A stretch of 64,000 nt of DNA, from assembly GCA_000403495.2 (NCBI GenBank), contig KE159810.1:124001-188000 (forward strand), given 5' to 3'. Origin of the DNA: Lachnospiraceae bacterium 10-1. GTDB lineage: Bacteria; Bacillota; Clostridia; Lachnospirales; Lachnospiraceae. Below are positions 1-64,000 of this stretch, in pieces. The stretch's first letter is position 1. Every line of letters begins with the position of its first letter. The translations under genes were made by a program, and so were the position numbers. The notes beneath the pieces are model-generated. The model was given only the letters and a program-made list of their open reading frames with translations, was not told the origin of the DNA and did not search any database.

Positions 1-190
1 CGTACTTCTTGTTAAACTTATCAATACGTCCATCAGCTCTTGCAGCTTTCTGCTGGCCTGTGTAGAATGAATGGCATTTAGAACAAACTTCAACGTGAAT
101 ATCTTTTTTAGTTGAACCTGTTACAAATGTATTACCACAGTTGCAAGTTACAGTTGCCTGATAAAACTCAGGATGAATTCCTTCTTTCAT
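1..190 (-). CDS. rpmE: 50S ribosomal protein L31 (3' end outside window)
   Basis: Ribosomal protein L31 of the large subunit. Reading leftward from the ATG at 188-190, the protein begins [19 protein letters not shown] and continues to residue 63 at the window edge, so only the last few residues are missing. Cysteines at about residues 16, 18, 36 and 39 (CNC and CSKC) make it the zinc-binding type, whose loss of zinc is used in other Firmicutes as a signal to swap in a cysteine-free paralogue. It lies about 100 bases downstream of rho on the same strand, the usual rho-rpmE order in Firmicutes. It is too short at the window edge for an automatic gene call but the identity is clear. Confidence 0.95.
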
Positions 191-290
191 GCTTTCACCT
201 CTCTATAATAACTTAATAATTATGTCTTCATGCACTAATCTGAAACAGCTTTTTTATTATATCATAGCTTATCCTATCATGCAAGCATTT

Positions 291-1754
291 TTAAAACCAT
301 TTTATTTTTTTTATCATATTTACAACTTCCTGATTATTTCTGGTCTTTGCAAAGATATCAAGAATTTTGTCTACGGATTCCTCAGGCTTTAATCCATTCA
401 GGCTCTTACGCATAATATTCATTGCTTCCAGTTCATCCTGAGCAAGGAGCAGATCCTCTCTTCTGGTTCCGGATTTTGGAATGTCAATGGCTGGAAACAT
501 TCTTCTTTCCGAAAGCTTCCGGTCAAGTACAAGCTCCATATTTCCAGTTCCTTTAAACTCCTCATAAACCACATCATCCATCTTGCTTCCGGTATCCACC
601 AGTGCTGTCGCAAGAATTGTAAGGGAACCGCCTTCCCGCATGTTTCTTGCTGCACCAAAAAATCGTTTTGGCATATGTAATGCTGCCGGATCAAGACCAC
701 CGGATAAGGTACGCCCGCTTGGCGGCACTGTCTGGTTATAAGCTCTGGTCAGCCTTGTGATGCTGTCGATCAGTATCATTACATCTTTCTTATGCTCTAC
801 TAAGCGTTTTCCCCTCTCAATTACCATTTCCGAAACACGTTTATGATGTTCAGGCAATTCGTCAAAAGTAGAATAAATAACCTCCACATTAGGTCCTTCA
901 ATTGCTTCTTTAATGTCTGTAACTTCCTCGGGGCGTTCATCTATTAAAAGAATAATCAAATGTACTTCCGGTGCATTGCGTTTTACAGATTTGGCTACAT
1001 CTTTAAGCAAAGTTGTTTTACCTGCTTTAGGCGGCGATACAATCATACCACGCTGGCCTTTTCCCACTGGACTAATCAGATCCATAATTCTCATGGCAAC
1101 ACTGGCACCCGGCATTTCCAAATGAAGTCTTTCATTGGGAAAAATAGGCGTCATATCTTCAAAGTTGCATCTCCTGGCAGCCACCTCCGGTGTATACCCA
1201 TTAATGCTTTTTACATAAAGCAGCGCCGCAAACTTTTCCCCCTGAGTTCTAACGCGGGTATTTCCCTCTAAAATATCTCCTGTCTTCAGCCCGAATCTTC
1301 TAATCTGACTGGGCGCTACATATACATCATGATCTCCGGGCAGATAATTTTCACAGCGAATAAATCCATATCCATCCGGCATAACTTCCAAAATACCGCT
1401 GGCAGCAATACCGCTGTCTAATTCTACCGGAAACTTGTCCTCATCAGCTTTCGGTTCTTCTACACGTCCTTCTGTCCGTTCCGGTTTATATTCTGCTCTC
1501 TCTGTTCTGGCCTCTCTAACATTTCCTTCCTTTTCAGGACGGTCATTTCTCCCTTCCGGCTTTCCTGACATAGCAGGTTTTACCGAAACGGGCTTCGGTG
1601 TGACATTTTTTCCTTCTGCCTTTTCCTTTTCATCCTCTGCAAGCATCAACTCTACGATTTGTGCTTTTTTCATCGTTGATGTGCCTTTTAGTCCTCTGGC
1701 TTTTGCAATTGCCTTTAAATCCGCAAGCGCCAAAGACTCATACTTTTCTCTCAT
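291..1754 (-). CDS. rho: Transcription termination factor Rho
   Basis: Hexameric RNA-dependent ATPase that terminates transcription. Order of domains: Rho N-terminal helical domain (about 1-45, with a SAP-like [15 protein letters not shown] segment), a long charged linker rich in Arg, Glu and Pro (about 48-112), the cold-shock RNA-binding domain ([11 protein letters not shown] region), then the ATPase core with Walker [12 protein letters not shown], Walker [17 protein letters not shown] and the Q-loop region [18 protein letters not shown]. The ATG at 1752-1754 is preferred to the one at 1764-1766: GGAGG at 1760-1764 sits five bases before it and overlaps the upstream ATG. The protein is 487 residues, longer than E. 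coli Rho (419) because of the linker. rpmE follows. Confidence 0.96.
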
Positions 1755-1867
1755 AAAATCCTCCATCTTCTTATAGTCACATTGTATTACACTAAATCTA
1801 CTAAATCTTCAGGTTTTCTTTCGGGAATTTATTACGATTTGTTATCTGAAATGTTTATACACAGAGA

Positions 1868-1895
1868 TTATACAACATAATCATAAAAATAGAAA
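1868..1895 (-). promoter_or_regulatory. Possible rho promoter
   Basis: A perfect TATAAT (minus strand, 1868-1873) lies in the 150-base gap upstream of rho. The best -35 is weak: TTTCTA at 1890-1895 with a 16-base spacer. The leader of more than 100 bases would leave room for autoregulation, which is common for rho. The gap shows nothing else clear and no terminator was found behind the upstream gene. Confidence 0.35.
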
Positions 1896-1905
1896 GTTTT
1901 TTCTG

Positions 1906-2694
1906 TTATATATATCTGAAAATATTATAGATATTAATGCATATGATTAATCCCATCAGTGCCATAAAAAGTTTGTCTACCGTTTCATTTTCAATTTTTT
2001 TATTTATTCTGCTCCCTGCCAGACCTCCAAGTATGCCGCATGCCGCCATTAATAACAGCACTGCCGGCTGAAAAGGCGGAACATTCCCTTTGATTACAGT
2101 TGATAAAAGACTGGATATCTGAGAAAACATAATAACATAAATTGAGTACATTGCTGCCTGTTTCGTTGCCATAGAAAAGAAAAAGAACAAAACAACCAAA
2201 TTAATCGGCCCGCCGCCAATTCCCAAAAAAGAAGACATAATTCCAAGCACAACGCCAATCAGAAAGATAACCGCCTTGCTCCTCACATTTTTTGTATGAA
2301 TCTTTCCTTTAAAAATGGTATAAATTAAAGTTCCGGCAGTCACCAGCATAAGCACAAATGCCTGGATTGCTCCCACTCTGCTGCTGTCTGTCAGGCAGCG
2401 TAAAATCCCCTGATAAAGTTCCTTTCCAGTAAGACCTCCCACTACGCCGCCAAGAGCCAGTACTGTTGCAAACACTTTATCAAAATCAAAGTCACGCTTT
2501 GCTTTCATGCTTTTATATAAGGAAACAATTGACATGGATAAAACCGTGCAGCCTGAAAGAAATGAAACTGTCGTCACTGCCATTACACCGGTAGCATCCA
2601 GCACCGGTTTAATAATCACTCCGCCGCCAATGCCGCAGATGGCTCCTACTACCGAAGATAAAAAACAAACAATTACTATGATCAAATATTCCAT
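1906..2694 (-). CDS. TauE/SafE-family membrane exporter
   Basis: Multi-pass membrane protein of the sulfite/sulfoacetate exporter (TauE/SafE) family, about 262 residues. The two halves each carry the family's glycine-rich loop: GAICGIGGGVIIKPVL near the N-terminus and SSFLGIGGGPINLVV around residue 155. About eight hydrophobic helices are visible. The ATG at 2692-2694 is preferred to 2701-2703 because the GGGAG Shine-Dalgarno abuts the latter and lies nine bases before the former. It starts 68 bases after the chemoreceptor/binding-protein chimera on the same strand, so it may be the last gene of that operon. With an SsuABC/TauABC-like transporter nearby, a sulfonate or sulfite role is a reasonable guess, but members of this family have diverse and often unknown substrates. 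Confidence 0.85.
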   Translation of the reverse strand: MEYLIIVIVCFLSSVVGAICGIGGGVIIKPVLDATGVMAVTTVSFLSGCTVLSMSIVSLYKSMKAKRDFDFDKVFATVLALGGVVGGLTGKELYQGILRCLTDSSRVGAIQAFVLMLVTAGTLIYTIFKGKIHTKNVRSKAVIFLIGVVLGIMSSFLGIGGGPINLVVLFFFFSMATKQAAMYSIYVIMFSQISSLLSTVIKGNVPPFQPAVLLLMAACGILGGLAGSRINKKIENETVDKLFMALMGLIICINIYNIFRYI

Positions 2695-2761
2695 TACTAT
2701 CATCTCCCTGTATACTACACTATGTCTCTGTGCCGCTTCATTATTTCAATGGCACAATTTT

Positions 2762-4705
2762 CTAATATTGCGCCGCCTGTTTCATATTGTCCAGCAGAAC
2801 ATATCTGCTTATGGGAACGCTTCTTTCTACAGCGCCTGCCTCCATAAACTCTCTCTGCTGAATTTCATAAAATCTGGCTACATCACCTTTTTGCGCACCC
2901 ACGCTCACAAAGCCTTCTGTCAGCCATTGTGCATCTCTGCGCTGCTCATAAGCACTCTTTTTATCAATTGCAGTTACTTCCGAAATCCAGTCAGCCACCT
3001 GTTTTACGTTATTTTCTATAGCCCTGTAATTCATACCTTTATAAATAGCTTTTGTAAAGCGCAGTACAACATCTGCATGTTCTCTGGCATACTGGGGCAG
3101 CGTGATCCATGAGGAGATGGAGGCGGTCTTATTGGAATAGGACATATTATTGGCAAGTACCACTCCGTCATTTCCAAGTCCTTTTAACGCTTCCAATGTA
3201 TAAGGCGACCAAATTACACCGGCATCCAAAGTGCCCTTTTTCATTGCAGCAACAATTTCTTCCGGCTTCATATTGATAATTTCCACCTCATTGTGAGAAA
3301 TACCTTCTGTTTCCAGTGCAATCCTCAGAATCGTCTCGCTGGATGCATTCTCTACATTTCCTATCCGTTTTCCTCTTAAATCTGCTACCGTACGCACTTC
3401 ATGGGATCTGTTTCCTATAATTGCTTCGGCATTGGATAAATGGGACATAATTGCAATAGATGCACGTCCCTTAATACAGAATTTATGTGCTCCATTTCCA
3501 ATGTATCCCAAGTCGATCTTTCCTTCTTCCATCGCTTTAATAATTTCCAGACCGTTAGCATACTCATATAATTCAATTTTCAAATTCTCTTTTTCAAAAT
3601 ATCCCAGTTTCATTGCAGGCACTACCGCACAAAGACTTCCATAATTAGGCATATATGCCACTTTAAGGATTTCCGGTTTCGTGGATTTATTTCCTTGTGC
3701 CTTTAATGCCGCCAGCTCACAAACTGCATTCATCTTTTCATGAACCGCAGATACATCGAATGCCTTTTCCCCGATGCCAAAGGAATTGTTCACTATTTTC
3801 TTAAAATGAGATACAATATTTTCAGTCGCTGAGTAATTGCTGTCGCTAAGTGTTTTTAAAGACTCCATATTTTCTATAATTACATTCTTTTTATCATCCA
3901 GCTCTTTCTCATTGACCTCAATCTGGCGCACTTTCAGGGCAACATCCTGAATCAAAACATTAGTCTGTTTCATCAGCTCATTTGTTTTTTCAAGACTTGA
4001 TGTCTGCGCTTCAAAAGCGCTTTGTACCGTCTTAATATTCTCCACTGATTTATTGGATTTTTCTTCCAGCGTAGCTATGATCTTCTCTATGACTTCAGCG
4101 CTTTGTCTGCTTTGCTCTGCAAGCGCGCGTATTTCTCCTGCAACTACTGCAAATCCTCTGCCTGCCTCCCCTGCTCTTGCCGCTTCTATGGATGCATTTA
4201 AGCTTAAAAGATTAGTCTTGGCAGCAATGCTGTTAATCATATCAATAGCCTGCTGAATTTCCTTGGTTGCCTGATTGGTTTCAATTGTATTTACCGAAAT
4301 CTCTTCAATATAATTTTCCGTATTGGCATTTTCTTCAATTAGTTCCCTGAAAATATTGACAACTTCCTCATTGCTGTTCTGCATATTTAAAGTAACCTTA
4401 TCCAAATCTTCCACATAACGGCTGGTCTGATCGATAAGGTTTCCCATTTCAATGGTAATCTGATTAATTTCCTTGGTTCGTGTTGCCAGTTCGCTGTTTC
4501 CTTCATTAATAACATCTATCGAATTGCCGACAGCATTAATTGCCACATTTGTGCTGTCCGCTATATAATTCATTTCCAAAATATCTTTATTTAAACTGCC
4601 CAGATTTTTACTCAATCCTTCAAGTAGCTTTTCCTGCGGGCTGTGTCTTAAACTATTGGTTTCCATTCCTGTCTTTTTTTGTGTTTTATTTGCGAATAAT
4701 TTCAT
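2762..4705 (-). CDS. Soluble chemoreceptor signalling domain fused to an NMT1/SsuA-like binding domain
   Basis: Chimeric 647-residue protein. Residues about 40-330 form a long coiled coil with the canonical methyl-accepting chemotaxis hairpin tip ([18 protein letters not shown] and [16 protein letters not shown], about 157-200). Residues about 343-640 are a complete periplasmic-binding-protein fold of the NMT1/SsuA/TauA kind, clearly paralogous to the lipoprotein encoded at 7034-8128: both contain [23 protein letters not shown] and YEQR-DA-WLT. No signal peptide, lipobox or membrane helix is visible, so the protein should be cytosolic. Start: AAGGAG six bases before the ATG, 17 bases after the response regulator. 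Known chemoreceptors normally place sensing domains N-terminal and outside the cell, so the order and location here are unusual. Inference: an intracellular sensor for the transporter's substrate. No chemotaxis partner genes are in the window. Confidence 0.9.
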
Positions 4706-4722
4706 ACCATACTCCTTTTAAC

Positions 4723-5415
4723 TTAAAGAAAAAGATGTGTTATATTTAAATCGCTGATCATTTTTATCACTTCTTTTGTCCGACTGCATCCAAACTTCCT
4801 TAACAATCCTTTGATCTGCGTCTTTACAGTCACTGGCTCCACACATCTTTCCTTTGCAATTTCCTTGACCGTTTTACCTTCTAAAAGCTTTTTAATCAAT
4901 TCTCTTTCCGTCTGTGTAAGTCTGGATATATTATTAATAAAAAACAAAAGACTTTTTTCACTCTTTTGAAGTCTCACATATTCCCGCATGACCACGTCAT
5001 GCACCTTACGTTCCATAATTGGATTTCCTGTATAAGCACTCCTTATGTGATTCAGTATCTCATCTTCGCTGCATCCTTTTACCAGATAATCTACTGCGCC
5101 TGCCCCCATTGCCGTTAAAATCATTTCATTTGTATCATGCACTGTCAGAAAAATAACATTGACATCTCCAAGCTGCTCCCTCAGCAGCTCCGTGGCAGTA
5201 ATCCCGGCATTTAAATTTTCCATTTCAATATCCATCAAAATAATATCAAATTTTGTTTCCTTGGCCAGCTCCACAATTTTCTTACCGCTTCCGGCTGTTC
5301 CCACCACTTCCATATCTTCCTGACGGTCAATCAGTTCACACATGTCTTCCAAAAGCAGGGGAAAATCATCTGCTATCATTATTTTTATTTTCTCTTTGCT
5401 ATTTTTTGTTTCCAT
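4723..5415 (-). CDS. NarL/LuxR-type response regulator
   Basis: DNA-binding response regulator of 230 residues. The receiver domain shows the acidic pair in MIADDF, the phospho-acceptor Asp in IILMDIEMEN (about residue 61), the switch Thr in FLTVHD and the conserved Lys in YLVKG. The C-terminal LuxR-type helix-turn-helix runs from about 165 to 225 (LTQTERELIKKLLEGKTVKEIA, then VEPVTVKTQIKGLLRKFG). The ATG at 5413-5415 is chosen: it has AGGG seven bases upstream and overlaps the 3' end of the kinase gene by 17 bases, as in translationally coupled pairs; a longer reading to 5499 would add a non-homologous N-terminus. It presumably acts on the transporter operon in which it sits. Confidence 0.92.
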   Translation of the reverse strand: METKNSKEKIKIMIADDFPLLLEDMCELIDRQEDMEVVGTAGSGKKIVELAKETKFDIILMDIEMENLNAGITATELLREQLGDVNVIFLTVHDTNEMILTAMGAGAVDYLVKGCSEDEILNHIRSAYTGNPIMERKVHDVVMREYVRLQKSEKSLLFFINNISRLTQTERELIKKLLEGKTVKEIAKERCVEPVTVKTQIKGLLRKFGCSRTKEVIKMISDLNITHLFL

Positions 5416-6931
5416 TTTGGTTCCCTGCCAATCTCTCATTGACGTACTTAGGCAGTAAAATATAAAAACTGCTGCCCTTTCCTTCCCTGCTTTCTGCACG
5501 CAGGCTTCCTAAATGCCCCTTGACAATTGCCCTTACATAATATAATCCCATTCCCCAGTTATGATTTCTATTTTTGCTTGTGTAAAAGGGATCAAAAATC
5601 TTCTTCATCAAAGCTTTAGGGATCCCCACCCCATTATCTTTTACTTCAATTACCGTATACAGCCTTTCATCATGACTCAAAAGAAAAACCTGTCCTTCTT
5701 CCCCACGCTCCGCCGCGTCCACTGCGTCCTGGGCGTTGATCAGTAAATTATAAATTGCTTCACACAGGTGCGCTTTATCTGCCAAAATAGCAGCATTTGA
5801 TTCCAATACTACCTCCACCAAAGCGTTGGGAAACTTATTATAAAACCGATTTAAAGAGTCATGTACGATCTCCTCCAATTGACAAGGCACCATAAGGATA
5901 GAACTTGACTTCACCGAACGGTAAAGCTCTTCCATTCTTTCCAGCAGTGCTTCGTTGATGTCTGCCAGTGTAGTAATGTATTCCTCCGCCTTCCTTATAT
6001 CCTCTTTCTGCTCCAAGTCAAGACTATTCAGCCTTTTGAAAATAACTCTATTTGCAAGAAGCTGATTCTTCGTACTATGTACAAACACCAGCGTTCCTAC
6101 TCTGGCAGTATTATATTTCCGCTCCATTACTACATCTTCCATGTCGCTTGCATAACTTTCCTGTGTATAACGAAGCAGGCTGATAAAGCCTAAAATACCA
6201 CAGATCACATTTACCAGCATTAACAGATAATACGCCCTAATATCCCACATATGCTGCAAGTAGCCAATTCCCCGTTTCCATTTATAGGAAGAGCTGTAAA
6301 ACCGATACACTTGTCCCGGATCCTGTCCACAATAAATTAAATATAGCCCTGACATTGCGATCATACATATTACAATTAAGCTGAACTGTCTTCTGAAAAA
6401 TACCATTGTTATGGATAAAAATTCTATAACTAAAAGAAGCATTGCTATTGCTATGTAAAACAAAATCCAAAAATAAGAAAATTCTACAATAAAATCCTGA
6501 AAATCCGGTTTCCATGCTATAACTGCCTTATAAATTTTAGGATAATAGACAATCAAAGAAAAAACCGGCAGAATGGCAGATACTTTCTTTAACACAGAAT
6601 TTCGTCGAATGACCGAAATCATGGAATACTGCATAGCTATCTGCAAAAGAAAAAAGGGAAACAGGTACCGTCCTAATGCAATCATGTAGCCAATCAGATT
6701 TAAGGGAATGACCAAATACTGGATTTTCCCCTTCAACTCCATTGACACAAACAGAAATTCCAGCATTTCTCTTGAATATCCACCTTTTTTCGCCGCAAAG
6801 ATCAGGATCCCCGTAAACTCCAGCATCAAGCTGATACACATTCCAGAGAGAAAAAATGATTCTATGCTTCTTTTTCTCAGCAGTACAAAACCAGAAGCAA
6901 TCAAAAAAGCTCCCAGCAGTAAAATCAGCAC
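5399..6931 (-). CDS. Membrane-bound sensor histidine kinase
   Basis: Sensor kinase of about 510 residues. The first 260 residues hold about seven hydrophobic helices with no large extracellular domain. A probable phospho-acceptor His lies in VFVHSTKNQL (about residue 282), followed by a coiled helical stretch and a HATPase_c domain with N box NLLINAQDAVDA, G1 DNGVGIP, F box FDPFYTSK and G2 GMGLYYV. The start is probably the GTG at 6929-6931: GGAGGTGATT (6935-6944), a near-perfect Shine-Dalgarno, precedes it by three bases; upstream ATGs at 6952 and 6997 have none as good. It overlaps the response regulator. A sensor domain made only of membrane helices suggests it senses the transporter state, a membrane signal, or the chimera; this is inference. 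Confidence 0.9.
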   Translation of the reverse strand: MLILLLGAFLIASGFVLLRKRSIESFFLSGMCISLMLEFTGILIFAAKKGGYSREMLEFLFVSMELKGKIQYLVIPLNLIGYMIALGRYLFPFFLLQIAMQYSMISVIRRNSVLKKVSAILPVFSLIVYYPKIYKAVIAWKPDFQDFIVEFSYFWILFYIAIAMLLLVIEFLSITMVFFRRQFSLIVICMIAMSGLYLIYCGQDPGQVYRFYSSSYKWKRGIGYLQHMWDIRAYYLLMLVNVICGILGFISLLRYTQESYASDMEDVVMERKYNTARVGTLVFVHSTKNQLLANRVIFKRLNSLDLEQKEDIRKAEEYITTLADINEALLERMEELYRSVKSSSILMVPCQLEEIVHDSLNRFYNKFPNALVEVVLESNAAILADKAHLCEAIYNLLINAQDAVDAAERGEEGQVFLLSHDERLYTVIEVKDNGVGIPKALMKKIFDPFYTSKNRNHNWGMGLYYVRAIVKGHLGSLRAESREGKGSSFYILLPKYVNERLAGNQNGNKK

Positions 6932-7033
6932 TTGAATCACCTCCCTGCCCATTACAATGGTTGAGAGTAGTATACCATAAAGACACACTACTCTCAATTG
7001 ATTACACTATTAAAAATAAGCGGACGTTTCTAT

Positions 7034-8128
7034 TTACTTTCCTGCTTCAATCATTACATCCAGCATTACGTAATCAGAAACTGCCGGAACAGGATCAACT
7101 TCCACTGCACCTGCTGCTACAAATCCCTGTTTCTGTGTTTCATAATATCCTTCTACAAGGCCGTTAGCAGCACCTTCAGATACTTCCTTACCTGTAAGCC
7201 AGTCGGCATCGCCTCTCTGCTCATATACACTGTCATAATCCTGTGCTACCTGAGTTGCTACATACTGTGCAACCTCATCATAATGATCATCTGCTGCGTA
7301 ATCCATTGCTTTGAAGAGAGCTTTTGCAAATCTTACCAGAATATCTTTGTGTTCTTCCGCATAAGAAGGCATTACAATCCAGCTTGCCAAAGATACTGTA
7401 GTATCTTTAAATGTCATATTGTCTGTCAATTTTGTTGCATCGCTCATTTCTTCTAAAATCTTTAAGCTATTAGGTGACCATGTTGCACAAGCGTCAACAC
7501 CGCCTGAAAGCATAGCTGTAACAATCGCAGATGCATCCATATCCACTGCTTCAATATCATCCATTGTCATTCCTGCTGCATTTAAGGAATTTACAAGGAT
7601 ATCCTCACTAGAGCTTCCTGAAGAATAAGCAACCTTCTTACCTGCAAGATCTTCAACCTTTGTAATACCAGGGCCTCCGATCAGCGCATCACCATTGGAA
7701 ATATGGGAAAGTGCAAAAATAGATGCCTGGCCATTGATACAAAGCTTGTGTGCTCCCTGTCCAATATATCCAACATCAATACTTCCTGATTCCATTGCTG
7801 CAATGATGGTAGGACCGTCTGCAAACTCGACCATTTCTACTGTAATGCCTACTTCTTCGAAATAGCCTTTTTCTTTTGCAGTAAGTACTGACCATAAGCT
7901 TCCGTAGTTGGGCATATATGCCACATGTAAAGTAACAGGTTCATATGTTTCCTCAGCCGGAGCTGCTTCCTGTTCCTCTTCAACCGGAGCTGCTTCTTCA
8001 GCGTTCTCAGCAGGTGCCTGCTCCTGGGTTTCTGCTGCTGCAGGTGCAGCGGGTTCTTCTTTTGCGCCACAGCCAACAAACGTTGCGATCATTGCCAGCG
8101 TTAACAACACGCTTAAAACTTTTTTCAT
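7034..8128 (-). CDS. NMT1/SsuA-like substrate-binding lipoprotein
   Basis: Extracytoplasmic binding component of the ABC transporter encoded just upstream; 364 residues. It has a lipoprotein signal ending in a lipobox-type FVGC (Cys about 20), then a low-complexity Ala/Glu/Pro spacer to about residue 65, then the two-lobed NMT1/SsuA fold beginning [13 protein letters not shown]. The family includes sulfonate, taurine, nitrate and thiamine-precursor binders, and the substrate cannot be read from sequence; no thiamine riboswitch was seen. Its binding domain is a close paralogue of the C-terminal half of the chimera at 2762-4705, which lacks the export signal. It ends about 100 bases before the kinase gene. 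Confidence 0.92.
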   Translation of the reverse strand: MKKVLSVLLTLAMIATFVGCGAKEEPAAPAAAETQEQAPAENAEEAAPVEEEQEAAPAEETYEPVTLHVAYMPNYGSLWSVLTAKEKGYFEEVGITVEMVEFADGPTIIAAMESGSIDVGYIGQGAHKLCINGQASIFALSHISNGDALIGGPGITKVEDLAGKKVAYSSGSSSEDILVNSLNAAGMTMDDIEAVDMDASAIVTAMLSGGVDACATWSPNSLKILEEMSDATKLTDNMTFKDTTVSLASWIVMPSYAEEHKDILVRFAKALFKAMDYAADDHYDEVAQYVATQVAQDYDSVYEQRGDADWLTGKEVSEGAANGLVEGYYETQKQGFVAAGAVEVDPVPAVSDYVMLDVMIEAGK

Positions 8129-8194
8129 TTTTTATCCTCCTTAAAATAGACTGTTTATAGATAAATGTCTGAAAACAGACAATTAACTATCTTT

Positions 8195-8986
8195 TTACTT
8201 TCTAACTTCAAGATATTCCTGATATACCTGCCCCCAAATATGGTTCTTTAAATCTAAAAACTCAGGGGACATTTTTGTTTCCTGGGTTCTGGGATATGGA
8301 ATATTAATATCCACAATCTCTTTGATTCGTCCAGGCCTTGCACTCATTATAATTACCTTTTGCGCCAGAATAATTGCCTCATCCACATCATGGGTGATAA
8401 AGAAACAAGTTTTCTGTTCTTTTTCCCAAGTCTCCAAAAGTTCTGACTGAAGCTGGGTTCTTGTCTGTGCATCCAATGCACCAAAAGGTTCATCCATAAG
8501 AAGTACGGAAGGATTTACCGCATAAGCCCTTGCAATGGCAACTCTCTGTTTCATACCGCCTGAAAGTTCTTTGGGATAATGATTAAGGAAATCTTCAAGC
8601 TGTACCATTTTTATGTATTTCATGGCTCTGTCTTCTGCTTCTTTTCCTTTGATTCCCTGCAGATTTAAGCCAAACATAACATTTTTCTTTACGGTCATCC
8701 AAGGAAACAATGCGTACTGCTGGAAAACAACGCCTCGCTCCGTTCCTGTTCCTTCTACTTTCTTACCGTCACAGTACACTGCTCCTGAAGATGGCTCAAG
8801 CAATCCTGCTATAATATTCAGAAGTGTGGACTTACCACATCCGGAAGGGCCTACCACACAGATAAACTCATTTTCGGCAATGTCCAGATTTACTCCGTTT
8901 AACGCCACCATTTCCCCATTGCGGGAATTATATATCTTTTTAACATTTTCTATTTTTAATTTTATATTTCTCTCTTCTCCTGCCAT
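8195..8986 (-). CDS. SsuB/TauB-like ABC transporter ATPase
   Basis: Nucleotide-binding subunit, 263 residues. Walker A is GPSGCGKST, Q-loop FQQYALFPWMTV, signature LSGGMKQR, Walker B LLMDEPFGALD and the H-loop FITHDVDEA, all intact. The pattern matches the nitrate/sulfonate/taurine importer ATPases. It overlaps the permease gene by 25 bases and precedes the binding lipoprotein by 66 bases, giving a complete importer in the order permease, ATPase, binding protein. Upstream of the start, GGAAG and ACGGG are both weak Shine-Dalgarno matches, consistent with coupling to the permease. Confidence 0.93.
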   Translation of the reverse strand: MAGEERNIKLKIENVKKIYNSRNGEMVALNGVNLDIAENEFICVVGPSGCGKSTLLNIIAGLLEPSSGAVYCDGKKVEGTGTERGVVFQQYALFPWMTVKKNVMFGLNLQGIKGKEAEDRAMKYIKMVQLEDFLNHYPKELSGGMKQRVAIARAYAVNPSVLLMDEPFGALDAQTRTQLQSELLETWEKEQKTCFFITHDVDEAIILAQKVIIMSARPGRIKEIVDINIPYPRTQETKMSPEFLDLKNHIWGQVYQEYLEVRK

Positions 8987-9741
8987 CCCGTCAACTTCCT
9001 TTCTAATAGTTTAATCACCTTTTCTACGGTAATGCCGATAATACCAATAATGATAATATACAACAACATAGGTTCAGATTCAAAGCTGTTGTTCAGGGAA
9101 CGGATACGCATTCCCAAACCTGCACTTGCACCTGTGGATTCTGCTGCAATCAAAGTGGTTAAGGCAACAGAAGCACCAAGTCTGACTGCTGTCATAATAA
9201 AAGGCAATGTGGCCGGAGCAATAACCCTTAAGAAAATGTCTTTATCCGTAGCTCCAAGTACCCGGGCTGCTTTGATCAGTGTTTCGTCAATATTGATGAC
9301 TCCCTGATAGATTGTGATTGTCATGATCAGAAAAGTTGCGATGGTAATAACGATAATCTGCGGCTTTCTTCCTACACCGGCAGAAATAACTACCAGGGGA
9401 ACGTAAGCCAGAGGGGGAATATTTCTTACAAACTGAATCCAGGGTTCAATAATATTTCTCACTGGACGGTACCAGGCCATCAGGATCGCCGTAGGAAGCG
9501 ATAAGATAAAGCCAAGTACAAAGCCGGCGCTGACAGAAATCAGACTGCTTTGAATATCCTTCCAGAAAACCCCTCTCTCAATCATTGTTTTTGTAGAACT
9601 TAAAGTAACGATAATATTCGGGAAGCTTCTTGCTGTTTTCGGGTTCAGGGACAATAAATACCATAAAACCATAGCTACTAAAAAGGAAATAAGCAGCCAT
9701 ACTTTATTGGGGATTTTCCCACCTTTGTTTTTTTCTTTCAT
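8962..9741 (-). CDS. SsuC/TauC-like ABC transporter permease
   Basis: Inner-membrane permease of 259 residues with about six helices and a BPD_transp_1 domain. The cytoplasmic EAA-type loop is visible as IKAARVLGATDKDIFLRVIAP, followed by ATLPFIMTAVRLG. It is the first gene of the transporter/kinase/chimera operon. The ATG at 9739-9741 follows an AAGGAAA Shine-Dalgarno. A TATAAT promoter element and a perfect inverted repeat lie in the 127-base gap before it. Confidence 0.92.
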   Translation of the reverse strand: MKEKNKGGKIPNKVWLLISFLVAMVLWYLLSLNPKTARSFPNIIVTLSSTKTMIERGVFWKDIQSSLISVSAGFVLGFILSLPTAILMAWYRPVRNIIEPWIQFVRNIPPLAYVPLVVISAGVGRKPQIIVITIATFLIMTITIYQGVINIDETLIKAARVLGATDKDIFLRVIAPATLPFIMTAVRLGASVALTTLIAAESTGASAGLGMRIRSLNNSFESEPMLLYIIIIGIIGITVEKVIKLLERKLTGWQEKREI

Positions 9742-9784
9742 AGCGGTTTTCCTTTCTTTTTTACTTAATGCAAACTCTATTTAC

Positions 9785-9833
9785 ATTATATTGTAAAATT
9801 CTCCGCTGAAACAGTATGATTTTTTTTCATACT
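9785..9833 (-). promoter_or_regulatory. Promoter with inverted repeat ahead of the transporter/kinase operon
   Basis: A perfect TATAAT on minus (9785-9790) stands about 45 bases before the permease start. The expected -35 position (around 9808-9813, TGTTTC) is a poor match to TTGACA. A perfect inverted repeat, AGTATGA (9813-9819), seven Ts, TCATACT (9827-9833), overlaps and extends upstream of that position. A weak -35 with a dyad just upstream is typical of activator-dependent promoters. The operon's own response regulator is the obvious candidate, by inference. The dyad also lies 3' of the aldolase gene, but no U-tract follows it on the minus strand, so a terminator is less likely. Confidence 0.5.
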
Positions 9834-9868
9834 ATTTTGTCCCTGTCCCCCTGACAGCATTTCATTTT

Positions 9869-11026
9869 TTAGATTCCAGCTTTTTTATAACGCTCGGCCA
9901 TCTCGTCTAAAGTAACACATTCTACCAAAGGCGCTTTTCCCACAGAACCGAATTTTACAACCAGTGTTCCCACCGCTTCTTTTACTCCGGCTTCAATACA
10001 TCCCACAATTGCCGCCACATCCTCATCAGGAATGGTTCCTTTCATCAAAGTTTCCATAATAGGTGTTAAGAATACTCTGGGATCAACCTGTGTTTTGTTT
10101 TTCTCTAACAGCTCATATATTGCTCCGATAGAAGGACTGTTATGCTTCTCCGGATGCATTGCAAAAAATTCTTTCATATTTCTTGTTACTGCAAGACGGA
10201 TATCCGTGTCCACGTTGATCTTGCCAATTCCACAGGGAATTGCCTTTTGCAGTTCATCAGCAGAAATTCCATAGGCATTCTGCACATCCCCGCCTAATGC
10301 ATTAATCTCATCCACAATATACCGTGGCACAGTGGAAGAACCATGAGATACCAAAACTCCAAAAATATTTTCATGATTCATACATTCCTTAATGGCAATT
10401 GCAATTTCTTTCCGCAGCTTTACGTCCTTTCCTTTAGAAGGTCCATGCATGGTGCCATAAGAAATCGCCAGACAGTCTACCTTTGTTTTCTTAAAGAAAT
10501 CAACCGCCTTTAAGGGATTTGTATAAGTGGAGGAAGCGGCAAATACATGATCTTCCACGCCGGCTAAAACACCTAACTCTCCTTCTACTGTAATTCCCCG
10601 TTCATGGGCATATTTAACAACTTCTCTTGTCAGCTCCACATTTTCATCAAAAGGCAGGGAAGAGCCGTCGATCATAACAGAGGTATATCCTCCCTCAACA
10701 GCCGCTTTTACAGAATCAAAATTCTTTCCATGATCCAAATGAAGGACTACCGGCACCGGAGATCCTTCTCCGTATTTTTTAACTGCGTCAGCAATATTTC
10801 TTGCCCCGATTTTCTTATCCTCTAACGTGGCATTTAAAAAGTCACATCTCCCGCCCATAAATCCGTTGGCAAGATCTGCCCCCTGCAGAATTGCCGCTGA
10901 ACGGAACATCTCATGTACTTCAATTACTGCTTTCGCCTGGGCAACTGCGTTTACATTAAACGCTCCCTGTGCATAATGGTATTTATCCGTCGCTTCCAAC
11001 AACGGTCTTAAAGGTACTAATGGCAT
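9869..11026 (-). CDS. Class II fructose/tagatose-bisphosphate aldolase
   Basis: Zinc-dependent class II aldolase, 385 residues, longer than the usual 285-350. The metal and catalytic motifs are present in order: HLDHG, EGELGVLAG, SYGTMHGPS, LVSHGSSTVP and the phosphate-binding GKINVDTDIRLA. It cleaves fructose- (or tagatose-) 1,6-bisphosphate to DHAP and glyceraldehyde-3-phosphate; sequence alone does not settle which. It is the last gene of the six-gene sugar operon, 13 bases after nagA, with AAAGGAG before the start. Its presence next to dedicated phosphofructokinase and triose-phosphate isomerase genes suggests a pathway-specific rather than a housekeeping aldolase. Confidence 0.9.
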   Translation of the reverse strand: MPLVPLRPLLEATDKYHYAQGAFNVNAVAQAKAVIEVHEMFRSAAILQGADLANGFMGGRCDFLNATLEDKKIGARNIADAVKKYGEGSPVPVVLHLDHGKNFDSVKAAVEGGYTSVMIDGSSLPFDENVELTREVVKYAHERGITVEGELGVLAGVEDHVFAASSTYTNPLKAVDFFKKTKVDCLAISYGTMHGPSKGKDVKLRKEIAIAIKECMNHENIFGVLVSHGSSTVPRYIVDEINALGGDVQNAYGISADELQKAIPCGIGKINVDTDIRLAVTRNMKEFFAMHPEKHNSPSIGAIYELLEKNKTQVDPRVFLTPIMETLMKGTIPDEDVAAIVGCIEAGVKEAVGTLVVKFGSVGKAPLVECVTLDEMAERYKKAGI

Positions 11027-11039
11027 ATATAATCTCCTT

Positions 11040-12188
11040 TCATCTTGTAATTTGTTTTCCCATTACAAAAGTATCCACTACACTATTTTCCTCATCCAAA
11101 ATAACAAGGTCGGCATCTTTTCCTTCTTCTATAGAGCCTTTCTTGTCAAAAACACCGATCAGTTTTGCCGGATTTTCCGTAAGTAGTTTCAAAATCTCCT
11201 CAATAGGACGTCCTGTAAATTTCAAAAGATTCTTTAATGCCTGCCCTGTAGTCAATGTGCTTCCTGCCCGGACACCGTTAGATGCCAGCTTTGCGTCCCC
11301 GTCCACTACTACTACGTCATTTACGCCAAGCTTATAATTTCCATCAGGAAGTCCTGCTGCCATGATGGAATCTGTAATTGCAACCACTCTGTCCAGTCCT
11401 TTCGTCTTAAGAAGGAGACGTACAACTCCCGGATGAAGATGGCGTCCGTCACAAATAGCCTCACAGTAGATGTCAGATTCCATTGCAGCACCCATAATTG
11501 CCGGAAAATGCTGGTGGAGCAGCTTCATTGCATTAAAAATATGGGTACAGGATGCCGCACCGTTTTCAATGGCCTTCATGGAGGTGTCATAGTCTGCCCC
11601 TGAATGTCCGATTGCCACTACAATTCCAAGCTCTTTCATGGCGGGAATTGCATCTACAATCCCTTCAATCTCAGGAGACACCGTTAAATATTTAATGTTT
11701 CCTTCTGCTTCTTCCTGATATTCCTTTAACAGCTCTACATCTGCATCCCGAAGGAGATGCTCCGGCATGGCGCCTTTAAATTCGTGTGCAAGAAAAGGCC
11801 CTTCCAGATGAATTCCTAAAAGATTGGCACCGTTATTTTCCATTTTTCTGTGCTTTTTAAATTCGTTGATACACCAAATCGTCTGCTCCTTGGTATCGGT
11901 AAGTACGGAACACAGCCAGGAAGTGGTTCCCTGGGTAGCCATAAAGTGGCCTATCTTACCTAATTCTTCTGCTGATGCCGCATTTACATCCACTCCTACT
12001 GCTCCGTGGGTATGTACATCAATAAAACCAGGTACTACTTTTTTCCCTTCTGCATTATAAACAGCTGCTCCATCAGCAGGCTTTTCTTCTTTCGGAAGAA
12101 TATGAAGGCAGCCTCCTTCTATTCCAATGGTCTTTTCCTGAAAGCTTCCATTTAAAAATACTTTCCCGTTTACAATATATTGTTCCAT
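11040..12188 (-). CDS. nagA: N-acetylglucosamine-6-phosphate deacetylase
   Basis: Amidohydrolase that removes acetate from GlcNAc-6-phosphate to give GlcN-6-phosphate; 382 residues. Visible are the metal-site motif PGFIDVHTHG, the Glu of LEGPFL, the His motifs AIGHSGAD and THIFNAM, CDGRHLHP, and the catalytic Asp in VAITDSIMAAGLPDG. The C-terminus NPAKLIGVFDKKGSIEEGKDADLV is typical of the superfamily. A hairpin (12228-12252) separates it from nagB upstream. Its substrate range may extend to other N-acetylated amino-sugar phosphates. Confidence 0.94.
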   Translation of the reverse strand: MEQYIVNGKVFLNGSFQEKTIGIEGGCLHILPKEEKPADGAAVYNAEGKKVVPGFIDVHTHGAVGVDVNAASAEELGKIGHFMATQGTTSWLCSVLTDTKEQTIWCINEFKKHRKMENNGANLLGIHLEGPFLAHEFKGAMPEHLLRDADVELLKEYQEEAEGNIKYLTVSPEIEGIVDAIPAMKELGIVVAIGHSGADYDTSMKAIENGAASCTHIFNAMKLLHQHFPAIMGAAMESDIYCEAICDGRHLHPGVVRLLLKTKGLDRVVAITDSIMAAGLPDGNYKLGVNDVVVVDGDAKLASNGVRAGSTLTTGQALKNLLKFTGRPIEEILKLLTENPAKLIGVFDKKGSIEEGKDADLVILDEENSVVDTFVMGKQITR

Positions 12189-12227
12189 TTCTATTTTCCT
12201 TCTCCTTTTTCAAACTGCCTGACAGCA

Positions 12228-12252
12228 CTGCCCAAAGCATATCTTCGGGCAG
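12228..12252 (-). other. Intercistronic hairpin between nagB and nagA
   Basis: CTGCCCAAAG (12228-12237) pairs with CTTCGGGCAG (12243-12252), nine of ten positions, around a five-base loop. It lies in the roughly 95-base gap between nagB and nagA. No U-run follows on the minus strand, so transcript stabilisation or processing is more likely than termination. Confidence 0.45.
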
Positions 12253-12284
12253 CCTGCCAAATCACATTTCCAAAAACCATTTTA

Positions 12285-13103
12285 TCATTCCGGAAGATTT
12301 GCTACAAACTCCGTAAACTTAATATTAATATCCGGATGGCTCTGTAAAAGACTCACCGGAAAATGTGCCTCAGGTTCACCATAGGCAGCATGGCGTACCA
12401 CGCTTCTATGCCAGTCCCTAAAGCATCCCAGACGGATTTTTCTTGCATGGGAAATCTCGTTAATGCCGATTGTAATACAGTAATGAGGCATATCGTCCAA
12501 AGCACCGTTTAAATCTCCAATGGAATTAACCGCTCTTGTTTCTTTTGAAATAGGCAGCACTCTTGTCTTAAGCTGTAAAAATTCTTCTCCGCTTAATTCA
12601 TCCTGAGGCTCGTTAAAGGCCACATGCCCATTGATGCCGATACCACCAAAGCAAATATCCACACCGCCCAATTTTTCAATTAGTTCAGGAATATAGCCAA
12701 GGTTATCAGGATTCGGAAATACTCTCTGTTCTTCCGGCATAACCAGTTCCGGCTTAATTTTCGTGTACACAGTTCTGTCCATAAAGCCTCTGAAACTTAA
12801 GCGGTGCTCTTTAGGTATCCACTGCTTATCGTCTGTAAGATATTCGTCCATGTTGATGAACCAAACATTTTTCAGATCAATATTTTTATTGTTTACAATA
12901 TCCACAAAATAAGGATATTGTCCAACAGGGCCTACCGGACAGATAAACACCGTTTTTTCTCCCAAAGCATTTTTTCTTTCGATTTCATCCGCCATTTCCT
13001 GTGCAATGGACTGGAATACAACCGCATTGTCCTCCATAACAATAAGCGGAATCTTTGGGCTTTTTAACAGTTCTTCTTTTGTGTAGTAATAATACTCATG
13101 CAT
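12285..13103 (-). CDS. Glucosamine-6-phosphate deaminase family protein
   Basis: NagB-family deaminase/isomerase converting GlcN-6-phosphate to fructose-6-phosphate and ammonia; 272 residues. Visible are the sugar-phosphate loop CPVGPVGQYPYF, the catalytic region NMDEYLT, and GGIGINGHVAFNEP, where the usual GED/GxD before GH reads GIN. The His-containing FRGFMDRTVY and a late TIGINEISHARKI segment also match the family. It sits between the LarA-like gene (30 bases upstream) and nagA. Sequence departures from classical NagB leave open a related substrate such as galactosamine-6-phosphate, so no gene symbol is given. The Shine-Dalgarno is AAGGAAGG. Confidence 0.88.
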   Translation of the reverse strand: MHEYYYYTKEELLKSPKIPLIVMEDNAVVFQSIAQEMADEIERKNALGEKTVFICPVGPVGQYPYFVDIVNNKNIDLKNVWFINMDEYLTDDKQWIPKEHRLSFRGFMDRTVYTKIKPELVMPEEQRVFPNPDNLGYIPELIEKLGGVDICFGGIGINGHVAFNEPQDELSGEEFLQLKTRVLPISKETRAVNSIGDLNGALDDMPHYCITIGINEISHARKIRLGCFRDWHRSVVRHAAYGEPEAHFPVSLLQSHPDINIKFTEFVANLPE

Positions 13104-13133
13104 TTTTCTTTCCTTCCTTTCTTCTACGTATTT

Positions 13134-14585
13134 TCAACCATTATAAACTTCATCTTTCATCATCAAATGTACCGCACTCTTCTTAAAGGTAAGAGGCAGT
13201 GCAAGAATATGAGGATTTTCTCCCACATATTTTTTCTTTGCATCCTCCAAAGCCTCTTCAATGGTTGCCCTGGTCTTTAATCCCATTCCTCTTGCATAGC
13301 CCGGTTCCTGCGCACCGCAGATATAAATAGCGGAAGTGTTCATCTCAGCAATATGTCCGCATGCAATCATGGAAAAACCATGGAAAGGATGGAATGCATT
13401 GGTATAACGGTATTTGCGAATATATTCCTCGTTGGTTGCAAAATATTCTCCCAAGCGGTTCATATCCGGCAGTGTATTCATCTGATCCTTCTGGAACATA
13501 TCGTACATTTCTCTTAAATAAGGCCACAATTCGTCATGGAAATATCCGTTGCAAATGGAAGCACAAATAATAACGCATTTATCACTCATAACTCTCTTGT
13601 GACGGATTACCTGGGCAGAAAGCGCCTGCATCATCATAATGGGATTGGTTCCCATACCTTCCCCGTAATGGAAAAACTGCGGCATTCCAAATATCATTAC
13701 ATCGTATTTCTTTTCGGCAAAAGGTACATAGGTTCTACTATCTGCAACCTTCCAGGAAGCCGGCTGCATAACCCCTGCATAACCGCTGAAAATGGCAATC
13801 TGTCTGGAAGAAGTGTCCAGCACTGCATCACAGCAGAAAAACTTTTTACCCATGCATTTTTCCATATGCTGTCCAATCTCATCAAACTTTGTCCTCATCA
13901 TGGAGTGACCGCTTACCGGCACAAAGTCAGGCTGATGCATTACCTTGGGCACATGGTGGGATGCAATGGATCTCCAGTGAGTGATTCCCGTTGCACAATG
14001 CTTATAGCCGCCTGAGTAACCGCCATAAGGATTTCCCTGTGTATGGCCGATCAAAATTGCCACATCACTGTCATAAACATATTTATTCATGAGAACCGGA
14101 TCGCCTCTGTCCGTAGTTCCCAAGTCTACCAGATGTTCGTAGTCCTCACTATCATGATTGATAATCTGCCCACAGTTCCAGAACTCATTAAAAAGTTCCT
14201 CCCCAAGCACACCTCTGATTTCCTGCTCCGTATTCTTACGGTGAAGTCCGTTGGAACAAATAAGAAGGATGTCCTTCTTTTCCACTCCTGCCGCATACAG
14301 TTCCTTTAAAATCAGCTTAATTGATACTTTTCTGTGTGAGGTGGGCTGCTCGCCTCCCTTTACTCTGTCCGGAAATACGATGGTAACCTTAGCGCCTTTT
14401 TTTGCCAGCTTGGAAAGGGGTTCCATGCCCATTGGATTCCTTATGGATTCCAGTGTCTTTGCCTCTAATTCATCCTCCGGAATATAAGGAGGATCCGGAA
14501 TAGTTTCTCCTGGAATAAACACTTCCGTATTATCTGGCAGATTGGCTGCCATAGTTCCCTGACCATATTCAAATTCTAATCTCAT
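13134..14585 (-). CDS. LarA-like nickel-pincer racemase/epimerase family protein (DUF2088)
   Basis: Member of the LarA superfamily, 483 residues. In the founding lactate racemase, a pyridinium-dithiocarboxylate nickel cofactor is tethered to Lys184 with His108, His174 and His200 in the active site. By eye, GLHRK gives the first His (about 115), GGYSGGYK the tether Lys (about 195), and SHH sixteen residues later the nickel His (about 211). The position ten residues before the Lys, normally His174, reads Asn (GNPYGG). Start: GGAGGG five bases before the ATG at 14583-14585. Characterised relatives racemise 2-hydroxyacids or epimerise gluconate. Between TIM-like and NagB genes a sugar-phosphate or sugar-acid substrate seems likely, but this is inference. 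No larB/C/E maturation genes are in the window. Confidence 0.85.
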   Translation of the reverse strand: MRLEFEYGQGTMAANLPDNTEVFIPGETIPDPPYIPEDELEAKTLESIRNPMGMEPLSKLAKKGAKVTIVFPDRVKGGEQPTSHRKVSIKLILKELYAAGVEKKDILLICSNGLHRKNTEQEIRGVLGEELFNEFWNCGQIINHDSEDYEHLVDLGTTDRGDPVLMNKYVYDSDVAILIGHTQGNPYGGYSGGYKHCATGITHWRSIASHHVPKVMHQPDFVPVSGHSMMRTKFDEIGQHMEKCMGKKFFCCDAVLDTSSRQIAIFSGYAGVMQPASWKVADSRTYVPFAEKKYDVMIFGMPQFFHYGEGMGTNPIMMMQALSAQVIRHKRVMSDKCVIICASICNGYFHDELWPYLREMYDMFQKDQMNTLPDMNRLGEYFATNEEYIRKYRYTNAFHPFHGFSMIACGHIAEMNTSAIYICGAQEPGYARGMGLKTRATIEEALEDAKKKYVGENPHILALPLTFKKSAVHLMMKDEVYNG

Positions 14586-14615
14586 ATTACCCTCCATTCT
14601 AATCTATCCATAAAA

Positions 14616-15452
14616 TTATTTGCCCATATAAGTCCGGATAATCTCCAGATATTCATCAGGATAAAATCCAATTTCTCCCTGAAACCTTGTAAGTGCAATC
14701 AGACCGCCATCTATTTCCGGTATGGATGCAAGCATAGCAGCATTGTCCACCTTAAGACCGCCCCCGTAGGCAACCGGAAGGCCGCCTGTACGCTCCTTTA
14801 CAAATCTGGCAATCTTTTGAATATATTCCTTTCCGGCAGGTGTTTTTCCAGGCCCAATGGACCAGATCGGCTCATAAGCAATGGCAACTTTAGAAGTATC
14901 CACATCCTTAAGTCCTATCTCCAACTGTTTTCCAATCACTTCCTGCCATCTGTCAAGCTCCGTATCATTTTCGCCTATGCAGTACAGAACCGTAAGTCCT
15001 GCCGATACAGCCGCCTTAATCTCCTGGTTTAAAATTCTGTTAACCGCATCGGTATCCGTTACCCCGGCCTCCGCCAAAATTCCGGCCTTATCCTTCCGCT
15101 CCTCACAATGTCCGATTAATGTACTGCCGCATCCCAATGCCCTGACTGCCTTTCCCGTCCGGTTGGTAGTAAAGGCGCCAAAGTTTCCACCTGTACTTAC
15201 ATCTTCCCTGTGAATTCCCTGAGAACCTATTATAATACGACTGCTGCCCTTTAATGCTCCTGCTGCTGAAAGAAGATGGGCTTCCGGCAGATACATAATA
15301 AACTCTGCCTCATCCTCACCATACTCCTTAAGCGCATCTTTTGTGTGCTCTATAATATATGAGCCCCACTGATCTGCCGGCGCAATACTGTTAACGCCTC
15401 CTGCCTCCTTTGGAATGTCGAATCTTTTCAGATTCAGATAAATATGCTTCAT
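14616..15452 (-). CDS. Triose-phosphate isomerase-like protein
   Basis: TIM-barrel isomerase of 278 residues, somewhat longer and more divergent than housekeeping TpiA. Catalytic residues are retained: Lys in NLKRF near the N-terminus (normally NWKMN), His in LIGHCEER and Glu in AYEPIWSIG, followed by the closing loop GPGKTPAG and the phosphate-binding AYGGGLK. It should interconvert DHAP and glyceraldehyde-3-phosphate, or a related aldose/ketose phosphate pair. It lies 12 bases after the phosphofructokinase gene and 30 before the LarA-like gene in the LacI-controlled operon, so it is probably a pathway-specific paralogue. Confidence 0.85.
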   Translation of the reverse strand: MKHIYLNLKRFDIPKEAGGVNSIAPADQWGSYIIEHTKDALKEYGEDEAEFIMYLPEAHLLSAAGALKGSSRIIIGSQGIHREDVSTGGNFGAFTTNRTGKAVRALGCGSTLIGHCEERKDKAGILAEAGVTDTDAVNRILNQEIKAAVSAGLTVLYCIGENDTELDRWQEVIGKQLEIGLKDVDTSKVAIAYEPIWSIGPGKTPAGKEYIQKIARFVKERTGGLPVAYGGGLKVDNAAMLASIPEIDGGLIALTRFQGEIGFYPDEYLEIIRTYMGK

Positions 15453-15463
15453 CTCTTCCCTCC

Positions 15464-16654
15464 TTATATTCTGCTTTTTAACACTTGTACCGCTTCATCT
15501 TTAAAGCTCACCATCTCAGGCAGTTCTCCGTCAATTAAAGGACGACACCATGTTACAAACTGTCCTGAAATATCATTGCCTCTTTCATTAATATATTCTT
15601 CCGGCATTACCCTTTCGTTTAGCATAACTTCTTCAATGGGAATAAGGGGAGTTTCTATTTCATATTTTTCCCCTTCTTTCCGCCGGATTCCTACCATCAC
15701 TCCGGTTTCGCCTGCCACAGCCGCCTTTACAGCCTCCCGTCCCACCAAAACGGCTTCCTCCCTGTCCACTTCAGACTGAAGCGTCATGGAAGTCCTTCCA
15801 CAAAGCCCGGGCTTTTCACTCCTTGCTTTGATTCCCAGCTTCTTAATAACAAGTTCTGCAAGGTATGCACTCACATCTCCATAATAAACCGCCCTGTCCG
15901 TTTTAAAAATCGGTGGTACAATGGATTCTCCTTTTTCGTTGCGCAGCCCTTCACTGACTACTACCACTACACCGCCTAATTCATCATAAAGCTTTTTCAC
16001 ATCCTCAAGAAATTCTTCCTCGCAGAAGTTCCTCTCCGGAAGATAAATCAGGTGCGGGGCGTCACCGGGATTTTTTCTTGCCAGGGCAGAAGCTGCTGTA
16101 ATCCATCCTGCATTCCTCCCCATAGCTTCTATCACACACACATGAATAGGCAGAGACTTTACATCGGCTCCCACCTCTTTTGTGACGGTGGCAATATATT
16201 TTGCCGCACTTGGGAATCCTGGTGCATGATCAATAATGGAAATGTCATTGTCCATAGTTTTAGGAATGCCTACAACGTAAATTCCCTCTCCCTGGCAAAC
16301 CCTGCTGACCTTTCCACAGGTATCCATAGAACCATTTCCCCCGTTAAACAGCACATATTTAATATTATTTTTTTTCAGAATGGAAACCATTGCCTCATAT
16401 TGTTCCTGCTCAAGCGGAAATCTGGAAGAACCGATAGCCGTACCCGGCGTTTGAAGCAGCAGTTCAATCTTTTCATCAGGAAGCTCCCCCATGTCCAGAA
16501 AATTTTCTGTAAGTACCGCCTCTGAGCCTCCTATAGCTCCATAAATCTTCCCAATTTCAGGACACTCTTTCGCCTGCCTGATCACACCATACAAAGATGC
16601 ATTCAAAACTGCGGTAGGTCCTCCGCCATGCACTACAAGTAAATTTCCCTCCAT
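15464..16654 (-). CDS. 6-phosphofructokinase family protein
   Basis: Phosphofructokinase of 396 residues, first gene of the sugar operon. Visible: GGGPTAVLNAS near the N-terminus, FNGGNGSMDT, the catalytic GIPKTMDNDI, EAMGRNAGWITA, and a C-terminal substrate segment. The second motif has Gly where PPi-dependent enzymes usually have Asp (GGNDS), while Lys in PKTMDND is the PPi-type residue, so the phosphoryl donor is ambiguous between ATP and PPi. Start: AAAGGAG eight bases before the ATG at 16652-16654; an ATG at 16672 overlaps that site. It would make fructose-1,6-bisphosphate for the class II aldolase encoded at the operon's end. A LacI-type operator lies about 90 bases upstream. Confidence 0.88.
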   Translation of the reverse strand: MEGNLLVVHGGGPTAVLNASLYGVIRQAKECPEIGKIYGAIGGSEAVLTENFLDMGELPDEKIELLLQTPGTAIGSSRFPLEQEQYEAMVSILKKNNIKYVLFNGGNGSMDTCGKVSRVCQGEGIYVVGIPKTMDNDISIIDHAPGFPSAAKYIATVTKEVGADVKSLPIHVCVIEAMGRNAGWITAASALARKNPGDAPHLIYLPERNFCEEEFLEDVKKLYDELGGVVVVVSEGLRNEKGESIVPPIFKTDRAVYYGDVSAYLAELVIKKLGIKARSEKPGLCGRTSMTLQSEVDREEAVLVGREAVKAAVAGETGVMVGIRRKEGEKYEIETPLIPIEEVMLNERVMPEEYINERGNDISGQFVTWCRPLIDGELPEMVSFKDEAVQVLKSRI

Positions 16655-16743
16655 CACCAGCACTCCTTTCATCTGAACTTAAACTATTCCTATAAACATA
16701 GTAGCACACCCTATTTTTCTTTCCTACGCACCTTGGCGCAATA

Positions 16744-16765
16744 TTTACCCAAACGTTTGCGTAAA
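16744..16765. promoter_or_regulatory. LacI-family operator between the divergent sugar operon and its regulator
   Basis: A 22-base palindrome with a single mismatched base pair, centred at 16754/16755. The core is CAAACGTTTG (16750-16759), flanked by TTTAC on the left and GTAAA on the right. The inner 16 bases differ at one position from the E. coli PurR box, a typical LacI-family target. It sits between pfk (minus, start 16654) and the LacI-type gene (plus, start 16818), so one site could control both directions. Confidence 0.8.
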
Positions 16766-16817
16766 CTCTTTCCCTATGATAAAATAAATCGTATAAAATA
16801 GAAATGGAGAGGTAAGT

Positions 16818-17852
16818 GTGACAATTAAAGAAATCGCTTCCCTTGCCGGAGTATCTGCCTCCACCGTATCCAGAGTGATCAATCATCCCGGTTCTAAGGC
16901 AGCAGGAAAAGAAGTAGAAAACAAAATCTGGCAGATCATACGTGAGACAGGCTATATTCCCAATTCTTCGGCAAGAAATTTAAAGCTTCATAATTTTAGT
17001 GCGGAAAGCAGTAATATTCCTAAAACAATAGGATGTATTCTGGCCCGCACCCACACCTCAGATCCTTTTTTCTCAAGAATAACAAGAGGCATTGAACGGG
17101 AAGCCCTGCGCAGCGGATATATTGTAAAATATATTTATTCCTATCAGGATATTCAAAATCCTGACATTCAACAAATGATCCGTCAGACAAAGGTAAAAGG
17201 TGTGGCTATTTTAGGACGCCCTGATTCAAAAACCCGGTCCTTTCTAAAGGAAAACTACAGCAGAATCATCTACACCGGCCTTAATAACATTGAGTCCGAG
17301 TTTGACCAGATTACATGTAATGCCTACCTTGCTTCCAAAACTGCCGTAAGTTATCTTGCAGAACTGGGACATGTACATATTGCATATCTTGGAGAGCGCA
17401 GAAACGAAATCCGCTACCGTGGCTACTGGGATGCAGTTTCCCAGCTTGCCCTGCCTTTAAACAGGGAACTGATTATTGATACTCCCCTTTGTATTGAAGG
17501 TGGTTACAACGCAACCATAAAGCTTTTAACTTCCAAAAATAAAGTCACTGCCCTGTTCTGCGCCAATGATTTAACCGCAATCGGTGCTATGAAGGCCGCC
17601 AGGGAATTTGGTCTTAAAGTTCCTGATGAGCTTTCCGTTATAGGAATTGATGATATTGAAACCAGTCAATATACTACTCCCATGCTCACTACAATTCATA
17701 TTCCTATGGAAGAACTGGGTATTATGACTGCCAAAATACTGATAGACCGGATTGAGACCGGAAAACGGATCTCCATGAAGGTTGAACTGCCTTTTCAATT
17801 AATCAAGCGTGAAAGCTGCAGTGCTCCACCGTCAGAAAACTCTTATAAATAA
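16818..17852 (+). CDS. LacI-family transcriptional regulator
   Basis: Repressor of 344 residues starting at a GTG with GGAGAGG five bases upstream. The N-terminal helix-turn-helix reads TIKEIASLAGVSASTVSRVINH, followed by the hinge helix and a periplasmic-binding-like ligand domain (IGCILARTHTSDPFFSRI, then ALFCANDLTAIGAMKAAREFGL, then LSVIGIDDIETSQYTTPML). It is divergent from the six-gene sugar operon and shares the palindromic operator at 16744-16765, so it very likely controls that operon and itself. The inducer is unknown; the operon content suggests an amino-sugar or hexose phosphate. Confidence 0.94.
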   Translation: MTIKEIASLAGVSASTVSRVINHPGSKAAGKEVENKIWQIIRETGYIPNSSARNLKLHNFSAESSNIPKTIGCILARTHTSDPFFSRITRGIEREALRSGYIVKYIYSYQDIQNPDIQQMIRQTKVKGVAILGRPDSKTRSFLKENYSRIIYTGLNNIESEFDQITCNAYLASKTAVSYLAELGHVHIAYLGERRNEIRYRGYWDAVSQLALPLNRELIIDTPLCIEGGYNATIKLLTSKNKVTALFCANDLTAIGAMKAAREFGLKVPDELSVIGIDDIETSQYTTPMLTTIHIPMEELGIMTAKILIDRIETGKRISMKVELPFQLIKRESCSAPPSENSYK

Positions 17853-17897
17853 AATATAATGGGTTCAAACCTAAACAAAAAAGAAAGGATGATTTTT

Positions 17898-18782
17898 ATG
17901 CTGCTTACGTTAAAAGATCAAGGTTATACTGTCCAGATAGAGACAGTAGGGGCTGAATTAAAGTCCTACAAAAATGAAACCGGCAAGGAATTTATCTGGA
18001 ATTCAGATCCTGCCTTTTGGTTCCGTTCTTCCCCCCTTTTATTTCCAACCATCGGAAACCTCCGAGACGGAAAAACATGGATAAACGGTACGGAATATGA
18101 AATACCCAAACATGGTTTTGCTAAAACCACTGATATGGAATACGAAAAGGAATCTGACAATAAAATTACTTTTTTCTTCCAGTATAATGAAGACACCTTA
18201 AAATGTTACCCATTCCGCTTCCGTCTCAGCATGGCCTATGAGTTGAATGGTCCTGAGCTTCATATCACATATCTGGTGGAAAATAAGGGTGATAAAGATA
18301 TGTACTATCATCTTGGTGCCCATCCCGGATTTATGTGCCCCCTTAATGAAGGTGAAAAATTTTCGGATTATGTCTTAAAATTCCCTTACAGGGAAACCTG
18401 TGACAGCCCTGTATACGATTTGAAAAATTTACAATTTGATCCGGTAAATACCAGACGTTTCTTAGATGACAGTGACACCATACATTTGGAGTACTCTCTT
18501 TTTGATACGGATGCAATGGTATTTCCTTATATGAAATCAAAAAGCGTACAGCTTATCAATCCTTCCACGGGAAAAGGCGTACAGGTGGATTATCCTGATT
18601 TTGCCACTGTTGCTTTCTGGACTCCCTCTAATGTGGAAGCGCCTTTCTTATGTGTAGAGCCCTGGAATGGTGCAGCTATTTTTGCAGATGAAGATAACAA
18701 CTTTATAAACAAGAGGGATATTCAAATGTTAAAAGAAGGCGAAAGTAAGTCTTATCAGTTAGCCATCCGCCTTCTTGTATAA
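17898..18782 (+). CDS. Aldose 1-epimerase family protein (LacX-like)
   Basis: Galactose-mutarotase-fold protein of about 294 residues. It shows SSPLLFPTIGNLRDG and EIPKHGFAKTTDME (the RHG-type arginine/histidine segment is KHGF here), YHLGAHPGFMCPL and the late acidic motif FLCVEPWNG. These match the LacX-type aldose-epimerase clade, which acts on free sugars or sugar phosphates. The ATG at 17898 follows AAAGGA with eight bases; earlier ATGs lack a usable site. It is 45 bases after the LacI-type gene on the same strand, so the two are probably co-transcribed, and the protein may feed the correct anomer into the neighbouring pathway. Confidence 0.85.
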   Translation: MLLTLKDQGYTVQIETVGAELKSYKNETGKEFIWNSDPAFWFRSSPLLFPTIGNLRDGKTWINGTEYEIPKHGFAKTTDMEYEKESDNKITFFFQYNEDTLKCYPFRFRLSMAYELNGPELHITYLVENKGDKDMYYHLGAHPGFMCPLNEGEKFSDYVLKFPYRETCDSPVYDLKNLQFDPVNTRRFLDDSDTIHLEYSLFDTDAMVFPYMKSKSVQLINPSTGKGVQVDYPDFATVAFWTPSNVEAPFLCVEPWNGAAIFADEDNNFINKRDIQMLKEGESKSYQLAIRLLV

Positions 18783-18798
18783 GGCCTTCTACTGTATT

Positions 18799-18839
18799 AT
18801 ACAACAAATGGCACGCTTTGCGCGTGCCATTTGTTGTAT
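18799..18839. terminator. Bidirectional terminator hairpin between convergent genes
   Basis: A perfect 18-base inverted repeat: ATACAACAAATGGCACGC (18799-18816), loop TTTGC, and its complement (18822-18839). It begins 16 bases after the aldose-epimerase stop and directly abuts the stop codon of the convergent PurF-like gene at 18840. On plus it runs into a short T-rich stretch; on minus the stem ends in A/T pairs. Its position between convergent genes supports use in both directions. Confidence 0.85.
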
Positions 18840-20246
18840 TTATTCCTTCCCATCCCAGCAGAAAGTACATAGTTTACTTTTATCAATTCCTACTGATTCC
18901 ATCATATCATCCAACCGATGATACTTTAAGGATGTAAAATTAAGCTGCACTCCGATCCTCTTTATCATTTCCTGATACTCAGGCGTTTCCGGATTAGAGT
19001 AAGCACTTAAATTTACATTTTTTCCATCTCCTTCCATTTCCTTGATAATCCTTCTGGTAATCAGATCCATCTCAGAGGTGGAACGGGAAAAGTTTAAGTA
19101 TTTACATCCGTATAAAAGAGGAGGACAGGCAGGCCTTATATGAACCTCCTTTGCCCCACTCTGGTATAAAAATTCAGTTGTTTCACGAAGCTGGGTACCC
19201 CTCACAATGGAATCATCAATGAGCAAAAGCTTTTTGTCATGAATCAGATCATGTACCGGTATCAGCTTCATTTTTGCAATTAAATTCCTCTGGCTCTGTA
19301 TGGTAGGCATAAAGGACCTAGGCCAGGTAGGCGTATATTTAATAAAAGGCCTGGAAAAGGGAACTCCCGACTCATTAGAATAACCAATTGCATGGGCAAT
19401 TCCCGAATCCGGCACACCCGCTACATTATCAGGCTCTGCGTCATCTCTCTTTGCAAGCAGCCTGCCGCAGTTATAACGCATCTTCTCCACACTGATGCCC
19501 TCATAGGAAGAAGAAGGATAGCCGTAATACACCCATAGAAAGGTACAAATTTTCATTTCGCTGCCAGGATTTACCAGTGTCCGCACCTCTTCCGGCGTTA
19601 CAATAACAATTTCTCCCGGTCCTAATTCCCGCTCTTCCACATATCCTAAATTCAAATAGGCAAAGTTTTCAAAAGAAACACAATGCCCTTCTTCTTTTTT
19701 GCCTACGGCAACAGGCGTTCTTCCCATCTTGTCCCTTGCAGCATAAATTCCCTTAGGGGTAAGCAGTGCAAGCGTCATGGAACCATCAATCAATTCCTGG
19801 GCATAACGGATACCCTCAATTAAATTATCCTTTTGATTGATAATCGCTGCAACCAGCTCCGTTGCATTGATATCTCCACCGCTCATTTCCAAAAAGTGAG
19901 TATGTCCCAGGTTGAAAATCTCTTTTACGATCTCATCCATGTTGTTGATTTTTCCCACTGTCATAATGGCATAAGTTCCATGATGGGACCGTACTAAAAG
20001 AGGCTGCGGCTCATAATCGGAAATACAGCCAATCCCAAGGTTCCCATGCATTTTATTTACATCTTTATCAAACTTGGTACGAAAAGGTGCATTTTCAATA
20101 TTATGAATTGCACGGTCAAATCCAGTGTCTTTATCATACACTGCCATTCCGGCTCTTCTCGTGCCTAAATGAGAGTGATAATCCGTACCAAAAAATAAAT
20201 CAAACACACAATCTTTTTTTGAAGCCACTCCAAAAAATCCGCCCAA
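18840..20246 (-). CDS. PurF-like phosphoribosyltransferase paralogue lacking the glutaminase cysteine
   Basis: Paralogue of amidophosphoribosyltransferase, 468 residues. The PRPP-binding loop is intact (LLLIDDSIVRGTQLRE), and so are the cysteines that hold the Fe-S cluster in B. subtilis PurF (KICTF, PPLLYGC and C-terminal CTFC). The N-terminus reads MGGFFGVA where true PurF has CGVFG, so the catalytic Cys is Gly; the RHRGQ-, GHxRYST- and AHNGNL-type glutaminase motifs are also degraded. It therefore should not hydrolyse glutamine. A canonical PurF is encoded two genes upstream (21806-23281). Possible roles are an ammonia-dependent enzyme, a regulatory subunit, or a different PRPP transferase. 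It lies 13 bases after purB and ends at a strong terminator. Confidence 0.88.
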   Translation of the reverse strand: MGGFFGVASKKDCVFDLFFGTDYHSHLGTRRAGMAVYDKDTGFDRAIHNIENAPFRTKFDKDVNKMHGNLGIGCISDYEPQPLLVRSHHGTYAIMTVGKINNMDEIVKEIFNLGHTHFLEMSGGDINATELVAAIINQKDNLIEGIRYAQELIDGSMTLALLTPKGIYAARDKMGRTPVAVGKKEEGHCVSFENFAYLNLGYVEERELGPGEIVIVTPEEVRTLVNPGSEMKICTFLWVYYGYPSSSYEGISVEKMRYNCGRLLAKRDDAEPDNVAGVPDSGIAHAIGYSNESGVPFSRPFIKYTPTWPRSFMPTIQSQRNLIAKMKLIPVHDLIHDKKLLLIDDSIVRGTQLRETTEFLYQSGAKEVHIRPACPPLLYGCKYLNFSRSTSEMDLITRRIIKEMEGDGKNVNLSAYSNPETPEYQEMIKRIGVQLNFTSLKYHRLDDMMESVGIDKSKLCTFCWDGKE

Positions 20247-20259
20247 AATTCACGCCTCC

Positions 20260-21711
20260 TTAAACATTAATCTCTGCTTTTATACCAAGAAGTTCCTTGT
20301 TCTTATCAAGAACAGGCTGTATCACCTTTGTAAGGAAACTCTCTACCTGCTCTTTGGAGCGTCCCACATATCTGGAAGGCTCCATTGTTTTCTGCAGATC
20401 TTCCAGTTTCATAGGAAATGCCGAATCTGCCGCAATCAGCTCAAGAAGATTATTTTCCTTTCCTTCCACCTTTACGTTCTTTCCTGCTTCCATGGACAGT
20501 TCTCTGATCCTCTCATGAAGCTCCTGCCTGTTTCCCCCCATCTTTACCGCATCCATCATAATGTTTTCCGTAGCCATAAAGGGAAGCTCGCTCATCATAT
20601 GTTTTTCAATTACCTTAGGATAAACCACCAAACCGTCCACCACATTCAGACACAAATCTAAAATTCCGTCCACTGCAAGGAACCCTTCCGGAATAGAAAG
20701 GCGCTTGTTGGCAGAATCATCCAGGGTTCTTTCAAACCACTGTGTGGCAGAGGTAATTGCCGGATTTAAAGCATCAATCATCACATACCTTGCAAGAGAG
20801 GCTATCCGCTCACTCCTCATAGGATTTCTCTTATAAGCCATCGCGGACGAACCGATCTGACTCTTTTCAAAAGGCTCCTCTACTTCTTTTAAATGCTGTA
20901 AAAGTCTTATATCATTTGACATTTTGTGGGCGCTGGCGGCAATACCTGCAAGCACATTTGCCACTCTGGTATCCACTTTACGGGAATAGGTCTGCCCTGA
21001 AACCGGATAGCATTCCTGAAATCCCATTTTTTCCGCAATCATGGGATCAATTTTATCAATGGTCTCCTGATCTCCGTTAAACAGCTCCAAAAAGGATGCC
21101 TGGGTACCGGTGGTTCCCTTGGAACCTAAAAGCTTCATGCCGGAAAGCACATGATCCAGATCTTCTAAATCAAGCATAAACTCCTGCATCCAAAGAGTCG
21201 CCCGCTTTCCCACTGTTGTAGGCTGGGCAGGCTGAAAATGTGTAAATGCAAGTGTAGGCTGGGATTTATATTTATCTGCAAAAGCCGCCAATTCATAAAG
21301 CACGTTGACCAGCTTTTTTTTCACCAGCAAAAGAGCCTTTTTCATCACAATAATATCCGTATTATCTCCCACATAACAGCTGGTAGCTCCAAGATGAATG
21401 ATGCCTGCTGCCTTCGGGCACTGCTGTCCATAAGCATATACATGGCTCATAACATCATGACGCACCTCTTTTTCCCTTGCCTTTGCCACTTCATAATTAA
21501 TGTCCTGTGCATGTGCCTTAAGCTCGTCAATCTGTTCTTTTGTGATCACCGGCTTTCCATTCTGAGAAAGGCCAAGCTCCATTTCTGTTTCGGCCAAAGC
21601 AATCCAAAGCTTTCTCCAGGTCCGAAACTTCATGTCGGGAGAAAAAATATACTGCATTTCCCTGCTGGCATACCGTTCCGATAGGGGGCTGACATATTTA
21701 TCCGTACTCAT
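20260..21711 (-). CDS. purB: Adenylosuccinate lyase
   Basis: Fumarase-superfamily lyase of 483 residues acting twice in purine synthesis, on SAICAR and on adenylosuccinate. The superfamily signature is GSSAMAYKRNPMRSE (about residues 287-301), preceded by the catalytic-region motifs HDVMSHVYAYG and HLGATSCYVGDN. The family's usual length is 430-480. It begins with a good leader and probable promoter (21751-21779) and is followed 13 bases later by the PurF-like paralogue, so the two appear to form one transcript. Confidence 0.95.
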   Translation of the reverse strand: MSTDKYVSPLSERYASREMQYIFSPDMKFRTWRKLWIALAETEMELGLSQNGKPVITKEQIDELKAHAQDINYEVAKAREKEVRHDVMSHVYAYGQQCPKAAGIIHLGATSCYVGDNTDIIVMKKALLLVKKKLVNVLYELAAFADKYKSQPTLAFTHFQPAQPTTVGKRATLWMQEFMLDLEDLDHVLSGMKLLGSKGTTGTQASFLELFNGDQETIDKIDPMIAEKMGFQECYPVSGQTYSRKVDTRVANVLAGIAASAHKMSNDIRLLQHLKEVEEPFEKSQIGSSAMAYKRNPMRSERIASLARYVMIDALNPAITSATQWFERTLDDSANKRLSIPEGFLAVDGILDLCLNVVDGLVVYPKVIEKHMMSELPFMATENIMMDAVKMGGNRQELHERIRELSMEAGKNVKVEGKENNLLELIAADSAFPMKLEDLQKTMEPSRYVGRSKEQVESFLTKVIQPVLDKNKELLGIKAEINV

Positions 21712-21750
21712 TTATAAATCTCCTTATTTACCTTATTTTTATTAATGCAG

Positions 21751-21779
21751 ATAATAAAGTAGTGGAAATATTGTCTGAA
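21751..21779 (-). promoter_or_regulatory. Probable promoter of purB and the PurF-like gene
   Basis: On minus, TTCAGA (21774-21779) and TATTAT (21751-21756) are separated by 17 bases, four and five matches to consensus. It lies in the 94-base gap between purF and purB, about 40 bases before the purB start, whose Shine-Dalgarno is AAGGAG. No purine riboswitch structure was recognised here. Confidence 0.5.
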
Positions 21780-21805
21780 TATTCATTTACTTTATCTGTT
21801 TGCTA

Positions 21806-23281
21806 CTATGTGTCATATTCCCCTCTGATATCTTCCGTAGGCGGCTTTAGGGGATAATTTCCATTAAAGCATCCTGTGCAGATCTGGCGTCCTTCAACAA
21901 TCTGTGTCAGCCTTTCTTCCTTAAGATATCCAAGGGAATCGGCTCCTATGATTTTACAGATTTCCTCCACAGAACGGTTGTAAGCGATTAGCTGTTCTCT
22001 TGCAGGCACATCTGTTCCAAAATAGCATGGCCACAAAAAGGGCGGCGAGCTAACCCGCATATGTACTTCTTTAGCGCCTGCTTCCCGCAGCATATGCACA
22101 ATCCTGTCCGAGGTAGTGCCTCTCACAATGGAATCATCAATCATAATCACTCTCTTGCCATCCACTGCCTCTTTTAAAACGTTCAATTTTACCCGCACAC
22201 TGCTTTCCCTGCTCTTCTGCCCCGGCTTGATAAAGGTTCTTCCCACATAGCTATTTTTTACAAAAGCCTGTCCGTAAGGAATCCCTGACTGCAAAGAATA
22301 GCCAAGCGCCGCACAGTTGCCCGATTCCGGCACTCCCACCACCAAATCCGCCCCCGCAGGGGAATCCATTGCCAGAAATTTTCCTGCCAGAATACGGGAA
22401 TTGTAGACGCTCATACCGTCAATATAGCTGTCAGGCCTTGCAAAATAAATATATTCAAACACACACCTGGCATGTTTTTCTTTCGAGATGCACATGCTTT
22501 TATCCGACTCAATGCCATTTTCCGGAGAAATGGTAACAATCTCTCCCGGCTCCACATCTCTTACAAAGGACGCCCCTACCGTATCAAGAGCGCAGGTTTC
22601 CGAAGCCAGAATATAGGCATGATCCCGCTTTCCAATACAAAGGGGTTTAAATCCAAAAGGATCTCTGGCTCCAATCAGCTTGCGGGGCGACATAATAATC
22701 AGGGAATAGGCCCCTTTTAGCTTTTTCATAGCCCGTCCCACCGCTTCTTCAACGGTATTGGAATTTAACCGCTCTCTTGCAATATGATAGGCAATCACCT
22801 CAGAATCAATGGTAGTCTGAAAAATTGCCCCGGTATATTCCAGCTGCCTTTTCAATTCCGGTGCATTGATTAAGTTTCCATTATGGGCAAGCCCGAGGGT
22901 TCCTTTTACATAATTTAATACCAGAGGCTGGGCATTTTCTCTGGTAGAGCTTCCGGCAGTGGAATACCGCACGTGCCCTACCCCGATATCTCCCTTTAAC
23001 TTTTCTAAAATTTCCGGAGTGAAGGCTTCATTTAAAAGCCCCATGTCTTTAGAACTTAATACCTTTCCCTTAGGCCCTTTGGTATCACTTACCGCAATAC
23101 CGCAGCTTTCCTGGCCTCTGTGCTGCAATGCATATAACCCATAATAAATCGTGGATGCCACATCTGCGCCCTCAAAATCATACATTCCAAAGACGCCGCA
23201 CTCTTCTCCCGGCTTATCCGCCCATCCGGTACCTGTATAGTCATGTTTTCCCTCCACAGGCATAACGCTTTTTCTTTTCAT
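21806..23281 (-). CDS. purF: Amidophosphoribosyltransferase
   Basis: Glutamine PRPP amidotransferase, the committed step of purine synthesis; 491 residues. A 27-residue propeptide precedes CGVFGMYDF, so Cys28 becomes the N-terminal nucleophile after processing. Glutaminase motifs ALQHRGQESCG, GHVRYSTAGSS and LAHNGNLIN are intact. The PRTase loop is VIMIDDSIVRGTTSD, and the Fe-S cysteines appear as HARCVF, FLWPCYF and CTGC near the C-terminus. It starts at 23281 with GGGAG upstream and follows purC by 35 bases. The PurF-like protein at 18840-20246 keeps the PRTase and Fe-S features but not the glutaminase site. Confidence 0.96.
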   Translation of the reverse strand: MKRKSVMPVEGKHDYTGTGWADKPGEECGVFGMYDFEGADVASTIYYGLYALQHRGQESCGIAVSDTKGPKGKVLSSKDMGLLNEAFTPEILEKLKGDIGVGHVRYSTAGSSTRENAQPLVLNYVKGTLGLAHNGNLINAPELKRQLEYTGAIFQTTIDSEVIAYHIARERLNSNTVEEAVGRAMKKLKGAYSLIIMSPRKLIGARDPFGFKPLCIGKRDHAYILASETCALDTVGASFVRDVEPGEIVTISPENGIESDKSMCISKEKHARCVFEYIYFARPDSYIDGMSVYNSRILAGKFLAMDSPAGADLVVGVPESGNCAALGYSLQSGIPYGQAFVKNSYVGRTFIKPGQKSRESSVRVKLNVLKEAVDGKRVIMIDDSIVRGTTSDRIVHMLREAGAKEVHMRVSSPPFLWPCYFGTDVPAREQLIAYNRSVEEICKIIGADSLGYLKEERLTQIVEGRQICTGCFNGNYPLKPPTEDIRGEYDT

Positions 23282-23316
23282 CTGATAAACTCCCTGCCAT
23301 CCGGCAAACTTCCTGT

Positions 23317-24024
23317 TTATGCAAGTCCCAGACGTTTAAACACTTCATTATATGCTTCTTCCACATTTCCAAGATCTCTGCGGAAACGGTCTTTATCCAG
23401 CTTTTCATTGGTATTTACATCCCATAACCTGCAGGTGTCAGGTGATGTTTCGTCCGCCAGAAGAATCTGTCCGTGAAAACGTCCGAACTCGATCTTAAAA
23501 TCGATTAATTTAATATCAGCCTGAAGGAAATAAGCCTTTAACACTTCATTTACCTTAAAAGCATATTTCTTAATGGTTTCAATTTCTTCCCATGTGGCAA
23601 GTCCAAGGGCAACTGCAAAGTAACTGTTAATCAGAGGATCGCCCAGTTCATCATTCTTGTAGCTGAACTCAATGGTAGGCTCCTTAAAGGGAGTTCCCTC
23701 AGGCACGCCAAGACGCTTGGAAAAGCTGCCTGCTGCCACATTCCTGATAATTACCTCAAGGGGAACAATCTCAACCTTTTTTACTGCTGTCTCTCTATCG
23801 CTTAATTCCTCGATCAAATGAGTAGGAACTCCTTCTTTTTCAAGAAGCTTAAACACATGATTGGTCATGCGGTTATTGATAACCCCTTTTCCAACGATGG
23901 TTCCCTTCTTTTCTCCGTTAAACGCTGTGGCATCATCCTTGTAATCCACAATTACCACATCGGGATCATTTGTCGCAAATACCTTTTTTGCCTTTCCCTC
24001 ATATAGCTGTTCTAATTTTTCCAT
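23317..24024 (-). CDS. purC: Phosphoribosylaminoimidazole-succinocarboxamide synthase
   Basis: SAICAR synthetase, 235 residues. Family features include [14 protein letters not shown] at the N-terminus, [22 protein letters not shown]-type [26 protein letters not shown] and [14 protein letters not shown]. The ATG at 24022-24024 is preferred over the one at 24036: GGAGG lies five bases before it and overlaps the upstream reading. It follows the amino-acid transporter ATPase gene by 38 bases and precedes purF by 35, so purC-purF may be read through from the transporter operon. Confidence 0.96.
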
Positions 24025-24062
24025 GATTTCCTCCATTCCGCCGCTTTTTCGGCAATAAAATT

Positions 24063-24833
24063 TTATGCTTGAAATTTTTTGGTAAACTCCCGCACCCGTT
24101 CTTTATCTGAAGAAAAAACTTCCTCCGGCGTCCCCTGTTCCACAATCACGCCCTGATCCATAAAAATAATCCGGTCAGATAATTCTCTGGCAAACTGCAT
24201 CTCATGGGTTACTATAATCATAGTCATATGTTCCTTTGCAAGCTGCCGGATTACCTTAAGCACCTCTCCGGTAAGCTCAGGATCCAATGCAGAAGTAGGC
24301 TCATCAAAAAAAAGAATTTTAGGCTGTAATGCCAGCGCTCTTGCAATGGATACTCTCTGCTGCTGTCCTCCTGACAACTGATAAGGATAAGCATCTGCCT
24401 TGTCAGAAAGTCCAAGCTGCTCCAGCAGCTTTTCCGCCCTTATCCTTGCCTCACTTTTCGATATTCCTTCCACACTCACAGGTGCATCCGTTATATTTTT
24501 CATAACACTGTAATGGGGAAACAAATTAAAATTCTGAAACACAAGACCAAAGTTTTTCCGAATTTCCCTAAGCTCTGCTTTCCCTGCATAAATGCATTTT
24601 CCATTTTCTTCCCAGGCAGCCTTTTTCCCAAGATAGATCAGTTCCCCGCCCTCCATCCTCTCCAGCATGGCAGCACAGCGAAGCAGGGTTGACTTTCCGG
24701 AACCGGAAGGACCTATAATGGATACCACCTCTCCTTTCTTCACAGAAAGAGAAATATCTTTGATAACATCAAGCCCCTCAAATCCCTTGCACATATGATT
24801 AATTTCCAATAAGACATTTGTACTGTTTTCCAT
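24063..24833 (-). CDS. Polar amino acid ABC transporter ATPase (GlnQ/HisP type)
   Basis: Nucleotide-binding subunit, 256 residues. Walker [15 protein letters not shown]-loop [12 protein letters not shown], signature [15 protein letters not shown], Walker [16 protein letters not shown] and H-loop IVTHEMQFA are all typical of the polar amino acid family. It is the third gene of a binding protein-permease-ATPase operon (26369 down to 24063). The specific amino acid is not evident. Confidence 0.94.
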
Positions 24834-24862
24834 CTGGTTCCTTTCCTTACATATGATACCAG

Positions 24863-25510
24863 TTATCTGTAATAATTCAAAGCTTTTTCGATTCGTTCCA
24901 TTGAAAATGCCACCACAAAATTAAAAATATAGTAAAATACTCCTGCCGCCATAAGGGGCGCCATGCTCGTTTCCTTTGCCGCAATCTGCTTTGCTAAGGT
25001 AAACATTTCCGCATGGGCCAGCACAAAGGCCAAAGAAGTATCCTTTACAAGGGTAATTGTTTCGTTTGTAATGGAAGGCATAATCCGCTTAATTACCTGA
25101 GGAAGTATAATTTTCACAAAAGTCTGCACCTTGTTATATCCAAGCACCTTAGCCGCCTCATACTGCCCTGCGGGCATAGATTCAATACCTCCCCTGTAGA
25201 TTTCTGCAAAATATGCCGCATAATTAATGGAAAAGGCAAGAATGATGGCAAAAAAACGATACCCTCTTAAATTTAATCCAAATAAATAATAAGGCGCAAA
25301 GTACACCACTAATAGCTGAAGCATTAGTGGTGTACCACGCATAATAGAAATATAGAACTTGCTGATTCCTCTAAGCAGTCCATTTTTAGACATTCTGCCA
25401 AAAGATATAAATAAACCAAGGGGCAGGGAAAATAAAAGCGTCAGGAAAAAAATTTCCGTGGTTGATATCATCCCTTTTCCTAATTGCAATAACATAGTTC
25501 CTACACTCAT
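24863..25510 (-). CDS. Polar amino acid ABC transporter permease
   Basis: Permease of 215 residues of the HisM/GlnP type, with about five helices. The EAA loop reads [22 protein letters not shown]. It follows the binding protein across a strong intercistronic hairpin (25528-25560) and precedes the ATPase by 29 bases. The start at 25508-25510 has AGGAG upstream. A single permease gene implies a homodimeric channel. Confidence 0.93.
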
Positions 25511-25527
25511 TTGTTCTCCTATATAAT

Positions 25528-25560
25528 ATAGTAAACGACATTAAAAATGTCGTTTACTAT
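25528..25560 (-). other. Intercistronic hairpin between binding protein and permease
   Basis: A perfect 15-base inverted repeat, ATAGTAAACGACATT (25528-25542) and its complement (25546-25560), with a three-base loop. It fills the 50-base gap between the binding-protein stop and the permease start. No U-tract follows on minus. By analogy with binding-protein transporter operons, it probably protects or processes the 5' transcript so that the binding protein is made in excess. Confidence 0.7.
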
Positions 25561-25562
25561 TG

Positions 25563-26369
25563 CTATCTGCCCAGGCAGACGCTGCCTTCAAGACCATACT
25601 TTTCGGCAATCTCCATAAAGGTTCCGTCTTCTGCCATCTCTAAAAGTGTTTCTTCCACCTGATCTTTCAACGCTTCATTTCCAAGAAGGAAGCCGATACC
25701 ATACTGCTCTGTTGCCAGCTTTTCTTCTAAGATCAAGTATCCGTCCCCTCTGGATGCAATCTGATAATCTGCAACGCCGATATCTACAGCCAGTGCATCA
25801 ATTGCCCCTGACTCCAAATCCATAAATCCGGTATTATAATCCGCATACTGATTTAACTCTGCAAATGAGGCAGCAAGTTCTGCCCCGTCCCCTTCTAAAG
25901 CTGCCAGTGCGGAAGAGTCCTTTTGAACCCCTACGATCTTTCCTGAAAGATCAGCAAAAGAAGCGATTCCTGTATCTGCTTTCACCACAAATACCTGACT
26001 GTTATCCACATAAGGTACGGAAAAGGTATATGCATCCTCACGTCCGTTCATGGTAAATCCATTCCAGATACAGTCAATGGAACCGGAAGAAAGCTCAAAA
26101 TCCTTAGAATCCCAGTCAATAGGCTGTTTTACAAGTTCCCATCCCCTGCGCGCGCACACTTCCCCTGCAAGATCTAAGTCAAACCCTGTATAATCTCCAT
26201 TTTCATCCATATAACCATAAGGGGGAAATTCTGCATCAAATCCTACCGTAAAAGTTACTCTTTCATTTTCTGCCACTGTCTCCTGGCTTTCCTGTTCCTT
26301 GCTGCCACAGCCAGAAAACACGCCAAAGGACATTGCTGCCACTGTCAATAATACAATAAATTTTTTCAT
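25563..26369 (-). CDS. Polar amino acid ABC transporter substrate-binding lipoprotein
   Basis: SBP_bac_3-family lipoprotein of 268 residues. The signal peptide ends in VFSGCGS, giving an acylated Cys, and the mature domain begins VTFTVGFDAEFPPYGYMDENG with YTGFDLDLA, the classic amino-acid-binding opening. Later segments IDCIWNGFTMNGRE and VDIGVADYQI match the family. The ATG at 26367-26369 is chosen because AAAGG precedes it and the signal peptide begins there; a longer reading adds 12 non-signal residues. A consensus-like promoter lies about 100 bases upstream. Confidence 0.93.
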   Translation of the reverse strand: MKKFIVLLTVAAMSFGVFSGCGSKEQESQETVAENERVTFTVGFDAEFPPYGYMDENGDYTGFDLDLAGEVCARRGWELVKQPIDWDSKDFELSSGSIDCIWNGFTMNGREDAYTFSVPYVDNSQVFVVKADTGIASFADLSGKIVGVQKDSSALAALEGDGAELAASFAELNQYADYNTGFMDLESGAIDALAVDIGVADYQIASRGDGYLILEEKLATEQYGIGFLLGNEALKDQVEETLLEMAEDGTFMEIAEKYGLEGSVCLGR

Positions 26370-26469
26370 TTTCAACCTTTCCTCCACTCTGTTTTCACCA
26401 TGCATGACTCACTTTCACTTCTTCACTGCGTCATATTATCATAGTAAAGTATTTTTACGTCCGAATAAC

Positions 26470-26498
26470 ATGCTATCATGCCGGTTAAGAGAAGTCAA
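26470..26498 (-). promoter_or_regulatory. Promoter of the amino acid transporter operon
   Basis: On minus, TTGACT (26493-26498), a 17-base spacer, and an extended -10 TGATAGCAT ending at 26470. The -35 overlaps the stop codon of the upstream coiled-coil gene (26495). No terminator is visible between the two genes, so some read-through is possible. Confidence 0.7.
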
Positions 26499-27679
26499 GA
26501 AAAATCCCTTTCGTATTCATCAACAATGGTTAATATTTCTTTGGCGTATTTGGGATAGGTTTCCACCAGATCTTTGATCTCAGCCTGAGCTTTTCCTGCA
26601 ATAACTTCCTTATTGTAATCCATACGTTTTCTTAAAGATTGTCTTCTAATAATCAGATTATGGCGTATTTCCACCATTTCTTTTTTGTCTAAAAGTGCTG
26701 CTGTCTGGTGCAGCCAGATCATGGGATCTTTTACCTGATAGCGCCTAAGTACATGCAGAAGGTCTTTCTGGCATTGGTCAAGCTCCCTCTCCGCCATCTG
26801 ATAATTATGGCGTTCTGCCTTTTCTTCCTGGTATTGCTGCCAGCTCTTGCCCAGCTCGCCTGCACTGGATACATTGTATTTTAAATATAAGTAATCAAGC
26901 AGATGAGTATTATTTACATATCTTATCTTTACCGTATTTTGAAGGCGGATAATCTGCCCGATTCCATTTTCTACCCTGGCTAATTCTCTCACGGAATCGT
27001 TATATTTTACAAAAATAGTCGTGATAGCTATGGCTCCCACCGCTGCCACTGCCAGATATCCCAGCCTGGTATTCATCTGCAGCCCGAACTGTAAGGCCAT
27101 AAGCAGTAAAATACATACGATTACCGCAACAGTGCAGACAATTGTCATAGATCTGGTATCCTCTATCAGCTTGTGCAGTTCGTTTCTCCGAAACAGATAG
27201 GCATGCTTTTCCCCATCCAGCTTCTTTAAATCCCGTTTAATCAATTCCTGGTATTCTTCGGTCTCTGCCAGCTTTTCATACCCTTCCTGAACGTCTTCCT
27301 CCATTCGTTCTATCTGGTGGTATTTTACGTCGCTCATACGGTTTGCACGTGTTTTATAGCCGGACTGCCGCTCTTCCAGCTCTTCAATTTTCCGTGCATA
27401 TACCATAAGCCCTTCCTTTTCTTCCTCAGGCAGGGCTTCAATCTCTTCCATATCTTTCAGATAAGAAGTCACCATATTATACTCAAACTGCAGTGCCTCC
27501 AGTTCCTTAGATGCCTCTGCAATCTGCTCAAGACACCCCTTTACGTACTCTTTGCGCTGCTGTGTGTCATTAATCTTTAAATCACTTCTGTCGTAAACTA
27601 CCTCATTCCAGTCTTCAATCTCGAAGACAGGATCCTCGGTTTTCTTTTTCCAGTTAAAAAGTTTTTTTAATAAACCCAT
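26495..27679 (-). CDS. Coiled-coil protein with two central membrane helices, unknown function
   Basis: Not recognised as a named family. The 394-residue protein has a long charged coiled coil (about 40-175), two hydrophobic helices (about 178-200 and 206-226, separated by a short turn), and a second coiled coil with basic and acidic patches to the C-terminus. No signal peptide is visible, so both coiled-coil arms should face the same side, probably the cytoplasm. It is the last gene of a four-gene operon with 12-24 base gaps that includes an Hsp70-like protein and a giant repeat protein. Inference: a membrane anchor or scaffold for that complex. Confidence 0.8.
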   Translation of the reverse strand: MGLLKKLFNWKKKTEDPVFEIEDWNEVVYDRSDLKINDTQQRKEYVKGCLEQIAEASKELEALQFEYNMVTSYLKDMEEIEALPEEEKEGLMVYARKIEELEERQSGYKTRANRMSDVKYHQIERMEEDVQEGYEKLAETEEYQELIKRDLKKLDGEKHAYLFRRNELHKLIEDTRSMTIVCTVAVIVCILLLMALQFGLQMNTRLGYLAVAAVGAIAITTIFVKYNDSVRELARVENGIGQIIRLQNTVKIRYVNNTHLLDYLYLKYNVSSAGELGKSWQQYQEEKAERHNYQMAERELDQCQKDLLHVLRRYQVKDPMIWLHQTAALLDKKEMVEIRHNLIIRRQSLRKRMDYNKEVIAGKAQAEIKDLVETYPKYAKEILTIVDEYERDFS

Positions 27680-27691
27680 ACTTCACCTTTA

Positions 27692-28522
27692 CTACGAGAC
27701 AAATTCTCTGTATTCATCCTTCTTTTTTGCTATGATCTTATCAATTTCCTCATAATAAGAAGCTGCATTTCCCTCATCCTTATATATTTTCAGTGCTGTC
27801 AGCATCCTGTTTTCCTGAGAAGCTTCAAACTCCTCCCTTGCTGCTGTCAGCCTTTTTTCCACCTGCATGGATAAATTATAATATTCCCCATGCTCTCCGA
27901 TAAATGCAATATAAGCATCTTCGCTTAAATACAGCCTCTGGGCCGTTAAAAATTCTATTCCTGACTCCTCATTTTTCATCATATCATAAGCCTTTTTAAA
28001 ATATCTTGCTGCCATCCCAAACATAAATATCCCGGCATAGGCTGTTCCCATGTTATGATAAATAACAGGTTTCAGAGAACTTTCCGTATCGGGCAGTCTT
28101 CTGCACAAAGCATCATATTCCTCAATCGCCAGCATATACCGGCGGTTTTTCAGCAGAAAATCCGCCTGTTTTTTTTGTCTTTCAAAATCATTTAGTCCTA
28201 CATTTCCCTGCAGAACCTGATCAATTTTCTTAACTTCCACGTCACTGCAATAGTTTACATAACTCATTATCGTATTGACAAAAATTCCTGGCTGACTGCC
28301 TTTTCCTAAAATATTTAGAAGCTGATGGCTCAGGTCCGTAAGGCCGCATTCATTATCCAACCATTGCGCAAGTTCTTCTCTCATTACGCTTTGATCAATC
28401 ATAAAGGGATTACTTGCAAATAAGAAACACACTTCTTCCACACAATACACATTCACACATACATTCTCAAAACAATATGGTTTTTTGGCATACTTTCCTG
28501 TACATAACAATACTCTGCCCAT
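27692..28522 (-). CDS. TPR-like helical protein, unknown function
   Basis: A 276-residue soluble protein without a recognised family. The N-terminal 40 residues contain four to five cysteines and beta-like segments. A middle acidic helical part leads to TPR-like helices at about 115-205, including FLLKNRRYMLAIEEYDALCRR and GTAYAGIFMFGMAARYFKKA, whose spacing and A/G/Y positions resemble tetratricopeptide repeats. The C-terminus is a charged helix. It is third in the four-gene operon, 18 bases after the Hsp70-like gene. Inference: an adaptor in the same complex. Confidence 0.78.
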   Translation of the reverse strand: MGRVLLCTGKYAKKPYCFENVCVNVYCVEEVCFLFASNPFMIDQSVMREELAQWLDNECGLTDLSHQLLNILGKGSQPGIFVNTIMSYVNYCSDVEVKKIDQVLQGNVGLNDFERQKKQADFLLKNRRYMLAIEEYDALCRRLPDTESSLKPVIYHNMGTAYAGIFMFGMAARYFKKAYDMMKNEESGIEFLTAQRLYLSEDAYIAFIGEHGEYYNLSMQVEKRLTAAREEFEASQENRMLTALKIYKDEGNAASYYEEIDKIIAKKKDEYREFVS

Positions 28523-28540
28523 AAATGCGCTCCCTTAATT

Positions 28541-29848
28541 TCAAACCTGAACCATCTGCGTCCATGCTTTTCCACTGGACGGAATCAATTCTCCAAATCC
28601 CATGTCTTCTATCGTTATTGCTGCCTGATCCACCCCAGTCATTTCAATACGCACATTTAATCTGGTTGTGCGCGGCGGCCGCTCCGGAAGGCCTTCCAGG
28701 GTAAGCACCCTGCTGGCCACATTGCCGCCGGTCAGAGGGGTAATCAAAAACTCCAGCTCGTTTCCGCTTTCTAATATAATATCAAACTCTGCTGATGCCT
28801 CGTACCAGTTTGCGCCTGCATCCAAAATTGCAAAATAAGAGTCCTCCCCCTTGCGTAAAACCTTCATTCCCACATTGGATTTCAGCTTATCGCTTCCCAG
28901 GTACACATATTCTTTCCATAGGGGGCCAGGCGATAACCGCTCAGTCATTCCATAACAGGCTCCCTTGCTGTAGAGATTATTTCCCTGAAATACCCTGCGG
29001 TTTCTGCAAAGCAGCTTTAAGGATTCTTTTGCCCATTCCTCCTTAAAACCATCTCCCAAAAGAAAAATCGTAGATACAATTTTTTCCTTTAATACCTCCT
29101 GGGCAATACTGAAAAATAATTGATCCAGCTCCTCCATCTGCTGTCTTTTTTCAGCCTCTTCCTCTTTCCACACTCTGCGCTCCATCATAGGATAATCCAA
29201 TTGTTCAATAAAAACAACCTTAGGCTGTGTTTTATTATTACATTCCAGACATAATCCCTTCAAGTTTTTATCATATTCAAATATCAGCACATCATTTTTC
29301 CACAGTTCTTTGTCCTGATGAAGCATATAGGCATAAAAGCTTTCCCTGTGGCTTTGAAAGCAAATATAGGCAGCCTCCAGTTTAAGGCCTGCTGCCACCT
29401 TTCCAAGCACATCCACAATCCGTGGTGTAAGCTGTTCAACAGTAAACATAAAAGCTTCTATACGGGCTCCGGAAATCCGGATGCTTAAAAGAGAAAGGCT
29501 CCGCTTCACAAATAAGGTAAGAAGCGCCGCCGGATCAAAAGCTTCTCCTTCTACGATAACCTCTTCTCCCCTTTCTGCCAGATCAAGGAGCTTTTCTACT
29601 AACGTTCCCTCTCCCTCTTTTGCGTACTTCACAGCTTCTTTTCCATAATACCACTGTCCCACACCGTATCTTTTACAGAGCACCACCGGAATATTATACT
29701 GTTCGGTACCATTTACTGCTGAAACTGTCTCCGGCTCCTCCCCAAAACTGCAATAGCTGATCTGTGCATAGTCTGATCCCAGATCATATCCCACTACTAC
29801 TTTTTTACTATTTTTTTTTCCTGTAAGCTCTTTCTGGTTCTGAAACAT
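28541..29848 (-). CDS. Hsp70-like ASKHA-fold protein (DUF5716-type)
   Basis: A 435-residue protein that resembles Hsp70. The phosphate-1 strand VVVGYDLGSDYAQISY (about 18-33) is followed by YNIPVVLC and YYGKEAVKYA, which match IPS-V and GEAA segments of DnaK. A later FLLGDGFKEEWAKESL with SKGACYG (about 262-296) resembles the adenosine motif. The phosphate-2 segment, normally DLGGGTFD, reads IFEYDKNLKG and appears degenerate. The last 130 residues are beta-rich, with TLEGLPERPPRTTRLNVRIE resembling the substrate-binding sandwich; the helical lid is missing. From memory this matches a Pfam family of unknown function (DUF5716). It may be a nucleotide-regulated chaperone or a pseudo-ATPase. No dnaJ or grpE is adjacent. 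Confidence 0.8.
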   Translation of the reverse strand: MFQNQKELTGKKNSKKVVVGYDLGSDYAQISYCSFGEEPETVSAVNGTEQYNIPVVLCKRYGVGQWYYGKEAVKYAKEGEGTLVEKLLDLAERGEEVIVEGEAFDPAALLTLFVKRSLSLLSIRISGARIEAFMFTVEQLTPRIVDVLGKVAAGLKLEAAYICFQSHRESFYAYMLHQDKELWKNDVLIFEYDKNLKGLCLECNNKTQPKVVFIEQLDYPMMERRVWKEEEAEKRQQMEELDQLFFSIAQEVLKEKIVSTIFLLGDGFKEEWAKESLKLLCRNRRVFQGNNLYSKGACYGMTERLSPGPLWKEYVYLGSDKLKSNVGMKVLRKGEDSYFAILDAGANWYEASAEFDIILESGNELEFLITPLTGGNVASRVLTLEGLPERPPRTTRLNVRIEMTGVDQAAITIEDMGFGELIPSSGKAWTQMVQV

Positions 29849-29872
29849 CTCCTGGCTGACTCCCCGAATATA

Positions 29873-32800
29873 CTAAAGCATGTGAAATAATTCCTTTATC
29901 ACATGATCCTGTTCAAAATACTCATAAAGAAGATTTTCCATCGTGTCGTAATCGTGCAGATTACGCCCGATAGAAATATCATTGAGCATTGTGTATCTGC
30001 TTTCCCTCTCATCCCTTTCGGTATCGCTGTGGCTTAAGGTTCCGCTTTCCGTAAGACTTTCCTTTCCCTCTTCCACCTCTGCAATATAATACTGTAGGCG
30101 TTCTCCAAAGAAAAGAATAAACTGCTTAACACATACACCGCCAAACATATTCTGCATTTCTTCTTTTATGTATTCCCCTTCACTTTCTCCATCCCTCTCA
30201 ATCAGGTAATGAATCATTGCTTTATTGCCCTCCCTGACACGATATTCGATCATGGTTTTATCCATAAACGTCCTCATGAAAGCAACGTTGTCAACATATT
30301 CCAAAAAGTAAGGAAAATATTTATTATGGCTGAGAATCTGTCTGAGGAACAAAAGCAGGTAATGGGAAACCACTTCATTGATCTGCTTTTTGTTTTCCGC
30401 ATAATATTTCGTATAGGCAAGCTTGCATACAAAGGGAAGTTCTTCTCTTCTCTCCACTACCTTTTGTGCATCTTCAAGTACAAACTCATCAATTAGCTTA
30501 TCCTTCACAAAATAATCATAAGCACATTGGGCAAGAACCGCAAGCTCAATCTCAGTTTTAGCACCGCCACAAACATAGCTTTTAAAAATCTGCTCTCTCT
30601 CACCCACATAGGCACCAGTATAAAGAAGCTGTACCAAAATCCGCTCACACAATCCATAGGTATCTATCCCAAAGGCTTCCGCTGCCTTCCAGATATCGCG
30701 CATTTCTTTGCTGGTACCCCTGAAATGAGTGCAGAGATACTCCAATAATCTCTCATCATATTTCCCTGCTTTAAATGCCATAAAGGCAAGCTGCTTCATG
30801 GTCCTATCCTCTGAAAAATCCTCCATTAAAAGCAGTCTGCTGCAAAGCCTTACCAAAAGCTTTGCTTCCACGCCTTCCCCGCCCCGCATTTTAATCCACT
30901 GGTAGGCTTTTTCATACATGCCCCGAATGACCATAAAGCGTACTACTTCCGTAAAACTGCTGTTTTCCACCTGTTCCGGCTTTAACTCTCTTAAATAGTC
31001 ATCCAGCTCGTTCATTCTGTCATTATCGTAGAAAAAGTGGATCAGCTTCATTCGTATTTCCTGCTTAACTAACACAGCCGCCTGATCGGAAGCGGCAACC
31101 CGCTTCATATACTCCACATTTTCACTGTTAACCACACCGATTTCCCGTCCTCTTTCGCACAGCCACAAATCAAAGTGTACACATCCGCTTACATAAGGTG
31201 CTATCATTGCAGCATATTTGTCCGGCAAAAGAAGCCTTTCAAGAATATATTCCTCCTGTCTGCAGTAACGGTTTCCTCTTCCGTCTTCCAAAAGCAATTG
31301 AAAATCATTTCCATAAACAGGAATGTATGCTTCTTTTCCTGAAACCGGATAAACCGTTTCCTGACACTCTTTTTCATAAATCAGAATTACTTTTTTAATA
31401 TCTTCCCTGATAACCGTCAGGTGCTGAATAAAAAGCACCGTTATAAGTCCCTTGGCAGTTTCCTCGGTAATCATCATTTGTGTCAGCAGATTTTTGTATA
31501 GGTATGCCAGATACCGGTTGCTTTTTCCCTTTATAATCTGGAATACCACAAAACGCTCTATCTGCTCCCTGTAACTTTGATACAGCTCCGGAAACTGTTC
31601 CTTATTCCGGTATACATATGCATAGAGAAACGAGTTGTGTAAACTATCAAGACTACTGTCAAAAGCAAAATACATTAAAACTATTTTTGGTATTACACAG
31701 TCGTCCCTAAGCCTTAAGGACATCATATAGTATTCATAAAGTCTTGTAATCTTTAGTTCCTTTTCAATTCCCTTTTCATACCAGGAAAATGCATTTTCAT
31801 CGGTTATGTTCCCCTTAATCAGCAGAGTGCATATGGCCAGCAGCACCTCATCTGCCGGCACTGCCTTGTAACACTCTTTTAAAATAAAAAATAATCTTTT
31901 TGTGTAATTTTTCTGCTTCTGGGCAAGATAAACAATCTGATCAATCATACCGGAAGTAAGCAGTTCTCTTTTTGCAGCATAAGAAAGCACCTGTAGTTCA
32001 AATGCATCCAGCCGCATCAAAAGAGATGGGTTTGCCAGGAGTAGATTCCATGCTTCTATATAAATCACCGGGCTTTTACAGCCCTGCTTAAACTGTTCCT
32101 CTAAAATAAGCCATTTCCTTGAAGGACTTCTGGTGTAGTCGTCTGCAAGATATAAAAGCAGCCAGGCAATCCGCCAATTGTCAGAGTTTTGAGCAAAAAT
32201 CCTCTCCACCTGTCCAGCCACTTCATCTATATAATTTTCCTGTCGATTTAACAGGGTGGTCAAGTAAAGCTTATAACAATACAATGCCGGATCAAAGCTT
32301 TCTTCCATCATGGCACTTGTCTGATCCAAAATCCATTGTGCTTCATTGTCCCTCTCCATAGTAATCAAAAGCTGTACCTGAAATAATTTGGATGCCGGAT
32401 CTCTTTCATCCACCTGGATCAGTGCATCCACCAGTTCTCCGGTTTCCTTCATCCAGGAAGCTGCACTGATCTTTTTGGTGCGGAAGGCCTCATAATATTG
32501 CATCAATTCCATAATGGTATGCTTTTTCTGCCTTCTGATTCCCGATATCTTTGCAGTAACAGGTCTGTTTATGACTATGATATCAGCCTTAAGGGACACA
32601 TAGGGGTTATATAGCTGAATACTTCCGTAATTTCTGCCTGCATGAAGCCCTTTTTGTGAGACATAAAAAGGCAGTCTGTAGCAGTTTCCAAGAAAATCTT
32701 CATCTCTGATTATTTCCTTTTCCAGTACAAGAAACTCTCCCTGCAGGGAAATATTTAATTCGGAATATCCCCATCCATTACGGTTAATTACCAGCCTGCA

Positions 32801-33430
32801 ATAAGCCATATCCTCAGGATTTTCGATTCGTATTTCCGATTCCTCTAAAAGGAATTCGATTCTTTGCTTTTTTTTGATCTGCAAAAGGAATTCTTCCACA
32901 TTTTGTTCCCGTCTGCTTCCTCCCAGCAGGCCTTTGTATGCACCATAATACTGCTTGTCCACACCTCCAAAAACCCGTTCAAAGTCCTTTGCGTAAAAAA
33001 GGTTGACTGCTTCCTCCCAATTTGTTCTGGCAAGGTTTGCAAAATGGAATAAATTTTTGATTTTTCCGATTCCAGATTCCAGACTGTCAGAGGCAATGGT
33101 CACAATATAGGGAACATAGTACTCTCCCTGATTGGATATTACCCTGAATTCTCCTCTTAGCGTTTCACCTTCCGTCATGCCTGACGCGTCAAAATAATAC
33201 AAAATTTCTTCCTGGGGGCCTGAAAATTGATCTGTCATGCACTGCATTCTGAGTCTGCTGGAGGAAACGCTCCCTTCTGTCAGCTCATTTTCCTGGCCAA
33301 ATATGGTAAAGCTTCCCTCGTAATCTTCTCCTTCGCGCAGGGTGAGTTCAATCACAGGACTTGAAAAATCCAGTGCATGAATGTCATTATTAAAATTTCC
33401 TTCCAGTATTCTCTTTACTGCATCCTGCAC
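29873..33430 (-). CDS. Giant beta/helical-repeat protein, unknown function (DUF5717-type)
   Basis: First gene of the four-gene operon, 1185 residues. The first 120 residues are beta-rich (IELTLREGEDYEGSFTIFG, then LRGEFRVISNQGEYYVPYIV), suggesting an immunoglobulin-like domain. A second beta domain spans about 200-300. From about 305 to 1130 the protein is almost all helices in TPR-like pairs, with a conserved acidic tail. No signal peptide or membrane helix is visible. From memory it corresponds to a Lachnospiraceae family of unknown function (DUF5717) found beside the Hsp70-like family. The start is a GTG at 33430 with GGAGG ten bases upstream; a promoter lies near 33482-33511. Inference: a large scaffold or client-recognition subunit. 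Confidence 0.82.
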   Translation of the reverse strand: MQDAVKRILEGNFNNDIHALDFSSPVIELTLREGEDYEGSFTIFGQENELTEGSVSSSRLRMQCMTDQFSGPQEEILYYFDASGMTEGETLRGEFRVISNQGEYYVPYIVTIASDSLESGIGKIKNLFHFANLARTNWEEAVNLFYAKDFERVFGGVDKQYYGAYKGLLGGSRREQNVEEFLLQIKKKQRIEFLLEESEIRIENPEDMAYCRLVINRNGWGYSELNISLQGEFLVLEKEIIRDEDFLGNCYRLPFYVSQKGLHAGRNYGSIQLYNPYVSLKADIIVINRPVTAKISGIRRQKKHTIMELMQYYEAFRTKKISAASWMKETGELVDALIQVDERDPASKLFQVQLLITMERDNEAQWILDQTSAMMEESFDPALYCYKLYLTTLLNRQENYIDEVAGQVERIFAQNSDNWRIAWLLLYLADDYTRSPSRKWLILEEQFKQGCKSPVIYIEAWNLLLANPSLLMRLDAFELQVLSYAAKRELLTSGMIDQIVYLAQKQKNYTKRLFFILKECYKAVPADEVLLAICTLLIKGNITDENAFSWYEKGIEKELKITRLYEYYMMSLRLRDDCVIPKIVLMYFAFDSSLDSLHNSFLYAYVYRNKEQFPELYQSYREQIERFVVFQIIKGKSNRYLAYLYKNLLTQMMITEETAKGLITVLFIQHLTVIREDIKKVILIYEKECQETVYPVSGKEAYIPVYGNDFQLLLEDGRGNRYCRQEEYILERLLLPDKYAAMIAPYVSGCVHFDLWLCERGREIGVVNSENVEYMKRVAASDQAAVLVKQEIRMKLIHFFYDNDRMNELDDYLRELKPEQVENSSFTEVVRFMVIRGMYEKAYQWIKMRGGEGVEAKLLVRLCSRLLLMEDFSEDRTMKQLAFMAFKAGKYDERLLEYLCTHFRGTSKEMRDIWKAAEAFGIDTYGLCERILVQLLYTGAYVGEREQIFKSYVCGGAKTEIELAVLAQCAYDYFVKDKLIDEFVLEDAQKVVERREELPFVCKLAYTKYYAENKKQINEVVSHYLLLFLRQILSHNKYFPYFLEYVDNVAFMRTFMDKTMIEYRVREGNKAMIHYLIERDGESEGEYIKEEMQNMFGGVCVKQFILFFGERLQYYIAEVEEGKESLTESGTLSHSDTERDERESRYTMLNDISIGRNLHDYDTMENLLYEYFEQDHVIKELFHML

Positions 33431-33481
33431 GCTTTTGTTTCCTCCGGTCTGCCTGTTCTTCTTAAGTAAATATTCAAATTT

Positions 33482-33511
33482 AGTATACCATTATTTTACC
33501 CTTCTTCGCAA
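33482..33511 (-). promoter_or_regulatory. Probable promoter of the four-gene Hsp70-like operon
   Basis: On minus, TTGCGA (33506-33511) and TATACT (33482-33487) are separated by 18 bases, four and five matches to consensus. They lie about 50 bases before the GTG start of the giant repeat gene. Confidence 0.5.
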
Positions 33512-33570
33512 CAAACCTTCAAAAAAAGAATAAGATGCACCTGTTGCTGTTTACAGAATGTTTAAACCAA

Positions 33571-33686
33571 AGCGGAGATAGAGTTTTCATTCTTCGTTGC
33601 CATACTCCCGCTCCATAAAAATGGACACTCTATCTCCGCTAGGTTGTAAAATACCTTTGTACGAGGCGCAGGCTGGCAGCGGGAGT
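33571..33686 (-). other. Interlocking inverted repeats in the intergenic region (possible structured RNA)
   Basis: Two perfect inverted repeats interleave. AGCGGAGATAGAGT (33571-33584) pairs with its complement at 33627-33640. ACTCCCGCT (33604-33612), inside that loop, pairs with AGCGGGAGT (33678-33686) outside it. The order a-b-a'-b' permits a pseudoknot or two alternative folds. The block lies between the 3' end of the split SpoIID gene and the promoter of the four-gene operon. No U-run follows the main stem on minus, so it is not an ordinary terminator. It could be a regulatory leader, a small RNA or a short repeated element. Confidence 0.5.
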
Positions 33687-33700
33687 GTAAATTAAGGTAA

Positions 33701-34283
33701 TCAGCCGGGTTCGGAAATACGGCTTACTCCTACGTAAATGTTGGAAATGCTGTACCAGGTGGGATAATCTACAACGCCGGTCTGGGGCAGGTTAAAGATT
33801 CCCTGGAAGGCTTTTACTGCCTGTGCGGTAGCCGGTCCATAGATACCGTCTGCCGCAATCTTGGGAATCGCAGGATAATTTTGGGCGATTCTGTTTAACT
33901 GCTGCTGCATCTGTCTTACTTTTTCACCGGAAGAGCCAATGGTCAGATTATATCCGGGCCAGGAAGAGGGTACTCCTGCAATGCTGTCAGCAGAATTAAT
34001 GTACATATCGCTTCCATAATAATAATGTATAATGTCAATGGCTGAATATCCTTCTTCCGCCAAATATCTGGAACCCCACTGGCTTAATCCGTCACAGGTG
34101 ACTCTTCTTCCATCACAGTAAGCGGTAAAAATGGGCTGTCTTACCCCGGGCCTTGACAAATAATTGGCAAAAACATTATCCACCACCCGGTCAATGTTTT
34201 CGTAAACATTTCTTCCACGCATCCACTTTTGATCGTAGGCAGTAGAGGAGGTAATGGTAAAGTTATAACCCTTGTTCCGGTAC
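33701..34283 (-). pseudogene. C-terminal half of a split SpoIID/peptidoglycan-binding gene
   Basis: The last 191 codons of a SpoIID/LytB-like protein. It contains the end of the SpoIID domain (SQWGSRYLAEEGYSAIDII followed by HYYYG) and a full PG_binding_1 domain (LTIGSSGEKVRQMQQQLN, DGIYGPATAQAVKAFQ). Continuous reading extends to an ATG at 34318, but those upstream codons belong to the recombinase gene in another frame, so there is no native start. The homologous sequence begins at YRNKGYNFTITSS at the element junction. The N-terminal half, ending in TEWYR, is at 41528-42259 on the same strand. Joining at the shared CGGTAC restores one frame of 421 codons. It is called broken in this configuration but could be reconstituted by excision. 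Confidence 0.88.
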
Positions 34284-35921
34284 AGCAAAGCCAGGGGTTT
34301 CGTGTATAAAATCTTCAAAGCCGATTTTAAGCTTTATTTTCACATCATCATCTTTTACAATAACCTGATCAATCATGTAAAACAACAGCATTCGTTTTGT
34401 TTGTGTATCTGCGCTTTCAAAAGTTATTCCCAAATCTGGTTTCATTTCAAGAGAATTTTTCAATTTGTCATTATGATTTTCAGCCCTGGCCGCTTTGCTT
34501 CTCACTTCTTTTTCTCTTTCTTTTAATTTATCCACACAGTCCGCTTTTTCCTTTATCAATTCTGATAATTTTTCCGCGCTGAAGTAATACTCTCCCCTGA
34601 TTGCTTCCGGTATCTTTTCTTCTAAGGTTTTAAGGTCAAGGTTCAGATTCTGTATCTGTTTTTCAATTTGTTTCAGCTCCCTTTTAAATCCGGCTTTTTC
34701 CTGCTGTCGCATACCCTCTAAATCCTCAAAAAAATCAATTCCCTTCAACTGTTTTATACACGCTGCGGCCACCTGGAATACAATGCTTTCCAAATAATCC
34801 TGCCCGTAACTTTTGCGCTCCATGCATTGATTCGGACAGATGTATCTGCCTGTAAAGGAAACTTTCTTTTTGCCTGACTTGACCGTCCAGTGATTGCAAT
34901 AGCTGCCATTTTTTAATTTTTTACCACAGTATCCGCAATAGACAAGCCCCATAAGTGCAAGCTTTCCTCTGGTGGTAAAAGGCACCTTATATTGATCTTC
35001 ATATAATTTCAGGGACTGCTCCTTAGAGGTATTTAGCTTCCTGATCCGCTCTTCTCTTATTTCCTGCGCCTTTTCCCATGCTGACTTGGGAATAATAACC
35101 AATTCAGGAATCTGTTTTTCAGAATAAATCCATTCCCTGCGGTCCATTCGTCTTGTGCCTTCCGCCCCGCCTCTTTTATTGATGGCGTAAACTCCCATAT
35201 AAATGGGATTTTTTAAAATTCCGGCAATAGCAGCAGGTTTCCACTTACTGCCTGCAGCAGACAAAATCCCTTCATCATTCAGTGTTCTGGATATTTTTTC
35301 ATACCCCATTCCCTTTAAAATGGCAAGATCATATATTTTTTTAACTACCGCCGCATCTTTTTCCACAATTTCAAGTTTCTTTAACAGGCGTCCATGATTG
35401 TTTACCATGCCGGAGGGTACCAGCTTATATCCATAGGGCGCCCTGCCCCCCGGAAATTTTCCTGCCTTTACCATTTCCCTCCGGGCATCTTTCACACGCA
35501 TACTGGTTTTCCTGCTTTCACCTTCATTCTGCCAGAAGCGGATAAAATTCAGTAGTTTATCCGTATGCTCCCTTGTTTTTAACTGCCCGTCCTTTATCGT
35601 CCATACCTCTATTCCCAACTGGTTTAAGGCAGCTACATAAAAACTATATTCCTCCTGTCTGCCAATCCGGTCTGACATATAGGCCAGCAAAATATTAAAT
35701 TCCCCAGCCCTGGCATCTGCAAGGATCTTTTGTAAAACTTCTCTGTCCTCCACGCTGTTTTTATAGGCAGATACTGCTTTTTCAATGTATTCTTTGTCAA
35801 AAACCCAATCTGACTGCCTGGCGATATATTGCTCTGCTTCCGCCCGCTGAACAGGAATGTCTCCCTCATGAAGCTGCTGCTTTGAAGATACTCGAAGCAA
35901 TGTTCTGACTTTCTTACTCAT
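34263..35921 (-). CDS. Large serine recombinase
   Basis: Site-specific recombinase of 552 residues, in the class of phage and skin-element integrases. The N-terminal resolvase domain has the nucleophile Ser in LLRVSSKQQ (about residue 12) and the conserved SDRIGRQ segment around 84. The recombinase domain (GRAPYGYKLV to about 260) is followed by a zinc ribbon (YCGYCGKKL and YICPNQC, about 325-358), a coiled coil (about 405-480) and a C-terminal tail. It overlaps an 82-residue gene by eight bases. Its final codons and stop lie inside the host SpoIID gene beyond the attachment core, so excision would change its C-terminus. It is the likely enzyme for integration and excision of this element. 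Confidence 0.95.
   Translation of the reverse strand: MSKKVRTLLRVSSKQQLHEGDIPVQRAEAEQYIARQSDWVFDKEYIEKAVSAYKNSVEDREVLQKILADARAGEFNILLAYMSDRIGRQEEYSFYVAALNQLGIEVWTIKDGQLKTREHTDKLLNFIRFWQNEGESRKTSMRVKDARREMVKAGKFPGGRAPYGYKLVPSGMVNNHGRLLKKLEIVEKDAAVVKKIYDLAILKGMGYEKISRTLNDEGILSAAGSKWKPAAIAGILKNPIYMGVYAINKRGGAEGTRRMDRREWIYSEKQIPELVIIPKSAWEKAQEIREERIRKLNTSKEQSLKLYEDQYKVPFTTRGKLALMGLVYCGYCGKKLKNGSYCNHWTVKSGKKKVSFTGRYICPNQCMERKSYGQDYLESIVFQVAAACIKQLKGIDFFEDLEGMRQQEKAGFKRELKQIEKQIQNLNLDLKTLEEKIPEAIRGEYYFSAEKLSELIKEKADCVDKLKEREKEVRSKAARAENHNDKLKNSLEMKPDLGITFESADTQTKRMLLFYMIDQVIVKDDDVKIKLKIGFEDFIHETPGFAVPEQGL
34278..34283. other. Left attachment core of the intervening element
   Basis: CGGTAC at 34278-34283 is shared with 41571-41576. 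Flanking bases are GTTC on the left and AGC on the right here, versus GTTT and CAC at the other end. Left of this point the sequence is SpoIID gene; right of it is recombinase coding sequence. The recombinase frame runs through the core and takes its last codons and stop from the host gene. Confidence 0.72.
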
Positions 35922-36162
35922 GATTCATCTCATTTCCGCGCTGCTTTTGCCATTCCAGGTTTGTGGATGCAGCACTGTCTTCAGCCTGAGGCAGGGCTAT
36001 GCTGTTTTCTATTTTTTCCAGATACATTGCTTTCAGCCTGCCGGTTAACTCCTGACGGGCTTTTATGTCAGACTGCTCAGGAAATTCCACCGTAACCTTT
36101 ACAAATTTATCTTTATAAGAAATTGTGGAAATCCAGGTTTTGTATCCTGTTTCTGAAACCAT
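35914..36162 (-). CDS. Small protein coupled to the serine recombinase
   Basis: An 82-residue protein without a recognised family. The first half looks like a small beta-strand domain (YKTWISTISYKDKFVKVTVEF); the second half is helical and charged. The Shine-Dalgarno is AGGG before the ATG at 36162, and the 3' end overlaps the recombinase start by eight bases, so the two are translationally coupled. A gene in this position could encode an excision (directionality) factor, but that is inference from context only. Confidence 0.6.
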   Translation of the reverse strand: MVSETGYKTWISTISYKDKFVKVTVEFPEQSDIKARQELTGRLKAMYLEKIENSIALPQAEDSAASTNLEWQKQRGNEMNHE

Positions 36163-36214
36163 GTAGTTACCCTATTTTCCGCCTGCTTTTTACATATTTA
36201 TGTAATTTTGCTTT

Positions 36215-36244
36215 TTTGTATTCAAAAGCACTGACCAGATATTG
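36215..36244 (-). promoter_or_regulatory. Possible sporulation sigma-E-like promoter of the recombinase operon
   Basis: On minus, CAATATC (36238-36244) and AATACAAA (36215-36222) are 15 bases apart. These resemble sigma-E elements (KMATATT and CATACANT) at five or six positions each. It lies about 55 bases before the 82-residue gene. The match is imperfect in AT-rich DNA and is offered only because the element interrupts a sporulation-type gene. Confidence 0.22.
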
Positions 36245-36248
36245 GTCA

Positions 36249-36297
36249 TTGACACATAGGTAACTTGTTGCTATAATCAGATATGCAACAAGTTGCC
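36249..36297 (+). promoter_or_regulatory. Consensus promoter with MarR-type operator
   Basis: TTGACA (36249-36254), 17 bases, TATAAT (36272-36277): a perfect sigma-A promoter. A large inverted repeat brackets the -10: GGTAACTTGTTGC (36259-36271) and GCAACAAGTTGCC (36285-36297), 12 of 13 positions complementary, fills the spacer and the start region. This geometry fits steric autorepression by the MarR protein encoded immediately downstream. Confidence 0.85.
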
Positions 36298-36312
36298 TAT
36301 AGGAGAACTATT

Positions 36313-36837
36313 ATGAAACTGGAGGATTTGATTACACGGTTTTCAAGCACTACTAAAAATCAAAGAAAAGCTATTTTCAGTACATTATTTATTGCAGGAA
36401 ACAAATTGCAGACACTTTTTGATAACCATATTCCTGAAGTCTCACTCAAACAATTTATGTTATTGTCAGTTATCAGGCAGTCAAAAGAACCATTGACATT
36501 TACTCAATTAGGAAATTTGCTGGGCTGTTCAAGACAAAATATTAAAAAAATAGCTGATGTTCTGGCAAAAAAAGGTTTTATTAACATAAAGCAAAGTCCA
36601 AATGATACAAGAGCCATGTGTATCTGTCCTACGGAAAAAGCAAACGACTATTTTCAAAAGGACTTTTCAGAGCATCAGGCAGAATTGGAATATCTCTTTG
36701 AAGTTTACACAGACGAAGAGATAGAGATGCTTTTTGTTCTTTTGTCAAAACTATATGCAGGAATTGAAAATTTAGAAAAAAAGATTGACAGTGGAAAAAG
36801 GAGACTGAAATCAAATGAAAGCAATCGTAATTTATAA
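36313..36837 (+). CDS. MarR-family transcriptional regulator
   Basis: Winged-helix regulator of 174 residues. The recognition region reads PLTFTQLGNLLGCSRQNIKKIADVL (spanning about 60-85) followed by the wing KKGFINIKQSPNDTRAM with the conserved DxR. The ATG at 36313 follows AGGAG by eight bases; an in-frame ATG at 36283 falls inside the operator. The coding sequence is visibly more AT-rich than the genes outside the element, consistent with recent transfer. It overlaps the flavodoxin gene by 23 bases and probably represses both from the inverted repeat at 36259-36297. The ligand is unknown; oxidants or phenolic compounds are typical for the family. Confidence 0.92.
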   Translation: MKLEDLITRFSSTTKNQRKAIFSTLFIAGNKLQTLFDNHIPEVSLKQFMLLSVIRQSKEPLTFTQLGNLLGCSRQNIKKIADVLAKKGFINIKQSPNDTRAMCICPTEKANDYFQKDFSEHQAELEYLFEVYTDEEIEMLFVLLSKLYAGIENLEKKIDSGKRRLKSNESNRNL

Positions 36838-37336
36838 CTCACAAACAGGATTTACAAAACGTTATGCCCAGTGGATCGCAGAAGAAACAAAAGCTGAATG
36901 TCTTGAATTATCAGCAGCAAAAAAGAAAGATCTTTCTGCCTGCGAAGTGATTATTTTTGGAGGCTGGGCACGTGGAGGCAGCATCAGTAAAATTAACTGG
37001 TTTAAAAGCAATATGGATAAATGGACAGATAAAAAACTGATTGTATTTTGTGTTGGAGCAGGCCCAATAGATAATCCGGAAATTGAACCTGCCCTTAAAC
37101 AAAATTTCAGTGACACAGAACTGGAAAAAGTGAATTTATTTTACTGCCCGGGCGGCATAAATTATGAAAAAATGCCTGTTTCATCCAAACTTATGATGAA
37201 AATGTTTCTAAACATGCTTACAGCAAAAAAGAATAAAACGGACACAGAACTGGAAATGATAAAAATGCTTTCCACATCCTATGATATTTCGGACAAAAAG
37301 TACATTGAACCAATTTTACAGTGTTTGAAAAAATAA
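36815..37336 (+). CDS. Flavodoxin-domain protein
   Basis: FMN-binding flavodoxin-like protein of 173 residues. The phosphate-binding loop is YNSQTGFTKRYA near the N-terminus, and the 50s and 90s loops appear as FGGWARGGSIS and FCVGAGPIDNP. It resembles the HemG/flavodoxin-domain group rather than electron-carrier flavodoxins. It overlaps the MarR gene and shares its AT-rich composition, so the pair is one unit of cargo, probably a redox or stress response. Confidence 0.88.
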   Translation: MKAIVIYNSQTGFTKRYAQWIAEETKAECLELSAAKKKDLSACEVIIFGGWARGGSISKINWFKSNMDKWTDKKLIVFCVGAGPIDNPEIEPALKQNFSDTELEKVNLFYCPGGINYEKMPVSSKLMMKMFLNMLTAKKNKTDTELEMIKMLSTSYDISDKKYIEPILQCLKK

Positions 37337-37363
37337 ATGCACACAGCCGCCCTTTTTATCTGC

Positions 37364-38413
37364 TTATTCCTCCTCATACTGAGGTGTAGTCACACAGTCA
37401 ATTCCATCACTTTCAAATCCTGAAATGGTGGAACTTAAACTGAGATACTCAGCAAAGCTGGTATCATAAGCGCCGCTGACAATTCCTGCATTTACCAGAT
37501 CTGTCTGGTTTGCCGCAGAAAAATCTACACCAAAGGTGGTAAATACCATTCCATCTTCCACAAGGACGCTGCCATAAATACCGGACAGCATATCACAGCG
37601 CTGCTCCTGCTCTAATTTAAATTGTTCCACTAAGGAAAGATCCACTAAAGATTCATCAATCCCCTCTTTTTTCAAAAAGCTGATAATGGTATCTCCAACA
37701 GCTGCTATATCATAGCGCAGACTATAACCTTCTTCCTCATATGTACACACCGTCATGGTCACGTCTGCATAATCGTAAAATCCGCCGGTTAAAACATTTA
37801 AAAATTCCAGATCAGGGTAACCTCTGTGCTGTAAATAATAGCCTCCGTTTTTAGCTGCATAGTCCGCCTTTGCTTCTTCCTCTTCACCCATCTGTGCAGA
37901 ACTGATGCCCTGTTCCATCCAGCCTCCCACATTTGTGTAAACATCTCCGCCTTCTTTTGCCTGCTTCTCTAATGCATCAAGCATAGCCTCATAAATTGAA
38001 CTGCCATAATCTCTTGTCTTAACCTTAATATAAATCATGCCATGGAGGTTTTCCACTTCCTCCCCAATGGTAAATTCCATGTCAGACTGCTGGCTGCAAA
38101 AAAGCTGATAAGCCTTATCCATTTCAGGAATGCTTTCCCCTTCCATTGCAGCAAACACATGAAGTAGTTCGTTTCCTTCCTCCAGATAAGAGGCAAAGCT
38201 TTCAAAATCTCCTGTCTGTAAGGCTGTAAGACTGTTCTCCGCTGCCTCTGCAATACTTTTTGCTTTTGGCTGTTTTCCTCCTAAATTTAACCCATCACAA
38301 CCGGCAAGACTGAAAATAAGTGTCAAAATCAGTGCCAGGGATAAAGTAAAACGTATTCCTTTCCCATGTCCCTTATGTTTTTGTTCTGAATCATTTCTCA
38401 TATTAATAATCAT
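37364..38413 (-). CDS. Predicted lipoprotein, unknown function
   Basis: A 349-residue lipoprotein: after a basic N-terminus a hydrophobic signal ends in FSLAGC (Cys about 39). The mature part alternates helical and beta segments (AENSLTALQTGDFESFASYL, then acidic TM-free domain to the end) and resembles the broad class of Firmicute lipoproteins with NTF2-like or DUF5105-like repeats, but no family is claimed. The start is uncertain: AAAGGAG nearly touches the ATG at 38413 and lies 13 bases before the one at 38401. It faces convergently to the flavodoxin gene and follows the glycosidase-like gene by 37 bases. Confidence 0.78.
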   Translation of the reverse strand: MIINMRNDSEQKHKGHGKGIRFTLSLALILTLIFSLAGCDGLNLGGKQPKAKSIAEAAENSLTALQTGDFESFASYLEEGNELLHVFAAMEGESIPEMDKAYQLFCSQQSDMEFTIGEEVENLHGMIYIKVKTRDYGSSIYEAMLDALEKQAKEGGDVYTNVGGWMEQGISSAQMGEEEEAKADYAAKNGGYYLQHRGYPDLEFLNVLTGGFYDYADVTMTVCTYEEEGYSLRYDIAAVGDTIISFLKKEGIDESLVDLSLVEQFKLEQEQRCDMLSGIYGSVLVEDGMVFTTFGVDFSAANQTDLVNAGIVSGAYDTSFAEYLSLSSTISGFESDGIDCVTTPQYEEE

Positions 38414-38450
38414 GCTCCTTTCAAAGTCCAGACTCCTAAAAAATTTAAGC

Positions 38451-40103
38451 CTACTGTACGACTCCTGTTCCGCCTCTTGTCCATATAATATTCTGGCTGA
38501 TCATCTGGTCAATATCCATGCCAATGATCTCAGAAGCCCTTGCTTTAGCGGCAGCTTCATTTGCTGTTCCCAGGCTTTTATATATCTCATAAGCAGGCTT
38601 TCTATTTCCATTTACGTCATACAGGCCAAGGGCCAAATGACTTTCCATCTCATGTGCGTCATCGGTTTGGCGGAACAGCATAAATGCATCCACATCCGGA
38701 AGAGACGCTGCCTTTAAATAACCATAGGCAATGGATGCTTCCTGCGCCTCACTTCCAAAAGAAGAAGTATAACCGATTTCTGCAAGAGAAATGCTTCTCA
38801 CCTCCCCGTTTGGATTTAAAAAATGGCTCTGATGCATATAGTTAATCAAAAGGTCAATATTCTGCATAGTAATATAGGGGGTGGAAAGATTATTTTTCAC
38901 CCACACTGCCGGCCCATTCCATGCGTAAGGATCATATAAGGGAGAATTATAGGGATGATAAGAAAGTCCCCAGTCAATATTTCCCTCCCGGTTTATGTAA
39001 TAATTAAATTGATCCAGATACCCCCTGGCAAGAAAGCTTCCGGGATTTGAAAGTCTGTTCCATTCCTGATCAATGGAATTATAAATACGGGCATTGGCAT
39101 TTTTGCTTTTTATCTCATTATATAGGATACGAAAAGCCTTTACATAAATATTCACATTTAAATCCAGCGAAGTAGAATTGGTATGCCACCAGGAAGTACG
39201 TGCATTTACTTCATTTCCCACAATCCAGTTATCCACCTGTCCGCAGCCTGCCGCTCCGGAATAACGCTGTCCCAAAAATGCCCCAATCGCCTTCAAATGC
39301 TCCGTTCCTGATGCATCTGCCACATTGATGGCATACCCTGGACAGTCGCCGCCTACTGCCAGCGGATGAATCAAATCCTGGGCATAGGGGCTTTTTCCTC
39401 CATTTAAAAGCACCAGTGTAACCTGCATTCCATAATTGTTAAAGCTTCTGATCGTAGAATCATATTTTGAAATCATATCACCATTAAAGTAATAAGTCCG
39501 TCCATTGTAATCAAAAGGAACCGCACCGGGAACTGACGCATCCGCACAAATCTCCCCGATATCCATATTGTATACAATCTGCTGAATTCCAAGATCCTGC
39601 AGCTCTCCATTAGAAACCCTGGTCACATCCGGCAAAATGCCCTTGATTCCTCTGTCCTGACGTGCAGAAGTATATGCTGCAATTGCCTCGGGATTGGTAA
39701 TATAATGTTCATCGCTTACCTGAACCATCTGTCCGTTCCGCTTAACTGCAATCAGGAATTTACGGCTTAAATTTGACTGATCCGTATTGTAATTTAGGGG
39801 AAAGCTTAAGGAAACAGAGGTTCCTGCTTTAGCAGAAGCTACAATATTTCCCACCGTGCCATCCTGAAAAACCTCATCAGCATAAACATAGAATTTTCCG
39901 TCATCACTTGAAGGAATTCCAGAGGATTTAAGCTGACAAACCACATCATTTCCTGAAATCACACAGGAACTGATTGAAACAGGCCTGCCTGCCGCCTCCA
40001 CACAGTCCGGATTGTCACCAACCACAGGGCCGGCACACACTGCTGATACCACAATAACTACTGCTGCCATAATTGCTGCAATGATTCTTCCTGCTCTACT
40101 CAT
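38451..40103 (-). CDS. Secreted glycosidase-like protein (DUF5722-type)
   Basis: Secreted protein of 550 residues with a signal peptide (hydrophobic stretch about 5-28). An N-terminal beta domain (about 40-140) leads to a TIM-barrel-like region. Motifs IVGNEVN (about 300), LSYHPYN (about 385) and SLAEIGYTS (about 445) look like the acid/base Glu, substrate His-Pro and nucleophile Glu of clan-A glycosidases. From memory it belongs to DUF5722, a family of glycosidase-like proteins without known substrate. The ATG at 40103 is preferred since GGTGGG lies nine bases before it. It sits inside the intervening element; a role in wall or exopolysaccharide metabolism is inference. Confidence 0.8.
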   Translation of the reverse strand: MSRAGRIIAAIMAAVVIVVSAVCAGPVVGDNPDCVEAAGRPVSISSCVISGNDVVCQLKSSGIPSSDDGKFYVYADEVFQDGTVGNIVASAKAGTSVSLSFPLNYNTDQSNLSRKFLIAVKRNGQMVQVSDEHYITNPEAIAAYTSARQDRGIKGILPDVTRVSNGELQDLGIQQIVYNMDIGEICADASVPGAVPFDYNGRTYYFNGDMISKYDSTIRSFNNYGMQVTLVLLNGGKSPYAQDLIHPLAVGGDCPGYAINVADASGTEHLKAIGAFLGQRYSGAAGCGQVDNWIVGNEVNARTSWWHTNSTSLDLNVNIYVKAFRILYNEIKSKNANARIYNSIDQEWNRLSNPGSFLARGYLDQFNYYINREGNIDWGLSYHPYNSPLYDPYAWNGPAVWVKNNLSTPYITMQNIDLLINYMHQSHFLNPNGEVRSISLAEIGYTSSFGSEAQEASIAYGYLKAASLPDVDAFMLFRQTDDAHEMESHLALGLYDVNGNRKPAYEIYKSLGTANEAAAKARASEIIGMDIDQMISQNIIWTRGGTGVVQ

Positions 40104-40147
40104 AATTACCATCCCACCATTTTTCTTATGTTTTTGAAACTACAGCC

Positions 40148-40189
40148 AAAAAGTCATGGGATTCATAGAAATATGAACCCTCATGACTT
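40148..40189 (-). terminator. Rho-independent terminator after the SPFH/RHH operon
   Basis: On minus the stem arms are at 40172-40189 and 40151-40167, paired over about 17 positions with one bulge and one G-T pair, around a four-base loop, followed by a run of five Ts (40148-40152). It lies 50 bases after the ribbon-helix-helix gene's stop and separates it from the glycosidase-like gene. Confidence 0.75.
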
Positions 40190-40239
40190 AAGGTTTTTAG
40201 TTACATCATTTATTATATATGAAACACACCGGAATGTCA

Positions 40240-40443
40240 CTATTTTATATTAAGCTCCAGCGGAATATCCAGTTCATGAGGAACCGGCGCCCCGTTCTTT
40301 TTCCTCTGACGGACACATTCTGTCAGCAGATATTCTATTTGACCATTTACAGATCGAAAGTCATCCTCAGCCCAGGCTGCAATGGCATCATATAATTTTG
40401 CCGACAAACGTAAAGGAACCTGTTTTTTACTGTTATCAGCCAT
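40240..40443 (-). CDS. Arc-like ribbon-helix-helix protein
   Basis: Small DNA-binding-type protein of 67 residues. The strand [18 protein letters not shown] followed by [19 protein letters not shown] is the ribbon-helix-helix pattern of Arc/MetJ repressors. Its ATG overlaps the last base of the SPFH stop codon (TAATG), so it is translationally coupled. It may bind the repeated TGATATCA boxes at the operon's promoter (41511-41539), by inference. Confidence 0.82.
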
Positions 40444-41480
40444 TAGTAAAGTGATCCTGAATTTACAATAGGCTGGGCATCCCTATTTCCGCAAAGTACT
40501 ACTAAAAGGTTAGATACCATAGCCGCTTTTCTCTCCTCATCAAGAGAAACCACTTCTTTTTCAGAAAGACGATCCAGCGCCATCTCCACCATTCCCACTG
40601 CTCCGTCAACAATCATCTTTCTGGCATCAATAATTGCAGACGCCTGCTGTCTTTGCAGCATAACTGCTGCAATCTCCGGTGCATAAGCAAGATAAGTAAT
40701 TCTTGCCTCAATCACTTCAATTCCTGCATCTAAAACCTTACTTTGAATTTCCTTGCGGATACGGTTGGCAACCATTTCACTGGAACCTCTAAGGCTTCCC
40801 TCATCAGCCACTCCATCTCCGGTAGTATCCACATTTTCCGCTATATCATAAGGATAAATCCGAACAATATTTCGAAGCGCACTGTCGCACTGTAAGGACA
40901 AATATTCCTTATAATTATCCACGTTAAATACTGCTTTTGCCGTATCGGTTACTCTCCACATAACAGCAATTCCAATTTCCACAGGATTTCCCAGGCAGTC
41001 ATTAACCTTCTGCCTGCTGTTATTTAACGTCATTATTTTCAGGGACACCTTTTTACTTGTACCGGAAGCTAATTCCGCAGTTGCTGCTGAAGCAGATACC
41101 TGCAAAAGCTTTCCCGCATTGCTTTCCACATCACCGCTCTGGTTTAATTTCGTACCGGCTGCCGGATTTACACTGGCGCAAAAAGGATTCACATAATAAA
41201 ATCCTTCTTCCTTTAAAGTACCTATATATTTTCCAAACAAAGTTAAAACCAACGCCTCCTGGGGCTTTAATACTTTAAGTCCGCAAAAGAAAACCCAGCC
41301 AAATGCTGTGTAAAGGATTCCCAGCACTAATGCTATGATGCCAGGCGCAAATCCGTCTCCATGACCATCCAGCAAAACAGCTCCCAATACAATTGCTCCT
41401 ATGCCAGATGCATATAACAATATAAAAAGGAGCAGCATTCCCATTCCGTTTTTATTTTTTTGTAATATTTTTTCTTCCAT
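40443..41480 (-). CDS. SPFH/Band-7 domain membrane protein
   Basis: Stomatin/prohibitin-family protein, 345 residues. Two N-terminal hydrophobic helices (about 12-35 and 40-65) anchor it. The SPFH domain follows ([21 protein letters not shown], then [22 protein letters not shown], then [22 protein letters not shown]), ending in a helical oligomerisation segment. The family organises membrane microdomains or quality control; the specific role is unknown. It is the first gene after the right end of the intervening element and is coupled to the ribbon-helix-helix gene. Confidence 0.9.
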
Positions 41481-41510
41481 TTCCTTTTCCTCCGTTGTTT
41501 TGATATTTTA

Positions 41511-41539
41511 AAGATATCATTTTGATATCATTTTGTCAA
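41511..41539 (-). promoter_or_regulatory. Promoter with repeated TGATATCA boxes for the SPFH/RHH operon
   Basis: On minus, TTGACA (41534-41539), 17 bases, TATCTT (41511-41516). The spacer carries a perfect TGATATCA palindrome (41523-41530) and a second copy, differing in one base, running into the -10 (41512-41519). Arc-like proteins bind such tandem short boxes, so autoregulation is plausible. The promoter is only about 35 bases inside the right end of the element. Confidence 0.6.
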
Positions 41540-42259
41540 TTCATATTTTATACTTCTTTTGCGGTGGTTTCGGTACCACTCCGTATATACCCTGTTTAAA
41601 GTAAATGACATAATCACCAGTGTATTTGCATAAATTGCGCTTTCCGGCCAGGTTGCATAAATTTCCGAGGAAACAACGTTTTTAATATAATCTCTGTATT
41701 TCACATAATAATTTGGGGCAGTGGAATCTCCGGGCGATCCATCATGAACAACCACATATTCAGGTATCACAACTCTGCTAAGTACAATTTCTCCGCTTTC
41801 ATCCACAGGCTTAATTTCGTCCTCCGGAATTTTAGGGGGATATTCTCCATATAAAGTATGATCCGGTATTACAATAGTATCTTCCTGCTGCGTGGCAACT
41901 TCAAGCGGATTTAAACGAATAGGCTGAACTGCCGTAACATCCGGCAGTATTTCCGTTCCGGAAACCAGTACCGGCTCATAACCGGGGGCCTCCACCTGTA
42001 TGTTATATTCCGAATAAGGCTGCTGTTCCACAGGAGTCAGGCTGTATTCTATGGGAGGCGCAGGAAGATCAATTGTTGCGCTTTGGCCGGAAGAGTTCGT
42101 GATCAGCTTTTCTATGGTCACATCCGGCACTCCCTTATAAGATATGGTTATTGTTGCATCCTGTATTGGAATCAGCCCCAATGATGAAGTTACATTGATC
42201 TGCAACTTTCCCATACCGGCGTTATCCGTCTGCGCACTGTGCAAACTATGATCAGGCAT
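41528..42259 (-). pseudogene. N-terminal half of the split SpoIID/peptidoglycan-binding gene
   Basis: The first 230 codons of the gene whose C-terminal half is at 33701-34283. It begins MPDHSLHSAQ with AGAGG seven bases upstream. A carboxypeptidase-regulatory-like beta domain (about 18-118) is followed by a linker and the first half of a SpoIID domain (YVKYRDYIKNVVSSEIYATW, PESAIYANTLVIMSFTLNRVY). Homology ends at TEWYR230 in the CGGTAC core (41571-41576); the reading then runs 14 codons into the element to a stop at 41528. In SpoIID proteins the next residues should be the ones encoded at 34276 and below. SpoIID proteins are peptidoglycan lytic transglycosylases needed for engulfment in sporulation. 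Confidence 0.88.
41571..41576. other. Right attachment core of the intervening element
   Basis: Second copy of CGGTAC, in the codons for TGG-TAC-CGA (Trp-Tyr-Arg) of the N-terminal half. The left copy falls in the same codon phase (TAC-CGG), so recombination between the two cores joins the halves in frame. Both are preceded on plus by GTT plus one variable pyrimidine. Confidence 0.72.
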
Positions 42260-42288
42260 AAAAATACCTCTGCAAATATACTTATCAG

Positions 42289-42316
42289 TATCATATGCAG
42301 AGGTTTCCCCGTTGGT
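42289..42316 (-). promoter_or_regulatory. Possible sigma-K-type promoter of the split SpoIID gene
   Basis: On minus, AC (42315-42316), 17 bases, then CATATGATA (42289-42297), matching the mother-cell sigma-K pattern AC-N17-CATAnnnTA. It lies about 30 bases before the start at 42259. The pattern is short and can occur by chance, but no sigma-A promoter is evident here. Confidence 0.35.
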
Positions 42317-42399
42317 CACACAGCAGTCTGTTCATCTATTATTTCAGCAATCTTTTCAATCCTATAGAGCGGCAGATTTATAAGCCAGCCTTCCTTTTT

Positions 42400-42617
42400 A
42401 AAATCTGTCATTGGTATAATAATAAACGTACAAATCTTCATAGACTTTCAACGGAATACCCGCCCCATTGACTCAGCTAACCTTATGCACAAGACCACAA
42501 TCAGTAAGCCACATGATTGCTGTTTCATAACATACGAATTTTAGGGACGAACTCATTGGGGGTATGTTTGGAGAAGTCCTGCTCATAAGCAGTCAGGATT
42601 CTCTTTTGAGCAAGTTT
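42400..42617 (-). pseudogene. Remnant of an AAA ATPase with DUF4143 domain
   Basis: In the 525-base stretch between the ABC ATPase gene and the split SpoIID gene, conceptual translation on minus gives KRILTAYEQDFSKHTPNEF, then VPKIRML and a stop. In another frame it continues YETAIMWLTDCGLVHKVS, a stop, and VNGAGIPLKVYEDLYVYYY. Both pieces match the middle of DUF4143-containing ATPases, in which a longer segment separates them. The gene has thus suffered a deletion, a frameshift and stop codons. Flanking bases (42620-42785) are AT-rich with no gene seen. A 42-codon open stretch reading leftward from about 42453 is not recognised. Confidence 0.6.
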
Positions 42618-42785
42618 AATATGTCATATAATCACAAAAAATACATTGTATTTTTGAAAAATAATCACATTTTTTACAATGAATAAATGTTAAAAGAATC
42701 GAATCTTCTCTGTTTATGCATTTCTATTAATTTTTGTACCTGTAAACCTCATTGCAGGACAATTATTTTGTATATCGTTTGAACA

Positions 42786-43430
42786 TTATAAATCTTGTAT
42801 TTTCAATTTTCCCCGATCCATTTCACATACTTTATCACACAAAATTTCTATATCTTCTTTGTTATGACTTGCCAATACGATCGTTTTCCCCTCATCCCGC
42901 AGTTCCATCAAAAGCTTCCTGATCTCTTCCACGCCCTGATTGTCCAGACTGTTCATCGGCTCGTCCAGAATCAGTATCTCAGGATTTTCCATGATAGCCT
43001 GTGCTATGCCCAGACGCTGTTTCATTCCCAGCGAATATTTGCCAACCTTTTTATTGCTGTCTGGATCAAGCCCTACTTTTTCCATGCTTTCTCTGATTTC
43101 TTCTTTACCAATCACATTGCGTATACCTGCCAGGTATGCCAGATTCTTAAATCCTGTATATCCTTTCAGGAATCCGGGGTTTTCTATGATAATCCCTATA
43201 TTGTCTGCAAAATCTATATCCTTTCCAATTTCTTTTCCACTTACAACAACCCGCCCGCCGGTAGGGCTTAAATAGCCTGTTATAAGCTTAAACAAAACAG
43301 TTTTTCCTGAACCGTTTCTTCCGATAATCCCATAAATTTTTCCTCTTTCAATGCTAAGATTAACATTGTCAATAACGGTAACATCACCGAATTTTTTGGT
43401 TAAGTTCTCAATGCTGATAATTTCTGCCAT
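42786..43430 (-). CDS. ABC transporter ATPase
   Basis: Nucleotide-binding protein of 214 residues, of the type that pairs with ABC-2 permeases. Walker A is GRNGSGKTVLFKLI, signature YSLGMKQRLGIAQA, Walker B ILILDEPMNSLD and H-loop VLASHNKED. The ATG at 43428-43430 follows AAAGGG and begins MAEIISIENLTKKFG; a longer reading has no ribosome-binding site. It is the last gene of a lipoprotein/membrane-protein operon controlled by an AgrC/LytTR-type system. Confidence 0.9.
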   Translation of the reverse strand: MAEIISIENLTKKFGDVTVIDNVNLSIERGKIYGIIGRNGSGKTVLFKLITGYLSPTGGRVVVSGKEIGKDIDFADNIGIIIENPGFLKGYTGFKNLAYLAGIRNVIGKEEIRESMEKVGLDPDSNKKVGKYSLGMKQRLGIAQAIMENPEILILDEPMNSLDNQGVEEIRKLLMELRDEGKTIVLASHNKEDIEILCDKVCEMDRGKLKIQDL

Positions 43431-43516
43431 ATAAAAACCCTTTCTTTCCTGATTAAAGTTTCGGAAACATGCTGTTTCTAACTTCCCACTTACTTTCTGC
43501 TTCACAGGTATATTGT

Positions 43517-44152
43517 TTATTTTCGTGCTTCTTTTTTAAGCAAAATTCCTCCGGCCAGATAACCAAGTACAATCAGTACTATCTCTGTTATCAAAGAAGA
43601 TAATACGGGAACTCCCGTATTATCGTAATACCACCTGCTCTGAAAATACATCCCCCACATTCCGAACATCAATCGGACTGTTCCCATATATGTAAACCCA
43701 ACAAGAAAAGTAAATCCTTCCAGCAAAAGTAAGATTGCCGGTGCAAACTTCCTGAGCCCCGTCAAATCCAGCACAAGAAACAAGGACATTATCGTTATCA
43801 TATGGACAAACCATAAAAAGAACACTTTCCATCCCTCTTCCAGAATCCCGCTGATGTTTATAATATCAATCATCATCGCTATTATAAACAAAACTGCCGC
43901 CGCCAATATGCCATTCAACAGGTTCCTGACAAATTTATGCCTCCACCATACTTTAACTGCTGTATAACGATAACACACAAGCGGCTCCATTTTCCTCCAC
44001 TTTTCAAGCCCGACGCCTTCCGCCAGCAGACAGATTCCAATGGGAACCAGCCATCTTGCCAGCTCATAAAGCACCTTATCAAAATCAACCGCCCAGCTTA
44101 ATCCATCCTGTGAAACTCCGCCGAAAAAATCTAAAATCATGCTCCGGTTCAT
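43517..44152 (-). CDS. Membrane protein, ABC-2-like permease component
   Basis: A 211-residue protein with about six hydrophobic helices and no recognised family motif. A central YRYTAVKVWWRHKFVRNLL segment is basic and probably cytoplasmic. It lies between another membrane protein gene (24 bases upstream) and the ATPase gene (86 bases downstream), so it is probably one subunit of an exporter with unusually many different membrane chains. No catalytic residues are visible. Confidence 0.75.
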   Translation of the reverse strand: MNRSMILDFFGGVSQDGLSWAVDFDKVLYELARWLVPIGICLLAEGVGLEKWRKMEPLVCYRYTAVKVWWRHKFVRNLLNGILAAAVLFIIAMMIDIINISGILEEGWKVFFLWFVHMITIMSLFLVLDLTGLRKFAPAILLLLEGFTFLVGFTYMGTVRLMFGMWGMYFQSRWYYDNTGVPVLSSLITEIVLIVLGYLAGGILLKKEARK

Positions 44153-44176
44153 TATTGCCTCCCTTTGTCCTTTCGC

Positions 44177-44998
44177 CTATCTTGCCTGAATATCCACCCT
44201 TTCTACTGCAAATAACGACACTGCTGCCATAGCAAAAATAAAAGCCATCATTATACAGGGATATCTCCAATAACCACCTGAACCATCCACATAGTATACC
44301 GGGCTCTGATGCAGTTTGACAGTAAATGACAGGATAACTCTTCCCAAATGTACCACAGCCACTGCTGCCAATCCCCAAAAACCGCCAAACATGAGATTGC
44401 AGACATACAGTAAAACTCCGAGAAAGACAAAATAGCAGAACATGTACATAAAAGTAATCCCAAATGCCTGTAAAACTGTCATATGTTTCATCAATGCCAT
44501 GCCCTCAAAAGATACATGATATTTTTCAGCAATTGTATGCGAGGCACCTGTTGCCAGCATATAGGCAGGACTGCTCCAGATTTTTCCTGAAAAACCATAC
44601 GGAACACTAACTGCTGTGGATGCTGCAGCAAAACACATTGTGTACATAAAAGCCTGTATGAAAACATATAACAGCATACCCATATTCCAGATGCGCCTGC
44701 CGCTGCGGTATAGAATAATATAAGTGTTTCTTTTTACAAAAGGCGCATTCGCCAAAATCAGCAGATAGCCCAATACCCACAATCTGCCTGCTGTACCCTG
44801 ACTTTCCACGATAATAAAAGCTTCAAAAATGTTGACCGGTTCTTCGATCTCCACTGCATATCTCAAAAAATCATTTAATCCCAGTGCCAGAACTGTAAAC
44901 CCAAGCAGATAGCCCATAATCACCCTGACGCTTCCCATCTCCTGCCGCAACAGCCCAAGGGCAATTCTTATTGCCCTGGTAATCCTTATATTACTCAT
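44177..44998 (-). CDS. Membrane protein, ABC-2-like permease component
   Basis: A 273-residue integral membrane protein with about six helices. The ATG at 44998 (MSNIRITRAIRIALGLLRQ) is chosen: GGAG lies seven to eight bases before it and it overlaps the preceding gene by eight bases. An earlier reading to 45100 lies entirely inside the upstream gene. The family was not recognised. Position and topology suggest a permease subunit of the adjacent ABC ATPase. Confidence 0.75.
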   Translation of the reverse strand: MSNIRITRAIRIALGLLRQEMGSVRVIMGYLLGFTVLALGLNDFLRYAVEIEEPVNIFEAFIIVESQGTAGRLWVLGYLLILANAPFVKRNTYIILYRSGRRIWNMGMLLYVFIQAFMYTMCFAAASTAVSVPYGFSGKIWSSPAYMLATGASHTIAEKYHVSFEGMALMKHMTVLQAFGITFMYMFCYFVFLGVLLYVCNLMFGGFWGLAAVAVVHLGRVILSFTVKLHQSPVYYVDGSGGYWRYPCIMMAFIFAMAAVSLFAVERVDIQAR

Positions 44999-45752
44999 CC
45001 CGGCATCTCCTCTTAAATCCTGCCATGACAACGGCAGCGGCAGCAAAAATCCAGACACCTTCCAGCACCACCGACAATAGATGCCCCACATCATCCCCAC
45101 GCACCAGGATGGCGGGATTTAGTCTGTCCGGCATCAAAATATAAAGGGACTCGTACAAAACAAAGGGCCCAGTCATCGACACATATTTATTTGGCATCCA
45201 CACTGCAAACGCCAGCCCCACCAGCGCCCATGCGCTTCCGAACAAAAAACCCAGCAATACCTTAACTGCCACCATCATGCCAATCCCATAAGTCCTGCCT
45301 ATCACCACCATTTCAATATCTGCATCCACTCTCAAAGCATTTGTCCCTAAAGCATTAATATCCGCCAGCCCCGGCGTTTCCAGATGCACAGCTACAAGAC
45401 ATATGAGAAGATAAGGAAGCGCAACAATAACTCCCCCCGACAGCGCAACACTGATGCTCCTCATCTGTGCATATTTTTGTGGTCTCATTCGGGAAAGGAT
45501 AAACCTGTAATATCCACTCTCATACTCCCCGCAGAAACGAGACGCATACCCCAGCACCGGAAACACGGGAAGAAACACGATAAACCCTGATGCTGCCAAT
45601 ATATTTACAATGGCATAATAAGGACTCCCCGAATGAATCGATTCCGTGACAAAATTATATGTAAGCAGTGTCCCAAGCCCGACAAAGCCTGCAAAAAATC
45701 CCGGATTAGCAAAACTTCTCCCGATGTCTTTCCATAAAAATTTCATATACAT
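44991..45752 (-). CDS. Membrane protein, ABC-2-like permease component
   Basis: A 253-residue protein with six helices. The start MYMKFLWKDIGRSFANPGFF is typical of ABC-2 permease subunits, with an amphipathic N-terminal segment before the first helix, and CGEYESGYYRFILSRMRPQKY resembles their cytoplasmic elbow. It follows the lipoprotein gene by about 50 bases and overlaps the next membrane-protein gene. The substrate is unknown. Confidence 0.78.
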   Translation of the reverse strand: MYMKFLWKDIGRSFANPGFFAGFVGLGTLLTYNFVTESIHSGSPYYAIVNILAASGFIVFLPVFPVLGYASRFCGEYESGYYRFILSRMRPQKYAQMRSISVALSGGVIVALPYLLICLVAVHLETPGLADINALGTNALRVDADIEMVVIGRTYGIGMMVAVKVLLGFLFGSAWALVGLAFAVWMPNKYVSMTGPFVLYESLYILMPDRLNPAILVRGDDVGHLLSVVLEGVWIFAAAAVVMAGFKRRCRDE

Positions 45753-45804
45753 GTCTTCTGCACCTTCTATTTCTTTACCTGTCAGTATACCGAATCCGTG
45801 TTTA

Positions 45805-47016
45805 CTAATCCGTCTTTACCAGTTCTCCCGTGACTGCATCCACACATATATGTGCCGGTTCGGATGTTTCAGCGTAACCTTCGTCCACGTATTCATCAAG
45901 AGGTATATATATATGCCATATGGGCGTAAGCAACAGTTCCGGCTTATACTCTATCTCGTCCGGGGCAGGTGCAGAATTTGGCACCGGATAATAATTCAAT
46001 TCCACCCTGTCGTATGTTATTTTGCCCTGTGATTCTATCATGCCATTATCCAGATACTGCTCCAGTATTTTTAAAATCTGCTCAAAAGAAAGCAACGTAA
46101 CGGGCTCTTTATCCACTGCCTTTCCACAGAAATCTATAAGGGTTACCTCCGCCACTCCCTCCTCGGAAACAGACGCAAATCCATTTGGCCAAACCTGTCC
46201 CAGGGCATAAGCATCGGTTCCAATATCCACTGCTATCCCGTCATAAACAGGTACAAATTCCATCTCGTAGAAGCTGTACCCATTTCCCTCTTTGTAATAA
46301 ACCTTTCTAATTGAAAGCTCACTCACTCCGGCAGCCTCTGCCTTGTCCAGAAGAATTTCCACAGCCTTGTTTGCCGGAAAGCTGCCTTCGTCCATTTTAT
46401 CCTGCGTAATGAGTGTTTCACTGAAGTTCCCGCTGAAAATCCTAACGCATTTTTCCTTTAACTCATGATTAATATAATACGCCCCTGTGTGGTATGTAAA
46501 CGATGCTTCCTTCGCTCCATCCCCAAGCCTGGCTGCACTGTGGTCTCCAAATTTAGAATACAGACACCTGTCTTCGTTTTCCTGCGGGGTGCTGTTATAC
46601 CTGTCATTCTCCTCAATCTCATTTAAAAGCTCCTGGGAAGTGTCTTTTATGCTGTCACTTTCGCTGTCAAGAAATTCCAACAGAGCATCTCTATTAAGCC
46701 CGTCATTTGGCCCCAGCGTGATGATGCACAGGTTATCAGGGACTGCCGGGATTGCTGCATTTATATTGATTTTATTATCACCTGTTCCTATAGAACCCTG
46801 ATACCAGTCTGCTGTCTGTTCCTGCTCGTCTGCCCGGCTACCCGCTTGTGTCTGCCCCTGTGTATCTGTCGTGGCAATTTGCACCTGCCTTTCTATATCG
46901 CCCTGCGCATGCACAATATCGTTTCCTTCCGTCGCACCCGGCGCTTTCTGGCAGCCGCCAAACACAGACGCACACAATACTGCCGCCATCGTTAAGCATA
47001 ATCTGTTTTTTCTCAT
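45805..47016 (-). CDS. Predicted lipoprotein of the AgrC/LytTR-linked transporter operon
   Basis: A 403-residue lipoprotein with signal ending in SVFGGC (Cys about 22). A Gln/Thr/Glu-rich linker (about 25-70) precedes a mixed alpha/beta mature domain; family not recognised. The Shine-Dalgarno GGGAGG precedes the ATG at 47016. It is the first gene of the operon that continues with three membrane proteins and an ATPase. Two perfect nine-base direct repeats upstream (47149-47179) are a candidate regulator site. It may be the surface receptor or target for the signal handled by this system. Confidence 0.8.
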   Translation of the reverse strand: MRKNRLCLTMAAVLCASVFGGCQKAPGATEGNDIVHAQGDIERQVQIATTDTQGQTQAGSRADEQEQTADWYQGSIGTGDNKININAAIPAVPDNLCIITLGPNDGLNRDALLEFLDSESDSIKDTSQELLNEIEENDRYNSTPQENEDRCLYSKFGDHSAARLGDGAKEASFTYHTGAYYINHELKEKCVRIFSGNFSETLITQDKMDEGSFPANKAVEILLDKAEAAGVSELSIRKVYYKEGNGYSFYEMEFVPVYDGIAVDIGTDAYALGQVWPNGFASVSEEGVAEVTLIDFCGKAVDKEPVTLLSFEQILKILEQYLDNGMIESQGKITYDRVELNYYPVPNSAPAPDEIEYKPELLLTPIWHIYIPLDEYVDEGYAETSEPAHICVDAVTGELVKTD

Positions 47017-47148
47017 ACTGATACCTCCCTGTAAGCTTCTGTATACTCCGGCATGATTACCGGCAACCGACTTTATTTCCGGTCATCTGCTTTCTTTAAT
47101 ATTGTCTTTCAAAGCATACCACAAAAACAGAAATTTGGAGGCGTTTGG

Positions 47149-47179
47149 CGAAATCAGACCATATTTATGACGAAATCAG
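47149..47179. promoter_or_regulatory. Direct repeats, candidate LytTR-regulator site
   Basis: CGAAATCAG occurs at 47149-47157 and again at 47171-47179, 22 bases apart start to start. Paired nine-base direct repeats with a 12-13-base gap are what LytTR-domain regulators bind. The pair lies about 130 bases upstream of the lipoprotein start and about 30 bases before an extended -10 (TGGTATGCT, minus, -10 at 47113-47118) whose -35 is poor, as expected for an activated promoter. Confidence 0.5.
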
Positions 47180-47203
47180 CCAAAGAATCTGTGAATCTCT
47201 GAT

Positions 47204-48457
47204 TTACATCTCTTTTATGTACATAATGATATCTGCTTTCATATTTCCGTTTTCACATACCATATCCATCTCACCGTGATACTTCTCGATGATTCTCCGC
47301 ACATTGTAAAGACCAATTCCATGATTTGACACATCTTCCTTTGTTGTCTTTAGACACTGTACCTTTCCCTCTGCAATACCCTGGCAACTATTGCAGATAT
47401 GGATAAACAAAATTCCTTTCTCAAGCTTAATTGCTATTTTCAGCTTTTTTTCTTCTGTCTGACATGCCGCCTCTATTGCGTTGTCAAGCAGATTCCCCAA
47501 CACCACATTTAAATCAAATGAGCGCAGCATCAGTTTTTCCGGTATGCTGATTCCTGTCTCTACTATATTCAGAGTCTCTTTTGCTCTTTGCAGCTTATAA
47601 TTTAACAGGCTGTCCACAGACTCGTTTCCTGTGGTAATATACTCTGCCGGGTTCGTCATAAAGTCCTGCATGGAATCAAGATATCTCAGGGCCTCCTTCC
47701 AATCTTTTTTCTGCAAAAGCACCTGAAGCGCCAATATATGGTTTTTCATGTCATGTTTTAATGCCCTGATACGCTTCTGTGATTCCATAATTACGTCCAA
47801 CTGGTTTTGATATGCGTATGTTTGCTGCCGATATATATCTTTTTCCCTTAAATTTTTGTAGTTATCCGCCATCATATGATAGAGACGGAATATGCCCAGA
47901 TTGATGATAAGTATGGAAATACATATCATTGCGGCCGCCACACCCTCATATCTCCCATACAGCAAAGCACATAAAATAAATACACTTGCCACGGGAATAA
48001 TAAGCAAAATACCGGTCTGCCTTTTATCAAACGCTATTTCTCTGCTGTCTGCCGGATAAGCTGCGTAACCAATCAATATGACGCAGATCAAAAGCAGTAA
48101 CGTCCTAATTGCCTGCTGTTGTAGAACGAATTCCTGCGAAAGGGCAAAATATACCGCAAGAGTACACGCCATATCCGTAGTGAATATCGCCAGTGATACC
48201 CATATCCTCTTTTTCCATGTCCCCTGATAAAAAAGTGTAAGTCCCGCTATTCCCAGATAATTACAGATTCCGTATAATACCGATATATTGAAAATACTGT
48301 ATAGAATGGTATACAGCAGATAATAACATACAAATCCGGCTTGTATCTTTTTCCCTTCCTCTTCGTCTGCGGTAAAAAACAGCTCCATTATTTTTCTGAT
48401 CAACACCACCCTCAGAATATTTACAATCAATTCAGATATCATCTTATAATTCACCAT
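47204..48457 (-). CDS. AgrC-like sensor histidine kinase
   Basis: Membrane kinase of the GHKL/AgrC type, about 417 residues. Six to seven hydrophobic helices occupy the first 190 residues. The phospho-acceptor motif is ALKHDMKNHILALQ (about 233), with N box VLGNLLDNAIEAA and G2 NHGIGLYNVRRI. Such kinases usually sense peptides or cell-envelope signals. The start is uncertain between ATGs at 48457 (GGGAG about 11 bases upstream) and 48442 (one base after the regulator's stop). It follows the LytTR regulator directly. No AgrB/AgrD-type peptide genes were found nearby. Confidence 0.9.
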   Translation of the reverse strand: MVNYKMISELIVNILRVVLIRKIMELFFTADEEEGKKIQAGFVCYYLLYTILYSIFNISVLYGICNYLGIAGLTLFYQGTWKKRIWVSLAIFTTDMACTLAVYFALSQEFVLQQQAIRTLLLLICVILIGYAAYPADSREIAFDKRQTGILLIIPVASVFILCALLYGRYEGVAAAMICISILIINLGIFRLYHMMADNYKNLREKDIYRQQTYAYQNQLDVIMESQKRIRALKHDMKNHILALQVLLQKKDWKEALRYLDSMQDFMTNPAEYITTGNESVDSLLNYKLQRAKETLNIVETGISIPEKLMLRSFDLNVVLGNLLDNAIEAACQTEEKKLKIAIKLEKGILFIHICNSCQGIAEGKVQCLKTTKEDVSNHGIGLYNVRRIIEKYHGEMDMVCENGNMKADIIMYIKEM

Positions 48458-49169
48458 ATATTTCTGCTCTCCCATATTGCTTTATTTTGCCTCTTACTTC
48501 TTTCCTGTATGGCTTACTAATGCCTAAAATGGTTCCATCAGACATTTTCACGCAATCGTAGGAATATTCGCTGACATATAATTGATTGACAATATAAGAC
48601 TGGTGTATCATCATAAAATCAGCCGGAAGTCTTTCCATGATACTTTTCAGCTTTCCATAAAATTCATCTTCACCATCCCTTGTGATAACTCTGATTTTCT
48701 TGTCCATACTCATAAAATAAGCAATATCCTTCGTGGGAATTCTGAATATTACGCTTCCCTTTTGGTATTCGAAACAGCTTTTGAGGCTCTGTTTCTGTCG
48801 AATGCTTCTGATCAGTACTTCCTTAATCTGCCCGTCTGATACAGGCTTTACCAAAAAATCAAGGGGCTGGATCTTGAACAGCTGCATGGCATATGCCTGT
48901 CTAGAAGAAATATATACAATATGGGTATTAATGTCCTCCATTTCATTGCGAATAAATTTACCTACCGATACTCCGTCTGCCTGTACCAATTCAATATCCA
49001 GAAAGATCAAGTCCAGCTGTATTCCATTTTGCATGTCATGCAATATACTTTCACCGGAATACCAGACTTCAACTTCAGCTTTCACTGACAATTCTTTTGT
49101 ATTTTGATAAATCTGCTCTTCTAATCTGGAACATAATTCTTTATCGTCATCACAAATTCCAATCCTGTA
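48444..49169 (-). CDS. LytTR-family response regulator
   Basis: AgrA-like regulator of 241 residues. The receiver begins MYRIGICDDDKELCSRLEEQ, with phospho-Asp in LIFLDIEL (about 60) and Lys in LDFLVKPV. The C-terminal LytTR DNA-binding domain includes IFRIPTKDIAYFMSMDKKI, FMMIHQSYIVNQLYV and the terminal SKPYRKEV. The ATG at 49167-49169 is chosen because GGGGGAG lies four bases upstream. It probably activates the lipoprotein/transporter operon through the repeats at 47149-47179. Confidence 0.92.
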   Translation of the reverse strand, partial: YRIGICDDDKELCSRLEEQIYQNTKELSVKAEVEVWYSGESILHDMQNGIQLDLIFLDIELVQADGVSVGKFIRNEMEDINTHIVYISSRQAYAMQLFKIQPLDFLVKPVSDGQIKEVLIRSIRQKQSLKSCFEYQKGSVIFRIPTKDIAYFMSMDKKIRVITRDGEDEFYGKLKSIMERLPADFMMIHQSYIVNQLYVSEYSYDCVKMSDGTILGISKPYRKEVRGKIKQYGRAEIYGEL

Positions 49170-49311
49170 CATACATCGTCTCCCCCTGTAAAACATGAAT
49201 CTACTTCAATAATTTTTCTCACGGACAGCATTTTCCAGCCAAATATTCCTGATTTCTTAAAGCCCCTTGGTCTATCAACAAAATATACTTTATCTGTTGT
49301 ATCATCTGACA

Positions 49312-49341
49312 GAAAAGGCAGAGACTCAAACAGTCCCTGCC
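49312..49341 (-). terminator. Rho-independent terminator downstream of htpG
   Basis: On minus, arms at 49332-49341 and 49317-49326 pair at nine of ten positions around a five-base loop and are followed by TTTTCTGT (49309-49316). It lies 70 bases beyond the htpG stop and separates htpG from the LytTR regulator gene. The rest of the 240-base gap shows no convincing gene. Confidence 0.65.
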
Positions 49342-49410
49342 ATCTGTTAACCCGCTTATTTGCCAGGCTGTACATCGCCTGCTATCTTTAGCGTACACTA
49401 TTTCGCATTT

Positions 49411-51549
49411 TTATTTGGTAAGCAGCATCATAATATCATTGCTTCTTGCCACAAACTTGCTCATGGCTTCCGGTTCAAGGGGTGCATGCTGCAGCAGGGC
49501 AAGATCATAAAGCTGTTCGCAGATCATATTTACATTGCTGCCTTCCGTATGGTCCATAATATACTGAACCAGCGGATGGTTTGCATTTAAGATCAAAGTT
49601 TCCCCTTCTCTTCCCATGTCTCCCATATTCATGCCGGGCATGGAGTACATTTTCATCATATCCTGCATTCTTCTGGTTTCCTCAGAAAGCGTAATCATGG
49701 AAGAAATCTTTTTGTTTTTCAGCTTTTCCACCTTAATAGTGATCTTGTCTTTCTTAAGGGCCTTTTTCATTACCTTACCGATTGCTTCGGCTGCTTCCTC
49801 CAACTCTTTTTCTGCTTTTTTGCTGGTCTTTGACTTAAAGGTATCCGTAAGGTCTGCATCAATTCTCTGGAACTTAATTCCTTCATTTTTTGCTTCAAGC
49901 TGGGAAACAAAAGGCTGGTCAATATTGTGTGTTAAAATCACAGCATCCATTTTAGCTGCCTTAAACATGTTGATATACTGGCTCTGCTGCTTTTCATCGG
50001 TTACATAATAAATAATCTTTTCCTTGGGTTCTTCCTCTGCATCCTCTGCTTCACTACCGGTATCAGCCTCAGAATCTGCACTGATTACATTACCCTCTGC
50101 ATCCACAACTTCAGCTTTTACTTCTTCGCTTTCCGAAGTTTCTTCCTTCCCGTCTTCCTGACCTTTTCCTTCTTCCTGGTTTTCTTCTTTCTCTGTCTTT
50201 TCCACTTCGTCAGGATCTGTTTTATTCACTTCCAGACATTCAGGCAGCGTCAGATATTTTCCTTCCAGGTTCTTAAACAGAATATAATCTGTCATCTTTT
50301 CACAGAACTTATCATCCTTTAAACATCCAAACTTGATGAAAGGACTGATGTCATCCCAGTATTTATCATATTCTTCCTTTTCTGTCTTACACATACCGGA
50401 AAGCTTATCCGCAACTTTCTTGGAAATGTAATCAGAAATCTTTTTCACAAAACCATCATTCTGCAGTGCACTTCTTGATACGTTAAGGGGCAGGTCAGGA
50501 CAATCAATCACACCCTTTAAGAGCATCAGGAATTCAGGAATCACTTCCTTAATATTATCTGCAATAAATACCTGATTATTGTAAAGTTTAATCACACCTT
50601 CAATAGACTCATATTCCATGTTAATCTTAGGGAAATACAAAATACCTTTTAAGTTAAAAGGATAATCCATATTCAAATGAATCCAGAACAAAGGCTCCTT
50701 GTAATCCTGAAAAACCTTACGGTAAAATTCAAGGTATTCTTCCTTGCTGCAGTCATTGGGATGTTTCATCCATAAAGGCTGGGTTTCATTTAAAAGCTCA
50801 GGACGCTTTGTAATTTTATACCTTAATTTGTCCTCTTCCTTTTCCGGTTTAATCTCCTCCACTACCGTATCCGTATCCAGCTTTTCATCTGCATCAATGG
50901 TCTGGGTATCGGTGGTATTTTCCTTGGAAAGATAGATTTCTGTAGGCATGAAGGAGCAGTATTTCTTTATTACTTCTCTTGCCCTGTACTCATTGCAGAA
51001 TTCCAGCACATCTTCATTGATAAAAAGGGTAATGGTGGTACCTACCTCCTGCCTGTCCCCTTCTTTCATGTCAAACTCCGTACCGCCATCGCATTCCCAA
51101 TGCACCGGCGCAGCGCCTTCCTGCCAGGAAAGTGTGTCAATATGCACTTCATCTGCTACCATAAATGCAGAATAAAAACCAAGTCCAAAGTGACCTATAA
51201 TCTGGTCTTCGTTGGTTTTATCCTTATATTTTGAAATAAAATCCGTTGCTCCTGAAAAAGCAATCTGGTTAATGTATTCTTCCACCTCATCTGCGGTCAT
51301 ACCGATACCATTATCGATAAACTTAAGCGTCTTTTCCTCCGGATTTACAAGAACCTGAATCTTTCCCTTAAATCCTTCGGGAAGGGGATATTCTCCCATC
51401 ATATCCAATTTTTTCAGCTTGGTTATGGCGTCACAGCCATTAGATATTAACTCCCTGAAAAAGATATCGTGGTCTGAATATAACCACTTTTTAATGATTG
51501 GGAATATGTTTTCACTATTAATTGATAAGTTGCCATGCTTCTCTGCCAC
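49411..51549 (-). CDS. htpG: Hsp90-family chaperone HtpG
   Basis: ATP-dependent chaperone, 712 residues against about 625 in most bacteria. The GHKL ATPase motifs are intact: ELISNGCDAITKL, DNGIGMTADEVEEY, and GHFGLGFYSAFMVAD. The middle-domain segment LPLNVSRSALQND is also canonical. The extra length is an acidic, low-complexity insert of about 65 residues (about 443-510, rich in Glu, Asp, Lys and Ser) before IIYYVTDEKQQ, with a shorter acidic stretch near 220. Expression should be heat-shock controlled through a perfect CIRCE element just upstream (51619-51645) and the promoter at 51583-51611. Confidence 0.96.
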   Translation of the reverse strand: MAEKHGNLSINSENIFPIIKKWLYSDHDIFFRELISNGCDAITKLKKLDMMGEYPLPEGFKGKIQVLVNPEEKTLKFIDNGIGMTADEVEEYINQIAFSGATDFISKYKDKTNEDQIIGHFGLGFYSAFMVADEVHIDTLSWQEGAAPVHWECDGGTEFDMKEGDRQEVGTTITLFINEDVLEFCNEYRAREVIKKYCSFMPTEIYLSKENTTDTQTIDADEKLDTDTVVEEIKPEKEEDKLRYKITKRPELLNETQPLWMKHPNDCSKEEYLEFYRKVFQDYKEPLFWIHLNMDYPFNLKGILYFPKINMEYESIEGVIKLYNNQVFIADNIKEVIPEFLMLLKGVIDCPDLPLNVSRSALQNDGFVKKISDYISKKVADKLSGMCKTEKEEYDKYWDDISPFIKFGCLKDDKFCEKMTDYILFKNLEGKYLTLPECLEVNKTDPDEVEKTEKEENQEEGKGQEDGKEETSESEEVKAEVVDAEGNVISADSEADTGSEAEDAEEEPKEKIIYYVTDEKQQSQYINMFKAAKMDAVILTHNIDQPFVSQLEAKNEGIKFQRIDADLTDTFKSKTSKKAEKELEEAAEAIGKVMKKALKKDKITIKVEKLKNKKISSMITLSEETRRMQDMMKMYSMPGMNMGDMGREGETLILNANHPLVQYIMDHTEGSNVNMICEQLYDLALLQHAPLEPEAMSKFVARSNDIMMLLTK

Positions 51550-51582
51550 AGTAAATCACTCCTTTTCTCTGAACTAAAATTA

Positions 51583-51611
51583 AGTGTAATTCCCCTTCTT
51601 AAAAAAGTCAA
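51583..51611 (-). promoter_or_regulatory. htpG promoter
   Basis: On minus, TTGACT (51606-51611), 17 bases, TACACT (51583-51588), five and four matches to consensus. It lies about 35 bases before the htpG start. The CIRCE operator ends eight bases upstream of the -35. Confidence 0.75.
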
Positions 51612-51618
51612 GGCAAAA

Positions 51619-51645
51619 TTAGCACTCATTTAATATGAGTGCTAA
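51619..51645. promoter_or_regulatory. CIRCE element (HrcA operator)
   Basis: TTAGCACTC (51619-51627), a nine-base spacer, and GAGTGCTAA (51637-51645): a perfect match to the CIRCE consensus bound by the heat-shock repressor HrcA. It is upstream of the -35 of the htpG promoter rather than over the transcription start, which is less common. In B. subtilis htpG is not HrcA-controlled, so this marks a different heat-shock wiring. Confidence 0.95.
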
Positions 51646-51698
51646 TAATTCACAAAATACCTGATATTTACGGGCTTTTCCTAATTCTAAAATTTTTA

Positions 51699-52748
51699 TT
51701 AACTAAAATATTGATTGTAAATATCAAAGAAATTCCGGGTACTTACATCCTCATTTCTATTAAGGGAAACCTTTTCCCACAAGTCCTCATTTAAGGTTCT
51801 TGTAAGTGTTTCCACAAAGGCATCATATTCCTGTCCGAATACCTCTTCCTTTCTTTTTTCCACAATCTTAATTTTATTGGCATCTGTTTCTTCCCGGTTA
51901 AAAGTGCTGATACATTTTAAAATATGAAATCCATAATCCGTTTCAATAATACCGCTGACCTGGCCTGTCTCTAAGTTAAAAGCAATATCCTCGAACTCCT
52001 TCCCCATTTCTCCTTTGCCAAAGGACCAGGTACCCTTTTCCCCCTCGCTGTAGGTAAGCACCAGTTCTTCAAAGTCACAGTCTTCCTCATGGGCAAGTGT
52101 CAGGATTTCTTCCGCCCTTTTTCTTGCATCTTCCTTTACCGCATCTGTAAAATCCAGTTTTTTACCCGTGCCGTCCAGCGTATAGGTTTTAATCAAAATA
52201 TTCTGCACTGTAATCGTTCTGGCCTCGTCATCACTGATTTCAGGATTGATATCCTTTATGATATACTCATATACTTTATTAGCCAGCGCAAATTCCGAAT
52301 AAAGAGTTTCAATGGTTTCCTGTGTTACCTGCATGGCTTCGATTTCCGCGTCATTTAAAGAACTAAAATATTGAGCTGCTGCTGCACGGGCCTGTTCCTT
52401 TTCCGTAGAGTTTAAAGTTACATTATACTGCTGTGCCAGCAGATTCATGGTTTTAATCTGGGCAAGCTGAGCCAATACCATATCTTTAACGTTTTCCTCC
52501 AGCGTCACGCCATTTAAATCTGTTTTCCAGATTTCTTCTCCATACACACTTTCATATTGCTCCTGTGCATTGGTCAGATATACCATTATCTCAGGCAGAG
52601 TGCCGGACATTGTTTCTATCCGGAAAATTTCATCCTTCTTAAAACCAGTGGTAAGCACCAGCTTAGTATCCGTGTCCTTAATCTTACATCCTGTAAAGGA
52701 AAAAAGCAGCAGGATATACAAAGACAGCAGGATTATTTTTTTCCTCAT
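51699..52748 (-). CDS. Parvulin-type peptidyl-prolyl isomerase lipoprotein
   Basis: PrsA/SurA-like foldase of 349 residues. The lipoprotein signal ends in FSFTGC (Cys about 21). A SurA_N-like helical region (about 60-165) precedes a rotamase domain (about 180-290) with FEELVLTYSEG, WSFGKGEMGKEFEDIAF and DYGFHILKC, the parvulin signature. A helical tail follows. The ATG at 52746-52748 overlaps the stop of the FAD oxidoreductase gene (ATGA) and begins the signal peptide; a longer reading lies inside that gene. It probably helps fold exported proteins outside the membrane. Confidence 0.9.
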   Translation of the reverse strand: MRKKIILLSLYILLLFSFTGCKIKDTDTKLVLTTGFKKDEIFRIETMSGTLPEIMVYLTNAQEQYESVYGEEIWKTDLNGVTLEENVKDMVLAQLAQIKTMNLLAQQYNVTLNSTEKEQARAAAAQYFSSLNDAEIEAMQVTQETIETLYSEFALANKVYEYIIKDINPEISDDEARTITVQNILIKTYTLDGTGKKLDFTDAVKEDARKRAEEILTLAHEEDCDFEELVLTYSEGEKGTWSFGKGEMGKEFEDIAFNLETGQVSGIIETDYGFHILKCISTFNREETDANKIKIVEKRKEEVFGQEYDAFVETLTRTLNEDLWEKVSLNRNEDVSTRNFFDIYNQYFS

Positions 52749-54148
52749 ACTTCTATTTTCCTCAAAATACTTCTGGCCACACTGATTCCATTTGCAGACG
52801 CCTGTTGAAGTCCTCTTGTGACGCCGGCCCCGTCTCCAATTGCCCGAAGACCGCAAATACTGGTTTCAAAATCTTTATTTACAATTACCCTGTTAGAATA
52901 AAACTTCACTTCCACCCCGTAAAGCAGCGTCTCATCTGCTGCAATTCCCGGTGTGATCTTGTCAAGTGCAACCAGCATTTCCTCTATATCCACCATGATT
53001 CGATGTGGAAATACCAAGGAAAGATCTCCCGGTACTGCATCTTTTAAGGTGGGAATCAGATTGTTTCTGCAAAGACGTTCCTCTGTGGTTCTTCTTCCTC
53101 TCTTAAAATCCCCGAATGTCTGAACCATAATTCTTCCTCCGCAGAGCATATTGGAAAGCTGGGAAATATGTTTGCCATACTCAATAGGCGTCTTAAAAGG
53201 CTTGGTAAAATTCTTGCTTACCAGGATGGCAAAATTGGTGTTATCGGTCTTGTGATCCTTTGATTTATAAGCATGACCGTTAACCACCGCCAAACCGCCT
53301 TCATAGTATTCCGTAGCCACTTCACCAGAAGGATTGGTACAAAAGGTTCTTACCTTATCGTCAAAGGTCGGCGTATGATAAATCAGCTTGGCTTCGTAAA
53401 GATTTTCATTTAAAAACTGCATAACCTCATCACGGACTTCCACCCGGACGCCAATATCCACCGTTCCGGGAGTAGTTTCAATTCCAATTTCTTCGCATTT
53501 ATCCTTAAACCAGTCAGCCCCTTCCCTGCCCACTGCAGATACGATTTCTTTTGCAAAGAAGCTTTCTCCCTTATCTGTTTTAATGCCTACAGCCTTACCA
53601 TCTTCTACAAGAATTTCTTCTACCATAGTATTAAAGTGAAGAACCGCCCCCATTTTTTCCAGATGATGCTGAAGCTTTTCATAAATCTTATAGCCTTCTT
53701 CCGTTCCCAAATGACGAATCGGGCATTCCACCAGTTTTAAGTTTGCATTAATGGCTTTTTTCCTGATTTCCCTGATCTCTGCCTGGCGGTCCAACCCGTA
53801 AACACTGGTATCCGCGCCAAATTTTAAATAAATATCATCAGACTCTTTAATTAATTTCTGCGTCTCATCATATCCTAAAATTGCCGGCAGATTCCCGCCC
53901 ACATCAGGGGAGAGAGAAAGCTTTCCATCCGAAAAAGCACCGGCACCGGCAAATCCTGTGGTAATAGAGCAGGGCTTACATCCTACACACTGCTTGGTAA
54001 TACGCTTGGGACACTGACGCTTTTCAATGGAACGTCCCTTTTCCACAATCAATACCTTTAAGTCTTTTTTCTTATCTAACAATTCATAGGCACAGAAAAT
54101 ACCTCCCGGACCTGCACCAATAATAATCACATCATACTGTTTTTCCAT
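52745..54148 (-). CDS. FAD-dependent oxidoreductase
   Basis: Flavoprotein of 467 residues. The dinucleotide-binding motif is DVIIIGAGPGGIFCAYEL at the N-terminus, and the C-terminal FAD segment is CGLRAIGDGAGVTRGLQQA. Cysteines in QCVGCKPCS (about 62-70) are conserved in this family and could bind metal or act in redox. It is of the NAD(P)/FAD-dependent oxidoreductase group related to the uncharacterised YhiN/DUF-type dehydrogenases; the substrate is unknown. GGGAGG precedes the ATG at 54148; a longer reading has no such site. Confidence 0.88.
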   Translation of the reverse strand: MEKQYDVIIIGAGPGGIFCAYELLDKKKDLKVLIVEKGRSIEKRQCPKRITKQCVGCKPCSITTGFAGAGAFSDGKLSLSPDVGGNLPAILGYDETQKLIKESDDIYLKFGADTSVYGLDRQAEIREIRKKAINANLKLVECPIRHLGTEEGYKIYEKLQHHLEKMGAVLHFNTMVEEILVEDGKAVGIKTDKGESFFAKEIVSAVGREGADWFKDKCEEIGIETTPGTVDIGVRVEVRDEVMQFLNENLYEAKLIYHTPTFDDKVRTFCTNPSGEVATEYYEGGLAVVNGHAYKSKDHKTDNTNFAILVSKNFTKPFKTPIEYGKHISQLSNMLCGGRIMVQTFGDFKRGRRTTEERLCRNNLIPTLKDAVPGDLSLVFPHRIMVDIEEMLVALDKITPGIAADETLLYGVEVKFYSNRVIVNKDFETSICGLRAIGDGAGVTRGLQQASANGISVARSILRKIEV

Positions 54149-54204
54149 ATAAATACCTCCCAAATCTTCCGTTTGTCCTTTTATGCTTCTAAACACCGCT
54201 ATTA

Positions 54205-56805
54205 CTAAGATAACATAATAACAGCCTCACTTCCAGCATTTGTTTTGCGGATCTGTATTTGATCTCCGATTTTTTCTGCCAGTTCAGGCACATGGGAGAT
54301 TATCCCAATAAGCCTGTTTTTCTCTACCAGACTCTGTAAAGTGACACAGGCCTGTTCCAGGGATTCACTGTCCAGACTTCCAAAGCCTTCATCTATAAAA
54401 AGCGCTTCCACCCTGCGTCCTCCGCTCCTGCTCTGCACCACATCACTCATCCCAAGTGCAAGAGACAAGGACACTTTAAAAGACTCGCCTCCTGACAAAG
54501 TCTTCACAGATCTGTATTTACCGGTATAATAATCCATCACTTCAATTTCCAGATTATCTTTGCTGCGGCCGTCTGAAACCTCCTTTACCCTGCGCATCTT
54601 ATATCTTCCACTGCTCATACAGGCAAGGCGGATATTTGCCGCGTGGAGAATTTCCTCAAAGTAAGAAGCAAGCACATACTGTTCAAACACCAGCCGCTTT
54701 TTATTGTTTCCGTTTGCCGCATCATCCAAGTCCTTAAGAAGACTATATTTTTTCATTAACGCTTCCAGTTTTCCGTTTTTTTCTTTTAATGAGGAAAGTA
54801 CTTTTTTCACACTCTGAAAGCGGTTTTCCAACTTCCTGCAATCCTCAAAAAGCCCATTCTTTTCCATTACTGCCTGCTGCACATTTTCTGTAAGCAGCTT
54901 AATGTCTTCTCTCTTTTCCTCTTTTGTCTCTTCCTCAAGATGTAAAATCATTTCGTCGTTTAAGTGACATTCCTGGCGGTAATTCTGGATTTCTTCCCTG
55001 CGTTTTTGCATAGTCTGTTGATCAGAAAGAACCTTAATATAGCTTTCCTTTGTTTCAAATCCCAGCATCAGGCATCTTTCATAAAAGGTTTCCTGCTGCC
55101 GGCTCAGCATTTTGCTTTCTTCTAAATGCTCTTTCCTTTTCTTTTCCAGCAGCTTTTCCTTTTCTTCAAGTACCGCAAGCCTTTGTTCGTATTTTCTCAA
55201 ATATATGTTAAATTCTTCCTCACTGTACGCCGCAATATACTCATTTATGACTTCTTTACGTCCTTTTCTTCTTTCGGTCATAAGAAGATATTCCTTTTCA
55301 AACGCTTCCACGCGCAGATTAAGTTCCTGAACCTGTGTAAGCTGTGCGGTGGTTTTTCCGTGAAGATCCACTCTTTGTTTTTGTTTTTTCTCAAATTCTG
55401 CTTTTAATTGTTTTACCTCTTCCTCCCCGGGAAGTCCGTCCTTTGCCATGGCAGGCAATGGATGGTGGAGAGAGCCGCACACCGGACAGGGCGTTCCCTC
55501 GGACAATTTTCCGGCAAGAATCCCGGCAATTCCATGCCGGTAAGCCTTATCGGCCTGTTCATAAAGGGACTTTGCCTTTTCCTCCTCCTGCTCAGCCTTC
55601 AAATAAGCTTTTTGAAGTTTACATAACTCATCTTTCTTATCTTTTTCTGCCTTTTTCTCCCGGGCAAGCAGAATTTCCGCCTGTGCCTGTTCTTTTTCCT
55701 CCTGATAAGCAGTCAAAAGCTCCTGCCTGTACCTGTAAAAACCTTCCTCCTTCTCTTTCTGCGCTTTCAGGCTTATGATTTCCTCTGAAATTTCCTCTAT
55801 TTCTTTCCAAAGTAAAACCGTCTTTTCTTCTACTGCATTTAGCTGTAGTTCTTCTGTTCTTAAAGAGGCGGCTTTTTCCTGTTTATCTAAAAGAAGTACC
55901 TTCTCCTGCATTTCTTCTTCCCTGGCGCAAAGCGCCATCCGGCGCTGTTTTTCCGCCTCCAGCTTATCAAGAAGTCCTGCTGTTTTTTCAGCCTTTGCCA
56001 GTTTTGCAGTAAGTGCCTGCACCAGCTCTTCTTTCCCAGCCAAACTCTTTTGACCGGCTTTGCTTTCTTTTCTTAATTCCTTTACCTGTTCCTCCAAATA
56101 GGAAATGATTCCCTGATAAAAATAGCTGCCTTCCTCTTCTTTGGTAATTCCATCCCGCTTAAGCATATCAATATCTTCGTCCATCCTGTGACGGAATTCC
56201 ATAATCTGTCTGTAGATTTCTCCTGACCTTTTTTTCAGATTAGAAGCTGTTTTTTCATACAGGTCAGTGGCAAAAATTTCCCGAAAGATTTTTGTTTTTT
56301 CTATGGAAGATGCAGACAAAAATTTTGTAAACTCTCCCTGTGCAATCATGGACAACTGCTTAAACTGGCGGTAATCCAGCCTTAAAAGCTCCTGTACGGC
56401 GCGGGTTACTTCACTGCTGCCTTCCACTACCCCTCCATCTGGTCCGGTAAAAACCGCCCGCTCCTTTTCTTTTGTAAGCGTTCCTGCACTCTTTCGTTTA
56501 CTGGGACGCAGGTATTCCGGATTTCTGTAGATGGTATAGTTTTCTCCCTTATGTGTCATGGAAAGCTCCACATAAGTAGGGGTATCCGCCTTGGCAAAAT
56601 CACTGCGGACACTGTTCTTTTCCCTGACCTCCCCACTCATATTTCCATACAACGCATAGGTTATTGCATCAAAAACAGTGGTCTTTCCTGCACCGGTAGG
56701 TCCGGTAATCAAAAAAATCCCTCTTTCCTTAAAGCCCGAAAAATCAATTTCCTGTTTTTCCTTGTAAGGTCCCCATCCACAAATAGTCAGTTTCACAGGC
56801 TTCAT
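54205..56805 (-). CDS. sbcC: Exonuclease subunit SbcC
   Basis: Rad50-like SMC-type ATPase of 866 residues, shorter than E. coli SbcC (1048). Walker A is GPTGAGKTTVFDAITYALYG, the zinc hook CPVCGSLHHP (about 437-446) sits between two long coiled coils, the signature is LSGGESFKVSLSLALG, and Walker B is ALFIDEGFGSLD. With SbcD it forms a nuclease that cleaves hairpins and processes blocked DNA ends. It follows sbcD by four bases. Confidence 0.95.
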   Translation of the reverse strand: MKPVKLTICGWGPYKEKQEIDFSGFKERGIFLITGPTGAGKTTVFDAITYALYGNMSGEVREKNSVRSDFAKADTPTYVELSMTHKGENYTIYRNPEYLRPSKRKSAGTLTKEKERAVFTGPDGGVVEGSSEVTRAVQELLRLDYRQFKQLSMIAQGEFTKFLSASSIEKTKIFREIFATDLYEKTASNLKKRSGEIYRQIMEFRHRMDEDIDMLKRDGITKEEEGSYFYQGIISYLEEQVKELRKESKAGQKSLAGKEELVQALTAKLAKAEKTAGLLDKLEAEKQRRMALCAREEEMQEKVLLLDKQEKAASLRTEELQLNAVEEKTVLLWKEIEEISEEIISLKAQKEKEEGFYRYRQELLTAYQEEKEQAQAEILLAREKKAEKDKKDELCKLQKAYLKAEQEEEKAKSLYEQADKAYRHGIAGILAGKLSEGTPCPVCGSLHHPLPAMAKDGLPGEEEVKQLKAEFEKKQKQRVDLHGKTTAQLTQVQELNLRVEAFEKEYLLMTERRKGRKEVINEYIAAYSEEEFNIYLRKYEQRLAVLEEKEKLLEKKRKEHLEESKMLSRQQETFYERCLMLGFETKESYIKVLSDQQTMQKRREEIQNYRQECHLNDEMILHLEEETKEEKREDIKLLTENVQQAVMEKNGLFEDCRKLENRFQSVKKVLSSLKEKNGKLEALMKKYSLLKDLDDAANGNNKKRLVFEQYVLASYFEEILHAANIRLACMSSGRYKMRRVKEVSDGRSKDNLEIEVMDYYTGKYRSVKTLSGGESFKVSLSLALGMSDVVQSRSGGRRVEALFIDEGFGSLDSESLEQACVTLQSLVEKNRLIGIISHVPELAEKIGDQIQIRKTNAGSEAVIMLS

Positions 56806-56809
56806 ACTT

Positions 56810-58030
56810 CTATCCTTCCAACTCCTTAATTACATCCACCATAATCTCTTTTCCCTCATCTGAAAGTACTGCATCCCTTACTTCCCGGTAAAAAGCTTCA
56901 AACATGGATAAAGTATCTTTCTTTTCAACAAGCATACTCCCCTGCATTGATTCCTCTTTTAATAAAAAATCCTGCGCCTCTTTTCTTACAATCTGCATCA
57001 CATTAGGGTATTTGCTGCGAAGGGTTCCAATAGGATCAATCAGTTCGCCCTGATCTGTTAAAACCGCCTGAATATAATCCTGTCTTTTTTTCTGCGCTTT
57101 TGGATTCTCTTCTTCTGCTGCCTCTAAAAGCGCCTTTAAGGTTCCCTCTATTTTTCTCATGCTCCGCATGGGAAAAAGGGGCAGCTTTTCCACTTTTTTA
57201 AGTCCCTGCCCATCCAATGTTACCATAAGAGCCGCCTTAGTCATTCCGGCTTCCCCAAAAGAATACTGTAGTGGAGCGCCTGCATACCATACAGGATAAT
57301 CGCCGATTCTCTGAGGCTTATGAATATGCCCTAATGCCACATAATCAAAGCCCTGAAACAAAGATACGTCCACATTGTCAAGCCCTCCCACATGAATGGC
57401 AGTTTCACTGTCGGAAAGCTCCGGCTCACGTCCCGCATCTGTCACAAAAAAATGCGTGACCAGCACCCGGTTCTTCTTCCATTTCCCTGAAATCTGCATC
57501 TGCTGTTTTTCCTTATGCAGAATATCTTTGTCTTCCGGGCTCTCTCCTTCCGGCACACTTTCTTCCTCCCAGTACTGTTTCAGGAGCAGTTCTACCGCTT
57601 CCCCGCTGGTTCTTACCCCTGCCTGCGCCGGTTTCATAAACGGGAAAAGCACAAACTCCGTCTCCTCTTTTTTCCCTTGGAAGCTCACCCTTGTCAGCAC
57701 ATCCTTTTGGATTCCTGCAATGTGAACCCCCTGTCTGGAAAGCAGACTTTCTCCAAAAGACAATCGTTCCGGTGAATCATGGTTTCCACTGATGATCACC
57801 GCCTGTATTCCCATCCGGGACAGTTCATTTAAAAATCCGTCAAATAAAGTCACTGCCTCCGCCGGAGGAATTGCCCTGTCATAAACATCCCCTGCAATCA
57901 CCACTGCCTGCGCACCGCCTGCTTTTGCCATGTCCGCAATCTGAGATAAAATATACCTTTGATCCTCCAGCATGGAAAAATCATTAATTACTTTTCCGAT
58001 ATGAAGATCTGCCACATGTAAAAACTTCAT
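56810..58030 (-). CDS. sbcD: Exonuclease subunit SbcD
   Basis: Mre11-like metallophosphoesterase of 406 residues. Metal-binding motifs appear in order: HVADLHIGK, IAGDVYDRAIPP, ISGNHDSPERLSFG, VTHFFV and ALGHIHKPQ. The start ATG overlaps the stop of the upstream PHP gene (ATGA), and the stop lies four bases before sbcC, so the three genes are coupled. Confidence 0.95.
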   Translation of the reverse strand: MKFLHVADLHIGKVINDFSMLEDQRYILSQIADMAKAGGAQAVVIAGDVYDRAIPPAEAVTLFDGFLNELSRMGIQAVIISGNHDSPERLSFGESLLSRQGVHIAGIQKDVLTRVSFQGKKEETEFVLFPFMKPAQAGVRTSGEAVELLLKQYWEEESVPEGESPEDKDILHKEKQQMQISGKWKKNRVLVTHFFVTDAGREPELSDSETAIHVGGLDNVDVSLFQGFDYVALGHIHKPQRIGDYPVWYAGAPLQYSFGEAGMTKAALMVTLDGQGLKKVEKLPLFPMRSMRKIEGTLKALLEAAEEENPKAQKKRQDYIQAVLTDQGELIDPIGTLRSKYPNVMQIVRKEAQDFLLKEESMQGSMLVEKKDTLSMFEAFYREVRDAVLSDEGKEIMVDVIKELEG

Positions 58031-58776
58031 CCGATTTCCTTTCCTTTTGAATCAAACCAGGCAGCTCCATTTGTCAAAAGATAATCTTCACCGCTTAAAA
58101 TCACCTGACAGTAATCCCTAATTGATTTAAGTTTTCTCTTAAATGCAACACCGCCGCCCAAAAGATCAGTAGTGTGAATATCCGATCCGGCACTGATTGG
58201 CAGCCTATGTTCATTTGCATAGGCAATTGCCCGCTTATCAAAATCCGGATTATTATGACTTAAGCTTAAAGGAGAAGAGTGGGTGGCATTGATTCCCTCC
58301 ACCCCGTCCACATCCTCCGGGAAAAGCCGGATCTTGGGAATATACCATTCTTCTCTATAGGGATGGGCATGAATTACCATTCCTTCCGCTTTCCTAATCA
58401 GCTCATGCTGTTCCTTAATGGACGCATCCTTAATCTCCGGATGCTGTTTCAGCCACATTTTGTCTACCCCGTAAATTAAAAATTCCGTTCCCTGATAGCA
58501 GGACTCATAGCCAAAAAACACGTCAAGCCCTATTTCCTCTCCCTTATCTTTTGCATGTTCATAGCCTGTGCAAAACTGTTCAATCCATTCTTCCCAGGGC
58601 AGACCGGCACTTATACAGCTGTTTCCATACCAGTTGTGGTCTGTAATGATAATACCGGTGTAGCCGGCCTCCTTTGCCGCCTGTGCCATTTCTCTTCCCG
58701 TGCTGCGGGCGCAGGCACTGCTCTCGCTGGTATGCATGTGGGTTTCATATAAATATGGGTAATCTTCTATCCTCAT
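58027..58776 (-). CDS. PHP-domain phosphoesterase
   Basis: Polymerase-and-histidinol-phosphatase-type metallohydrolase of about 249 residues. Metal ligands are seen in YETHMHTSE, IITDHNWYG, VIHAHPYREE and SAGSDIHTTD. The substrate is unknown; relatives hydrolyse phosphodiesters, nucleotide phosphates or trinucleotides. The start is uncertain: the ATG at 58776 (MRIEDYPYL) has a weak GGA seven bases upstream, and an ATG at 58788 is also possible. The reading to 58812 runs through a GC-rich dyad unlike coding sequence. It is coupled to sbcD, hinting at a DNA-repair or nucleotide-salvage link. Confidence 0.87.
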   Translation of the reverse strand: MRIEDYPYLYETHMHTSESSACARSTGREMAQAAKEAGYTGIIITDHNWYGNSCISAGLPWEEWIEQFCTGYEHAKDKGEEIGLDVFFGYESCYQGTEFLIYGVDKMWLKQHPEIKDASIKEQHELIRKAEGMVIHAHPYREEWYIPKIRLFPEDVDGVEGINATHSSPLSLSHNNPDFDKRAIAYANEHRLPISAGSDIHTTDLLGGGVAFKRKLKSIRDYCQVILSGEDYLLTNGAAWFDSKGKEIG

Positions 58777-58854
58777 TTTTATATCCATCTGCGCGTTGCG
58801 GCGCGCGTACAAACAACGAATGTCAGGCTCCTCCTGCCATCCTTATGTTAATCA

Positions 58855-58886
58855 ACAGGCTGAATACGCATTTTTATTCAGCCTGT
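58855..58886 (-). terminator. Hairpin downstream of the CobA-HemD-GNAT gene
   Basis: ACAGGCTGAATA (58855-58866) and its perfect complement (58875-58886) flank an eight-base loop. It starts 35 bases after the stop of the tetrapyrrole fusion gene (58921) and before the PHP gene, which places it between two transcription units. The U-tract on minus is weak. Confidence 0.55.
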
Positions 58887-58920
58887 GCTCCCTTATGCCT
58901 GCTTTCAACAGACACCCGGA

Positions 58921-61032
58921 TTACAGTTCTATCCAAAACCGTTTCATGTAGGCGGAAAGCTGATCGGACCATACGGTTTTTTCATAAATTCCCCCGCCGG
59001 ATAAAATGGTTTTTTCACTTGCCGTATTATTTTCGTCACAGGTGATCATTACCCGGTTAAGCCCTGCTTCTGTGCACTTATTCAGCACCTGCCTCAGCAT
59101 CTGCTTTCCATATCCCTTTTGCCGCTCACATGGCCGGACACAATACCCGATATGTCCTCCCCACAATCCTAAAACAGGGTGATCAATGTGATGCCGGAAT
59201 TCAATCATTCCTACGATTCTCTTATCCCGCCTTCTGACGCCTAAATAAATATCAGAATCCACCAGCTCAGGCGGGCAGGTTTCCTTCCTGTGCATAGTCT
59301 CTACGTAATCCACCCATTCCCGGGCAGTTTCACAATCTCTTAAATTACCTGTGCCGCCCATGTCTTCCTTGGGATTAAACTCTAAAAATTCCTTCCGGTA
59401 CCCCATAATGTCCTCTGCATATTCCATCCTAGGCGTGATTAAAGTAATCTCCTCTTCCAAAAGCGTGCATAACGCCTCATAAGAGGGTTCCCCGGCCTCT
59501 GCAATTTCTTTAATTCCCATGTTTTTAAGACAATTTGTGGTATAAGGTCCTATAGAATACACGAATGGTACCGGCCGCTTTTTATCATGGGCCTGAAATA
59601 ATCTGACTGCCGAAGAAGGACAAGTGATCAAAATACCATCATACGCCTTCCATTCACAAGTAAATTCCGTTTTTTTATTTTCATAAACAGGAATGGTAAT
59701 CAGATGGCATTTTTTCAAATGATTTTCAATGGTACCGCTGTTTTCTGCCGCTGAAAAATACAAAACACACGCTCCATCTGCCGCTTTTTCTGAGATCTCC
59801 GCTGCAAATGCCTCTCCATGCTGCTTTTCAGAAATATAATCCGCCCGTATGCCATATCCGAGCAGCTCCTTTGCAGTATGCTTTCCAATTGCGGCAATGC
59901 TGCTGCCTGCAAGACTTCTGCTATCCAGCCCCGCTGCATATAGGTTTTCAAAAAATCCGGCCACACCATTGCTGCTGGAAAATATCATCCAGTCAGCCTC
60001 CTTAAGCATCTCTTTTGACAAATTGCATTGAAGCGTCTGAATTTGTCCAACCACTACTTCCTCTGCCTGCGCCCCTAACCTTTGCAGCATTTCCCCAAGG
60101 CTTTTCTTTTCCCCTGTTTTTGTAAAAAAACCGGCAGATGTCTTTTCCCTTTCCGGGGACTTTAAAGACCGGATTACCGGAACCAGATAATGTTTTCCTG
60201 CTAAAGGCTTTAATTCGTCAAAAGGTGTTTCCTCCAGAAAGGGAAGCATCAGACGCTCCCGTAAACGCACCACTTCTCCTACCACAATCAATGCCGGAGA
60301 AGTCAGCTTCGCCTCCTTTGTTCTTTGTGCAATGTTCTTAAGGGTTCCCGTCACTGTCCTCTGCCTGTCAGCTGCTGCATGGGAGATCACTGCCGCCGGC
60401 GTATCCCCTTCTCGTCCCGCCTGCATAAGTCCTTTGGCAATCTCCTCCACTTTGCCAAGCCCCATTAAAAAAACAAGGGTTTCTTTTGGATTTTTCATGG
60501 AAGAAAAATCAATTTCAGACAGTCCATCCGCCCCATGTGCTGTCACCACGCGGAAACCTGATGCCGCCCCTCTGTGGGTAACCGGAATTCCTGCACAGGC
60601 AGCCCCTGCAATTGCAGAACTGACGCCGGGAATCACTGAAAAGGAAATTTTATGCTCTTTTAAATAAATCCCCTCTTCCCCTCCTCTTCCGAAAACATAG
60701 CTGTCTCCACCCTTTAAGCGGACCACATTTTTATACTGATGAGCCTTCTGCACCAAAAGCTCATTTATCTGCTCCTGTGAAAGGGTATGATGGTGATTTT
60801 CCTTTCCCACGTATATTTTTTCACAGTCCGTTCTTGTCTCCCTTAAAAATTCCGGTGACGCAAGCCTGTCATAAATAATGCAGTCTGCCCTGCGGACTGC
60901 TTCAAGCCCCCTCACTGTTATAAGTCCCATATCTCCCGGTCCTGCGCCCACTAATGTCACTTTCCCACAGTTTTCCCATTCCGGCATCATTTCTTCTTCC
61001 AAATGTTTTTCATGCTTTTCCATTAAATCCAT
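58921..61032 (-). CDS. Uroporphyrinogen-III methyltransferase/synthase with C-terminal GNAT domain (CobA-HemD-GNAT)
   Basis: Three-domain protein of 703 residues. Residues about 24-260 are SUMT (TLVGAGPGD, VRLKGGDSYVFGRGGEE, VIPGVSSAIAG, GIPVTHRG), which methylates uroporphyrinogen III to precorrin-2. About 280-525 are uroporphyrinogen-III synthase (LGAQAEEVVVGQIQTL, WMIFSSSNGVAGFF, AAIGKHTAKEL, ITCPSSAVRLF). About 527-703 are a GNAT acetyltransferase (ITLITPRMEYAEDIMGYR, GYCVRPCERQKGYGKQML). The first two are commonly fused in Firmicutes; the third is not. The ATG at 61030-61032 follows AAGG and overlaps hemC by 23 bases. It serves siroheme or cobamide synthesis; the acetyltransferase target is unknown. 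Confidence 0.92.
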   Translation of the reverse strand: MDLMEKHEKHLEEEMMPEWENCGKVTLVGAGPGDMGLITVRGLEAVRRADCIIYDRLASPEFLRETRTDCEKIYVGKENHHHTLSQEQINELLVQKAHQYKNVVRLKGGDSYVFGRGGEEGIYLKEHKISFSVIPGVSSAIAGAACAGIPVTHRGAASGFRVVTAHGADGLSEIDFSSMKNPKETLVFLMGLGKVEEIAKGLMQAGREGDTPAAVISHAAADRQRTVTGTLKNIAQRTKEAKLTSPALIVVGEVVRLRERLMLPFLEETPFDELKPLAGKHYLVPVIRSLKSPEREKTSAGFFTKTGEKKSLGEMLQRLGAQAEEVVVGQIQTLQCNLSKEMLKEADWMIFSSSNGVAGFFENLYAAGLDSRSLAGSSIAAIGKHTAKELLGYGIRADYISEKQHGEAFAAEISEKAADGACVLYFSAAENSGTIENHLKKCHLITIPVYENKKTEFTCEWKAYDGILITCPSSAVRLFQAHDKKRPVPFVYSIGPYTTNCLKNMGIKEIAEAGEPSYEALCTLLEEEITLITPRMEYAEDIMGYRKEFLEFNPKEDMGGTGNLRDCETAREWVDYVETMHRKETCPPELVDSDIYLGVRRRDKRIVGMIEFRHHIDHPVLGLWGGHIGYCVRPCERQKGYGKQMLRQVLNKCTEAGLNRVMITCDENNTASEKTILSGGGIYEKTVWSDQLSAYMKRFWIEL

Positions 61033-61927
61033 TTTCAAACGCCTTCCGTTCCATCTCTATCTGCCTTGCCGCTTTCTTTGCCAACTGCCCAGGTTCCTGT
61101 CCCGTTACTGACACACGCTTTAACCAGCTGCCGGATTCATTCCCATAGATTGCATGAAGTCTTAAAGCTCCTTCTGTGCTTCTTTCACAATAGGCACCCA
61201 CAGGCACATGGCATCCTCCGCCCATTTCCTTTAAAAATTCCCGCTCAGCAATTGCTTTTTTTTCGGTTTCTTCATCTGCCAGCGTGTTTAACATAGACAA
61301 AAGTCTTTCATTGGCGCTTTGAAGCTCAAGTGCCAAAATTCCCTGGGCAGGCGCCGGAATCATCTCATCCGCCTCAAAATACTGGGTAATTATCTGCTCC
61401 ATTCCAAGCCTTTTTAATCCTGCTGCTGCAAGCACAATCCCGTCCAGCTTTTGTTCCTGCATCTTTTTCAGCCTTGTATCCACATTTCCCCGAATATCTA
61501 CAATTTGAATATTCCTCCTCATTGCCAAAAGTTGAAATTTCCGGCGCATGCTGCCTGTGCCGATCACAGCCCCTTCAGGAAGGTCCGAAAGAGACTTCTC
61601 TTTCCTTAAGATCAATACATCTCTGGCATCCTCCCGTTTCCATGCTTTTGCAAACACAAGCCCCAAAGCAGGCTGGGAGGGCATGTCCTTCATACTGTGA
61701 ACGCCAAGCTGTATCTTACCTTCCAGAATCTGCTCTTCAATTTCCCTTACAAAAATCCCCTTATCTCCAATTTTACCTAAGGGGACATCTTTAAGCTGAT
61801 CTCCCTTTGTCCTGATCACTTTAAGTTCAAAAGTATCCTCCGGATAAGCTTCCTGCAGACGTGTTCGTACCAGATCAGCCTGTGCCAGTGCCAGTTTTGA
61901 TCCTCTTGTGCCTATTTTATAATTCAT
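61010..61927 (-). CDS. hemC: Porphobilinogen deaminase (hydroxymethylbilane synthase)
   Basis: Polymerises four porphobilinogens; 305 residues. Typical features: MNYKIGTRGSKLALAQADLV at the N-terminus, GVHSMKDMPSQ, IGTGSMRRKFQLLAMR, DIRGNVDTRLKK, and the dipyrromethane-cofactor Cys region EMGGGCHVPVGA. The ATG at 61925-61927 has GGAG six bases upstream; a longer reading enters a perfect hairpin. It follows hemA across two hairpins (61943-62003) and overlaps the CobA-HemD gene. Confidence 0.96.
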   Translation of the reverse strand: MNYKIGTRGSKLALAQADLVRTRLQEAYPEDTFELKVIRTKGDQLKDVPLGKIGDKGIFVREIEEQILEGKIQLGVHSMKDMPSQPALGLVFAKAWKREDARDVLILRKEKSLSDLPEGAVIGTGSMRRKFQLLAMRRNIQIVDIRGNVDTRLKKMQEQKLDGIVLAAAGLKRLGMEQIITQYFEADEMIPAPAQGILALELQSANERLLSMLNTLADEETEKKAIAEREFLKEMGGGCHVPVGAYCERSTEGALRLHAIYGNESGSWLKRVSVTGQEPGQLAKKAARQIEMERKAFENGFNGKA

Positions 61928-61942
61928 TCTAATCTCCATGCA

Positions 61943-62003
61943 TATCGCAAGCACTGCTTGCGATACTGCTCAAATACAAAGTGTGAAATTTATTTTTCAC
62001 ACT
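61943..62003 (-). other. Twin hairpins in the hemA-hemC intercistronic gap
   Basis: Two perfect inverted repeats in about 60 bases: AGTGTGAAA (61980-61988) with TTTCACACT (61995-62003), and TATCGCAAG (61943-61951) with CTTGCGATA (61957-61965). They lie just 5' of the hemC ribosome-binding site. Neither is followed by a clear U-run on minus. RNA processing or modulation of hemC expression is more likely than full termination. Confidence 0.6.
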
Positions 62004-62026
62004 ATCCTCCATGTTAAATCCATCTG

Positions 62027-63253
62027 CTAAATGTGAAAAAGTTCCTCCACCACCTTTTGATATTCCTCCTGTCTCTCTTTGGATTCAAGCTGCTTTAGTT
62101 CCAGAATCGGCTCCCTGAGCAGACGATGCAGAGAAGCTTTTAATATTTTACGCAGAAGCTTTTGTTCCCTTACTCCTAAATCCATTTTCCGGTTCAGATA
62201 GGAATAACTATCCTCCACAATCAGATCACACTTTTGCTGAAGAGATTCTATTGTGGCATCCACTCTGCTGCCTGAAAGCCACTGCTGCGTCTCTTTTACC
62301 GCTTCTTTAATCCATTCTCTGCTGATTTTCGTAAGCTGTATTCTCTGCGCCTGATTTTCGGCCGCAATCTGCTCCATGGTGTCAAGATCCAGCAAATGAA
62401 CAAGCGGCTCTTCCCTTAATCTTTCATCAATATCACGGGGCAGCGCCAGATCCAGAAAAACCATTTTGTGTGTAAGCTTTATGGATTCCCTGCGTATTAC
62501 CAGATGTGGAGAAGCTGTTGCCGAAATCACAATATCGCTTTTTTCGATTTCCTGATAGCGCTGCTCATAAGGCACAGTGAAAAGATCAGGAAAATCAGTT
62601 AATAATTCTTTTGCATGGGCAAGCGTCCGGCTGCACACCGTCACTTTACCTGCTTTATATTCATAAAGATAACGAATTGCCAGCACTGCCATGCTGCCGC
62701 TTCCAATTACAAGAACTTGTTTTCCTTTTATTCCATATATCTGATCCACCTGCCTGATTCCGATAGAACTGACCGAAAGCGGATTTTCGCTGATTTTAAA
62801 TCTTGATTTAATTTTCTTCGCACAAGTAACAGCGTCCCTCACTACACGGTTTATTTCTTTTCCACCATACCCCAGCGTCCTTGAAAACTCCTGCGCCTCC
62901 TTTACCTGTCCAAGAATCTGGTCTTCCCCCAGCACCAGTGATTCCAGCCCGGCAGCAATTCGAAACAAATATTCCATTGCCTCCACACCAAAAGATATTT
63001 TTAAATAACTGGCGTTTTTTATTTCTGGAACTCTGGCAGCATATAAGCTTCTTAAATCTTCCAATTGTTTTTCTTCCCTGAAAAAAAAGAAAAGCTCACT
63101 GCGGTTACAGGTAGACAAAATCATGCATTGGTCAATTCCACTCTTTCCCACCTTTTGTAAAAAATCTATTTTCTGGTTATCCGTAAAGGAAACTTTGTTC
63201 CGTATTTTTATCTTTGCATCCTTATAGTTAATTCCAATGTAACCAAACTGCAT
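62027..63253 (-). CDS. hemA: Glutamyl-tRNA reductase
   Basis: First committed enzyme of C5-pathway tetrapyrrole synthesis; about 408 residues. The catalytic Cys is in MILSTCNRSELFFF (about 49). The NADPH-binding domain has VLVIGSGSMAVLAIRYL, followed by the IVISATASPH loop and FLDLALPRDID. The C-terminal helical dimerisation domain is present. The start is uncertain: an ATG at 63253 (MQFGYIGINYKDAK) with weak TTGGA, or a GTG at 63274 whose GAGAGG is too close. It overlaps or abuts hemL. Confidence 0.94.
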   Translation of the reverse strand: MQFGYIGINYKDAKIKIRNKVSFTDNQKIDFLQKVGKSGIDQCMILSTCNRSELFFFFREEKQLEDLRSLYAARVPEIKNASYLKISFGVEAMEYLFRIAAGLESLVLGEDQILGQVKEAQEFSRTLGYGGKEINRVVRDAVTCAKKIKSRFKISENPLSVSSIGIRQVDQIYGIKGKQVLVIGSGSMAVLAIRYLYEYKAGKVTVCSRTLAHAKELLTDFPDLFTVPYEQRYQEIEKSDIVISATASPHLVIRRESIKLTHKMVFLDLALPRDIDERLREEPLVHLLDLDTMEQIAAENQAQRIQLTKISREWIKEAVKETQQWLSGSRVDATIESLQQKCDLIVEDSYSYLNRKMDLGVREQKLLRKILKASLHRLLREPILELKQLESKERQEEYQKVVEELFHI

Positions 63254-63263
63254 CTGTTCCAAT

Positions 63264-64000
63264 TTAATTTCCACGCCTCTCTTTTATCTCTTTCAAAAGC
63301 TTCCAATAGTTCTTAAAAAGCAGGCAGGTTTGATGAATATCTTCATCCCCATGGGCATCTGACACAAACATTGCCTCATATTGGGAGGGTGCAATGTAGA
63401 TTCCATGATCCAGCATATATCCAAAATAATCCGCATAAGCAGTAGTATCCGAACTGGCTGCCTCCGTATAATTACGAACGCCTCCTGATGTAAAGAAGAT
63501 GCTTAAAAGAGAGCCTGTCTGATTCACTGTCACCTTGTTTCCCGCTGCTTTTCTCACTGCCTGCGCCAGGGCCTGTCCCTTTTTTTCCAGTCTCTCATAA
63601 ATTGAAGTATCTTCCATTAATATGGTAAGCGTTTCAAGCCCCGCTGCAGTTGCAATGGGATTTCCCGACAAAGTACCTGCCTGATAAACCGCCCCATCCG
63701 GAGATACCATCCTCATAATATCCGCCCTTCCTCCATATGCTCCCACCGGCATTCCCCCGCCTATAATCTTTCCAAGGGTAGTCAGATCCGGTGTAATTCC
63801 ATAAAATTCCTGGGCCCCGCCAAGGCCAAGACGGAATCCTGTGATCACCTCATCAAAAATAAGAAGGGCACCATATTGTAAAGTAACTTCCCTTAAAAAA
63901 GGGAGGAAATCTTCATCCGGAAGCACCACTCCCATATTGGCCGCCACCGGTTCCACAATCACTGCCGCAATCTCCTTTTTATTTGCCTCAAATAATTTCT
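63264..64000 (-). CDS. hemL: Glutamate-1-semialdehyde 2,1-aminomutase (5' end outside window)
   Basis: PLP-dependent enzyme forming 5-aminolevulinate from glutamate-1-semialdehyde. The visible 245 or so residues begin inside the enzyme (KLFEANKKEIAAVIVEPVAA) and include LIFDEVITGFRLG, the PLP-lysine segment TTLGKIIGGGMPVGAYGG, and the C-terminal domain ending in KNYWKLLKEIKER. The open frame continues past the window edge, so the GTG at 63962 is not the start. It is immediately upstream of hemA in a hemL-hemA-hemC-cobA/hemD operon; hemB is not in the window. Confidence 0.95.
   Translation of the reverse strand, partial: KLFEANKKEIAAVIVEPVAANMGVVLPDEDFLPFLREVTLQYGALLIFDEVITGFRLGLGGAQEFYGITPDLTTLGKIIGGGMPVGAYGGRADIMRMVSPDGAVYQAGTLSGNPIATAAGLETLTILMEDTSIYERLEKKGQALAQAVRKAAGNKVTVNQTGSLLSIFFTSGGVRNYTEAASSDTTAYADYFGYMLDHGIYIAPSQYEAMFVSDAHGDEDIHQTCLLFKNYWKLLKEIKERRGN

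Follow-up and report, generated by a model that had tools for sequence, protein, structure and literature searches.

A homologue of the spore-cortex-lytic gene sleC is split by a small serine recombinase element in a Lachnospiraceae bacterium

Background

The locus described here resembles skin, where a serine recombinase likewise splits a mother-cell sporulation gene, sigK, in B. subtilis and in C. difficile (skinCd, with recombinase CD1231 and recombination directionality factor CD1234). The skinCd directionality factor is described as being under the control of sigma E and SpoIIID (PMC5025042). The gin element in gerE of B. cereus ATCC10987 is presented as non-prophage, with a serine recombinase and the directionality factor GirX (PMC5595907), and other sporulation genes with intervening elements are yabG (yin, C. 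botulinum V73), spoVFB (vfbin) and spsM (SPbeta). Only a few genes of spore formers are known to undergo programmed DNA splicing, those named being sigK, spsM, spoVFB, gerE and yabG (PMC10747680). No intervening element in sleC, which encodes the clostridial spore-cortex-lytic enzyme that spores require to germinate, was found in the literature searched. Csp-dependent activation of SleC and cortex lysis at germination are described for C. difficile and C. perfringens (PMC3567191), and C. difficile sleC is reported to be sigma-K dependent (PMC3789822).

Results

The split gene and the crossover core

The window, i.e. the whole stretch of DNA that was analysed, consists of 64,000 nt from Lachnospiraceae bacterium 10-1 (GCA_000403495.2, contig KE159810.1, 124,001-188,000 of the forward strand). 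Judged by sequence similarity, the split gene in the window is a homologue of sleC. The C half matches SleC in PDB with an E value of 5e-66, an intact relative (L040) matches it (9h68) with an E value of 3e-129, and the homology is full-length, with the SleC architecture of SpoIID plus PG_binding_1. The 5' half (41576..42259, minus strand), assigned to the family via the match of the intact relative to 9h68, has 228 codons (1-228) and ends with NRVYTEW. The 3' half (33701..34282, minus strand) starts with YRNKGYN and has 193 codons (229-421) plus the stop, covering the remaining SpoIID domain and PG_binding_1. The cut is located inside the SpoIID region. A sequence-only reading had described a SpoIID/PG_binding_1 gene with its halves on the same strand and in correct order, and the coordinates hold (42259-41576 and 34282-33701). 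That reading neither named the gene as sleC nor saw how frequently it is split.

As previously claimed, the hexamer CGGTAC occurs with identical codon phase at both junctions (34278-34283 and 41571-41576), and the exchange site was narrowed to GT (TG-G|T-AC) because the junctions of one relative, L051, have only GT in common. The two GT cores, at 41575..41576 on the 5'-half side and 34282..34283 on the 3'-half side (both minus strand), are 7,293 bp apart, with the element lying between codons 228 and 229. Recombination at GT would restore 421 codons in frame, in agreement with the gene length predicted by the first reading. Uninterrupted homologues, which that reading had proposed to seek in related genomes, were found as contiguous 421-codon genes in L034 and L040, and the two halves belong to one and the same protein. 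Chance is excluded because these contiguous homologues exist and because 12 of 81 loci are split at the exact dinucleotide. No RNA families or tRNA genes were found as targets within the window.

Contents of the element

A large serine recombinase of 552 amino acids, type 1, is located at one junction of the 7.3-kb element (34263..35921, minus strand; Pfam Resolvase and Recombinase; phrog_95 integrase, E 6e-79), where the sequence-only reading had placed it. Its final codons extend past the core and overlap sleC in a different frame. The start of the recombinase is overlapped by an 82-amino-acid ORF (35914..36162, minus strand), to which small ORFs in other elements are related; it had no match in Pfam, NCBIfam or PHROGs, nor among phage records, and its product is a candidate recombination directionality factor. 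A sigma-E-like promoter, ATA-N16-CATA, is found at 36199..36221 (minus strand). The cargo comprises a MarR-family regulator (36283..36837) and a flavodoxin (36815..37336), both on the plus strand, and on the minus strand a 349-amino-acid protein without family match, predicted by eye to be a lipoprotein (37364..38413), a DUF5722 protein of a kind that recurs in such elements (38451..40112), a ribbon-helix-helix protein below the curated cut-off (40240..40443) and an SPFH/Band 7 protein (40443..41480).

A PHROGs scan of six element proteins, a set without the MarR regulator and the flavodoxin, gave no phage structural genes. The recombinase fell in integration and metabolism families, the ribbon-helix-helix and SPFH proteins in regulatory or other families, and three proteins had no match. 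The closest phage recombinase is 31% identical to that of the window, and a pattern scan of viral contigs found no relative of it; on these results and the lack of a small-ORF match among phage records, a recent phage was rejected. DUF5722 was rejected as an element-specific gene, such genes being present in all 21 genus genomes searched, and the nearest DUF5722 type was found outside sleC in 15 further loci (13 stretches and two intact-sleC loci).

Recurrence among relatives

The survey covered 81 sleC loci, i.e. 80 relatives plus the window. The gene is intact in 58 loci, split at the same dinucleotide with both halves seen in 12, and partially seen in 10, where foreign sequence abuts this junction on the C side; one locus (L059) starts at a contig edge, was left unjudged and was dropped from the tree. 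All 22 split loci have the GT core on the C side, and all 12 with a visible N side have it there too. The same junction occurs in separate assemblies, and an assembly artefact was therefore rejected. In L074 and L081, two loci counted as intact, the N part contains stops or is out of frame. In G038 the frames overlap and residues are missing.

Known element lengths range from 1.4 to 8.3 kb, with two recombinase types and both orientations. The recombinase is present in 10 of the 12 loci with both halves seen, being absent from the sleC element in L038 and L060, and is visible in five of the 10 partially seen loci. The cargo varies and includes DUF5722 genes, a nucleoside ABC transporter with thymidine kinase and a PD-(D/E)XK protein. 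Other sites in sleC are used by other elements and by at least one prophage. The best tree has 12 state changes, at least six of which are forced by well-supported branches, and contains an all-split group of 8 rows.

Selection on the split gene

All 12 N halves and all 22 C halves have open reading frames. Between sisters that are both split, dN/dS is 0.027 for the C half (window and L033) and 0.030 and 0.028 for the C and N halves (L036 and L037, the latter being the cultured strain 1XD21-87); the remaining comparisons gave 0.010, 0.022 and 0.030 at dS 0.54-0.99. In total, six comparisons over five both-split sister pairs range from 0.010 to 0.030, and five intact sister pairs range from 0.004 to 0.044. 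The split halves in these pairs evolve as slowly as intact genes. Higher N-half values were found among the split rows L060-L073 (0.070) and L073-L068 (0.056). In the wider sets, which are unmatched for depth, the medians are 0.100 (C, 214 pairs) and 0.184 (N, 122 pairs) for intact genes and 0.029 (C, 14 pairs) and 0.070 (N, 6 pairs) for split genes.

The recombinase has a dS near that of sleC (0.90 for window-L033 and 0.92 for L036-L037) with w of 0.14 and 0.13, which indicates that the insertion is old and that the recombinase has been kept. Constraint on the small ORF is weak in the window-L033 comparison (w 0.48 at dS 0.25, 82 codons).

Promoters and sporulation context

In nine of nine type-1 elements tested, ATA-N16/17-CATA is located 56-62 bp before the small ORF, giving the order sigma-E-like promoter, small ORF, recombinase. 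L053, in which the start of the small ORF was not located, was left out of this test, and L055, whose 5' end is beyond the contig, out of the small-ORF scan. The motif was found in none of four type-2 elements tested, and in both tested elements of the paralogue sleC2 that have the small ORF; a search upstream of the sleC2 recombinases of Lachnospiraceae bacterium 28-4 and of the L062 genome found no such ORF. The same promoter layout precedes spoIVA in this genome; across the genus it is present at nine of 17 loci of this gene, against 0.8 expected. The spoIVA gene itself was found in G000 and in 20 of 20 genus mates searched.

A sigma-K-like -10 of sleC, CATATGATA, is located at 42289..42297 (minus strand) inside a dyad identified by eye (42267-42274 / 42297-42304) that overlaps the ribosome-binding site. 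The motif CATANNNTA is found at sleC in 48 of 70 loci (3.4 expected). The -10 has the form CATANNNAT, whereas the C. difficile examples have CATANNAT (CATATTAT, CATATAAT), a point against mother-cell splicing. The spore sigma-K model scored 284.7 bits in this genome, below the cut-off of 298.65.

The paralogue sleC2

In other genomes sleC2 is split at the homologous codon, and in two of the sleC2-split genomes the sleC element lacks a recombinase of its own. Attachment arms gave a mixed picture of trans action: against the sleC element of the same genome, the sleC2 right arms ranked 1, 7 and 2 of 22 and the left arms 9 and 9 of 12.

Discussion

The element lies inside a germination gene that is under selection, encodes a recombinase and leaves a frame that can be restored, as in elements of the skin and gin type. 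It is very probably a small non-phage sporulation-gene-intervening element, with mother-cell DNA splicing of sleC like that of skin in sigK. Vegetative and forespore chromosomes would keep sleC split. During sporulation the sigma-E-like promoter would drive expression of the recombinase and the candidate directionality factor in the mother cell, and the recombinase would join the two GT cores, releasing a 7.3-kb circle and restoring the 421-codon frame in time for transcription from the sigma-K-like sleC promoter. SleC would then enter the spore, the circle would be lost with the mother cell and the forespore would transmit the element.

The sequence-only reading had put forward two possibilities, mother-cell excision of the element and loss of the gene in this strain. 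The former is supported by the precise in-frame core, the kept recombinase and the sigma-E-like promoter of type 1; the excised sleC joint gave 0 matches in the assembled genome, and excision is therefore without direct sign there. Gene loss is disfavoured because the split halves are open with low dN/dS and the element and its recombinase have been kept over a long divergence.

More tentatively, and with somewhat less than even likelihood, sleC and sleC2 of Lachnospiraceae may be DNA-spliced as a set, a single recombinase that is retained in the element of just one of the two genes excising the recombinase-less element of the other in trans. In this view sleC would be a common docking site where minimal elements, islands and full prophages insert. 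Docked elements would be harmless because sleC would be required only in the mother cell, which is lost anyway.

An SCC-like mobile cassette, in which the cargo is the selected trait and low-frequency excision in any cell supplies enough SleC, would account for the varied cargo, such as the transporter with thymidine kinase, the PD-(D/E)XK protein and the genus-wide DUF5722 genes, and the recombinase has a weak resemblance, far below the cut-off, to the NCBIfam CcrB profile. The promoter on nine of nine type-1 operons and the long vertical retention point instead to programmed use and make the cassette unlikely. It overlaps with the mother-cell splicing explanation, and hence the likelihoods expressed here do not sum to one. 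The idea of a plain integration hotspot, in which integrases prefer a conserved stretch of the sleC coding region and every insertion knocks the gene out in its strain, fits the two recombinase types, the two orientations, the patchy distribution with its 12 changes and the use of sleC by a phage and other recombinases. An inactivated gene is, however, expected to drift to dN/dS near 1, whereas the split halves are conserved like intact genes and the all-split group of 8 rows persists, so that this idea is rather improbable. Separate translation of the halves, whether to form a split enzyme or proteins acting independently, is highly improbable: both halves are conserved and open and the C half is covered by an ORF with a TTG, GTG or ATG start in 17 split loci, but the cut is inside the SpoIID region, the N frames continue past the junction for varying, element-dependent lengths, and the C-side start codons come from the element and differ between elements.

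A spore-opening gene is split repeatedly in relatives of gut commensals, at one codon and at other nearby sites. If excision is programmed, the ability of a spore to germinate would hinge on whether DNA was rearranged in its mother cell, which could make dormancy adjustable. The natural series of intact, cis-split, possibly trans-split and prophage-split genes offers a test bed for the origin, domestication and loss of intervening elements.

SCCmec, with its Ccr recombinases, also combines a large serine recombinase with varied cargo and a fixed site. Insertion of SCC leaves the target gene working, whereas sleC is cut mid-gene. Compared with skin, the target is sleC, a sigma-K-type germination gene, only the integrase is phage-like among the six element proteins scanned, and the small ORF and the recombinase overlap as if in one operon. 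The gin element is described as 28.6 kb long with three recombinases, whereas the sleC elements are 1.4-8.3 kb, have one recombinase or none and occur in many species. Finally, yin is described as unique to one strain, while sleC and its paralogue are split repeatedly in Lachnospiraceae.

Identity of the split gene

The first 228 codons of the split gene (N half, 42259-41576) and its last 193 codons (C half, 34282-33701) are both on the minus strand and are separated by 7,293 bp. The domain make-up is SpoIID and PG_binding_1. Judged by homology the gene is a sleC homologue, because PDB 9h68, named spore cortex-lytic enzyme pre-pro-form by its depositors, is matched both by the C half (E 5e-66) and by the intact gene of Parablautia intestinalis (residues 17-419, E 3e-129), the latter continuously over the TEWYRN junction. 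The sequence-only reading took the two fragments to be one protein, and this single match across the junction bears it out. The uninterrupted homologues that it proposed to look for were also found: in the window and 80 relatives, sleC was intact in 58, split with both halves present in 12 and without the N half on the stretch in 11. These relatives are the best 80 of 500 found and thus a sample of close kin; the named ones place the window in the Lachnospiraceae, near Parablautia. A dyad at 42267-42304 overlaps the sleC ribosome-binding site and recurs in many of the relatives inspected. Without SleC, C. difficile and C. perfringens are severely impaired in germination (PMC3567191).

The element and its genes

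The window element encodes a large serine recombinase of 552 aa, an 82-aa ORF overlapping the recombinase start, a MarR protein, a flavodoxin, a predicted lipoprotein, a DUF5722 protein (38451-40112), a ribbon-helix-helix protein and a Band 7 protein. Only the recombinase matched an integration family in a PHROGs scan of six element proteins, and its closest phage relatives are about 31% identical. The recombinase frame crosses the crossover core and ends within sleC in another frame (34263-34283; likewise in relatives L033, L036, L046, L055 and L080), so that excision would alter its last residues. DUF5722 genes are found genus-wide at varying positions (L189-L201, L034, L035), adjoining sleC in two loci and elsewhere inside elements of sleC or its paralogue sleC2. 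Two loci, L051 and L083, have cargo of identical kind, a nucleoside ABC transporter and thymidine kinase, with different recombinase types.

Recurrence of the split

Ten of the 11 loci without the N half have foreign DNA at the identical junction, and the remaining one (L059) begins at a contig edge. The core is GT on the C side of all 22 split loci and on the N side of 12 of 12. Where both ends are known, the elements are 1,359 to 8,256 bp long. A recombinase was found on the stretches of 15 of the 22 split loci; apart from the window's own, these enzymes are 34-78% identical to that of the window and form two types, the window element being type 1. That of L078 is reversed and at the opposite end of its element. 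In the C-half tree, which has 80 rows and leaves out L059, the split state required 12 changes (bootstrap 11-13), at least six being forced by well-supported branches. One group (95/82) holds eight split rows, in five of which the N half is absent from the stretch.

Across 392 genomes drawn from the whole order, 15 had a recombinase of the window's recombinase family (E <= 1e-70), 10 of them in the window's taxonomic family (window genome included) and five in other families. Nine of the 10 adjoin or lie near a sleC or sleC2 half, the exception being that of genome G303; none of the five does in the stretches examined. Recombinases of this family also occur as tandem pairs in another family of the order (L144, L146, L151, L154-L156).

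Other serine recombinases split sleC at two further sites (L133, L134). The insertion in genome G021 is 11.2 kb, with three recombinases and no clear repeat, and the one in G048 (another family) is 3.7 kb with an 8-bp repeat. A 44.4-kb viral record (L217, L220) with tail and endolysin genes carries the N part and the C part of sleC at opposite ends, the prophage being inside sleC about 15 codons upstream of the window's split site. Its ends have a common 10-bp repeat at the expected place, and the flanks also share three other 10-mers. Read by eye, the joints of these three insertions would restore the frame. Further viral records contain sleC truncated at the same or other points. None of the matches listed in a full-text literature search, with few subscription papers and no preprints covered, concerned an element in sleC, and sleC is absent from the interrupted genes named in the consulted part of PMC10747680.

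Selection on the split gene

The reading frames are open in 12 of 12 N halves and 22 of 22 C halves. Between sister pairs with both members split, C-half dN/dS was 0.027 (window-L033), 0.030 (L036-L037), 0.010 (L060-L062), 0.022 (L073-L058) and 0.030 (L068-L063), with upper 95% limits of at most 0.061; five intact sister pairs gave 0.004-0.044. An N-half value was available for one of the five split pairs (L036-L037, 0.028, its upper 95% limit likewise no higher than 0.061), and two wider N-half comparisons between split rows were higher (0.070 and 0.056). In our reading, nothing argues more strongly than these selection data for a split gene that still works and hence would be rejoined. The split is probably older than the divergence within the window-L033 and L036-L037 pairs, since element-gene dS is close to sleC dS in both (recombinase 0.90 and 0.92, DUF5722 gene 0.67), with the exception of the small ORF of window-L033 (dS 0.25, w 0.48).

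A second split gene

The paralogue sleC2, with SpoIID, two PG-binding and two LysM domains, is intact in the window genome (L139). Strain 28-4 and the L038, L062, G002 and G030 genomes have it split at the homologous codon, also at GT. The last has two near-identical copies of split sleC2 in an assembly marked 10% contaminated. The sleC2 elements at L130, L131 and L132 are about 1.9-2.0 kb and carry the sole recombinase of this kind found per genome. At E <= 1e-20 the 28-4 and L038 genomes have a single recombinase of this kind each, located in sleC2, and no such recombinase was found in the P. intestinalis genome, where sleC is intact. As the sleC elements of 28-4 and L038 are without a recombinase, action in trans by the sleC2-borne enzyme is suggested. 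The sleC element of the L062 genome lies only in part on the stretch, and its short ORF clusters with recombinases. The similarity of attachment arms between sleC2 and sleC elements is mixed.

Promoter signals and small ORFs

ATA-N16/17-CATA was found 56-62 bp upstream of the small ORF in nine of nine type-1 elements tested and in none of four type-2 elements. Dinucleotide shuffles gave an expectation of 0.69 among the 13 sequences; the nominal tail of 4e-10 overstates the significance because the sequences are related. In known sporulators spoIVA belongs to the sigma-E genes, and the same layout precedes it in the window genome; across the genus, nine of the 17 spoIVA loci have it, against 0.8 expected. 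Among the sleC2 elements, those of L038 and G030 include the small ORF with the sigma-E-like motif 58 bp upstream; in those of 28-4 and L062 no small ORF was recognisable and the motif is 171 bp upstream of the recombinase. The small ORFs of type-1 elements have V-x-V-T-x-E-F-P in common, and a weaker look-alike is present in five type-2 elements, three of which cluster together (L053, L073, L083) and two of which were recognised by the motif (L078, L082).

Of 70 sleC loci, 48 have CATANNNTA close to the gene start, where 3.4 would be expected, and 53 have AC-N14-17-CATANNNT, a count without shuffle control. These motifs fit the sigma-K control of sleC known in C. difficile (PMC3789822).
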